Counted from the stretch's first letter, positions 1-35,168 are shown. The stretch: DNA of 35,168 bases from a virus (IMGVR_UViG_3300042691_011108:1-35168); one strand, 5' to 3'. The notes: a model not told the origin generated them from the letters alone. Translations and numbers: made by a program.

Positions 1-49
1 ATGCGATTGCGCGAACATTGACCTGGCCTACGCTGACTTTGCGTGCCAT
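1..49 (-). CDS. 5' end of HK97 gp10-like head-tail/tail-completion protein (continues at 35168)
   Basis: An ATG at 49-47 overlaps the TAA of the head-closure gene (TAATG). It opens a frame with no stop that runs off base 1. If base 1 is joined to base 35168, the frame continues without interruption into the gp10-like ORF at the right end, adding 24 residues (MARKVSVGQVN, then a GDKELEMRL segment) before the internal Met at 35145. That added segment resembles the usual N-terminus of the HK97 gp10 family, where a G-x-x-x-L-x-x-x-L pattern precedes the conserved helix. I therefore take this as the true start of a gene cut by an arbitrary linearisation point. An AAGGAG six bases before the ATG at 35145 leaves a shorter product possible. 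Confidence 0.8.
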   Translation of the reverse strand, partial: MARKVSVGQVNVRAIA

Positions 50-366
50 TAGGCGATTGACTCCGCGATGATCTTCCACAGAGACGAATCGCCATACGGG
101 TCGATGATGTCGGTCACATTGAAGTCGCTGCCGCCATAGGAGATTCTGCTGCGCGTGGTGAGCGTGAATGGCTGCCGGATCACGATGCTCAACTTGCGAC
201 GGCGCACCGTGCCATCCTGCTCTTGATCCTCTGCCATCTGCTGCTCGGTCACTTCACCCCAGATGGTCGTGCCGTTTGGGTAGGTCTCGATTGCCTGACC
301 GTAGGCATCCTGCGTCGTGGTCGGAGTCGAGATCGTGACCCGATGGCGCAGCAGTCCGGCTCTCAC
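49..366 (-). CDS. Head closure / head-tail adaptor protein (SPP1 gp16-like, PF05521 type)
   Basis: This 105-residue protein has the typical head-tail adaptor pattern: an N-terminal RHRVTI strand, a YGQ...W turn near residues 22-36, a central variable loop, a T-R-x-R-I-x-Y strand near 71-77, and a C-terminal IIDPYG...W-K-I segment. Such proteins close the portal/connector channel after packaging and dock the tail. The length matches the family. The start overlaps the upstream connector gene by 4 bases (ATGA), and the stop overlaps the next start, so the three connector genes are translationally coupled. The assignment rests on fold-family pattern and on its place between the gp6-like and gp10-like genes. 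Confidence 0.8.
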   Translation of the reverse strand: MRAGLLRHRVTISTPTTTQDAYGQAIETYPNGTTIWGEVTEQQMAEDQEQDGTVRRRKLSIVIRQPFTLTTRSRISYGGSDFNVTDIIDPYGDSSLWKIIAESIA

Positions 367-965
367 GGCATCACCTCTCCAACGCGCACAGCATCAAGCA
401 GCGCACGCACCGTCAGGTTGAGTGAGTTGGTGGATGAGCCGACCACCTCTGCTTCTCGGTTGGCGTACCAGTGGCCGACCAGCAGCAGGATTGCCTGCTT
501 AGCTGCGGTCGGAACAGTAGTACCTGCGGTGAATGTGACGCGCACCGCATCCTCAATCGGAAGCGTGATCGGCCATGCCTCTGTCGCTGTGGCAACTGGC
601 TTGCGAATGCGTGCGACCGCTAGCCCAGTGACGAGCCGAAAGTCTGTTCCGGATGTCATCGTCACTGTTGATGCGTCGTCCGCGATGTAGGTCATAGACG
701 AGATCGCAGCCACGGCAGAGCGCGGGATGATGATGTCTCCACCAGCGTCCGGGAATCGACTCAACTCAAGTCGCCAACTCGTGCTGATGAGCGTGCAGCC
801 AGTCAGAGCCTCGCAGTACTCTCGACCTGCTGTGATCAGGGCAGTCAGCAAAGAGTCTTCAGTTGATCCATCGACCCGGCAGTGCAACTTCGCTTCGGCC
901 AGCGTAACTGGCTCCGGCGCAGTCGTGCTCAGTCGTGCGAGTCGAGCGGTCGGGTACGGTCGCAT
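363..965 (-). CDS. Head-tail connector protein (HK97 gp6-like)
   Basis: This 200-residue protein begins with a helical segment typical of gp6-like connectors: PVTLAEAKLHCRVD, then a D-S-L-L-x-x-L-I-x-A-G-R-E-Y-C-E pattern at about residues 20-55. A beta-rich middle follows and then a second helical segment containing LLLVGHWYANREAEV near 160-175, which is the family hallmark. The protein would form a ring under the portal. It lies directly after the capsid genes and is coupled by 4 bases to the head-closure gene. It overlaps the preceding small ORF by 37 bases. Confidence 0.85.
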   Translation of the reverse strand: MRPYPTARLARLSTTAPEPVTLAEAKLHCRVDGSTEDSLLTALITAGREYCEALTGCTLISTSWRLELSRFPDAGGDIIIPRSAVAAISSMTYIADDASTVTMTSGTDFRLVTGLAVARIRKPVATATEAWPITLPIEDAVRVTFTAGTTVPTAAKQAILLLVGHWYANREAEVVGSSTNSLNLTVRALLDAVRVGEVMP

Positions 966-1159
966 GTCGTCGCCTTCTTTGTCTTAAGGACTGCGGTCTC
1001 GACAACCTTGACAGCTTCGGCCACCTTGCTCTTGATGAGATCCGCCGCCACCTCGCTTGGCACATCAATGACTTCGCCCTTGCCAGCAAGTTGCGGCACG
1101 GGCTGCTTCTGACTGTTGGCGTAGGTCACCAGTGCGGTGTCAAGCATCCTGATCTTCAT
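929..1159 (-). CDS. Small head-region protein of unknown function
   Basis: A 76-residue protein with an N-terminal KIRMLDT strand and a central GKGEVIDVPSEVAADLI motif. This resembles short phage proteins often found between the major capsid and connector genes, with a short beta strand and then a helix ending in an A-E patch. The C-terminus is basic and rich in K and T. The start is supported by CAGGAG a few bases upstream. It lies downstream of the hairpin that follows the capsid gene and overlaps the connector gene by 37 bases. Function is unknown; a head decoration or completion role is only a positional guess. Confidence 0.6.
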   Translation of the reverse strand: MKIRMLDTALVTYANSQKQPVPQLAGKGEVIDVPSEVAADLIKSKVAEAVKVVETAVLKTKKATTCDRTRPLDSHD

Positions 1160-1182
1160 GCCGTTCTCCTGTTAGTGAAAGA

Positions 1183-1209
1183 CCCCACCGCAGGGTCGCT
1201 GCGGTGGGG
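1183..1209 (-). terminator. Strong hairpin after the major capsid gene (possible partial terminator or mRNA stabiliser)
   Basis: A perfect 11-bp inverted repeat (CCCCACCGCAG / CTGCGGTGGGG) with a 5-base loop sits 20 bases after the capsid stop. On the minus strand it is followed by TCTTTCAC, a poor U-tract, so full termination is unlikely. Attenuation or 3'-end protection of the abundant capsid message fits better. Confidence 0.55.
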
Positions 1210-1229
1210 CCGTGCATCATGACTCAGAC

Positions 1230-2534
1230 TCAGGCCTTGATCTTCAGGTAGCGGAACGCATCGAGCACGCTCACATCCGAAGCGTGGCGGCTGAATGCGA
1301 AGTAGCCAGTCTGGTTATCCGCGAGGTAGGTCTCGCGAGCAACCTTCACAGACACCGACTCGCGCTCGCCGATGTGGAAGTAGTCGAAGTTGCCGAAGAC
1401 ACCAGTGATCGCACCGCCAGCGAAGGCGTTGCCGCCGTTGCAGCAGTAGATCGGGTAACCCAGCAGACGATCCGGCTCGCCATCCTGCAGACGACCGTCA
1501 CCGAGCGACCACGCGAACGGAGCGTAAGAACCGCCGCCGCTGGTCGTGATCGAAGTGGCCTGCAGCAGAGCGCGAATCTTGAAGAACATCGCGTCCGTCA
1601 TCACCCACGCAGCACCAGCACGATACTGACGAGGAAGTGCAGCGATCACATTGAGCAGATCGTTTGCCACCACGGTGCTGGCAGTTGCGGTCTCAACAGC
1701 AGTGATCACGCGAGTTGCGGTGAACGAGAAGATGCCCTTCGGGTTGGGCGCAGTGCCGTTGCCAGTGCAGAAGGCGTTCTCTTCCTTCTCACCCATCGCC
1801 TTGCCGAACTGACGCGCAAGGATCGACTCGACATTGAACGCAGGGCCACGGCTCGGTGCATCTGCGATCAGTTCGTTGCTCACCTTGGTGAAGCAGCGCA
1901 GGGTACGCGGAGTCAGCACCAACTGATCGAAGGTGCCGGAGTTCTCTGCCAGCGAATCGGCTTCGGTCTTGTAGGTCGCCGTCGGGTAGGCGTTCTCAAA
2001 GACCACTTCGGTCTCGAAGGTGCCGAGCGGGATCACATTCGCGATCTGACGCATCACATTGGCCTGGAGACGCTTCTCAACGAGCGTGGTCAGGAACTCG
2101 GTGGCGGGCAGATAGCCGCCGTTCGCGTCCGTGCCCTCTGCGAGTGCTCGCTGCTCTTCGTGACGCATATCGTTGATACCAACGCGCAGGTAGCGACCGA
2201 ATGCGCTGCGATACTCCTCGCTGTCCACGAACTTGCGCAGCGCGTTGCCACGCTTGCCCTCGGTGCGATCCTTGCTGATTGCGTCAGCCCGACGATCCAT
2301 CGTCTTGGTCGCCAGAGCCTGCGCATCGAGGAAGCGGTAGTGCTGATCACGCATGGTGATCAGTTCGCTCAGCCGAGCGTTCATGCTGTTGTACTGCGCT
2401 TCCTTCTCTCCGGTCATGGGCTGTCCGGCTTCGGACATACCCTCAACCATCGACTTCATCATCTCGTAGACCTTGCCGATCTCGTCGGTGATCTCACGGA
2501 TGCTCATCTTCTTCGTCTCGCCAGTGCTGTCCAT
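1230..2534 (-). CDS. Major capsid protein, HK97 fold (copy with scaffold-like N-terminus)
   Basis: The first ~110 residues are helical and charged, consistent with an HK97 delta (scaffolding) domain removed by the prohead protease. They are followed by the canonical core: a G-G-Y-L-P start near 140, an N-arm/E-loop stretch, KVSNELIAD in the spine region, a LLGYPIYCCN strand, and a DNQTGYFAF strand near the C-terminus. The usual lysine/asparagine crosslinking cannot be judged. AAGGAG lies 7 bases before the ATG at 2534 but only 1 base before an earlier in-frame ATG at 2540, so 2534 is the likelier start. It lies 18-24 bases downstream of a second, related capsid gene. A strong hairpin follows its stop. 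Confidence 0.92.
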   Translation of the reverse strand: MDSTGETKKMSIREITDEIGKVYEMMKSMVEGMSEAGQPMTGEKEAQYNSMNARLSELITMRDQHYRFLDAQALATKTMDRRADAISKDRTEGKRGNALRKFVDSEEYRSAFGRYLRVGINDMRHEEQRALAEGTDANGGYLPATEFLTTLVEKRLQANVMRQIANVIPLGTFETEVVFENAYPTATYKTEADSLAENSGTFDQLVLTPRTLRCFTKVSNELIADAPSRGPAFNVESILARQFGKAMGEKEENAFCTGNGTAPNPKGIFSFTATRVITAVETATASTVVANDLLNVIAALPRQYRAGAAWVMTDAMFFKIRALLQATSITTSGGGSYAPFAWSLGDGRLQDGEPDRLLGYPIYCCNGGNAFAGGAITGVFGNFDYFHIGERESVSVKVARETYLADNQTGYFAFSRHASDVSVLDAFRYLKIKA

Positions 2535-2558
2535 CTTCATGCTCCTTGGGGTGTTGAA

Positions 2559-3665
2559 TCAGGCTCCGGGCGACACGAGTGCCCAACCTGCAGTTGATTC
2601 CATGAACGATCCAGCTGCGCGATACGCCGCATGGATCACGGTCTGATTGTTGCTCATTCGTGACTCGCTGTCCAGTTTGACTGTCAGTGGCTGATCGAAG
2701 TGCAGCCACGCCGTCATATCGACGAGCATTGCCCACGCAGCGCCAGCCTCATTGTGAACCGCAGCCATACCAGTCGAAGTGTGAATCGGGCAGCCGAGGT
2801 ATGCGGTGTGCCACATATCGTTCGTTGGAGATGCAGCCTTCAAAGCCGATCGCTTCTCCAGCTTCACTGACGACGACAGTTCCTGCTCGCCTCCACCGCC
2901 GCCTTCTTCAGCAGGCGCACCGACTGCCCAGTTAGGCGTTCCTCCCTCACCCGGCGAGGTGATCTCACCCGAGTTGTATGCGCCACTGAACTGACCGATG
3001 GCGTTGCTCAACGCAGCAGATGGCGTATTGGTCTCACCGATCAGGCGTCGATAGAGGTAGTCCTCTTGACGCACGCCAAGCGTAGACAGCGTGTTGCGAC
3101 CTTCCTGCGTTCCCCAGTTCTCCGCGCCGCTCGGTGAGAAAATCCAACACGCGCGCTGACGATAGGTGTTGCTCAAGTTGGCCCAGCACTTGAAGCCACT
3201 GTGGTCGCTGATGCCAGTAGTCGCACCAGTGCCGATCTTACCGATGTCAAAGTGATCGGCCTCGGTGTAGCGACTGGCGGTGACAAGCGCAGTTCGGATG
3301 TCCGTCACGATCTTTGCCGCGACGACCTCCGCGATCTGTCCTGCGAGACGCTGCGCGATGAACGGATACACGGCCGAGTCGGCAAGCAGTTCGTTGCTGA
3401 CGGTGATGCTGGCGCGATAGGTCGCGAGATCACTGCTATGAAGACCGAATGTTGGATCGAATGCGCTCGCGTTGCTTGCGGCTCCTTCAGCCACAGTCGC
3501 AATCGAGCCAGAAGTCGCAGTCGTCGCATACGGGTAGATCATGCCGCGAGGGCCAGTCGCTCGCGAGATGTAAGACATCGGGAAGGTGTCGTACAGACGC
3601 AGCCACGCCATCTCTGCGATTGCGCGTGGTGCGAGTTGACCGTTGCCGCTGTTAGACAGTGCCAT
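2559..3665 (-). CDS. Second HK97-fold capsid protein (paralogue without delta domain)
   Basis: This 368-residue protein shares the HK97 capsid pattern with the next gene: an AEG...FDPTFGL segment followed by TVSNELLADSA (compare KVSNELIAD in the neighbour), a YLGCPIHT strand (compare LLGYPIYC), and an NNQT motif near the C-terminus (compare DNQT). It lacks the long helical delta domain and starts almost directly with the core. It carries a Gly-rich insertion near residues 240-265 with a run of five glycines. It may build part of the shell, a hexamer/penton variant, or a decoration-like component. The start has AAGGG 8 bases upstream and overlaps the protease gene by 14 bases, which fixes its place in the head operon. 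Confidence 0.75.
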   Translation of the reverse strand: MALSNSGNGQLAPRAIAEMAWLRLYDTFPMSYISRATGPRGMIYPYATTATSGSIATVAEGAASNASAFDPTFGLHSSDLATYRASITVSNELLADSAVYPFIAQRLAGQIAEVVAAKIVTDIRTALVTASRYTEADHFDIGKIGTGATTGISDHSGFKCWANLSNTYRQRACWIFSPSGAENWGTQEGRNTLSTLGVRQEDYLYRRLIGETNTPSAALSNAIGQFSGAYNSGEITSPGEGGTPNWAVGAPAEEGGGGGEQELSSSVKLEKRSALKAASPTNDMWHTAYLGCPIHTSTGMAAVHNEAGAAWAMLVDMTAWLHFDQPLTVKLDSESRMSNNQTVIHAAYRAAGSFMESTAGWALVSPGA

Positions 3666-4266
3666 TGATGGATCCCTTCAGATTCGCCAGCGGTGGAACC
3701 ACGAGGAACCTCCGCAGCTGGATTGCGTTCTGCTTCGTTGTCTGCTGCATCAGGAGCGTCTCTGCACGCTGCTTGGATCGCGTGGCGATGCGTGCAGTTG
3801 GATTCGCAGGAAAGGCAACGATGCTGACTTCGTGCAGTTCAAGATCGCGAATCTCGCGGTGCATACGGCCATCGCGCAGTTCGATTGCGTCGTCCTTCAC
3901 GATGAAGCCGAAGGACATTGAGTCAAGCGTTCCAGTCTCCACGAGCGTAACCGCGTCGCGGCCTTCCTGCGTGTCGATAGGGCTGATGATCACTCGCAGA
4001 CCATGCTCATCAACAGCAAGCGTGAGGCTTCCGTTGGTCGTGCGTGCAATCGGGCGGCCAGGATCATGGCTGATCAGCGCGAAGACATCTGGCTTGGACA
4101 GCAGCGTCGCGTCGAATGCGCTGCGGCTGATGGTCTCGACCATTCCATCGACTTCGTAGGGCGTATCGAATGTTGACGCATAGCCCGCCAGCGAAAGTCT
4201 GTCGCCAGCATCTGCACCCTGCTTGCGGAGTTCAATCGTTCGCGTGGATCGGTATTCGATGTCCAT
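3652..4266 (-). CDS. Prohead maturation protease (HK97 family, S78-like)
   Basis: The protein is 204 residues from the ATG at 4266. It shows the prohead protease pattern: LAGYASTFDTPYEVDG near the start, ISRSAFD, then ISHDPGRPIART with the catalytic His, and a LDSMSFGF block with the catalytic Ser, ending in the conserved LHEVSIVAFPANP strand. It would cleave the delta domain of the capsid precursor. The longer open frame to 4371 would overlap the portal gene by 65 bases and begins with non-family sequence, so I chose 4266 even though its ribosome site is weak. Gene order (portal, protease, capsid) is standard. Confidence 0.88.
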   Translation of the reverse strand: MDIEYRSTRTIELRKQGADAGDRLSLAGYASTFDTPYEVDGMVETISRSAFDATLLSKPDVFALISHDPGRPIARTTNGSLTLAVDEHGLRVIISPIDTQEGRDAVTLVETGTLDSMSFGFIVKDDAIELRDGRMHREIRDLELHEVSIVAFPANPTARIATRSKQRAETLLMQQTTKQNAIQLRRFLVVPPLANLKGSINGTV

Positions 4267-4306
4267 GCTCACTAGAGTAGTGGCTTCGCGTGTGATTGCA
4301 AGGTCT

Positions 4307-5908
4307 TCAATCAGCCTTCGCCTTGAGCCGATCCACGATGGACTTGCTCCAAGTGAATCCTGCGTCTCCACCCCACAACGCCCACGCGATGCGACCGTTG
4401 CTCGGGAACCCGTCCTCGCTTGGTGTGAAGCCTGTGCCCTGCTTGTCCACCTCGTGCCGAGCGAAGAACGAGTACATCCGCTTCACAGTATCGATGGGCA
4501 GGCTCTTGCCATTGACGATGTCGCGAGCACGAGCGATTCCGACTGGAGTTCCGCCGCGCTTGAACTCAGAACGCCAAGCGAGTCCACGCTTCGCTTCTTC
4601 GATCATTCCAGCTGTCGGAGTGAAAGACTTGGCTCGCTCTTGAGCGATGCCGCTGTCTGTCTCATCTGGCATATCGTCTGGCATTGCGTTCGGTGGCGCA
4701 ACCTGTGCGCCTCCGAATCCGTTGCTAGCGGGAACCATGTTGACTGGCTGCAGATACACATCGCCCAACTCGCCGATGCTGTTGCGACCGATCTCTGCAC
4801 GAATCTCATTGACCGACAGGAAGCCGAACTGCCGACCGACGCTGAACGCCTGATAGCGAGTCATCATGTCACTGCGAAGCAGTGCGTCGAAACTGATGTC
4901 TGTTGAGTAGTGCCCAGCCTCATCCTCGCGGAACAACTTGCGCAGTGCTTCCGCCTCAAGACGAGCGGCCCACGACGACAGGCAGTTGCTGACCCACTCT
5001 CGATTAGCCTGCTCTGCGCTGCTGTATGACTGCTTCGATCCAATGCCAACGACGCTCGGAGGCACGCGATAGATGCTGCAGATCTCCTCGCGTTGAAACT
5101 CACGCGACTGCAGCCACTGCGAATCCTGCGGCGACAGACTGATGGCTTGCCACTTGAGTCCTCCCTCAAGCACCGCCACGCTGCCAGCCTGCGTCGCACC
5201 ACGCATACGAGCTTCCCATGACTCGCGAATGCGTTGCAACGCATCGATGCTCAACTCCTTGTCGGTCACCAGCGCACCGCTCGGTCGACTTGCATTGCGG
5301 TAGTACGAAGCACCGAATGTTTCTTGTGCGAGCGCAAGGCCAATGGCCTGACGAGCGAGACTCACTGGCGAATATCCCAAGATGCCATCTGGCGAGAGCC
5401 ACATCAGGTGGAAGACATCGTGCGCATCGAACACCGATTCGCCCTCGCTGCCACTGTAGATGTATGCAATCTGACCAGCTCCAAGACGGATGACCTGCAT
5501 CAGATCTGGCCGCATGTAGTGCAGTCCAATCGGCCTGCCAGCAGCGTCTCGTTCAATCAGGCTGTATCCGTTGCCCGTCAAGCACGCAGACATCAACATG
5601 AGTTCTCGCCACACAAGTGCGGTCGTGTCCTTGTTCGCTGCACGCGACAACAGGCGATGCACAGGATGCTCCTGCGCCACAGTCCTGCCGCCACCTTCAT
5701 GCTTCATCACGCTCCAAGGAAGCTTGGCAAGCTCAGTTGAGATTGCCTGCACGCACGCATTCACGGTGGTGCAGTTCATCGCCGCCTGCGGCGTGATTGG
5801 CTGTCCGGTGTCAGAATACAGACCCGTGTAGATCTGAGAACCAGACAGTGGAACTCCGGGCTGCGTCGTTGACTTGAACCTTCGCTTGAGCCAGTCTGTC
5901 AGAGCCAT
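4307..5908 (-). CDS. Portal protein (HK97 family) with extra C-terminal module
   Basis: Residues 1 to about 390 follow the HK97-type portal pattern: an MNCTTVNACVQAISTELAKL segment near 44-63, LTGNGYSLIERD near 110-121, a YYRNASRPSGAL motif, and EEICSIYRVPPSVVG in the clip/stem region. The protein forms the dodecameric DNA channel and binds terminase. After a Pro/Met/Asp-rich linker near 400-415, the last ~120 residues form a separate module (EEAKRGLAWRSEF, GTPVGIARARDIVNG, MYSFFARHEVDK, RIAWALWGGDAGFTWS). I know this pattern from other phage head genes, where it occurs with portal or protease regions; its function is unknown. The gene overlaps the terminase by 10 bases. Confidence 0.88.
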   Translation of the reverse strand: MALTDWLKRRFKSTTQPGVPLSGSQIYTGLYSDTGQPITPQAAMNCTTVNACVQAISTELAKLPWSVMKHEGGGRTVAQEHPVHRLLSRAANKDTTALVWRELMLMSACLTGNGYSLIERDAAGRPIGLHYMRPDLMQVIRLGAGQIAYIYSGSEGESVFDAHDVFHLMWLSPDGILGYSPVSLARQAIGLALAQETFGASYYRNASRPSGALVTDKELSIDALQRIRESWEARMRGATQAGSVAVLEGGLKWQAISLSPQDSQWLQSREFQREEICSIYRVPPSVVGIGSKQSYSSAEQANREWVSNCLSSWAARLEAEALRKLFREDEAGHYSTDISFDALLRSDMMTRYQAFSVGRQFGFLSVNEIRAEIGRNSIGELGDVYLQPVNMVPASNGFGGAQVAPPNAMPDDMPDETDSGIAQERAKSFTPTAGMIEEAKRGLAWRSEFKRGGTPVGIARARDIVNGKSLPIDTVKRMYSFFARHEVDKQGTGFTPSEDGFPSNGRIAWALWGGDAGFTWSKSIVDRLKAKAD

Positions 5909-7563
5909 ATCAGTCCTCGCTTCTCGTATGGGCTTGCAGCCATCTTCTCATCGTGCAGGCTTGCGCTGATCGCCACGACAGATGCGACAACCGGATCGAT
6001 CTTCTCGACCGACCTGCGCTTGCTTGGGCGGGAGTTGCCAGCGAAGTCCTGCTCAACGACAGTGTGGCTCATCGCCCATGAGAGTACCGGATTCGTGTCG
6101 TGTCGCAGAGTGTGACCTACAACACCTCGTTCCCACATCTTGGTAGGCGTTGAAAGATTCAGGTAGGACTGCGGCACTCGGACGACCTTGAGGCCAGCAT
6201 GATCGAGTTCATTGCCGATGTTCTGCGCGTTGTACGGGTCGTACCCGATCATTCGCACCTTGTGCCTCTTCGCGATCTCAAGCACCTGCTTGGTGATGTA
6301 TGCGTAGTCTGTCGTGTCACCGGGCGTGAGCGTCAGCCAACCTGCCTTCGACCAGTCGAGATACGGCACGCCATCGCGACGAGCGCGAGCGATTGCTCCC
6401 TCCTCTGGCGCGTATGACCAGCACTTGACATACATGGACTCGCCATCGATCCATACCGCACTGATGCAAGAGAGATCGCTTGTCTGACCGAGGTCGAGGC
6501 CGAGATAGCAAGGCAACTGCTCGAGCGCTGACTCGTCTATCTGTTGCCCACAGGCATCCCAGTCAGACATACGAAGCCATCGTTCTGATGCAGTCACATG
6601 CTGACACAGGTAGTAGGTTCTGAATGGTGTTTCATACGACGGTTGATCCTGCGCTCTCTTCGCTTCTGTCGTGTACCACTCTTCTTTCACCGTCACTCCG
6701 AGGCTCGGATTCGCCTTCGCCCAGGTCTTAGGATCATCCCACGCGTCTTCTGTATCTGCGTAGAACAGTCCGGGTAGGAAGGAAGGGTTGTCGATGACTC
6801 GCTCACAGACCTTCTGCGCGTATGTGAACATATCGAACTCAAGAGACTCGCGAAGCGTGCCAGCAGTTGTGATGCTGACCATCATCGGTTGCCTGCGCGA
6901 TCCCATTGAAGTCATGACAGCTTCCCAGAGTTCACGCCTGTTCTCCATCGCGTGAATCTCGTCGGCGATACACGCAGACACATTCAATCCGTGTGCGCCC
7001 GGTGCGTCACTAGAAAGCACCTTGTACAGCGCGTGCGTTGACGGAGCAACGATACGAGACTGATAGAACTCAACTCGTTCTCTCATCCGCTCTTCTTGCT
7101 CAATCATCCTCTTCGCGCGACCGAAGCACAGTTTCGCCTGCTCTCGGTCGCGAGCGATTCCGACCACTTCAGGCGTTGGTTCATCATCGGCAAGCAAGTG
7201 ATACAGGGCTAATGCCGCTGCGAGTTCTGTCTTGCCAGACTTGCGAGGCACGAGCAGGTGCGCCTGTCTGTATCGGCGCGTGCCATCAGGGCGCAGCCAG
7301 CCATACAGGTTCCCGACAAAGCATCTCTGCCACTCCAGCAACTTGAACTGATGCCCAGTCTTCTCACCCATCGTGTGCTTGCACATTGATTCGATGAATC
7401 GAATCGCGTGCTCTGCTGCAGCGTCACTCCAGATGGCGTCTCCAGCTGTCGCTATCGCGTCATACGATGGAAGCTTGTTGAATCGCTCTGGCCCACTACG
7501 AGCCGCCGACTTGGACGCTCGCGATGCGGCTGAAGATGTTGTCGGTCGCTTGCGCTTCGCCAT
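5899..7563 (-). CDS. terL: Terminase large subunit (Terminase_1 / HK97-like)
   Basis: A 554-residue two-domain packaging motor. Walker A is VPRKSGKT at about 105-112, and Walker B is ACIADE at about 197-202 with the catalytic Glu. The coupling SITTAGT motif follows near 230. The RNase-H-like nuclease begins at YLGLDLGQTSDLS, with the first metal-binding Asp near 357, and a later GYDPYNAQ motif carries further acidic residues. It pumps DNA into the prohead and cuts genome units. The start overlaps the small subunit by 68 bases and has a weak ribosome site, consistent with coupled translation. Confidence 0.93.
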   Translation of the reverse strand: MAKRKRPTTSSAASRASKSAARSGPERFNKLPSYDAIATAGDAIWSDAAAEHAIRFIESMCKHTMGEKTGHQFKLLEWQRCFVGNLYGWLRPDGTRRYRQAHLLVPRKSGKTELAAALALYHLLADDEPTPEVVGIARDREQAKLCFGRAKRMIEQEERMRERVEFYQSRIVAPSTHALYKVLSSDAPGAHGLNVSACIADEIHAMENRRELWEAVMTSMGSRRQPMMVSITTAGTLRESLEFDMFTYAQKVCERVIDNPSFLPGLFYADTEDAWDDPKTWAKANPSLGVTVKEEWYTTEAKRAQDQPSYETPFRTYYLCQHVTASERWLRMSDWDACGQQIDESALEQLPCYLGLDLGQTSDLSCISAVWIDGESMYVKCWSYAPEEGAIARARRDGVPYLDWSKAGWLTLTPGDTTDYAYITKQVLEIAKRHKVRMIGYDPYNAQNIGNELDHAGLKVVRVPQSYLNLSTPTKMWERGVVGHTLRHDTNPVLSWAMSHTVVEQDFAGNSRPSKRRSVEKIDPVVASVVAISASLHDEKMAASPYEKRGLIWL

Positions 7564-7978
7564 TCATCAATCTCGCTCTCGCTGATGGAGTCATACCAAA
7601 CTGAGCAAGCAGACGCTGAACCATCAGGCCGTACTCAAGATGCATCGTCACATATGGATTCCGCCTGAAGCTCACAACGGTTCCTCCGGCATCTCTGATC
7701 GGAAGCACAAGTCCGAGTCTGGCAACCTGCTCCGCTGCCTTCTTCCACTTGGCAAGGTAGTCGGCCAACTGCGCAAGAGCGATCGCATCAACATCGGCAA
7801 GCACGCGCATCGCTGAAAGAGTGTGCGTGATGCCAGCCCACTCTGCCTTCGCGTCATCCGGTAGCCATTCCGGCACGGCTGGCATGGCGTTCGGAAGGTC
7901 AAGACCCTTGCCCTTGCGGCGACGATCACCAGCGAGTGCAGCAAGAGCGTTCGGCTTCGGAGGCCTGCCGTTGATCAT
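7496..7978 (-). CDS. terS: Terminase small subunit (P27 family)
   Basis: A 160-residue protein with the P27-type pattern. It begins with GRPPKPNALAALAGDRRRKG, followed by PEWLPDDAKAEWAGI, a helical LADYLAKWKKAAE segment, and NPYVTMHLEYGLMVQRLLAQFG near the C-terminus. It recognises the packaging site and recruits the large subunit. AAGGG six bases before the ATG supports the start. It is the first gene of the packaging and structural arm, after a 262-base gap. Confidence 0.88.
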   Translation of the reverse strand: MINGRPPKPNALAALAGDRRRKGKGLDLPNAMPAVPEWLPDDAKAEWAGITHTLSAMRVLADVDAIALAQLADYLAKWKKAAEQVARLGLVLPIRDAGGTVVSFRRNPYVTMHLEYGLMVQRLLAQFGMTPSARARLMNGEAQATDNIFSRIASVQVGGS

Positions 7979-8240
7979 GCGAAACCCTTGTTCATGAACG
8001 CTGGTTCTTCACGGTGCATAACTAGGCTTTCGATCATCACGCGTGGCGCAGCAGGACGCTCTGTGGCGCGTTCTGTGTGGCTGTGAGGCCTTGGCTTCAT
8101 CGGTCGGCTCAAATGCACTGCAGGCAATCGTAGTGGCTGTGGGCGGGCGAAAGCCAAAGTTCTGCGCATATGCGTGCGCAAGAGGCGTGCCCGGTGTTTT
8201 AGCACTCAGAAAAAACTTTCATCACCCCATTCCCCCTACT
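7979..8240 (-). other. Gap between modification cassette and packaging genes; possible start of late arm
   Basis: No convincing protein gene. The minus strand has an unusually T-rich patch (a TTTTTT run near 8210) in otherwise GC-rich DNA. There is a 10-bp palindrome CGCATATGCG near 8165, flanked by repeated TGCGCA, that could be an operator or packaging signal. A 20-codon ORF (7975-8037) ends in an ATGA overlap with the terminase gene but lacks a ribosome site. A weak TAAAAC -10-like box has no matching -35. As the junction between the two functional arms, it is a reasonable place for a late promoter, but none can be proven. Confidence 0.35.
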
Positions 8241-9050
8241 TCAGAACGATGCTGGTGAAGGACAGATGACAGAAGGCTTGATACGACTGTTCATACGAAC
8301 ATCAAGTCCTCCGAAGGACTTCTTCGCCACCGTCTTACAGAGTCCGGGCCACGCAGCCGCGATCGCCTTCGCATCTGCAATGTGAAGTGCCAACCTGTTC
8401 TCATGACCTAGGCCTGCCGTTCCGCCGCCACCGTCCTTGAAGTACTGCGTCTTCGGAACGACCCTCTCATCACGCAGCACAGCACCATCACGAATGAAGT
8501 AGCGAATGCTGGACTCCACATCATCCTTGTAGTTCACGGTGGGCAGCAGCGAAGCATCAGAGCCGGCATCTGAGATGAAGCCATGGAAACATCCAGAGCA
8601 GAAGCGCAGTCCTGCTACTACAGCGTTCTGCATGAAGAAGGCATTCGCTGCTGGATAGATGCTCCACATACGCACTCGCGATTGCACAGACAGCTGGAAC
8701 ATCTGGTGCGTGTATGCGTGCAGATCCTTGATAGGAACGAGTTGCTGCGCGGTGGCTGCGACCATGATGTCGATCAGGTCATCATCACAGTGCAGTACCC
8801 ACTGTCCTGCCGGATAGTGCTTGCGATAGGTGCAGACCACGCCGCGAATGCCCGGTTCCTGCTGAACCACGATGTCGCCGCTGAAACCGTTCAGCGTCCT
8901 GTGATAGTTGTCGCGCTCTGCTTCGCTTGCCACGAAGAGCGTGATCGCTTCTGTGTTGAAGCCATGCCGCTGAAGCAGCTTCAGAGTCTTGCTCTGCAGC
9001 ACTTCTGCTCGCTGATAGGTCTTGATAGCGATCTTGAGTTCACGAGTCAT
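8241..9050 (-). CDS. Glycosyltransferase of the TET/JBP-associated (TAGT, GT-A) type
   Basis: A 269-residue protein. It opens with IAIKTYQRAEVL, as in GT-A enzymes that bind the nucleotide sugar at the first strand, then ITLFVASEAERDNY, and a WVLHCDDDLIDI block at about 84-95 whose Asp triplet would bind the metal and sugar nucleotide. Later segments (GSDASLLP, NYKDDVESSIRYF, KTQYFKDGGGGTAGLG) match what I recall of phage glycosyltransferases found beside TET/JBP oxygenases. It would transfer a sugar onto hydroxymethylated bases in phage DNA. The start at 9050 overlaps the oxygenase gene by 11 bases; an upstream in-frame ATG at 9101 would overlap by 62. The sugar and the exact base are inferred only. 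Confidence 0.72.
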   Translation of the reverse strand: MTRELKIAIKTYQRAEVLQSKTLKLLQRHGFNTEAITLFVASEAERDNYHRTLNGFSGDIVVQQEPGIRGVVCTYRKHYPAGQWVLHCDDDLIDIMVAATAQQLVPIKDLHAYTHQMFQLSVQSRVRMWSIYPAANAFFMQNAVVAGLRFCSGCFHGFISDAGSDASLLPTVNYKDDVESSIRYFIRDGAVLRDERVVPKTQYFKDGGGGTAGLGHENRLALHIADAKAIAAAWPGLCKTVAKKSFGGLDVRMNSRIKPSVICPSPASF

Positions 9051-9906
9051 TCTGCTTGCCCTTCTTGAGTTTGCGATGAATGGGGCGAATGACCTGTTCA
9101 TTCAGCCTGACAGCCCTTTCGATCTCTGAACGCTTTGACCTCTGTCGGATCAACTCGTCTGTGATGTGCTCGCAGTTCCACATCTGCCTCAGAGCGTAAT
9201 ACACCACGGTGAACCGCATCGCGTTCGGAGCCTGCAGTTCAATCGGTGTGACTCCGTGCAGCAAGCCCTGACCGTCGAACAGCAAGAGCGACCTGTCTGC
9301 GATCTCAAATCTGATGTTCAGTTCAGGCACGCACAACTGACCACCACCGATATCAGACTTGAACCCAAGCATCGCGCTGCAACAGTTGTTGAAGTTGCCA
9401 GAGTCGAAGTGGTACTGCAGCGGGTTGTTCCTGTTCACGATGCCACTGGTGAACATTGAGCTGCCGAGACGGAACTCTGCCTTGACATTCCCCTCTGTCA
9501 GCGCACGGTGCTCTGATGCGATCTCGGGCATGGAAGCCTCGTAATACTTCGCTACGACCTCTGCACCTGCCGCGATCACAGCGTGCTGCCTTGGCTGCTC
9601 TGCTGCGAAGGAAGCTGCCCTACAAGGATGCTTCCTGAGTTCGTTCCGTGGAGCGAAGCCGAAGATCCTGCTGTTCGTGACCAGTCCACTGGTTCTGATG
9701 TCCTTGACCGTCTTGACCTGTGGCAGTGCTGCCCTGATCTGATCAATCGCAGGATCCTTCAGGCCGGAGTAGTAAACGGCCACGATGCGCCCGGACTCAA
9801 CGACAGTCGTGGTCTCTGAGATAAGAGTGTCGCAGTCCTCTTCGCGCGCTCCGCGCTTGAAGTCGTTCAGGTCAATCGCTCTGCGCGACACGGATAGAAA
9901 CTGCAT
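9040..9906 (-). CDS. TET/JBP-like 2-oxoglutarate/Fe(II) dioxygenase acting on DNA bases
   Basis: A 288-residue protein with a jelly-roll oxygenase pattern. A SGIVNRNNPLQYHFDSGN block supplies the H-x-D iron ligands (His166, Asp168). It is followed by GGGQLCVPELNI, then LLLFDGQGLLHGVTPI with the second His (about 217), and RFTVVYYAL with the Arg (about 231) that would bind 2-oxoglutarate. The N-terminal RIFGFAPRNELRKHPCRAA segment is typical of phage members of this group. The family oxidises 5-methylcytosine or thymine to the hydroxymethyl form. It sits between a ParB-like gene and a glycosyltransferase, all overlapping, so it is likely step one of a modification pathway. The start at 9906 has GGAG upstream at longer than usual spacing. 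Confidence 0.82.
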   Translation of the reverse strand: MQFLSVSRRAIDLNDFKRGAREEDCDTLISETTTVVESGRIVAVYYSGLKDPAIDQIRAALPQVKTVKDIRTSGLVTNSRIFGFAPRNELRKHPCRAASFAAEQPRQHAVIAAGAEVVAKYYEASMPEIASEHRALTEGNVKAEFRLGSSMFTSGIVNRNNPLQYHFDSGNFNNCCSAMLGFKSDIGGGQLCVPELNIRFEIADRSLLLFDGQGLLHGVTPIELQAPNAMRFTVVYYALRQMWNCEHITDELIRQRSKRSEIERAVRLNEQVIRPIHRKLKKGKQNDS

Positions 9907-10588
9907 GGCCGTTCTTCTCCAGTAGGTGAGCAATCACTTCTGAGTTGTCTGACAGCCCGTGCTTATCCGCGTAGTCTGCCAACGCGTCGTAAATCAGGTT
10001 GTATTGCTCCAGGTTGTACACCAGAACGATCTGCTTGAGCACGCGCGACGCATACGCGTCGTGATCGAAGCGAGGCTTGTCATCTTCCGGTTCAACTGTG
10101 GCAGCGAACTGCATGGCATCCAACTCATCGCCAGTGAACCCCACGAACGAGAGCAACTCTGCGTCGAACGAACGCAAGGTTGCCGCGAGCTCCTCTTGGT
10201 TCCACTCCGAGAACTCTGCGCTACGGTTGTCTGCAATCGCGTACGCCCGAGCCTCTTCACCAGTCAGTGTCGTTCTGACGATGTCGATCTCTGTCCAGCC
10301 GATGCTTTCAGCAGCGGCTACCAGACCATTGCCAGCGATCACGACACCATCTGAAGTCACGATTGGCTGGCGTTGCTGTCCGAACCGCTGAAGGCTTGAC
10401 GCAATCGCCTCAAGACTCCTCTTGCCGTGCTTCCGCAGATTCTGCGGATCGAGTTGCAGGTCACTGATCTGCACCCGCTCGATCTGCCTGTGTGCCTTTG
10501 CCGTATCCGCTGCGCTTGGCGCGTTCTGTTGATCTGAACGCTTCAATCCAGCGGCTGTGTCTTCCTGCTTCTTGTTCTTGCGTGGCAT
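9872..10588 (-). CDS. ParB-like protein of the modification cassette
   Basis: A 238-residue protein. A Lys/Gln-rich tail (1-34) precedes a ParB/sulfiredoxin-like domain at about 35-135: VQISDLQLDPQNLRKHGK, a LQRFGQQRQPIV strand, and GVVIAGNGLVAAAESIGW in the place of the usual G-x-x-R-x-x-A box, then LTGEEARAYAIADNRSAEFSEW. The C-terminal ~80 residues are acidic then helical (IVLVYNLEQYNLIYDALADYADKHG). Proteins of this type accompany phage DNA-modification genes and may bind or nick DNA, or have CTP- or ATP-dependent activity; the role here is inferred. GAGGAG lies 10 bases before the ATG. It overlaps the HNH gene by 128 bases and the oxygenase by 35. Confidence 0.78.
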   Translation of the reverse strand: MPRKNKKQEDTAAGLKRSDQQNAPSAADTAKAHRQIERVQISDLQLDPQNLRKHGKRSLEAIASSLQRFGQQRQPIVTSDGVVIAGNGLVAAAESIGWTEIDIVRTTLTGEEARAYAIADNRSAEFSEWNQEELAATLRSFDAELLSFVGFTGDELDAMQFAATVEPEDDKPRFDHDAYASRVLKQIVLVYNLEQYNLIYDALADYADKHGLSDNSEVIAHLLEKNGHAVSIRVAQSD

Positions 10589-11111
10589 CTGTGTTGATCT
10601 CCTCTATCTCGCAACCGTAGCACTCAGCGAGCCTCCTCGCAAGCCCACTGTCATCAATCACGATTGACACTGCGTTGCTGCTTATCAACCCATGCTTACA
10701 CGAGCGAGCGATGCCTTCTACTGCGGCAGCTGTCAACTGATTCGCGACATCCATCGTGACCTTCCCTGCCAGACTGAATCGCATTTCAATGCCGTTCAGG
10801 TTGCAAGGTATCGCGCTTCTCAATGTAGGCCAGGTCACCTTCAGCAGACATGGAACAGCCCGTGCCATCTGTGCGTTGTCTGCCGGAGTCTTGATCGCAT
10901 CATGACATCGCTTGCAGAGCGGCATCAGGTTGTCTGTGGCGTGCGTTCCGCCTTCAGCCAGCGGCAATATGTGATCAACGACGGTCGCTGGCTCAACGCG
11001 CCCTGCTGACAGGCACAATCTGCACAGCGGCTCTCCTTGTCTTGTCTGCTTGCTGAGGCGTTGCCATCGCGAGTTCCTGCGGCTACCGACGCTCTCATGC
11101 TTCCAAGGCAT
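10461..11111 (-). CDS. HNH endonuclease with long C-terminal extension
   Basis: From the ATG at 11111 (TGATG overlap with the resolvase stop) the protein is 216 residues. Residues ~1-78 are a compact HNH domain: SRRNSRWQRLSKQTRQGEPL, a zinc-type C-R-L-C pair, VDHILPLAEGG with the catalytic D-H, then DNLMPLCKRCHDAIK with the second Cys pair and HNH histidine. The remaining ~135 residues (MRFSLAGKVTMDVANQLTAA, AVSIVIDDSGLARRLAECYG) are not typical of HNH proteins and look like a separate alpha/beta domain. The last 42 codons overlap the ParB-like gene in another frame. It may act in packaging, homing or DNA processing; which one is not evident. Confidence 0.75.
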   Translation of the reverse strand: MPWKHESVGSRRNSRWQRLSKQTRQGEPLCRLCLSAGRVEPATVVDHILPLAEGGTHATDNLMPLCKRCHDAIKTPADNAQMARAVPCLLKVTWPTLRSAIPCNLNGIEMRFSLAGKVTMDVANQLTAAAVEGIARSCKHGLISSNAVSIVIDDSGLARRLAECYGCEIEEINTDATQEQEAGRHSRWIEAFRSTERAKRSGYGKGTQADRAGADQ

Positions 11112-11539
11112 CAGTCCACCCGGAACTCTAGCGATGCGATCTTCACATTCACGAACGATGCAGCGCCCATCACCTTGGCACAGTGCATACAGACCACCTG
11201 TGCATCGTCTTGCCACGCACCAGCGTCTGTGAGAGCATCCATCACTGCCTTCGCCAGATTGTCTATGTCTGGCTTCTTCGTTCTCCACTGGTTCATACCA
11301 GACCGAGTCTTCGATTCAAATGAGAACAGCAACTCAAGGCGAACCGGGCCTTCCATCGCGCCGACCTTCTTGATCTCTCTTTCCACGCAGACATGAATCG
11401 CCTTCTTCCACTCATGCACTGCGTGATCCTTCGGCAGATACATACGAGCGAAACCACCACGGCACGAAGCGCGGTGGCGCGGCTGTGCGACAGGTGTTCC
11501 CGGCACTCGGAACTCTAGTCCAGTTGATCGATCAGGCAT
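11111..11539 (-). CDS. rusA: RusA-type Holliday junction resolvase
   Basis: A 142-residue protein with the RusA signature KKPDIDNLAKAVMDAL at about 88-103 (Asp91, Asp93 and Asp101) followed by WQDDAQVV at 109-116. These acidic residues form the metal-dependent active site that cuts four-way junctions. The N-terminal FRVPGTPVAQPRHR strand also fits the family, and the length is normal. It would resolve recombination intermediates made by the ERF and YqaJ proteins encoded upstream. It overlaps the preceding small gene by 25 bases, and its stop overlaps the HNH start. Confidence 0.9.
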   Translation of the reverse strand: MPDRSTGLEFRVPGTPVAQPRHRASCRGGFARMYLPKDHAVHEWKKAIHVCVEREIKKVGAMEGPVRLELLFSFESKTRSGMNQWRTKKPDIDNLAKAVMDALTDAGAWQDDAQVVCMHCAKVMGAASFVNVKIASLEFRVD

Positions 11540-11727
11540 CGGATCCTCGCGCGTATCTGGTCTACATAGACGAGCCGCTTGTTCCTCTTACGGTGATGAT
11601 CGATGATGTTCAGCAGGAAACGCAGTTCCTCATCGACCTTGCACAGTGATCGGATCCAACGCTGACACCGACGCTCGCACGCTTCGCGCTTGGCTTCGCA
11701 CTCTTCGCATTGCGGGTCGATCAGCAC
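11515..11727 (-). CDS. Small cysteine-rich, basic protein of unknown function
   Basis: A 70-residue ORF starting at GTG. The N-terminus has a C-x-x-C-E-A-K-R-E-A-C-x-x-x-C cluster that could bind zinc, and the rest is strongly basic and helical (RFLLNIIDHHRKRNKRLVY). No clear ribosome site is visible, and the gene begins only ~20 bases beyond a strong terminator, so the start is uncertain. It overlaps the resolvase gene by 25 bases in another frame, which supports it as part of that operon. No family recognised. Confidence 0.5.
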   Translation of the reverse strand: MLIDPQCEECEAKREACERRCQRWIRSLCKVDEELRFLLNIIDHHRKRNKRLVYVDQIRARIRCLIDQLD

Positions 11728-11745
11728 GCCGTGATGCTACCGACA

Positions 11746-11787
11746 AAAACAAAAAAGGCCCACGGCGCATGACACGCCGTGGGCCTT
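11746..11787 (-). terminator. Rho-independent terminator after the primase gene
   Basis: A perfect 13-bp inverted repeat (AAGGCCCACGGCG / CGCCGTGGGCCTT) with a 7-base loop is followed on the minus strand by TTTTTTG and a second T-run. It begins 3 bases after the primase stop. This is the clearest intrinsic terminator in the window and separates the replication genes from the resolvase and modification genes, which therefore need readthrough, antitermination or their own promoter. Confidence 0.88.
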
Positions 11788-11789
11788 GC

Positions 11790-12650
11790 TTACCATCCTC
11801 TGGAAGATCGCACTAACCACGCCAACTCTGCTGCAGTACCACCTGAAACCATCCACGCTCGCAAGTCCTTCACACCGGGCGGAGGTGTGACGATCGTGCA
11901 GTTCTTGCATCGCTTGCGCAGGTCTGAAGCCAGCATTCGCGCACCGTCCATTCCGGCTGCGTCACGGTCTGCTACCAGAACCACAGACTTGCCACGACAG
12001 ATAGCCTCAAGATGCGTTGTACAAGACTTCGCTCCGGGCCTCGCTACTGCATTGAAGCCCCATGATGCTGCTACGAGGGCATCAGACTCCCCCTCTGTCA
12101 CGATGAGCTCTGGCAGAGACTTGTCGAAAGTCCTTGCGTAGATGAGCCCGAGGCGACTTCCCTTCATGCACCACTTCGCCCCGTCCTTCCCACGCAACTT
12201 CACTCCGCATACGCACCCACTCGGGTCACGCATGGCGAATGCCCAAGCACCGAAGTACATCCCAAGTTCAATCCACACAGGGAAGTCAATCGGCTTCATT
12301 CCGAGTGCCTCTGCTAGATGAACATAGTCAGCAGTCGTGACTCTGTCTCTGCACTTCTGCCACTCTTGCTCCATGTTGACCTTGACCTCATCTGCAACTT
12401 TCCTCGTGACAGCTGCTGTCGCGAGTGATCCAGATGCCTCTGACTTGTGATGAAGCCACCCAGCGTCTCCAATCCTGCGATCACTTTCAACTCTGGGGCA
12501 GATGACTATGCCACGAACATCGTCTATCAGGCACCACGACTGCCGCTGATGCAGGTGCTCGCAGACCCAGCACGGATGCAGTCGCGTTGCCTCCTGACCA
12601 TCGAAGGTGACCTCTCCTGTGCGCTTGTCCACCAGTTGGAACGACCTCAT
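11790..12650 (-). CDS. DNA primase-like protein (zinc finger plus TOPRIM)
   Basis: A 286-residue protein. The N-terminus has a cysteine zinc-binding set (Cys27, Cys30, Cys40, Cys51). A TOPRIM domain follows, with the catalytic Glu in LIVTEGESDALVA (Glu186) and the D-x-D in VVLVADRDAAGMDGA (Asp228, Asp230). It would make RNA primers for replication, with the SF2 helicase encoded upstream. It is shorter than host DnaG and has no helicase domain, as in many small phages. The start overlaps the previous gene by 4 bases, and a strong terminator follows. Confidence 0.82.
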   Translation of the reverse strand: MRSFQLVDKRTGEVTFDGQEATRLHPCWVCEHLHQRQSWCLIDDVRGIVICPRVESDRRIGDAGWLHHKSEASGSLATAAVTRKVADEVKVNMEQEWQKCRDRVTTADYVHLAEALGMKPIDFPVWIELGMYFGAWAFAMRDPSGCVCGVKLRGKDGAKWCMKGSRLGLIYARTFDKSLPELIVTEGESDALVAASWGFNAVARPGAKSCTTHLEAICRGKSVVLVADRDAAGMDGARMLASDLRKRCKNCTIVTPPPGVKDLRAWMVSGGTAAELAWLVRSSRGW

Positions 12651-12922
12651 CGATCCTCCTCCGCGTGGTTCAAGGCGTTGAGTTCGGCGTGTGCATCTTG
12701 CAATGCCTTTGCCAATGCGTTTCGCTCATCGCGCACGCACTTCAGATCGGTCTTCAACTCTTCGATCTCAATCACCAGCAGCGCGTTTCGCTTGGCGAGT
12801 TGCTCTGTCTCATCATCGAGTCGCTTGAGCTCATCTGATGTCTCGACTCTGAACTGACTCCACACGCACGCTAAGCAACAGCAGTTCGTGCGGTGTTTCT
12901 TGTGTGTGTGTTCCTCGCTCAT
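12647..12922 (-). CDS. Small coiled-coil protein with Cys/His N-terminus
   Basis: A 91-residue protein. The N-terminus carries H-x-x-x-H and C-C-C-L-A-C residues that could bind a metal. From about residue 28 onward it is a charged heptad-like helix (LKRLDDETEQLAKRNALLV) continuing almost to the end, so a coiled-coil dimer is likely. It is coupled to both neighbours by 4-base ATGA overlaps, inside the helicase-to-primase operon. Function unknown. Confidence 0.65.
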   Translation of the reverse strand: MSEEHTHKKHRTNCCCLACVWSQFRVETSDELKRLDDETEQLAKRNALLVIEIEELKTDLKCVRDERNALAKALQDAHAELNALNHAEEDR

Positions 12923-13155
12923 CGCTTCTGTCCTTTCACGATTGCTCGCACTTCGGCCGCGCTGACCACGCTACTTGGGTTGGCCCAGATGCACCCCGCG
13001 GTATTGACATCTCTGCCATCCGCATCAATCGGAGAGAGCAGCCAGTCTGCCTCCATGCCAGTGCCCTTGACGAACTCATAGGTGCTGCCGTGACGCACAA
13101 CACGCGCACGAACGAACACCAACTCTCCATCCTTGAATCGATCCTGTTCAGGCAT
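12919..13155 (-). CDS. Small conserved-looking protein of unknown function
   Basis: A 78-residue, beta-rich ORF (RFKDGELVFVRARVVRHG at the N-terminus, then VEADWLLSP-like and IWANPSSVV strands) with no signal peptide or membrane segment. GGAAGG 9 bases before the ATG supports the start. It overlaps the CsrA homologue by 8 bases and the coiled-coil gene by 4. The pattern suggests a small single-domain beta barrel, but no family can be named. Confidence 0.6.
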   Translation of the reverse strand: MPEQDRFKDGELVFVRARVVRHGSTYEFVKGTGMEADWLLSPIDADGRDVNTAGCIWANPSSVVSAAEVRAIVKGQKR

Positions 13156-13342
13156 ATCGGTTTACCTTCCTGCCCTTCTCGGGCTGCTTGCGTTCCATTC
13201 TCACACGCTTCACAAAGTCCAACTGCATCGACACACGATTCCATTCTGCACTTACCACGGTCAGCACGCCAATCACTTCGCCGCGCTCGTCCATGAACAC
13301 GATCTGCTCGCCGTTGCGGCGAGTGAGTACGAGGCCTTTCAT
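13148..13342 (-). CDS. csrA: CsrA/RsmA-like RNA-binding translational regulator
   Basis: A 64-residue protein matching CsrA over its length. It has the N-terminal LVLTRRNGEQIVF strand (compare the LxLTRRxGE motif of CsrA), a central VIGVLTVVSAEWNRVSM pair of strands, and VKRVRMERK at the position of CsrA's RNA-binding VxVHRE strand, with the key Arg retained but the adjacent His replaced by Glu. CsrA dimers bind GGA motifs at ribosome sites or hairpin loops and repress or stabilise messages. Here it lies in the replication operon, coupled by ATGA to the helicase. It could act on host or phage messages. Confidence 0.82.
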   Translation of the reverse strand: MKGLVLTRRNGEQIVFMDERGEVIGVLTVVSAEWNRVSMQLDFVKRVRMERKQPEKGRKVNRYA

Positions 13343-14985
13343 CGCTGCACCTGCTTCCCTGCCTTCAGCGCGTCTATCGCTTCGCTCGCGCTGCGCCGAG
13401 TGAAGTCACTGGGATCTAGCCCGTTCTTCAGCAGCACCCACGCCTGCGCTGGAGTCGGCGTGTTGATCGCAGCATCAATCAATCTGCTGGCCTCGCGCCT
13501 CGTCAGCAACTCTGGAATGTCCACCTTCAGACGACGCAGGACGGTCAACTGCTTCTCACTCGCTGGAACTCCGTTCGCCCAAGCAGCTTCTCTGTGAGGA
13601 GCCAGGTCGATCAACTGAAAAGGGTCAATCAGTTGCGACTTGTATCCGGCCTTCACTACGAGGCCTTTGCGAGTCGATGCTTCACGCTCCTTGACTGCCT
13701 GCACTTCCGCTCTGGTCAGGATCTCGAGGACATCAACTTCGGCAGCGTGCGCACCGCGATCAACTACTTCATTCGCGATTCGCCCTGCGTGTTCATCTGG
13801 GTCTTTGCCAGCCAGTGCATCAGCAACATGGACAAGGCGGTGTCGCCCTGCGTTGCCACAGAAGTCAAGCACGGTCACGCCGTCCTTCGCGCTGCCTGCA
13901 ATGGCCTCGCGGCGCATCGATGCCTCTGCGATGCCATCGACGGTGCGAGGTAGGGGTCGCGTGCCTCGCCCGATCATCTGGCAGTACAGCGCACGCGACT
14001 TGGTCGGTCGCATCATCGCGATGATCTGCACGCCCTTCCGATCCAGTGCAGCGTCGTCCCATCCCTCCGTCGCCACCCCCACATTGACAAGCCATTGGTA
14101 TCGACCCTCAGCGAAGCCAGCGAAGAGTGACCGACGCTCATCTGTCGGAGTTGCTGCGCACACGAACACCGCACTGCTCGGCTTGTGCCTGTTCACGATC
14201 TCTGTGATCCGCTCTGCGTGCGCGACGCTGCTCGCGAAGATGATGCCGCGCCTGTCACCAGCGATCTCAAGAGTCGGGTACACCATGCCATGCAGGTTCT
14301 CTTCGTACTGCATCACGCTATCCAAGTCTGCGCCGTTCAGGTCGCCAGCTGTCGTGCGACATGATGAGTAGTCAAGAGAGGTGACGCTGACCAATCGCTG
14401 GCGAATGGGCACAAGCCACCCCTCTTCAATGCCTTCTCGAATGCCGAACTCGAACGCGGTCGAGTCGAACACAGATCCAAGTGCTGCCTCATCTGCACGA
14501 TCAGGCGTAGCCGTCACTCCGAGGACGCGGCATCCGCCTTGCTTGAAGTGCTCAAGCGTCTTGCGGTACGAGTCGCCTACAGCATGGTGCGCCTCATCGA
14601 TGATGACGATGCCGAACTGCTTCGGGTTGAACTTGTGCATTCGCATCGATCCATTGCGACCTGCTGTCTGTGTCTGAACACTCGACACGATGACTGGTGC
14701 GCGATAGAGCGTGGACTCACGGGCACGCAACTCTCCCATCTCAATCTCAACATCGCACCCGGCCACGATGCCAATCTTGTGCGCGGCCTGATGAATCAAC
14801 TCGGCCCGATGCGCCAGCACGAGTGCTCTCCTGCCAGTGCCAGTCATCATGTATCTACGAATGATCTCGGCAAAGACGATCGTCTTGCCCAGTCCAGTCG
14901 CCATCACCACAAGTGTCGATCCGCCTAGACGCATCGCATCCATCGCGCTGCTCACTGCACGCTCTTGGTAGTCACGGAGTTCCAT
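13339..14985 (-). CDS. SF2 DEAH-box helicase (ResIII/SSL2-like)
   Basis: A 548-residue helicase. A Q-like LRDYQERAV motif opens the protein, then Walker A ATGLGKT (29-35), a VLAHRAELIHQA motif Ia, DEAH at 130-133 in VIIDEAHHAV, motif III VTATP, and motif VI QMIGRGTRPLP at about 336-346. The C-terminal ~120 residues form a helical extension with a second LIDPFQLID region and a C-terminal TPAQAWVLLKNG segment. It would unwind DNA at the phage origin or remodel recombination intermediates. CAGGAG lies 7 bases before the ATG, just after a stem-loop. Confidence 0.88.
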   Translation of the reverse strand: MELRDYQERAVSSAMDAMRLGGSTLVVMATGLGKTIVFAEIIRRYMMTGTGRRALVLAHRAELIHQAAHKIGIVAGCDVEIEMGELRARESTLYRAPVIVSSVQTQTAGRNGSMRMHKFNPKQFGIVIIDEAHHAVGDSYRKTLEHFKQGGCRVLGVTATPDRADEAALGSVFDSTAFEFGIREGIEEGWLVPIRQRLVSVTSLDYSSCRTTAGDLNGADLDSVMQYEENLHGMVYPTLEIAGDRRGIIFASSVAHAERITEIVNRHKPSSAVFVCAATPTDERRSLFAGFAEGRYQWLVNVGVATEGWDDAALDRKGVQIIAMMRPTKSRALYCQMIGRGTRPLPRTVDGIAEASMRREAIAGSAKDGVTVLDFCGNAGRHRLVHVADALAGKDPDEHAGRIANEVVDRGAHAAEVDVLEILTRAEVQAVKEREASTRKGLVVKAGYKSQLIDPFQLIDLAPHREAAWANGVPASEKQLTVLRRLKVDIPELLTRREASRLIDAAINTPTPAQAWVLLKNGLDPSDFTRRSASEAIDALKAGKQVQR

Positions 14986-15011
14986 ACTGTGTCTCCTGCT
15001 TGAATGAGAAA

Positions 15012-15034
15012 GGCCATCCCAACGCGGGATGGCC
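15012..15034 (-). terminator. Stem-loop between ParB-like and helicase genes
   Basis: A perfect 9-bp inverted repeat GGCCATCCC / GGGATGGCC with a 5-base loop (GCGTT on the minus strand), followed by TTTCTCATT. The U-tract is short, so partial termination or mRNA-end protection is more likely than full termination. The loop equals that of a hairpin in the leader at 19275-19376. Confidence 0.5.
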
Positions 15035-15060
15035 CATGTGTGAAAGTCTTTCGCAGCTGC

Positions 15061-15858
15061 TTACTCGCCACGCATCTTCTTCGGGATGAGTTGCCACTGC
15101 TTCTTGCTGACCCATCCGAGCATTCTGCAAGTCTCGCATCGCTCACCGTTGCACAGTGGGCAGACCTTGTGCGGACGAGCAGAAGTCAATGCGCTCGCGG
15201 CATTCGACAGATCAGACAGCACAGACTGCGCGTTGATGTACGAACCAGATGCTGATTGAGTCAGAGCCTCAACTGATGCAGATGCGTTCGCCACGAGAAT
15301 CACCGCAGCATCAATGCTCGCTGTCGCATCTGCCATGTCGTCCTGCAGCGTGCGTGCTTTCGCCACCTTGCGTGGTGCTTGCTGCACCTTCACTGGCTCT
15401 GCGTTGTTCGCAGCGTCCACCTCCTGCATGGCAGCGAAATACGCCGACACCATGGACTGACTGACTCCGCAGTGATTCGCGATCTGCTCGTATGTTGCTT
15501 CAGGACACGCAGAAAGAGCCAGCGTCACAGCTCTTGCCTTGTCTGCGTTCGTGCGCCGCAGTCCGTGCGTCTGATTCACTGCTGCCGCAGACCACTGCGC
15601 ATCCGCAATCGTGCTGCCATCGACCACCACGCATTCAATGGTCTTCAGGCCCAACTGAGAAGCAGCCATCACGCGATGCCAGCCATCGATGATGATCATG
15701 CGACCATCAACCTTCATCACCTCGATTGGAGGGAACTGCGCTCCTGACTGCATCGCTTCCGCGTATTCCTCGACGCTCGCTGCCCTGATTGCAGTCCTCG
15801 CTTGTGCATCCGGCTCCATGCTGAGTGCTTCCAACTTCATCTCTGTTCGGTTCTTCAT
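15061..15858 (-). CDS. ParB/sulfiredoxin-domain protein with C-terminal zinc finger
   Basis: A 265-residue protein. Residues ~18-110 form a ParB-type domain (ARTAIRAASVEEYAEAM, FPPIEV, IIIDGWHRVMAASQLG with the G-W-H-R box at 59-62, then HGLRRTNADKARAV). A helix-turn-helix follows at about 120-140 (TYEQIANHCGVSQSMVSAYF). An Ala/Ser-rich linker leads to a C-P-L-C...C-E-T-C finger near the C-terminus. It would bind DNA, possibly as a partition-like, replication-initiation or regulatory protein. It differs from the second ParB-like protein at 9872-10588, which lacks the HTH and finger. The ribosome site is AAAGGA, 6 bases before the ATG. Confidence 0.82.
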   Translation of the reverse strand: MKNRTEMKLEALSMEPDAQARTAIRAASVEEYAEAMQSGAQFPPIEVMKVDGRMIIIDGWHRVMAASQLGLKTIECVVVDGSTIADAQWSAAAVNQTHGLRRTNADKARAVTLALSACPEATYEQIANHCGVSQSMVSAYFAAMQEVDAANNAEPVKVQQAPRKVAKARTLQDDMADATASIDAAVILVANASASVEALTQSASGSYINAQSVLSDLSNAASALTSARPHKVCPLCNGERCETCRMLGWVSKKQWQLIPKKMRGE

Positions 15859-16255
15859 CGCAGTCCTTTCAGTGTTGCTGTGGTGAGGGAGCGCGACCCA
15901 ACAAGGGTCGCAGTCCGTTGCCGTTGGCTTCGGTCGCTGGGCATCAGTTCACCATTTCGCTGCTCGTGTCAGCAGCCACCGCATGATGCCTTGAGTGCGT
16001 GGCTCGCGCCACGGGGCAAGGTAGGTCGCCTGTCCTTGCCTCTCGCCGCGCTAACGAACGCACGGCCACGATCGACTTGACTGGAACGCTGTCGGTGCGT
16101 TGCTCGTTCACCCGCAGGTGTCGCGCCCTCCGAGCGTGGGCGATGAGTTGAGCGTGGAATGATAACCACGCATCAAAGCAGGCTTGTGAATGCCACCCAT
16201 ACACCTTCGTGCATGAGTGGCGAAAGCAGTGTTATGCACACTGCAGAAGCATGGT
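15859..16255 (-). other. 397-base gap between ERF and ParB-like genes
   Basis: No firm gene. A GTG-started 86-codon frame (15944-16204) has a zinc-finger-like beginning if read from the preceding stop (Cys, His and Trp residues) but then turns into low-confidence Arg-rich sequence, has no proper ribosome site, and I do not call it. The stretch holds several inverted repeats, including GTGGC-TCGC-GCCAC near 16000 and a 7-bp stem at 15893-15911 just before the ParB-like gene. The position beside a ParB-like DNA-binding gene would suit an origin or centromere-like site, but I see no clear iterons. Confidence 0.4.
15893..15911 (-). other. Stem-loop upstream of the ParB-like gene
   Basis: A perfect 7-bp inverted repeat GCGACCC / GGGTCGC with loop TTGTT on the minus strand, about 35 bases before the ParB-like start and without a T-run. 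It resembles the single hairpins before other genes here and may be a leader or processing element. Confidence 0.5.
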
Positions 16256-16981
16256 TCAAGAAACAGGCTTTGAGCCTTGCGCTGCGATCCACTTCTCAAT
16301 ACGCGGCATGAGTGAGAGCGGCCAAGTGTGAACCTCGGGGCTTGGCAATGGCACGCCTGCCTTCACCATCGCAGTGTGCAGCATGGCAAGCGTCGCGCCT
16401 GTCACCTGCACTCGCTGTCGCAGGGCTGCTGCGCCGTCCAGCCCGATGCGCTCCTCGGGCTTGGTGTTCGCTCGGTCGTCACGCGCGTCCATCTCTGGAG
16501 CCTTGACCATCTGCTGCGCATCATCTTCCTTCGGAACCATGAGCAGGTCACGCAGGAAGTAGCCGAGGCTTGAAGTCAACGCAGTCGCAACTGCCTTGTC
16601 CTCGCCCTTGCCACTCTGACCGACCAATGGGAACGGACACCTGCCCATAGTGATGGTTCCGTTTGGGTGATGAAGCGAGAACTCGCTCACAACGAAACTG
16701 CCATGCTCGTTCCGAACGATGTCCCACGCACGCGTCAGTGCGAGGCCAGAACTCAGAAGTGCTTCTCGGCACGCACCGATCATGTCCTCTGCACTCGTGT
16801 AGGCGTACCGCTGATTGCCGAAGGCAACGCGCGAGTCCTTCACGACGCGAGCCATCGCAGCTTGCGCAGCGATCAGTCTCCACTCCCATGTCCGGTTCAT
16901 GTCGATCTCTTCCTTGAGGTCGATGGCGTGCTGGTTCGGCGCATTCATTGCGTCCACGATCTTGTCCTTGGTGCGTGTCAT
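16256..16981 (-). CDS. erf: ERF-family single-strand annealing protein
   Basis: A 241-residue protein. After a polar N-terminus it has the ERF core RYAYTSAEDMIGACREALLS at about 58-77, a beta strand region around FSLHHPNG, and the family's conserved block DKAVATALTSSLGYFLRD at about 128-145, followed by LLMVPKEDD. The C-terminal ~70 residues after the linker (APEMDARDDRANTKPEER) are variable, as expected. It anneals complementary single strands and pairs with the YqaJ exonuclease encoded next to it, a lambda Red-like two-part system for recombination-dependent replication and circularisation. The start follows the exonuclease stop by 2 bases. Confidence 0.85.
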   Translation of the reverse strand: MTRTKDKIVDAMNAPNQHAIDLKEEIDMNRTWEWRLIAAQAAMARVVKDSRVAFGNQRYAYTSAEDMIGACREALLSSGLALTRAWDIVRNEHGSFVVSEFSLHHPNGTITMGRCPFPLVGQSGKGEDKAVATALTSSLGYFLRDLLMVPKEDDAQQMVKAPEMDARDDRANTKPEERIGLDGAAALRQRVQVTGATLAMLHTAMVKAGVPLPSPEVHTWPLSLMPRIEKWIAAQGSKPVS

Positions 16982-16983
16982 GG

Positions 16984-17889
16984 TCAGTCCTTCTTCTTCC
17001 TGATGTCGATGCGCTTGTACCCGGACGGCACAACGAAGCGTGAGGCCAGGTCAGGATGCTCTGCCTCAAATGACTTGCGGTCAAATCGGTCAGTCGCCAC
17101 ATCGGTGACTGCGATTGAGTACGGCCCAGTGCGACCTCTGCGATGACTGCCGAGGTGCTTCAGTAACTCTGACTTGGCTGCCTCGTACTTCCGTTCGGCA
17201 ACATCCAACTCGCGCTTGAGCGTCTCTTCTGCCGTGAACAGATGAAGGTGATCGCTCATGTCCTTCTCGTCGTCGATGCGCTCCATGGTCTTGAGCAGGT
17301 CGATTGATGCCGACTCTGCAGGCGGGACATCTTCAACGATGTGCCTGCCCCACCATGCGTCGATGCGATCCATGAGGTACTCGGTGAAGCCCGAATCGAA
17401 CTCTACGCGGTACAACTTGAAGTGCAGTCCATACGAACCGACAAGACATCCAACATGGGCAAGATGAGAGCTGCTGCAGGCCATCTGATACGACACCTGC
17501 ACCTTCACAGACATCGGCACCTGATCTGTGCCCTCTGTGCCCCACTCATCTGCCATGCCAGTCGTCTTGATCTCAACGATGTCACTGCCTCGCCTCGCCT
17601 CTCCGACCATGCCATCGATGTTGGCGCGGAAGTGTGGACGATGCCCGACGAAGGTAGTGCTTGGTCGAACAATGCGCGTGCCAAGTCGCTCGCCTGCTAG
17701 TTGCAGTAGAGTCGGCTCAAGCACCTGCCCGAGACGCATCGCGTTGTTCGTGACTGGCGAATGCGCTCTTCCGGTCTTCATCAGCCATAGGTCATATGGT
17801 GTCTGCCAGCGATTGCATCCCATGATGGTCGCCGCCTCGCTGCTGCCAATGCCCTTCGCCCTGTCGTCGCGTTGCTTGTCTGTAATCAC
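16984..17889 (-). CDS. YqaJ-family (lambda exo-like) viral recombinase exonuclease
   Basis: A 301-residue protein with YqaJ landmarks: the GIGSSEAATIMGCNRW motif at 13-28, a G-x-x-L-E-P element with Glu58, a N-I-D-G-M-V strand with the metal-binding Asp92, and VEIKTTG with the E-x-K pair at 106-108, then a VQVSYQMACS helix carrying the conserved Gln. These form the PD-(D/E)xK nuclease core that digests 5' ends to give single strands for the annealing protein. The C-terminal third is helical and basic (ERKYEAAKSELLKHLG). Its start overlaps the small HTH gene by 4 bases. Confidence 0.88.
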   Translation of the reverse strand: MITDKQRDDRAKGIGSSEAATIMGCNRWQTPYDLWLMKTGRAHSPVTNNAMRLGQVLEPTLLQLAGERLGTRIVRPSTTFVGHRPHFRANIDGMVGEARRGSDIVEIKTTGMADEWGTEGTDQVPMSVKVQVSYQMACSSSHLAHVGCLVGSYGLHFKLYRVEFDSGFTEYLMDRIDAWWGRHIVEDVPPAESASIDLLKTMERIDDEKDMSDHLHLFTAEETLKRELDVAERKYEAAKSELLKHLGSHRRGRTGPYSIAVTDVATDRFDRKSFEAEHPDLASRFVVPSGYKRIDIRKKKD

Positions 17890-18104
17890 TTGTCTCCATC
17901 CTTTCCGGGCTTGATGCCCTTGCGTGGTCTACCGTTCTTCTTCGGACGCAGTTGTGACACCTGCTCCTGCGTCCAGAGCCTGCGTCCACCGATGACTGTC
18001 GGCAGCACATTCCGGGCTGCCGACAACTGGCTGATGCGTCCAACAGAAACACCGAGTATGTCTGCGACCAACCGTGTTGGAAGCAGGTCGGGAACATGAC
18101 TCAT
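17886..18104 (-). CDS. Small MerR/excisionase-like helix-turn-helix protein
   Basis: A 72-residue protein from the ATG at 18104, which overlaps the upstream stop by 4 bases. The HTH_17-type pattern is clear: LLPTRLVADILGVSVGRISQ (helix-turn-helix), then GGRRLWTQEQVSQL, the winged second part. The basic tail (RPKKNGRPRKGIKPGK) should contact DNA. It may be a transcription regulator of the early operon or a DNA-bending accessory factor. Excisionase function is unlikely because no integrase is present. A longer reading to 18164 would overlap the previous gene heavily and is rejected. Confidence 0.75.
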   Translation of the reverse strand: MSHVPDLLPTRLVADILGVSVGRISQLSAARNVLPTVIGGRRLWTQEQVSQLRPKKNGRPRKGIKPGKDGDK

Positions 18105-18319
18105 CGTGAACCTCGCACTTCTCGCAGCTGCGCTCCGATGCGTCGTGCCTCTCGCCGCCACCATTCACGCGATGCAGCACCGACATCACCGCGATAGATC
18201 CATGTGATGCCTCCATCGCGTGACTCTGATGCGACATACCCGCGACCGTATGGGTCGCCGTTGCTACGAAGTTCTAACACCACCTTGAGCGGTCGTCGCT
18301 CTACTGATTCTGCTTTCAT
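18101..18319 (-). CDS. Small beta-rich protein of unknown function
   Basis: A 72-residue protein from the ATG at 18319, with AAAGGA 6 bases upstream. The middle (GRGYVASESRDGGITWIYRG) reads as a beta hairpin or sheet, and the C-terminus is a basic helix (SREWWRREARRIGAQL). It is coupled to the HTH gene by ATGA and preceded by a 12-codon ORF ending in ATGA. It resembles small phage proteins of about 70 residues with a Y-x-S-x-x-G-x-x-W pattern, but no function can be given. Confidence 0.65.
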   Translation of the reverse strand: MKAESVERRPLKVVLELRSNGDPYGRGYVASESRDGGITWIYRGDVGAASREWWRREARRIGAQLREVRGSR

Positions 18320-18354
18320 ACACAGTCCTTTCTTGTTTGGTAATCTGTCTTCAT
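18316..18354 (-). CDS. 12-codon upstream ORF coupled to the following gene
   Basis: ATG at 18354 with AAGGA 4 bases upstream, reading MKTDYQTRKDCV and stopping with a TGA that overlaps the next gene's ATG (ATGA). The next gene's ribosome site lies inside this ORF, so ribosomes finishing it could unmask or re-initiate at that gene. It may be a leader peptide or a chance ORF. Confidence 0.35.
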   Translation of the reverse strand: MKTDYQTRKDCV

Positions 18355-18370
18355 CGCGTCCTTGCACGCA

Positions 18371-18402
18371 GGGGAGGCGGTCGTGTCGGCGGCCGCCTCC
18401 CC
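18371..18402 (-). other. Strong GC-rich hairpin after the DUF932 gene
   Basis: A perfect 10-bp inverted repeat GGGGAGGCGG / CCGCCTCCCC with a 12-base loop, starting 8 bases after the DUF932 stop. No T-run follows on the minus strand, so it is probably an mRNA-stability or processing element rather than a terminator. Confidence 0.55.
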
Positions 18403-18410
18403 ACTCACAG

Positions 18411-19274
18411 TCAATCTTCAACGCCACCGACATCGAGCACGCTGGCCTCTTCAGCGTTGCCCACGAACCCATCCAACAAACCGATGAGGCGACTCGTGCG
18501 CTTCGGGCTTGCCATCGGCGATGGCTTCTGCTTCTCCACCTCCGTGAAGGCGTTCAGCAGTCGCCACGCGGTCGGATCACCGAAGGCAGGGTCTTCGTCG
18601 CGGCAGCGCACAGCCAGTCCGCCCGGGCCGTCCTCGCGTCGCCACTCGCGCAGCACATGAGGCAACGCCTGCGGTGTGATCGCACGCCGATCCATTGCGC
18701 GAATCATGAAGTCATGCACCTGATCCTCACTGTCGATCACGAACTGCTTGTAGGACGCGATGCGATCCGCCTCAGCCTTCATGCCCTGAACCATGTTGCC
18801 GAATGCACCAGAGACGAGTCCTGGCATATCTCGCTCAATGAAGCGAGTGTGCTTGCGTGCGAAGCGGAACACAGACTTGCCAGTGCCACTGAACGCAAGG
18901 TTGTCGCAGACGAACACGCGCGACCCAAGGATCGCCTCTGCTGCGAATGACTTGTCGTGTGCGTTGCGGATGCCAAGAACCCACTGGTAGGTTCCATCCG
19001 TCTCAAGGCATGACTCGTCGCTCGGGCCATACGGACGCTTGATTGCGAGCAGGCCGAAGTAGCGCAGGCCATCACCGAGCAGTGCGTGCGCCTGCTCCGT
19101 TACAGTCCACCCGAGGTCAGCGATCGTCTGCTCGACCATGCGCAGAACCATCTCGTGTGCGATCGGGAAGTGCGTGTCCGTTGCATCTGGCGTGAGGACA
19201 TCGCACACCTGCTGCCTCTCGACCTGATGCGCTCCTGCGTGCAGAACCAACGATGAGTTTCCGATTGCGACCAT
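18411..19274 (-). CDS. DUF932-family protein
   Basis: A 287-residue protein from the ATG at 19274, with AAGGAG 6 bases upstream. The DUF932 pattern is clear: LGIRNAHDKSFAAEAILGSR and then VFVCDNLAFSGTG at about 95-130, followed by a helical second half with a F-x-R-x-H-T-R-F segment. The family is common in phages and plasmids, often near recombination genes; its activity is not established. It follows the first three-hairpin leader (19275-19376) and is the last of the unusual leader-linked genes before the recombination operon. Confidence 0.8.
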   Translation of the reverse strand: MVAIGNSSLVLHAGAHQVERQQVCDVLTPDATDTHFPIAHEMVLRMVEQTIADLGWTVTEQAHALLGDGLRYFGLLAIKRPYGPSDESCLETDGTYQWVLGIRNAHDKSFAAEAILGSRVFVCDNLAFSGTGKSVFRFARKHTRFIERDMPGLVSGAFGNMVQGMKAEADRIASYKQFVIDSEDQVHDFMIRAMDRRAITPQALPHVLREWRREDGPGGLAVRCRDEDPAFGDPTAWRLLNAFTEVEKQKPSPMASPKRTSRLIGLLDGFVGNAEEASVLDVGGVED

Positions 19275-19376
19275 GGGTCGCTCCTTGCTGCCGCTGTGCG
19301 GCGTTGAATGAAGTGAGTACCTGTCAACGCGACAGGCCAGCACGCCGTCACCGGACGGCGTGCGTGGCTTGCTTCG
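19275..19376 (-). repeat. Three-hairpin leader, unit A
   Basis: Between a stop codon and the DUF932 ribosome site, the minus strand holds three stems. The first is GCCA-C-GCACGCCGTC / GACGGCGTGC-TGGC (19336-19368, loop CGGT, one bulged C). The second is CCTGTC-GCGTT-GACAGG. The third is GCCGC-ACA-GCGGC (19290-19302), directly before AAGGAG. A TCACTTCATTCAAC linker joins stems two and three. No T-run is present. Five further copies occur upstream. Confidence 0.9.
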
Positions 19377-19907
19377 TTATGGCTTTGGCATCCAGCGATC
19401 TCGGTCGACCACCTTCGCATCACGAGTCCGGTGCTGATCCATGTCAATGAACTCCGCACAGCATCCGGGCGGAATGTCACGAACAGCGTCTCGCAGCACC
19501 TGCTTCCACAGCTTCACCATCAACTCGGCATCGCTGTAGGAGTCTGTGTTGATGAGGAATGTGCCGAGGTCTGCGAGGCCTTCAATCGTGTCGATCAGGC
19601 ACGCGCGAAGTCCGAGTGCGTTGTTCTGAGCGAGGCTTGCGGCGTATGCCTCCGCTTCGCTCATAGACTCTGGCAAGATGTCATGCACGCAGACCAACTT
19701 CAACTTCTCAGCATCAGTGGTGATCGGTGCCATCTCAAAGTCCCACTTCAGCGTCGCAGCCATCTCCGGAATGCCAGTCTGCACCAGTTGCGCGATGCCT
19801 TCGCGACGCGCGAACAACAGCTTCTCGCGATCAACTCGCTTCCTCTCGCGACCGAAGCCATACTGATTGAACTGCGTGCTGACCATCTGTTCCTTGCTTG
19901 CTACCAT
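19377..19907 (-). CDS. Early-region protein of unknown function (176 aa)
   Basis: From the ATG at 19907 (AAGGA 7 bases upstream). It is soluble and acidic in the middle with a basic N-terminus (YGFGRERKRVDREKLLF). There are no clear domain motifs. Segments such as SLAQNNALGLRACLIDTIEG and DAELMVKLWKQVLRDAV look helical. A longer frame to 19928 would start inside the third leader hairpin and is not favoured. It sits between two copies of the three-hairpin leader, like its neighbours, which suggests independent cassette-like placement. Confidence 0.65.
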   Translation of the reverse strand: MVASKEQMVSTQFNQYGFGRERKRVDREKLLFARREGIAQLVQTGIPEMAATLKWDFEMAPITTDAEKLKLVCVHDILPESMSEAEAYAASLAQNNALGLRACLIDTIEGLADLGTFLINTDSYSDAELMVKLWKQVLRDAVRDIPPGCCAEFIDMDQHRTRDAKVVDRDRWMPKP

Positions 19908-20005
19908 GTGACAATCCTTCTGCCGCATTGCGGCGTTGTGTAGTGAACATCCTGCACGATGCAGGCCAGCACGCCGTCACTGGACGGCGTGCGTGGCTTG
20001 CTTCG
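19908..20005 (-). repeat. Three-hairpin leader, unit B
   Basis: Same order as unit A on the minus strand: GCCA-C-GCACGCCGTC / GACGGCGTGC-TGGC with loop CAGT, then CCTGCA-TCG-TGCAGG, a TTCACTACACAAC linker, GCCGC-AAT-GCGGC, and AGAAGGA as ribosome site. The second stem differs in sequence from unit A but keeps pairing. Confidence 0.9.
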
Positions 20006-20287
20006 TTACTCGCCAGCAAGTTCTGCAGATCGCTTGTCGAGCCATCGCTTCGCAGCGACATCGAGCGGCTCAAGCACGACCAGCGGTGGATCCCATCCGA
20101 GGTCGCGTGCGATCTCTGTTGGGCTGGTCGCACCGCGCGACAGCGACTGCAGGATGCGCTCGCAGTCCTTGCCAAGTCGAAGCCGACGCAACGCGACCAC
20201 CGCGTACTCCTCGTTCGCCTTCATGTCCTTCGCCGCCTTGCTGCGAAGGCAGTGCATCAGATGCTCAAAGTGCTTGCTACCCATCAT
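20006..20287 (-). CDS. Small early-region protein of unknown function (93 aa)
   Basis: Starts at the double ATG 20287/20284 with AAGGAG 6 bases upstream and overlaps the HTH gene's stop. The N-terminal half is basic and helical (LRSKAAKDMKANEEYAVVAL). The second half contains RGATSPTEIARDLGWDPP, which could be a short winged-helix-like segment (T-S-P-T-E-I-A-R-D-L), so a DNA-binding role is possible but unproven. It is followed by leader unit B. Confidence 0.65.
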   Translation of the reverse strand: MMGSKHFEHLMHCLRSKAAKDMKANEEYAVVALRRLRLGKDCERILQSLSRGATSPTEIARDLGWDPPLVVLEPLDVAAKRWLDKRSAELAGE

Positions 20288-20487
20288 GCGAGGCTCCTTG
20301 TCGTGTTGAGTTTCTTGAGTGCCGATCGCAACTTGCGAATGGCTGTTGATTCGTGCGAGCGAACCGCATTGACACTGATCCCGAGCATGGCTGCGACCTG
20401 CTCGCTGCTGCGAACAGGCTGCAGGTGCGCACGCCACCAGTCAGGCCGCAATGCGATAGATGGTGCGCAGCACTTATGACTTCGCAT
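20284..20487 (-). CDS. Sigma-region-4/LuxR-type helix-turn-helix protein
   Basis: A 67-residue protein from the ATG at 20487, with GGAGG 6 bases upstream. Its second half reads SSEQVAAMLGISVNAVRSHE followed by STAIRKLRSALKKL, the classic sigma70 region 4 or LuxR-type HTH plus C-terminal basic helix. The N-terminal ~30 residues contain a P-D-W-W-R-A-H motif. Without a region 2 it cannot be a full sigma factor. It could be a transcription activator, a sigma appropriator or an ECF-like fragment. It overlaps both neighbours by 4-14 bases. Confidence 0.7.
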   Translation of the reverse strand: MRSHKCCAPSIALRPDWWRAHLQPVRSSEQVAAMLGISVNAVRSHESTAIRKLRSALKKLNTTRSLA

Positions 20488-21001
20488 TGGTCGCCTCCGT
20501 GTTGGTACGAAGCAGTGCGACTGCGAGCGCGGCCACGAACGCATCATTCTTGACCAGACGCTGCGCAAGCACCTCTGCCCATCCCTCGCGCTGTGATTCG
20601 ATCTGCTCCATGATCTGCTCAATGCAGTCATCCTTGATGTCATCGCCAATCGTCTCGACGATCTCGTCCGTGACATTGCTCACGCTGATGTCATCGATCA
20701 CGCTCGTGGCAACTTCGGTCTCGATGTCGCTGGTGTTGATGTTCTCAGCGATCTCGCGAGCGATATCTGACTCGTCGACATCTGTGTTCTCGATCAGTGC
20801 GTGCCGGACATCTCGCGCAATGCCTTCCAGATCAATCGCATCCATGATGCGCTCGCTGACATCGCTGTGCATCTGGTCGATGTCCATCAGTTCAACGCAG
20901 TCATCGATGCAGCACTGCACGAATGATGCGTCAGCGTGCGCCCACATGAATGCTGCGAAGCGGGTCTGCATGGCACGGTACAAGGTGGTGATGAAACGCA
21001 T
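20474..21001 (-). CDS. Acidic, repetitive helical early protein (175 aa)
   Basis: From the ATG at 21001 (GGAG 6 bases upstream). After a basic N-terminus (MRFITTLYRAMQTRF) the protein is dominated by repeated acidic amphipathic stretches such as DVDESDIAREIAENI, DEIVETIGDDIKDD and CIEQIMEQIESQREG, in which D/E pairs alternate with Ile and Val. There are no catalytic motifs. Its strongly negative surface could let it mimic DNA or bind a basic host protein, but that is only composition-based. A small Ala-rich C-terminus ends in NAKS. It is preceded by leader unit C. Confidence 0.65.
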   Translation of the reverse strand: MRFITTLYRAMQTRFAAFMWAHADASFVQCCIDDCVELMDIDQMHSDVSERIMDAIDLEGIARDVRHALIENTDVDESDIAREIAENINTSDIETEVATSVIDDISVSNVTDEIVETIGDDIKDDCIEQIMEQIESQREGWAEVLAQRLVKNDAFVAALAVALLRTNTEATNAKS

Positions 21002-21111
21002 AACGATCTCCTGCCGCTGTGCGGCACTAGATGATGAAGTGAGATGAGTGATGATCCTGCGACGATGCAGGCCAGCACGCCGTCTGATGACGGCGTGCGT
21101 GGCTTGGGTCG
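21002..21111 (-). repeat. Three-hairpin leader, unit C
   Basis: On the minus strand: GCCA-C-GCACGCCGTC / GACGGCGTGC-TGGC with loop ATCA, CCTGC-ATCGTC-GCAGG, an extended linker (TCACTCATCTCACTTCATC), GCCGC-ACA-GCGGC, then CAGGAG. The linker is about 13 bases longer than in other units. Confidence 0.9.
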
Positions 21112-21477
21112 TCACTCCGAGACAGCTGCGATGCGCTTGACCTCGCTCGCACACTCACGCTCAAGTGCCTTGCTCATCTTGCTCAAGAACTGCTTGCGAG
21201 TCTTGTTGGACACATTCGTGCTCAGGCCGATGTGATCCGTCAGATCCTGGCGCGTGATGGATGACCAGCCCTCGTCGCTGTAGACGCGACCGATGCACTG
21301 CAGTCGCACGAGCCACTCTTCCACATTCTTCGCGCTGATCTCTCCGAGGTCGACTGCCATCGTGGAGAAGATGAGAGTGTGCGTGATGCCTCGCATCACT
21401 TCGTCGCCAGACGAGTCCTTGCGCCAGCAGGTGGTCTCGGTGTTGGCGATCTTGCTCAGGTTCCAGTTCAGGCTCAT
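21112..21477 (-). CDS. Early-region protein of unknown function (121 aa)
   Basis: From the ATG at 21477. The Shine-Dalgarno is weak (AATGGA, 6-7 bases away), unlike its neighbours. The sequence is mixed helical/beta (LNWNLSKIANTETTCW, SAKNVEEWLVRLQCIG), with a basic helix near the C-terminus (NKTRKQFLSKMSKALERE). No family recognised. It lies between leader units C and D. Confidence 0.6.
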   Translation of the reverse strand: MSLNWNLSKIANTETTCWRKDSSGDEVMRGITHTLIFSTMAVDLGEISAKNVEEWLVRLQCIGRVYSDEGWSSITRQDLTDHIGLSTNVSNKTRKQFLSKMSKALERECASEVKRIAAVSE

Positions 21478-21575
21478 GGCGTGTCCATTCTGCGGCTGTG
21501 CCGCGTTGATGTAGTGAGTCCTGCGAAGTTGCAGGCCAGCACGCCGTCATGCGACGGCGTGCGTGGCTTGTCACT
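21478..21575 (-). repeat. Three-hairpin leader, unit D
   Basis: On the minus strand: GCCA-C-GCACGCCGTC / GACGGCGTGC-TGGC with loop GCAT, CCTGC-AACTTC-GCAGG, an ACTCACTACATCAAC linker, then GCGGC-ACA-GCCGC. The last stem is the mirror image of units A-C (GCCGC / GCGGC), a compensatory double change. The ribosome site after it is weak (AATGGA). Confidence 0.9.
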
Positions 21576-22013
21576 TCACTTCGTATAGAACGACAAGAAC
21601 TCGCGCACGCGGTCCTTGCTGAACACTTCAACGATTGATGCGTTGACTCCCTTCTTAGCCACATACTGATGCACTGTGCAGCATCCGATGTGTTCACACT
21701 CGCGGAGCATCGTCCAGAGCAGGTCGTAGCGACTGTGTGCGCGTGCAGCTTCAATCATCTGCTGCAGCAGGTGCTTCATCCAACAGTCAATCGCACCGAG
21801 CGCGTAAGCCGTAGTGATCTGGCCGAGCAGGCTCTCGCGTGCTGCGAACCGATCCTGCTCTGTGTAGCCATCCATGCACGACGCTGTGATTCCCATCTGC
21901 CGCCACATCAGAGGCAGTCGCTCTGCCAGTTGATCGCGCTTGATGTTCCATTCCAAGTTGCTGTATTCCGTGGTCTGATAGGTTGCAGATGCCTTGTTGG
22001 TCTTGCGTGCCAT
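21576..22013 (-). CDS. Early-region protein of unknown function (145 aa)
   Basis: From the ATG at 22013, with AAGGAG 7 bases upstream, beginning MARKTNKAS. The rest is helical: WNIKRDQLAERLPLMWRQMG and ALGAIDCWMKHLLQQMIEAA, with a C-x-x-x-H-x-G-C-C pattern near residue 110 that may bind metal or form disulfides. The same leader start (MARK plus identical upstream bases) occurs at the next gene upstream. No family recognised. Confidence 0.65.
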   Translation of the reverse strand: MARKTNKASATYQTTEYSNLEWNIKRDQLAERLPLMWRQMGITASCMDGYTEQDRFAARESLLGQITTAYALGAIDCWMKHLLQQMIEAARAHSRYDLLWTMLRECEHIGCCTVHQYVAKKGVNASIVEVFSKDRVREFLSFYTK

Positions 22014-22132
22014 AGTGAATCTCCTTGCGGCGGATGCCGCGTTGATGTAGTGAGTCCTGCGAAGTTGCAGGCCAGCCATCCGTCGCGTGACGGATGGCGT
22101 GGCTTGTCACCTCTGCGACGCTGTGTGTTGTA
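22014..22132 (-). repeat. Three-hairpin leader, unit E
   Basis: On the minus strand: GCCA-C-GCCATCCGTC / GACGGATGGC-TGGC with loop ACGC, where three base pairs differ from units A-D and all are compensated; CCTGC-AACTTC-GCAGG; the ACTCACTACATCAAC linker; GCGGC-ATCC-GCCGC; then AAGGAG. The distance from the stop to stem one is ~20 bases longer than elsewhere. Confidence 0.9.
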
Positions 22133-22486
22133 TCAATCGCACTTCGCCAACCTGCGAGTCGCGGTGATGTCGAACTTGAGCAGAGCTTCAATGCTCGCAG
22201 CAGCTCGTTCTTGTGCTGCGTCTGCCAGCTTCTCAACCCTGTTGAAGATGGCGTCTTCTTGACGGTGACGCTTGTCAGCGGCATCTTCTTCTGCGCCAGT
22301 GAACGCACTCATGTACATCTGCCATGCCCTGCGCTCATTCGCGTCTGCCACTGCGAGCCTCTTGACGAGGTCTGCAGCGTTCTCGAATGCTTCGAGCATC
22401 TTGACGATTCGGCCTTCGTAAGCCGCGTCGAGTGCGAGGATGCGGCGAGCGATGTTGCGAGTGTCGGACTTGATCTTGCGTGCCAT
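22133..22486 (-). CDS. Helical early-region protein of unknown function (117 aa)
   Basis: From the ATG at 22486, with AAGGAG 7 bases upstream. Starts MARKIKSDTRNIARRI and continues as a nearly all-helical, charged protein (AYEGRIVKMLEAFENAADLV, ERRAWQMYMSAF, a long D-A-A-D-K-R-H-R-Q-E-D stretch). Probably a helical bundle. It appears to be the first sizeable gene of the early operon. No function recognised. Confidence 0.65.
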   Translation of the reverse strand: MARKIKSDTRNIARRILALDAAYEGRIVKMLEAFENAADLVKRLAVADANERRAWQMYMSAFTGAEEDAADKRHRQEDAIFNRVEKLADAAQERAAASIEALLKFDITATRRLAKCD

Positions 22487-22580
22487 AGTGAATCTCCTTG
22501 CGGCGGATGCCGCTCTGATGTGGTGTTTCTTGTTCCGCGAACAAGAACCAGCCAGCCGTCTGACATGACGGCTGGCGTGG
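22487..22580 (-). repeat. Three-hairpin leader, unit F
   Basis: On the minus strand: ACCA-C-GCCAGCCGTC / GACGGCTGGC-TGGT with a six-base loop ATGTCA. The lowest G-C pair is replaced by A-T and upper pairs differ from units A-E, with pairing kept throughout. Stem two is TTCTTGTT-CGCGG-AACAAGAA, unrelated in sequence to the others. Stem three is GCGGC-ATCC-GCCGC, then AAGGAG. Confidence 0.88.
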
Positions 22581-22625
22581 TTAGTCTTCGCGTTCTTCCT
22601 GTTCGATCTGTTCCTTGCAGGTCAC
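22581..22625 (-). CDS. Possible 14-codon ORF ahead of leader unit F
   Basis: GTG at 22625 with GGGAG 6 bases upstream, reading VTCKEQIEQEERED and stopping at TAA five bases before hairpin one of unit F. All other units start just after a gene's stop codon, which supports this as a real reading frame or the remnant of a longer gene. Too short to say more. Confidence 0.35.
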   Translation of the reverse strand: MTCKEQIEQEERED

Positions 22626-23031
22626 TGCCCGCTCCCAACTGATCGGCTCTGACCTCGATCACGCTGGCGGTACTACTGCTTGGAACTCTGTTCTGCGCTT
22701 CGCTCTGCGTTGAAGGGGCGGGTCGTTGCTGTTCGCTATCGCCTGTCCTTCGCTGCGGTGCTCGCGCGTGCTTGTCCGACTGGGTGCTTGCTGCGTCTGA
22801 GGGGGAAAGTGGTCGGCTCCACTCGCGTACGAGTCTTGCCGTCAGTCCTGCCTCACCTCGCCGTCCGGAGTCTTCGCTTCACGCTCGTCCGTTCTGTGCG
22901 GGGCTGCTCGCCGTTCCCGGTTGCGCTTGTTCGGAGCGCCGGGTGGCGTTGCACTTGGTATCCAGTCGGGATGTCAAAGATCGAACGCAGGACATTGTGG
23001 CACAAAACCCTAGCCAATGCAACAGGCTTGT
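22626..23031 (-). promoter_or_regulatory. Non-coding leader/promoter region heading the early arm
   Basis: About 400 bases with no convincing gene. On the plus strand it is strikingly poor in A and rich in C, G and T (roughly 22640-22940). On the minus (transcript) strand this means a U-poor, purine-rich leader. Motifs such as CTTCGCT and TGCTTG recur without a clear unit. A candidate promoter sits at its right end. A plus-strand reading frame crosses it but has low-complexity Arg/Leu/Val content and no ribosome site. An origin or a long 5' leader is possible. Confidence 0.45.
22994..23022 (-). promoter_or_regulatory. Candidate sigma-70-type promoter for the early operon
   Basis: On the minus strand, TTGCAT and CACAAT are separated by exactly 17 bases, with TGC just before the -10 box (extended -10). 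Start of transcription would be near 22987, between the last gene of the late arm and the first genes of the early arm. Each box matches consensus only partly. Confidence 0.5.
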
Positions 23032-23544
23032 TTATGAGGCTTTTTTCACCCGCTGAAATGCCGCGTCGAACTCCCTGTCTGTGCCTCGCTTCATCGCAAC
23101 GAACTCACGCACCGTTTCAGGTGCGTCTGATGCGAGCGTAGCCGCTGCCATCTCTGCTTCATTCACCTTGCGCCTCGGGATCCATCCGATAGCAACGCGT
23201 ATCGCGGACAGCGCACCACTCGCAGTCAGAAGCCATACACAACACGCACCTGCTGCAGCTACAGCGAGCCAGGTCAACATGGTCATCCACGCAGGAACGA
23301 CATCTCGCACTCCCGGCAGTGCTCCATGTATGTCCGTCACCTCGTAGCGAATCTGCTCGGCCTCGGAGCGCACGATTTGAACATCAGGCGACTCAGAGTC
23401 CATTCGATCAGTCGCATCAATGATCGCGTCTGCACTCTCACGAATGCTGCTGGCCTTCTGTGCGATGCGATGCGACGCGCTGCAGCCACTCGCCACCGCA
23501 ATGGCGAGGGCTGCAACGCAAGCGAGTGGGCGACCAGTGATCAC
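23032..23544 (-). CDS. Lipoprotein with a second membrane segment (possible lysis/spanin-type protein)
   Basis: 170 residues starting at GTG 23544, which overlaps the upstream TGA by 4 bases (GTGA). The N-terminus is a lipoprotein signal: VITGRPLACVAALAIAVASG followed directly by Cys21 (lipobox V-A-S-G-C). A soluble helical stretch follows, then a strong membrane span (WMTMLTWLAVAAAGACCVWL, about 88-118), and a charged tail. A longer frame to 23631 would add an Arg-rich non-native N-terminus and is rejected. It is the last gene before the early promoter and may bridge inner and outer membranes during lysis, but no family is recognised. Confidence 0.65.
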   Translation of the reverse strand: MITGRPLACVAALAIAVASGCSASHRIAQKASSIRESADAIIDATDRMDSESPDVQIVRSEAEQIRYEVTDIHGALPGVRDVVPAWMTMLTWLAVAAAGACCVWLLTASGALSAIRVAIGWIPRRKVNEAEMAAATLASDAPETVREFVAMKRGTDREFDAAFQRVKKAS

Positions 23545-23669
23545 TTGCGTCCGAGCCACTCGGCGACGCGACTCACGGGCACGATGTGCCCCGCGATGTA
23601 TCCAGCGAGCAGAGCGCCGACACCGAACCACACCGAACCGATCAGGCTTTCCATCGTTGCGAGCATCAT
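23541..23669 (-). CDS. 42-residue membrane protein (possible holin or small lysis protein)
   Basis: ATG at 23669 (or 23666) with AAGGAG 5-8 bases upstream, reading MMLATMESLIGSVWFGVGAL and onward through a single hydrophobic segment (LLAGYIAGHIV) to a short charged tail ending W-L-G-R-K. It overlaps the HExxH gene by 4 bases and the lipoprotein by 4 (GTGA). Small size, a single span and position in a block of membrane genes suggest a lysis role. Confidence 0.6.
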   Translation of the reverse strand: MMLATMESLIGSVWFGVGALLAGYIAGHIVPVSRVAEWLGRK

Positions 23670-23986
23670 GACTTCTCCTTTGTGTTGAGGTTGCGTGTCA
23701 TACGACATCCAGCAGCGTACAGAGCTCGTGCGATTGCGCCAGCTGTCTCTTCAACTCCATGCTCAGACATATCCGGCTGGCAAGCGTGCAGAACTTCGTG
23801 CGTGATGGTATCGATCATGTTCCTTCCAGTCAGGCTACGACGGATCTCAATGAGCGGATGACGACCCGGAGGGAAGTAGCACCTGCCCCAATCCTTGTTC
23901 ATCGCTCGTGATGGCATGAAGCGAATCGTGTAGCGACGATCTCGGATGCGAACGCTGATGCTCAGGATGCCTCTTGGAACTCGCAT
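23666..23986 (-). CDS. Small HExxH metallopeptidase-like protein
   Basis: A 106-residue protein with a zincin motif in THEVLHACQPDMSEHGVEE: H-E-x-x-H followed by E-E about 16 residues later as a possible third ligand. The N-terminus is beta-rich (LSISVRIRDRRYTIRF), and a WGRCYFPPGRHPLIEI strand precedes the motif, as in short SprT-like or phage zincin families. GGAG lies 6 bases before the ATG. It overlaps the phosphoesterase gene by 25 bases. Substrate unknown; it could be a structural, host-attack or lysis protease. Confidence 0.65.
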   Translation of the reverse strand: MRVPRGILSISVRIRDRRYTIRFMPSRAMNKDWGRCYFPPGRHPLIEIRRSLTGRNMIDTITHEVLHACQPDMSEHGVEETAGAIARALYAAGCRMTRNLNTKEKS

Positions 23987-24897
23987 TCAAGTCTCCAGAT
24001 GGAGTTGCCGTTCACCTTCTCAAGGTGCCGCATGAAGAGACGCATCCAGATTGCACCCGTTGGCTTCGGTGGCATTCCCTTCTCGGTCGCCCACCCACCG
24101 AACCCATCGCCGTGCTCTTGCTTGTAAGTCCCAGTGCGAACATGGTGCTGCGGCTCAACGGTCACGCGATAGTTGCCGTTGTTCGTCCGCAAGCGATAAC
24201 GCGCAGTCTGAAGCCACCATCGTTCATGCACATGACCACACACAAGCACATCAGCGTCGGGTTGGAACGATGCTTGCCTTCGCACTCGTAGCGTGTCGAA
24301 GGTCATCATGCCTCCGCCGCCGGAGCCATGGAAGTATGCCATCGTGAGAGTGTTGACGGTGTTGGCGACCTTTGTCTTGAACTGAATGAAGCCACCGTAG
24401 CCACCAGACAGCACTGGTGCGCCAATGCGTTCGCTCAGGCGTTCCGTCAGTCGCTCTGTGAGGTCAGTCTCTTGGTTCTTCAGCACACCTGTCTCGTGAT
24501 TGCCACGAGCGATCAACACACAACGATGCGCGAATGGTTCATAGAAGCTGGTCGCATGGCGCACGAGTGAATCAAAGTAGTCATTGGCGATTGCGTGTTC
24601 GTCGCGTGTCACACCGTGCTTGGCGCGTCTTGGATCTGCCTTGCCAGCCATTGCACAGAACAGATCACCGAAGTCAATCCATCCTGCGTTGCGCTGCTCG
24701 CACTCACGCAGATGCTTGCGCTCTAGTTCGTGGTCGCTGTGCGGGTTGTCATGGTGCGCGTCTGATCGGAGTAGGAACCACTGCTCCCATCCGGCACGCG
24801 CATCGCTTTGCATCTCGACTATGTGGATATTGCGCGTCTTCTGCTCGACGCGAAACGGAAGCGGCTTCCTCTTATCGCTTGGCTTCAAGCGTGGCAA
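23962..24897 (-). CDS. Calcineurin-like metallophosphoesterase
   Basis: Contains the five family blocks in order: LLRSDAHHDNPHSD (D-x-H), IDFGDLFCAM (G-D), LIARGNHETG (G-N-H-E), a middle TMAYFHGSGGGG, and VLVCGHVHERWW (G-H-x-H). These bind two metals and cleave phosphodiester or phosphomonoester bonds. Such enzymes are common in phages, often near tail or lysis genes, with unknown substrate. The open frame extends to 24978, but that would overlap the coiled-coil gene by 107 bases. A TTG at 24897 has GGAG 7 bases upstream and reduces the overlap to 26, so I prefer it; ATG 24813 is another option with no ribosome site. Confidence 0.78.
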   Translation of the reverse strand: MPRLKPSDKRKPLPFRVEQKTRNIHIVEMQSDARAGWEQWFLLRSDAHHDNPHSDHELERKHLRECEQRNAGWIDFGDLFCAMAGKADPRRAKHGVTRDEHAIANDYFDSLVRHATSFYEPFAHRCVLIARGNHETGVLKNQETDLTERLTERLSERIGAPVLSGGYGGFIQFKTKVANTVNTLTMAYFHGSGGGGMMTFDTLRVRRQASFQPDADVLVCGHVHERWWLQTARYRLRTNNGNYRVTVEPQHHVRTGTYKQEHGDGFGGWATEKGMPPKPTGAIWMRLFMRHLEKVNGNSIWRLECEFQEAS

Positions 24898-25138
24898 GGC
24901 GACGCTCCAGTTCCTGAAGGCGTTGTGCCGTGACCTGATCATTGCCACTGAGACTGAGCTGCGCTCGCACGAGATCACTCGTGATCGACTTTAGTTCAGT
25001 CAGTTGTCCGCTGTGCTGATCGATGGTCGCGTCCTTGCGACCAATCGATACAGCCAAGCCGCCTAGGCCAAGTGCGAAGACCGCAACTTGTACCCACGAT
25101 GCGACGGTGCGAGATACGGATGCTGCCGCTTCGGTCAT
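24872..25138 (-). CDS. Small membrane protein with coiled-coil tail
   Basis: An 88-residue protein. A short polar N-terminus is followed by one membrane span (WVQVAVFALGLGGLAVSIG, about 15-33), then a heptad-rich helix through to the end (QLTELKSITSDLVRAQLSLS, RLQELERRLATLEAKR). The layout (single span plus coiled coil) fits an inner-membrane spanin, a holin-like protein or a signal-anchor accessory protein. Lies 24 bases after the zinc-ribbon gene. Confidence 0.65.
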   Translation of the reverse strand: MTEAAASVSRTVASWVQVAVFALGLGGLAVSIGRKDATIDQHSGQLTELKSITSDLVRAQLSLSGNDQVTAQRLQELERRLATLEAKR

Positions 25139-25162
25139 GCTTACAGACTACCTGTCATGCGT

Positions 25163-25537
25163 TCATGTGTCACGCGGACGCAGCAGCAGCTTCACCTGCT
25201 CTGAGATAGGCATTGGCACTGCAGGATGGGGTAGATGCACCATCGGCTGCTCTGCTGACTGCTCATGCGCCTGCTGCTGTGACTGTTCCCACTTCCCTTG
25301 CGGGCAGGTAGCAGCGGGCATCGTGGCCTTGATTGAGAGCGCGGCACGCTTGCGACCGCCGCATCCGCACGCATCGCAAAACCCTATCCCACCGGGATCG
25401 GTTGCGCCTGCGATTGAATCCTTGCGCTTCGGGCACGCCTTGCACGCATCAAGACGGGCCGTCAGTGCATCCCCAGCGACTGGCCCGTGGACGATTCGGG
25501 ACACCTCTGCCTTCAGATATTGCGCGGCGCGTTTCAC
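25163..25537 (-). CDS. Small zinc-ribbon-like protein (C-x2-C ... C-x2-C-x-C ... C-P-x-G-K-W)
   Basis: From the GTG at 25537, which overlaps the upstream stop by 4 bases (GTGA), the protein is 124 residues. The metal-binding pattern is RLDACKACPKRKD, then FCDACGCGGRKRAAL, then ATCPQGKWEQ. This arrangement recurs in phage and prophage proteins whose function is unknown to me. The Gln/His/Pro-rich C-terminus is low in complexity. The longer frame to 25609 would overlap the previous gene by 76 bases. It sits between tail-tip and lysis-type genes. Confidence 0.68.
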   Translation of the reverse strand: MKRAAQYLKAEVSRIVHGPVAGDALTARLDACKACPKRKDSIAGATDPGGIGFCDACGCGGRKRAALSIKATMPAATCPQGKWEQSQQQAHEQSAEQPMVHLPHPAVPMPISEQVKLLLRPRDT

Positions 25538-26826
25538 GATTGCGGCGGTGCTGCTTGAACATTCCAGTTCGCATAACTGAAAGTCACTGCAGTTGAGGTC
25601 GAGATGCACCCGAATGGTGTGTTACATGGATCAGGACAGTCTTCACATGGACTGACCGTGGTAATCGTGGCCGATACGCCTGCGAATGGAGCCTGCAACA
25701 CGAATGGTGCTTGCCCCGGCTCGTATCTAATCTGACTTGTGCCGTTGTTATAGACATACCTTTCTGGCAACGCAAAGCCGTCTCTAAACGGAATCTGCGG
25801 CTCCACCCATTGCCAAGTCTGGATCACCGTGTACTTGCCTCCCGCGTATGACTCAGTCGTAAAGCCGTTCGCACCGGGCAGTCCTTGCCACCCAGCAAAG
25901 GTCATAGCGCACCCAAAGTTGCAGCAAGTAGCATCAAAGCCAAGGAGATAGTCGAGAGGGAATGTAAGAACGAAGTACGCGGGGCACTGTCCGTACAAGC
26001 CCTCACAGTACGCAACGGGCTCCGCATCGTTTGGTTCAAGCAACTGCCGCGCTCCTGTCACATATGCGTACCAAGTGCGCGCTCCGCACCAGTTCGTGTA
26101 GCGAAGCGACAACGCCCGAACAATGCCATCGGCTGGCGTAGTAGCCGATCCGGTCAGACCGAGCCACGAGTAGTCCTCGATTGGCACGATCGGGCCGAAC
26201 TCGGTCGCGATCGTCGCCGATCCAAGCAGCGTCTCGCTCACACCTGTGCCGTCAATCGTTCCTCCAAGCTGCCAGAAGTACTTGTGAGACACAGACGCTG
26301 GCACGATTGAGTTGAGATCGTTGCCGACTGCGATGAACCGAAGACCTGGCGTCGTCGCGTCGCAAGCCTCAACATTCACATACAGCGTCGGCATGTAGTA
26401 GATCGCATCATCGACTGCACCCAACTCGGTTGGACGAATGGTGATCTTAGTGAAGGCCAGATACATGGAGCCGAACTCAATCTCCACGCACGCGTCCAAC
26501 TGCTGCACAGTCATCGACCCGCCCGATACGCCAGTCGGAAGCGTCGCCGTAGCACCAGTGGACTGCCATGTGCAGCCTGTGCGCCCGCTCACCAACTCGA
26601 ATGCTCCTTCGATGTGAATGGTGATCTCGCGCGAGACAGTGCCTCCACCAGTGATTGGGATAGTTCCCGCTGCAGTCTCAATGTCAAGCACAAGGTCGAT
26701 CGTGCTGCCTTCTTGAAACGGCTTGATGCGTTCACCGTAGCAGTGCGCCGCGTCCTCGCACTTCCACGGCAGGTCGGCAAGGACGCATGGGTTCGTGCTG
26801 CAGCAGCAGTGCCGATGAACAGTCAT
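25534..26826 (-). CDS. Cysteine-rich tail-associated protein of unknown function (430 aa)
   Basis: Starts at ATG 26826, overlapping the fibre gene by 4 bases. The N-terminus has a dense Cys cluster (HRHCCCSTNPCVL...KCEDAAHC) and the C-terminus another (SPCEDCPDPCNTPFGC). The middle is beta-rich, with repeated Gly/Thr/Ser and aromatic-containing strands typical of secreted or virion-surface beta proteins. Likely part of the tail tip or fibre network, following the fibre gene in the same operon. The longer open frame upstream to 27153 overlaps the fibre gene and is Arg/Ser-rich shadow sequence. Confidence 0.62.
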   Translation of the reverse strand: MTVHRHCCCSTNPCVLADLPWKCEDAAHCYGERIKPFQEGSTIDLVLDIETAAGTIPITGGGTVSREITIHIEGAFELVSGRTGCTWQSTGATATLPTGVSGGSMTVQQLDACVEIEFGSMYLAFTKITIRPTELGAVDDAIYYMPTLYVNVEACDATTPGLRFIAVGNDLNSIVPASVSHKYFWQLGGTIDGTGVSETLLGSATIATEFGPIVPIEDYSWLGLTGSATTPADGIVRALSLRYTNWCGARTWYAYVTGARQLLEPNDAEPVAYCEGLYGQCPAYFVLTFPLDYLLGFDATCCNFGCAMTFAGWQGLPGANGFTTESYAGGKYTVIQTWQWVEPQIPFRDGFALPERYVYNNGTSQIRYEPGQAPFVLQAPFAGVSATITTVSPCEDCPDPCNTPFGCISTSTAVTFSYANWNVQAAPPQS

Positions 26827-28391
26827 GTCGTCAGGTAGCCGAGTTGCGTCGCTGTCTTGATCACGGGCCAGTACTTCACCTTGGCGATTGGGCCTGCTGG
26901 GAAGAACGCCTCGTAGCCCGGTCGTCCGATCACGAAGCGCGTGGGAGTAAATGTCGCGCTCAACGATGTCGGCCCGGCCGATGTTGCAGACCCATTGAGG
27001 TCGACCTTCACCTCGGCCGTCGAGAGGCTTGCATCGAATGATGCAGCGAACCGACTCGCGGTGTTGGCTGTGAAGGTGCGATTGGCTTCCGGTGCTGCGC
27101 CTGTGCCTCTTGCCGCTGCGAACAGGCGAGAAGCATTCGTGAACACCTCCCATGTGGGCTGGTCTGCGGCGGTCATGAATCCGATGCGCACCGGGTATGA
27201 AGCAGAGTTGCTCTGCGTGAAGCGTCCGCTGTAGAAGAGCGTGCCAGCGGTCGTGCTGTACCCGAGCGCACTGATGTCGCTCATGGTCAACTGGTCAGCA
27301 TTGCGAGTTGCGGTCGCGGTCGTTGTGACGATGTAACTGGACGAGCCATCACCATCCTCTAACTGTGCGCCCCATATCTCAATGGCATCTCCTGATGCCA
27401 CGACACGGAACCCGACTTGCTGCGCTGCGGTTGTGGCCGCAAAGGTGTACCGCGTCCATGTGCTCGTGATCGCTTGCGTGGTGTAGGTGGAGCCGTTGTT
27501 GGTCGTGTACTGAATCGCTCCTGTGCCAGTCACGCGACGCAGCCACACGCTGAGTGTGCGCTGCGCGGATGATCCAATCGCAGCCGATGCAATGATGGTC
27601 GCGTTCGCTGCAGTTGCTGTCAGCCGCAACGCGGTCGCGTCGTTGCGCGGACTCAAGTTGTTTGTGCTCGTGCGCGTGAGGTTCGTCGTCGTCCAGTTGT
27701 TCTGCGATCCGCCAGCAGCTGCGAAGGTCTCGCTGAAGTTCAAGCGGTTCGTCGTCTGATGTTCGCACAGCAGTCCAAGTCGCTCCAGCGTCACCGGATC
27801 GTGAGTGAACCGCGCTACGCCTGCCGCAGCAGACGCGACGAACCCAAGGGAGTCAATGTATGTGCCAACTGTCGCTCGCGTCAGCGTCAAGCGTGCGTCG
27901 AGCGCGTTCGTCGTGAAGTCGAACGCGAGCGTCCAGTCGCCTGCAGATGTGTCACCGTGCAGCACCCACTCGTTGCTGTTGACCTTGGTCACATAGGCGA
28001 CCGAATACTGGCTCTTGAGCGCAGCACCGTTGGCCGCTCGCAGGGTCACTCCGCTCATCGGCCACACTTCGACATCTCCCACGCCGCGCATGATCTGCAC
28101 GGTGCTGCCGATGCGAATCGGCTGCGCCGAATCCGTCGGCAGGTAGACGCTGCGCGATCCGTTGGTCGTGAATACGAGACACGCGTCGTGCAGGTCGGGC
28201 GTGAGCGTCACATCTGTGTTGACATTGATGACCTGTCGACCATTGACCGCAGCCACATCACCAATCGATCCGCGATAGGCGAACAGCAGGCCATCGAATG
28301 TGTTGAGTGCGAGTTCCCCATCCGTGACCTCGCCGCTTGTTGGGTACAAGCCCGATGCTGCACTTCGCTTGAGTTGAATGATGTCGGCCAT
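26823..28391 (-). CDS. Tail fibre / receptor-binding protein with Mtd-type N-terminus
   Basis: A 522-residue protein. The N-terminus DIIQLKRSAASGLYPTSGEV and then GELALNTFDGLLFAYRG matches the tail-attachment motif of major tropism determinant-like and other fibre proteins (I-x-x-K-R-S...GELA-x-N...DG). A beta-rich middle follows, then a jelly-roll-like region (TLSVWLRRVTGTGAIQYTT, QLEDGDGSSSYIV) and a C-terminal lectin/LamG-like block (SRFAASFDASLS, FVIGRPGYEAFF). It likely binds the host surface. The gene lies 3 bases after the preceding tail gene. Confidence 0.75.
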   Translation of the reverse strand: MADIIQLKRSAASGLYPTSGEVTDGELALNTFDGLLFAYRGSIGDVAAVNGRQVINVNTDVTLTPDLHDACLVFTTNGSRSVYLPTDSAQPIRIGSTVQIMRGVGDVEVWPMSGVTLRAANGAALKSQYSVAYVTKVNSNEWVLHGDTSAGDWTLAFDFTTNALDARLTLTRATVGTYIDSLGFVASAAAGVARFTHDPVTLERLGLLCEHQTTNRLNFSETFAAAGGSQNNWTTTNLTRTSTNNLSPRNDATALRLTATAANATIIASAAIGSSAQRTLSVWLRRVTGTGAIQYTTNNGSTYTTQAITSTWTRYTFAATTAAQQVGFRVVASGDAIEIWGAQLEDGDGSSSYIVTTTATATRNADQLTMSDISALGYSTTAGTLFYSGRFTQSNSASYPVRIGFMTAADQPTWEVFTNASRLFAAARGTGAAPEANRTFTANTASRFAASFDASLSTAEVKVDLNGSATSAGPTSLSATFTPTRFVIGRPGYEAFFPAGPIAKVKYWPVIKTATQLGYLTT

Positions 28392-28394
28392 GTG

Positions 28395-28991
28395 TCAGAC
28401 CCCGTATGAACCGCCGTCGATTGCGTTGACGAATCCGGTGAAGCCAGCAGCACACGAGCCGCCGACCGGGTTGGGATACCAGAATGCGTACTGCATTCGC
28501 CCTGTGTCAAGTCGCAGCGTGGTCATTGGAACGACGGTCGTGTTTGGCACTCGCACGATTCGGTAGCCCTCGCTGCCACTGATGCTGTCGCTGGCGTGCG
28601 TGTAGCCGTTGCGCAGCGCAGATGTGTTGCCGATCTCGTGGATGTTGATCGCCCAAGTAGATGGGCTGGCGGTTGAGCCATCCGTGAGCGACCCACTCAG
28701 CGTGCCTTGTCCCGGCGTGGCCGTTGTGACAGTTGACTGGCTGCCCTGCAACACGACCTTCGTCCACGAATACTTCCAGAGGTATTCACCAGTGCCCGAT
28801 CCCTGCAACGCCGATGCGCTGTCGATCTTCGCGAGGAAGATGCCACCTGCGCCGCTGCTGGCTCCGTTCGCGGCGATGACCTTCAACTGCTGACCGAACT
28901 CGCTCACGAACTGCGCAGCGGCGACGATCTGTCGCCACGCATCCGGGTTGAGTGCGCCGATGCCCTTGGTGATCTCTGGCTTGATTGGCAT
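28395..28991 (-). CDS. Tail protein of unknown function (198 aa)
   Basis: A short helical start (GALNPDAWRQIVAAAQFVSE) is followed by beta-rich Gly/Ser/Thr sequence with no catalytic motif, ending GGSYGV. It has the composition of a fibre-associated or tail-tip protein. Tight spacing to both neighbours places it in the tail operon. No family recognised. Confidence 0.6.
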   Translation of the reverse strand: MPIKPEITKGIGALNPDAWRQIVAAAQFVSEFGQQLKVIAANGASSGAGGIFLAKIDSASALQGSGTGEYLWKYSWTKVVLQGSQSTVTTATPGQGTLSGSLTDGSTASPSTWAINIHEIGNTSALRNGYTHASDSISGSEGYRIVRVPNTTVVPMTTLRLDTGRMQYAFWYPNPVGGSCAAGFTGFVNAIDGGSYGV

Positions 28992-28993
28992 GG

Positions 28994-29761
28994 TCAGTCA
29001 GCGCAGACGCTGTACGAGCCGAGCATGGTGTAGAAGTTCGCCGTGTTGAGGAACGGCTGGAACCACTTGACTTCGCGTGCCTGATTCGCATCGAGCTGCA
29101 CGCGACCATCAGACTCGCGCGTCGGCACTTGGCGCAGGTGGTAGTACTGATCGCCAACGAAATCGAACTGCACTTCCCAGACGCACTTTCCGATGTTGCT
29201 GACCTTGACTCCCTTGAAGAGCAACTGACCGACTGCTGCGCCTTCAAGCGTCGTACTGTTTCGCTTGCCAAGGTTCGACCAGATTGTGCTCCACGGCACT
29301 GGGTTGGTCGAGTTGTTATAGCGGCGAGATATCTGAAGCGTCGTCTGCCAGATGAACTGCGAGACGGGTTCGCCCGCGCTGTCCAACTTTGTTCCCGCGA
29401 TGTCGCTGCCGCTGGGCGTTCCACCCGCTGGCACAGTTGCGCTGCGCCAAACATCAACGAATGTTCCGCCGACATCGCTCTGCACTGTCACGAAGGTAGA
29501 CAAACTCTGTTGCGCTCCCCACTCGACCGTGACGGTGTATGCACCCACGCTGTCTTGGATCGCCTGCACGCTGACGGACTGGCAGATCATGTTGATGCCA
29601 GTGAACGGATCGGTCTTGATGGTGCCTGTGTTGCCCGGTGTATATCCCGGTGCAGCCGCCGCATCCTCTGCTGATGTCTCGCCAGTCACGATGAAGGTCA
29701 TCGAGCCAGACGGATCGACCTCCGAATACTTGTAACTCTCGTTGGTCAAGTAGTACGCCAT
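28994..29761 (-). CDS. Tail-tip region protein of unknown function (255 aa)
   Basis: The start overlaps the tape-measure stop (ATGA). The protein is beta-rich, with an immunoglobulin-like or OB-like feel (GAYTVTVEWGAQQSLSTFVTVQ, CVWEVQFDFVGDQYYHLR). Position directly after the tape measure suggests a distal tail or hub-associated role, but no signature of known Dit proteins is visible. Confidence 0.58.
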   Translation of the reverse strand: MAYYLTNESYKYSEVDPSGSMTFIVTGETSAEDAAAAPGYTPGNTGTIKTDPFTGINMICQSVSVQAIQDSVGAYTVTVEWGAQQSLSTFVTVQSDVGGTFVDVWRSATVPAGGTPSGSDIAGTKLDSAGEPVSQFIWQTTLQISRRYNNSTNPVPWSTIWSNLGKRNSTTLEGAAVGQLLFKGVKVSNIGKCVWEVQFDFVGDQYYHLRQVPTRESDGRVQLDANQAREVKWFQPFLNTANFYTMLGSYSVCAD

Positions 29762-32580
29762 CAGTTCAGCACTCCTGCGAAGGCTGCGGTGTTCTGTGCG
29801 ATCTGCGCGAGGTAGCGGTTCGCTTCGACCATGACGGGCTGCATAGTACCGTCAGTCGCCATTGCGCTTGTTGCTCCTGCAGCTCCTTGCCTTGCGACAG
29901 CTGCAGATTCAGTCGCGGTCGCGATGCGATTCAGCAGGTCTGTCTGCGCAACAGACTCTGACAGCATCTGATCGCCTTGATCGCCAGCCAACTTGAACTC
30001 CCCGAAGGCCGTGTCAAATGACTGCACCATCGACTGCGCCTCGTCAGGCTTCTTCGTCAGTGCGAGTTGCGCCTGCAACTGATCGAACTGCTGCAACTGC
30101 GCATCGGTCGCACCCTTCTCGGCCAACTTCTCTCGCTCGAATGCCACATCGCCGATCTGTGACTTGCGCACTTCGTCCTGCAGGTTCGACAAGGTGCTTG
30201 CGATGTCCTCTTGATCCTTCTTGGCCTTCTCTGCTGCTGCGATGGCGCTCTCCATCTCCATTGCCTTCGTCACGGCATCGTCGAGGTCCTTGCCGAGCAG
30301 ACCAGCAGCTTCTGCCAGTCGCCTGATCTGCTGCTCGCGACTGGTCGTCGCTTCCATCAGCGACTTGTCCAAGCCCTTCATGAAGTCGCCCCACGCCTTC
30401 TGACCTTCAGCAAGTTGCGTGCGCTCCTCGATGGCCGCGTTCAGCAGCAGCGCATCGTTGATCGCCTTCTGATCTGCACCCGCCTGCTTCAACTTGTAGA
30501 CCAACTTCTCCTTCTCGGTCATCAGCGCGGTGTCTGCCTGCTGCTGCAGGTCGTCCATGATGCCCTTCACATCCTCCGCGATCTTCTGCTGCTCGTTGAA
30601 GAGCGCGATCTTCTCTTGCAGTGCCTGCGCCTCTGCGAGTTGCGCGGGGCTCGCACCGAGTCGCTGCATCTCGCCCAGCTTCTTCTGATCGTCGGTCATG
30701 CCCAACTGCGATGCCTCAAGGCGCAGGTCGTCCATCATCTTGCCGAGGTCTTCAAGACGCTTGGTCGCTTCCTTGTCGTTGACCTTCGGGATGAGCGGGT
30801 TGCTCTCGACCGTTGCCTTCGCGTTCTCGTATCCCTTCGCAATGCCTTGCACGACTGCGATGCTTGCGTTCGGAACGACCGCATCAATCGCAGCACCGAA
30901 TGCTTCCATTGCATCCGTGCCAGCAGACTTCGCAGACTCCTTGGCCGTCTCAAAGGCAATGCTCGCCGCGCCACCGATAGCACCGCTGACATCGTGCCCA
31001 GCACGAGCCAAGAACTCAACGGCGTAGACGATCGCTTGGATGACCTTGAGAATGCCATACCACGCGAGCATGAACACGCCGTTGACCAAGCCAGCGAGTG
31101 ACTGCACGATGTTGAATACAACGCGGAAGATGTTCGCGACTGCGGCCACGAGATCGACAACTACCGCAAGCGTCAGAGCCACCGCCTGAAGCCCGCCCAT
31201 CATGCCATCGAAGTTGCTGCTCATCATCTCGCGCAACGAGTCAGCCATGTCCTTAACGGCTGGCCCGAACGCGCTCGCGAACATCATCTTCAGGTTGTCG
31301 AAAGCGCGGTACATCGCATCGACGCGATCTGATGTCGCATCGAGTCCAGTGATCATGCTGTCTGGCAACTTCAAAGAGTCTGCGATTGACCTGGCCTCTG
31401 CAAGTTCTTCCGCTGTGGCATTGACGGCTGCGGCCATACCGATGCCACCACGACCGAACAGGTCGCGCAGAGACTTGATCTTCGCGCCTTGCGTACCCAA
31501 CTGACGCACCTTGCCCAGAACGACCTCAAGTGCCTGCGCTGCGTCCTTCCCTTGCAGTGAGTTGATGTCAATGCCAAGTCGCTTGAACTTGTCTGCCGCG
31601 TCCTCGCTGCCTTCAAGTGCATTCTCCAACTCAATCTGCAGTTTCTGCATCGAACTTTCTGCAACACCTGCAGGCACGCCGATCATCGCCATTGAATCAC
31701 GCAGGCCAGTCAGCGCAGACGAACTGATGCCGAGCGCGATTGCTTGGTCGTTCAGTTCGCTCGCCTGCTTCGCCATCGCAATGGTCAACCCAATCGCACT
31801 CGCCGTGGCTGCGACCATGCCAGCAGAAAGCAGTCCGACTCCGGCTGCGCTCGTGATCGATAGTCCACCGACCTGCTTGACAGCTGCCTTCGCTCCATCA
31901 AGTTTGCTCTGCAGTCCAGCGACAACGCCTTGACTGCTCTCGGCGCGCTTCTGCAGCGCCGTCAGATCAACTCCACCATCTGCCTTCATCGTCACGCCGC
32001 GCGACTTCAGCACTTCGGTCGAGCGTCCGAGTTTCGATTCCTTGCTAGAGACCTCTGCGCCGATCTTCGCCTGCTGCGCCTTGAGCACATTCAACTTCTG
32101 CAGCAGTCGTTCCTGCTTGCCGAGCATCGAGTTGTAGGCTGCACCGCGTGCCGTCGAGGCGTTGATCTTCGCTTCTTGTGACTGATACGCCTTCGTAGCA
32201 GCCTGCAGGTGCGGAAGCAACTTGCCCATCTTCTCAGCAGACTTGTCGCGCTCGTAAAGCATTCGCATATGCTTCGCGCCTGCGTTGAGATCGCCCTGTG
32301 CCTTCGTTGCCTTGTCAGTAGCGGAAGCGAGCTTCGTCTGAAGCTTGGCAATGCCCTCAATGGCTGCTGCAGCGTCCTTTGACTTGCCTGCAGCACGCTG
32401 CATGACTTCAAAGACCTTCTCCATCGGGCCGAGGATGCCGCCGAGACCTGGAATAGAAGACAGCGCACCGCTCATGTCGCTCTTCAGCGACTTCACCAGC
32501 GATCGCGCCTTCTGCGTGCCCTTCTCCAGACCTTGCGTAGAGGCACCGATGTTGACGAATAGATTGCCTACTGTCGCCAT
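29761..32580 (-). CDS. Tail tape measure protein
   Basis: 939 residues. An N-terminal coiled-coil/basic region comes first, then long helical Ala/Lys-rich segments, a Gly-rich GGLGGILGPM loop near 45, a hydrophobic span (GVGLLSAGMVAATASAIGLT), and a larger membrane-active stretch near 455-530 (ALTLAVVVDLVAAVANIFRV, AWYGILKVIQAIVYAVEFLA). Repeated Q/A/E heptads follow (EKLVYKLKQAGADQKAINDA). It sets tail length and is delivered with the DNA; ~940 residues suggests a tail of the order of 140 nm by the usual ~0.15 nm per residue rule. No usable ribosome site is visible before its ATG, so coupling to the chaperone frame is likely. Confidence 0.85.
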   Translation of the reverse strand: MATVGNLFVNIGASTQGLEKGTQKARSLVKSLKSDMSGALSSIPGLGGILGPMEKVFEVMQRAAGKSKDAAAAIEGIAKLQTKLASATDKATKAQGDLNAGAKHMRMLYERDKSAEKMGKLLPHLQAATKAYQSQEAKINASTARGAAYNSMLGKQERLLQKLNVLKAQQAKIGAEVSSKESKLGRSTEVLKSRGVTMKADGGVDLTALQKRAESSQGVVAGLQSKLDGAKAAVKQVGGLSITSAAGVGLLSAGMVAATASAIGLTIAMAKQASELNDQAIALGISSSALTGLRDSMAMIGVPAGVAESSMQKLQIELENALEGSEDAADKFKRLGIDINSLQGKDAAQALEVVLGKVRQLGTQGAKIKSLRDLFGRGGIGMAAAVNATAEELAEARSIADSLKLPDSMITGLDATSDRVDAMYRAFDNLKMMFASAFGPAVKDMADSLREMMSSNFDGMMGGLQAVALTLAVVVDLVAAVANIFRVVFNIVQSLAGLVNGVFMLAWYGILKVIQAIVYAVEFLARAGHDVSGAIGGAASIAFETAKESAKSAGTDAMEAFGAAIDAVVPNASIAVVQGIAKGYENAKATVESNPLIPKVNDKEATKRLEDLGKMMDDLRLEASQLGMTDDQKKLGEMQRLGASPAQLAEAQALQEKIALFNEQQKIAEDVKGIMDDLQQQADTALMTEKEKLVYKLKQAGADQKAINDALLLNAAIEERTQLAEGQKAWGDFMKGLDKSLMEATTSREQQIRRLAEAAGLLGKDLDDAVTKAMEMESAIAAAEKAKKDQEDIASTLSNLQDEVRKSQIGDVAFEREKLAEKGATDAQLQQFDQLQAQLALTKKPDEAQSMVQSFDTAFGEFKLAGDQGDQMLSESVAQTDLLNRIATATESAAVARQGAAGATSAMATDGTMQPVMVEANRYLAQIAQNTAAFAGVLN

Positions 32581-32624
32581 GTGGTCAGGATAGATGGCTG
32601 CGTGTGCGTTTCATAGTGCGAGCG

Positions 32625-32951
32625 TCATTGCTGCTTGGCTTTGGCGTTGAAGGCTTGCGCGAATGCAAGGAACGCCTCTTGCGCCTCACCGATGTCTTGC
32701 TCTGGCTTCGGCATGAACGGCATGAAGTCCTTCGGCTCGAACGGCTTCTTGCCCGGTCGGCGATTCATGTTCGCCTGCAGCGCACACATCAACCCTGTCT
32801 GATAGTCAGAGCGCCATGCACCGATCGGCTCGACAGAATCGAACGCGATCCACTCGGTGAGTTCCGCAGAGTCAATGCGGTCTAGCAGTTCGCCGACCGT
32901 GCATCCGAGGGCTAGCGCGAGTCGGAAGTAGAAGCGTCTTGCGCCGCCCCC
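32625..32951 (-). CDS. C-terminal extension of tail chaperone, reached by -1 frameshift (gpT-like)
   Basis: A frame with no start codon near its beginning encodes RRFYFRLALALG, LLDRIDSAELTEWIAFDSVE, a WRSDYQTGLMCALQANM segment and a Pro/Lys-rich tail. This matches the usual gpT-type part of tail chaperones (DUF4035-like, with the conserved E-W and D-x-x). It lies in the -1 frame of the upstream chaperone. A run of five G (plus-strand 32947-32951) in the frame GAG-GGG-GCG allows the ribosome to slip on GGG and continue in this frame. A gpG-gpT fusion ending at 32625 is therefore expected at low frequency. Confidence 0.78.
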   Translation of the reverse strand, partial: GGGARRFYFRLALALGCTVGELLDRIDSAELTEWIAFDSVEPIGAWRSDYQTGLMCALQANMNRRPGKKPFEPKDFMPFMPKPEQDIGEAQEAFLAFAQAFNAKAKQQ

Positions 32952-33310
32952 TCGGAGTTTCCCGCGAGTTCCTCGACATCGTTCGACGACAGGCCAGACA
33001 GACGCTGCGCGATGGTGAACAGTTCGTCCAGCACCGCAGCTGGAAGATCACCAACAGCGTCCACCTCGGTATCTGCGAACAGGCGTGCGCCCTTCTCGTC
33101 GCACAGTGCGCGGCACAGCAACTTCGCGCGAATGTTCTCGGTGTTGAGCACGCGCGTCTTGCCACGCTGCTGGAAGCACGCAGACTCAAATGCGTCGCGC
33201 TCGCGGCCAGTCAGGCTGCGGATGTACACGGGTTCAGACAGGTCGGCGACATTGACTCGCTCGATCTTGAGCGAGCCACGCAGTGAGAGCAGGTTTGCCT
33301 TGAGAGACAT
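32912..33310 (-). CDS. Tail assembly chaperone (gpG-like)
   Basis: 132 residues from the ATG at 33310, with AAAGGA 7 bases upstream. It has the usual short chaperone layout: an N-terminal strand region (LRGSLKIERVNVADLSEPVY), TGRERDAFESACFQ, and a central VLNTENIRAKLLCRALCDEK, then a helical tail with a EELAGNSEG end just before the stop. It binds the tape measure and tail tube during assembly. A longer open frame to 33388 has a poor N-terminus and would run into the hairpin; I reject it. Confidence 0.82.
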   Translation of the reverse strand: MSLKANLLSLRGSLKIERVNVADLSEPVYIRSLTGRERDAFESACFQQRGKTRVLNTENIRAKLLCRALCDEKGARLFADTEVDAVGDLPAAVLDELFTIAQRLSGLSSNDVEELAGNSEGAAQDASTSDSR

Positions 33311-33362
33311 GTAGTTCCTTTCGGTTAGGTCAACGATCCAGTACCGCTGAATGGTAGCAATG

Positions 33363-33397
33363 AAAAGGCGGCGGCAGGCCGAAGCCATACCGCCGCC
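33363..33397 (-). terminator. Hairpin with T-run between tail tube and chaperone genes
   Basis: On the minus strand, GGCGGCGG / CCGCCGCC (8 bp) with an inner GGC/GCC pair is followed by TTTT. It lies between the second tail tube gene and the chaperone, a common place to lower expression of downstream tail genes relative to the tube protein. Terminator or attenuator. Confidence 0.6.
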
Positions 33398-33414
33398 CGT
33401 CCGGGGGACTTGTG

Positions 33415-33807
33415 TCAGGCGACCGAGATCGCGCCGCTGATGCGCAGCGTGTAGGTAGCCGAGACCGCACCATCCAGCGCGGCCTCGGTCGAGACCGACT
33501 GCACATACGCGCTGAAGGTAAAGACCGGGCCACTTGCGCCCGATGCGCCGAAGCGCAGCACGAACGAGGTCGGGCTTGAACTGCCTGCGGTGGGAAGATC
33601 AGGCAGAGCAGCGGTGTCGACCATGACGGTCACTTCGACCGTGCCGCCATCGCGAGTGCCCATGATGTAGTTCTTGGAGGTGTCGGACAACTGCGTGACA
33701 TCGATCTCGGCCGTGCTGATGCCACCGAGATTGATCGCCGTGATGATGCCGCTGACTGCGGTCGCGCCAGTTGTGAATGCTGTTCCGGTTGTGCTGATTG
33801 CTGCCAT
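33415..33807 (-). CDS. Tail tube protein, second copy
   Basis: A 130-residue protein closely resembling the gene just upstream. It shares MAAIST at the start, NLGGISTAEIDVT near 26-38, DGGTVEVTVMVDTA, and EAALDGAV with ATYTLRISGAI near the end. These are typical of small phage tail tube subunits (beta sandwich). GGAACC lies before the ATG. It is 8 residues shorter than the first copy, mostly in a middle loop and at the C-terminus. It could form alternating or mixed tube rings or a terminal or decoration variant. A hairpin with T-run follows its stop. Confidence 0.82.
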   Translation of the reverse strand: MAAISTTGTAFTTGATAVSGIITAINLGGISTAEIDVTQLSDTSKNYIMGTRDGGTVEVTVMVDTAALPDLPTAGSSSPTSFVLRFGASGASGPVFTFSAYVQSVSTEAALDGAVSATYTLRISGAISVA

Positions 33808-33819
33808 TGGTGGTTCCTA

Positions 33820-34236
33820 TTACGAGGTGACGGAGGTGACGGTGATTGCGCCGCTGATGCGAAGCGTGTAGGTGGCTGTCACAGCACCATCCAAGGCTGC
33901 TTCAACGGAGATGTTCTGCACGAACGCGTTGAACGCAAAGCGCGGGCAAGCGTTGCCGACTGCAGGAGTGCCGAATGTCAGCGTGTATGCGTCAGCCGTT
34001 GCATCACCTGCGGTCGGAAGAGTGACTGCGGCATTCGCGGTATCGACATTGACGGTCACTTCAATCGTGCCGCCGTCGAGCGTGCCCATCACATAACTCT
34101 TGGAAGTGTCGCCGATGCCAGTGACATCAATCTCTGCGGTGCTGATGCCGCCGAGGTTGACCGCGGTGACATGGCCCTTGATGTTGGTCGCGCCTGCGCC
34201 TGCGAAGATCGTTCCGATTGTGCTGATTGCTGCCAT
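33820..34236 (-). CDS. Tail tube protein, first copy
   Basis: A 138-residue protein with MAAISTIG, NLGGISTAEIDVTGIGD, LDGGTIEVTVNVDTA, FAFNAFVQNISVEAALDGAV and ATYTLRISGAI, the hallmarks of small siphovirus tail tube subunits. It lies one base after the tail completion gene's stop (TGACATG) and 12 bases before the second copy. Tube subunits stack as hexameric rings around the tape measure; two nearly identical copies are unusual. Confidence 0.85.
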   Translation of the reverse strand: MAAISTIGTIFAGAGATNIKGHVTAVNLGGISTAEIDVTGIGDTSKSYVMGTLDGGTIEVTVNVDTANAAVTLPTAGDATADAYTLTFGTPAVGNACPRFAFNAFVQNISVEAALDGAVTATYTLRISGAITVTSVTS

Positions 34237-34237
34237 G

Positions 34238-34684
34238 TCAGGTGTCCTCTTGGTACAAGATCGAGTAGATGCTTGAGTGCAGGTAGGCTCCAGTTGCCTC
34301 TCCTGCGCTCGGCGGTTGGTAGTTCGTCAGACTCTTGGAGTGTAGTGAGTGAAGGACGCGGATGGAAGTCGCACCAGCACCAGCCGTGCTGTAAGTCCAC
34401 AAGGTCGCTCCATGCAGGCTGGCGTAGATAACCTCTGCGATCTCGCTGCACTGCTTGGCCGTAGCAGCCACGATCGCCAACTCTACCTCTGCCTTGCGCA
34501 GCGTGGTCGCGCTCGCCACCAACGCACCCGAGGTCTCCTCTTGGGTCAGCGAAACAACGATGCAGGGCAGCGCACCGTCCTGTGCGCGAGCCTCCGGGTA
34601 GATGCGCGCGCCGACCACTCCGCTCACGCCTGCGTTGGCCGCGAGACGAGTAACCACAGCGCGAACGATTGGATACATGGTCAC
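34238..34684 (-). CDS. Tail completion / terminator protein (DUF3168 type)
   Basis: 148 residues. The pattern YPIVRAVVTRLAANAGVSGV, then VGARIYPEARAQDGALPCIV, STTLRKAEVELAIVAATAKQ-like and a IRVLHSLHSKS stretch fits tail completion proteins (DUF3168), which cap the tube end and connect it to the head. The start overlaps the gp10-like gene by 4 bases. Length and place between gp10-like and tail tube genes match the family. Confidence is based on pattern plus position. Confidence 0.8.
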   Translation of the reverse strand: MTMYPIVRAVVTRLAANAGVSGVVGARIYPEARAQDGALPCIVVSLTQEETSGALVASATTLRKAEVELAIVAATAKQCSEIAEVIYASLHGATLWTYSTAGAGATSIRVLHSLHSKSLTNYQPPSAGEATGAYLHSSIYSILYQEDT

Positions 34685-35168
34685 GCTACGCCCTCCGCTT
34701 CGATCTGCTGCTTGACCACAGAGACGAAGGTCGCCTCTGCCTGTGATCGATTCGACTCAAATGCGGGTCGCATGAATGGCTTCGCCTCAATCTTGCGCGG
34801 TCGCACCTTGCGGCCGAAGACATGAGTAAGCCGGAAGCCGAACTCCAGCAGGTGCGCGAGCGTCGCCTGCAACTTGGCACCTCGCAGCTGCTTTGGTCGC
34901 TGCCTTGCAGACTGGCCGTAGAACACGGCGAGCCTGCCGATCGTCTTGTATCGACTGCCCATGCGTCCCTTGACTCGCACCATGATGCGAGACGCGATAG
35001 ATTTTCGCACCGTATTGGTAGGCTCTTGCACACTCAGTGCCAGAACATTGGCCTTGGCTGACTTCATCATGCGCTCAAGTGCAGGCTTGACAGCCCTCTT
35101 GAACACTCGCTCCTGCATTCGCGGAGCGATGCCCTTCAGTCGCATCTCTAACTCCTTGTCGCCTGTCA
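34681..35168 (-). CDS. HK97 gp10-like tail/head-tail protein (main part; starts at base 49)
   Basis: From base 35168 downward the frame is continuous with the ATG at 49 across the linearisation point; the shorter reading from 35145 is 154 residues. The conserved family helix is KGIAPRMQERVFKRAVKPAL followed by ERMMKSAKANV. The middle carries a Y-K-T-I-G-R-L-A-V-F-Y-G strand and a Q-A-T-L-A-H-L-L-E-F-G element, and the C-terminus ends with a KPFMRPAFESNRSQAEATF segment, as in gp10-type proteins. It works at the head-tail joint. The 4-base overlap with the tail completion gene confirms operon order. Confidence 0.85.
   Translation of the reverse strand, partial: TGDKELEMRLKGIAPRMQERVFKRAVKPALERMMKSAKANVLALSVQEPTNTVRKSIASRIMVRVKGRMGSRYKTIGRLAVFYGQSARQRPKQLRGAKLQATLAHLLEFGFRLTHVFGRKVRPRKIEAKPFMRPAFESNRSQAEATFVSVVKQQIEAEGVA

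Follow-up and report, generated by a model that had tools for sequence, protein, structure and literature searches.

The early region of the phage genome analyzed here raises the question of why the same succession of three hairpins recurs ahead of one early gene after another. The window, i.e., the whole stretch of DNA that was analyzed, is a 35,168-base IMG/VR phage record. Its minus-strand genes follow the order tape-measure and tail genes, early region, ParB-like protein, helicase, terminase, portal, and HK97-type capsid; an SbcD-like metallophosphoesterase is also encoded in the window. Relatives of the terminase and the capsid protein share <40% identity and are scattered over many hosts, and the host is not assignable from them. 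The original prediction, deduced from the nucleotide sequence, had placed a structured leader in each of six intergenic gaps of the early region. All six are present, on the minus strand, between 19275 and 22581. The features are listed below in the order of the mRNA, with bit scores referring to the covariance model described further on.

22585..23020, minus strand: 5′ leader of the early operon, noncoding and conserved, preceding unit F
22487..22581, minus strand: unit F, the first of the array (63.8 bits), leading the gene 22133-22486; stem 1 at 22581-22547, ACCA C GCCAGCCGTC / GACGGCTGGC TGGT; long stem 2, TCTTGTTC/GAACAAGA; stem 3, GCGGC/GCCGC
22133..22486, minus strand: small early gene of cassette F, 117 aa, MARKIKSD..., with a Pfam match below the cut-off only
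22014..22106, minus strand: unit E (90.9 bits), leading the gene 21576-22013; stem 1 at 22103-22071, GCCA C GCCATCCGTC / GACGGATGGC TGGC
21576..22013, minus strand: small early gene of cassette E, 145 aa
21478..21578, minus strand: unit D, with the stop codon of the upstream gene counted in (96.2 bits), leading the gene 21112-21477; stem 1 at 21567-21535
21112..21477, minus strand: small early gene of cassette D, 121 aa, MSLNWNL...
21002..21114, minus strand: unit C, stop codon counted in (79.9 bits), leading the gene 20474-21001; stem 1 at 21103-21071
20474..21001, minus strand: early gene of cassette C, 175 aa, followed by two overlapping genes without a unit
20284..20487, minus strand: small gene with a sigma-70 region 4-like helix-turn-helix, overlapping both neighbours, without a unit
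20006..20287, minus strand: small gene overlapping the preceding gene (ATGATG), without a unit ahead
19908..20008, minus strand: unit B, stop codon counted in (85.3 bits), leading the gene 19377-19907; stem 1 at 19997-19965
19377..19907, minus strand: early gene of cassette B, 176 aa, missing together with its own unit in the related contigs L018/L019
19275..19379, minus strand: unit A, stop codon counted in (87.6 bits), leading the DUF932 gene; stem 1 at 19368-19336, stem 2 at 19335-19321, stem 3 at 19302-19290
18411..19274, minus strand: DUF932 protein of cassette A, 287 aa, the last of the array

Read 5′ to 3′ on the mRNA, each leader consists of the stop codon region, stem 1, stem 2, a linker, stem 3, the Shine-Dalgarno sequence (SD), and the ATG. 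Stem 1 comprises 4 bp, a bulged C in the 5′ arm, and a further 10 bp, closed by a loop of 4–6 nt; stem 2 adjoins it with no spacer, the CACTAC-like linker is unpaired, and stem 3 measures 5 bp. Three sequence variants of stem 1 and a switch in stem 3 had been claimed, and both were found as described, stem 3 reading GCGGC/GCCGC in units D, E, and F and GCCGC/GCGGC in units A, B, and C. Every leader folds better than its own dinucleotide shuffles, with z values between -3.2 and -6.4.

Several phages have relatives of the cassette D gene behind a unit, and a relative is also encoded beside the units of the distant contig G001 (~37% identity); no relative of the cassette E gene was detected among the genes behind other units. 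At the two junctions inside cassette C that carry no unit, the genes overlap (20487/20474 and 20287/20284). The region of approximately 400 nt upstream of unit F is conserved and contains stops in all frames, and the TAA ahead of unit F is not retained in relatives. Close to the 5′ end of this noncoding leader, a boxA-like CTTTGACA was noted by eye; a long-range closing stem is possible in the leader, and a promoter there was likewise read by eye.

To collect further units, relatives of the DUF932 protein were searched for, and close (95%), medium (73%, 68%, and 63%), and distant (~32%) ones were obtained. Arrays of units occupy the same place in the relatives down to 63%. In those at ~32% (L024–L080), no units were detected by the covariance model, and the element is therefore confined to this phage clade. 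A search for the hairpin pattern returned the same contigs and, additionally, a separate phage, L003/L007. In total, 46 units were collected from about a dozen related contigs, and the 40 distinct ones were aligned; each phage carries 5–8 units, at nearly every cassette border. Among cultured phages and plasmids, no significant or full-length match was obtained. Pattern matches in 14 bacterial genome contigs were dismissed as chance, none featuring a full stem with the bulged C and the best scoring 21.8 bits, and those in L005, L010, and L013 were discarded with a stem missing in the structural scan. The model found no match across the whole record of L082, L100, and L101, nor in the stretches examined of L084, L102, L104, and L105. 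Model matches on the opposite strand (20–34 bits) represent the same near-palindromic stems in reverse. Rfam gave no match at the gathering score in the window, the only candidate for the units being STnc350 (E 0.27, 24 bits compared to a cut-off of 60, wrong strand).

Across the 40 units, 97.9% of the 919 cells of the named structure are paired. Double-sided changes affect 89 cells, whereas shuffles yield 24.8, and sliding the partner by one column makes the signal collapse, from a covariation score of 0.299 to at most 0.070. In stem 1, 99.6% of the cells are paired; 8 of the 14 pairs have changed in both arms and none in one arm only, and G-U accounts for 3 of its 560 cells, in addition to two A-C cells. 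Stems 2 and 3 covary too, the count for stem 2 being lowered because the alignment shifts the F-type stem 2 by one column, and RNAalifold recovered stems 1 and 3 unaided. When the substitutions were re-placed at random on the branches of a FastTree phylogeny of the units, 2.5 double events were expected (maximum 7 in 500), compared to the 25 seen next to 15 single changes; the exact figure is rough, because the tree was built from the same short alignment.

The covariance model trained on the 40 units detected further ones in L022 (at 5811, 4786, and 5242) and in L003. Moreover, a new pattern led to contig 3300042554_000913 (G001), which carries four previously unseen units scoring 69–77 bits. 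This contig is far from the window phage, its relatives of the D protein and of the DUF932 protein sharing 37% and 38–56% identity, respectively. The ends of stem 1 and stem 3 (GCCCC/GGGGC) have letters that are new compared to the training set, all of them compensated, and with the G001 units added, 98.1% of the cells are still paired. The three-hairpin leader with its covariation-backed RNA fold is real. The original prediction had invoked selection on RNA structure and had named beforehand two findings that would speak against it, namely that covariation is lacking or that related phages have lost the stems; covariation was found, and the stems persist, including those of the diverged G001, which supports the proposal.

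The geometry of the units is fixed. The bulged C is invariant (40/40), the spacer between stems 1 and 2 is zero (40/40), and the distance from the end of stem 3 to the start codon is 11–15 nt in 39 of the 40 units. Of the 38 non-first units, 33 have a TGA or TAA at a distance of exactly 8 nt ahead of stem 1, frequently within TGACG or TAACG; if another stop is present further upstream, the true stop of the gene may be that one. The distance is 9–13 nt in G001, and 8 nt is also not kept in a few other cases. Within the window, a stop codon had been expected before each unit, which holds for A–D (8 nt); for unit E, the automatic gene call puts it 29 nt upstream of the unit, and unit F is preceded by the noncoding leader instead. 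All units are on the coding strand, where they separate the SD from the preceding sequence; the SD region itself differs from unit to unit. A ribosome with a stop codon in its A site covers about 10 nt past that codon. Judged by this general footprint size, stem 1 would begin near the leading edge of the terminating ribosome, and footprints likewise suggest that stem 3 would lie at the upstream edge of the initiating 30S subunit.

Within this geometry, stem 1 can be exchanged. At 5811 and 5242 of L022 and at 3937 of L003, it is swapped for an unrelated hairpin that lacks the single bulged C and is closed by a TTCG or TCCG loop; the replacement at 4786 of L022 is an AT-rich hairpin. Stem 2 and the linker are retained in these swapped units. 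That stem 1 is replaceable favours a structural rather than a letter-specific role. UNCG is known as a stable RNA loop. Loops of this type also occur in L020, L004, L003, and G001 and are absent from the clade of the window, whose own tetraloops are not of a stable kind. Since the replacement loops and these other loops are UNCG, which is stable in RNA, action at the RNA level is favoured.

The view that the units are not ordinary terminators, put forward in the original prediction, is borne out: no T-run terminator follows the stems, stem 1 runs directly into stem 2 in all units, and a simple terminator scan found three candidates compared to 3.2 expected, i.e., chance level. The scan flag at unit F, a stem followed by TGGTTCTTGT, was rejected, as those bases form stem 2. 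The idea of a promoter in each unit was dropped, since no sigma-70-like site was detected in 18300-23700, where another promoter type is possible.

Chimeric units were found as well. In L018, gene B is missing and a single unit remains, whose upstream 200 nt correspond to the B flank of L016 (95%) and whose right half and gene correspond to the A cassette of L017 (100% and 99%, respectively); its stem-1 loop, ATGG, is that of unit B in L016. Similarly, the left half of the L016 unit at 5705, which precedes the MSLNW gene, is identical, including the loop, to the L017 unit at 2982 (100%), and its right half and gene match the L017 unit at 3420 (92% and 98%, respectively). The first-position unit type keeps the first place whichever gene comes next. 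Chimeric units at two gene losses indicate that the units are joints where cassettes are lost or exchanged. The proposed role as recombination sites shuffling small genes is thereby upheld as a consequence (chimeric units and two cassette losses) and is no proof of a purpose, because repeats alone could produce such joints.

The stem-1 loop was found to change rapidly. Between orthologous units, 19 of 32 positions of the four-base loop differ, compared to 7.1 expected from the fourfold sites of the gene (two independent contrasts; P of about 3e-6, assuming independent sites). The least change between orthologous units is seen in stem 1 and in the remainder of the leader. For unit A of L017 and L018, for instance, changes affect three of four loop positions, none of 29 in the stem, and none of 61 in the leader, with 15% at fourfold sites.

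Taken together, we read the units as a cis-acting punctuation element of the polycistronic early mRNA, marking each cassette border, and consider the chances of this reading to be about even. Stem 1 with the abutting stem 2, starting where a ribosome at the stop codon is expected to have its leading edge, would fold during translation of the upstream gene and may act as a barrier to run-through, to coupling, and to 3′ exonucleases. A likely cut or entry site would be the unpaired CACTAC-type linker, and stem 3 may keep the SD that it abuts open and would form a cap at the 5′ end of the processed mRNA. Ribosome insulation, mRNA protection, and cleavage at the units are what we infer from this arrangement. 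The cassettes would become independent expression units that could be gained or lost without harm to their neighbours, and recombination within the repeated units would be a by-product of this independence. Among the roles considered in the original prediction, processing, stability, or translation represents the most likely level of action, because the hairpins sit between the expected ribosome footprints. A more far-reaching version appears possible, albeit doubtful. In this version, the units would constitute a novel class of mRNA element in phages. Their three hairpins, folding in the space that the terminating and the initiating ribosome leave between their footprints, would make cassettes independent in translation and decay, and the same module would serve as a cassette-exchange joint, with a tip evolving faster than synonymous sites.

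Other explanations place the function elsewhere. The units may primarily be DNA recombination joints, kept for the gain, loss, or exchange of small genes between related phages as proposed for the stem-loops of T4, and the chimeric units in L018 (loss of gene B) and L016 (5705) are in line with this, as is the constant first-position unit type followed by varying genes. However, shared sequence would suffice for such joints, which leaves the covariation of three stems, the fixed bulge, and the placement between stop and SD unexplained, and the letters of stem 1 vary among the units of one genome, which reduces homology; we regard this explanation as rather unlikely. A recognition site for an RNA-binding protein or RNase, encoded by the phage or the host, through which the early genes would all be shut off, processed, or autoregulated together in a regulon-like manner, would account for one element ahead of six functionally unrelated genes and for the invariant bulged C with its conserved flanking pairs, and early intergenic cutting has a precedent in T4 (PMC3014915). 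Such a site is, in our estimation, unlikely, given that loop 1 is near random in sequence, that there is no candidate protein, and that a bulge-free hairpin replaces stem 1 in L022 and L003. Two adjacent hairpins with a bulge, spanning about 55 nt in an early operon, also recall a nascent-RNA element acting on RNA polymerase in the manner of the HK022 put RNA or nut sites, which would suppress pausing or termination along the operon, and the early leader opens with the boxA-like motif read by eye. Yet each phage carries 5–8 units compared to two put sites, one put modification lasting >10 kb; the free stem and loop letters and the replaceable stem 1 differ from the specific polymerase contacts of put RNA; and neither stem 3 nor its tie to the SD is explained, so that a role of this kind seems improbable.

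In two further explanations, the pairing of the RNA would be incidental or unselected. Near-perfect Watson-Crick pairing with few G-U pairs would suit palindromes serving as binding sites of a DNA-binding protein or forming single-stranded or cruciform DNA structures, and the hypervariable tips would fit DNA hairpin cleavage and repair, for which the SbcD-like metallophosphoesterase could be a candidate. But one genome contains several half-site sequences, the bulge is one-sided, all units are oriented with transcription and keep a constant position with respect to stop and SD, stem 3 covaries independently, and the UNCG loops are favoured in RNA. We consider this very improbable; a homodimer DNA operator, as a main idea, was rejected for the differing half-sites within one genome and the one-sided bulge. 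The double changes might finally arise by template switching inside palindromes at replication, without selection on structure. Block changes on the same branch (double events exceeding single ones) with almost no intermediates agree with this, and given the few G-U intermediates in stem 1, templated mutation at the DNA level fits as well as RNA selection. Template switching should erase the bulge too, yet the C is retained throughout; stems, linker, and SD spacing are fixed while the fourfold sites of neighbouring genes differ by 13–33%; and three stems and their spacing persist in G001 at only about 40–55% protein identity. Hence, an origin by template switching in the absence of selection is, to our mind, scarcely credible.

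As to known systems, a likeness to the stem-loop elements of T4-like phages had been suggested. These are the PeSLs, which papers citing Arbiol et al. (2010) and Comeau et al. (2014), e.g., PMC4503421, describe as promoter-terminator composites. As far as the citing papers portray them, T4 PeSLs are, like the units, repeated stem-loops between small genes in a plastic region and are tied to modular shuffling. In contrast, the units show no promoter match and no T-run, possess three stems instead of one, and feature a covariation-backed RNA structure tied to stop codon and SD. The likeness therefore holds for marking the borders of shuffled modules, whereas membership in the T4 type is unsupported, because the units are without the early promoter and terminator after which PeSLs are named. 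Repeated start-associated elements, with an inverted repeat ahead of many genes, are also represented by the SAS/ESAS of cluster K mycobacteriophages and cluster EF Microbacterium phages (PMC3203893, PMC7302621), the consensus varying by subcluster and the function being unknown. The 13-bp sequence of the SAS, located at the ribosome binding site, is strictly conserved, whereas the SD region of the units varies. The ESAS comprises imperfect 17-bp inverted repeats with a variable spacer directly upstream, and its authors noted that departures in the arms generally do not support RNA pairing and favoured DNA-binding sites (PMC3203893, PMC7302621). In the units, by contrast, the inverted repeats are near-perfect and compensated, as the pairing of stem 1 demonstrates. 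The units appear to be neither T4 PeSLs nor ESAS, the nearest known kinds, from each of which they differ in a defining feature.

The put RNA of HK022 (~70 nt, two stem-loops next to early promoters; PMC9378689) resembles the units in its two neighbouring hairpins and a bulge on an early phage transcript. It occurs in two copies per genome near early promoters, one for each early transcript, with specific RNA polymerase contacts, whereas the units are found in 5–8 copies at cassette borders, vary freely in the letters of their stems, and possess an additional, third hairpin next to the SD. The targets of T4 RegB likewise constitute a shared post-transcriptional signal at many early intergenic regions; the cleavage sites of RegB are GGAG motifs, for the most part within SDs, and structure inhibits the enzyme, whereas no such enzyme or motif is implicated for the units. 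In kind, the units belong to the repeated intergenic regulatory elements of phages, a known kind of which they represent a new form.

Repeated intergenic motifs such as PeSL, ESAS, and stoperators have, to our knowledge, been on record in phages for a long time with no tested role. For the units, the level of action is directly testable, because their RNA fold is backed by covariation, including that in held-out data. If the element insulates cistrons, this would explain how small early genes are added or dropped in these phages without disturbing their neighbours, and the element would, moreover, provide a compact natural part for operon building.

The first three-hairpin unit (unit F in the window) is preceded in all relatives by a conserved noncoding leader of approximately 400–500 nt.

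Window 22585–23020, minus strand: conserved noncoding leader
L022 (related phage contig), about 3030–3567: conserved noncoding leader

Reading by eye, a promoter-like pair, TTGACC-17-TAATAT, was found in the L022 leader, together with a boxA-like CTTTGACA in the noncoding leader and a possible long-range closing stem, represented by TTCGATC/GATCGAA in the window and by TCGTC/GACGA in the related contig L020. The total folding energy of the leader was no better than that of shuffled sequences. Directly upstream of the early promoter-like site, L022 carries a strong intrinsic-terminator-like hairpin (3006–3024; CGCGTTTCC/GGAAACGCG, followed by CTTTT), which is placed as though closing the late operon. 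At the opposite end of the array, the stop codon of the DUF932 gene is followed by a long GC-rich hairpin lacking a T-run (window 18370–18410, minus strand), and a hairpin of the same form, differing in sequence, occupies the matching place after DUF932 in L022 (8870–8905).

Within the units, the stem-1 tetraloop (all units; window 19350–19353, 19979–19982, etc.) was found to change at a far higher rate than synonymous positions in the adjacent genes, whereas stem 1 itself was free of such fast change. Further gene loci were recorded in the window:

23962–24978, minus strand: SbcD-like metallophosphoesterase, encoded upstream of the early region
20284–20487, minus strand: within cassette C, a small protein whose helix-turn-helix resembles sigma-70 region 4
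2559–3665 and 1230–2540, minus strand: two adjacent proteins matching the HK97-type capsid family

The capsid family match is full for the larger protein of the pair and partial for the other, and a short helix-turn-helix gene similar to that of cassette C is located at L022 6864. Since SbcCD enzymes open DNA hairpins, the SbcD-like protein could have a bearing on the fast-changing loop tips.

Some genes feature only a short stem-3-like hairpin just before the Shine-Dalgarno sequence, stems 1 and 2 being absent:

L022 5540–5580 and 6830–6860: short hairpin
L003 (related contig) 4545–4575 and 3050–3075, minus strand: short hairpin

Stem 3 may therefore represent a separate, more general element.
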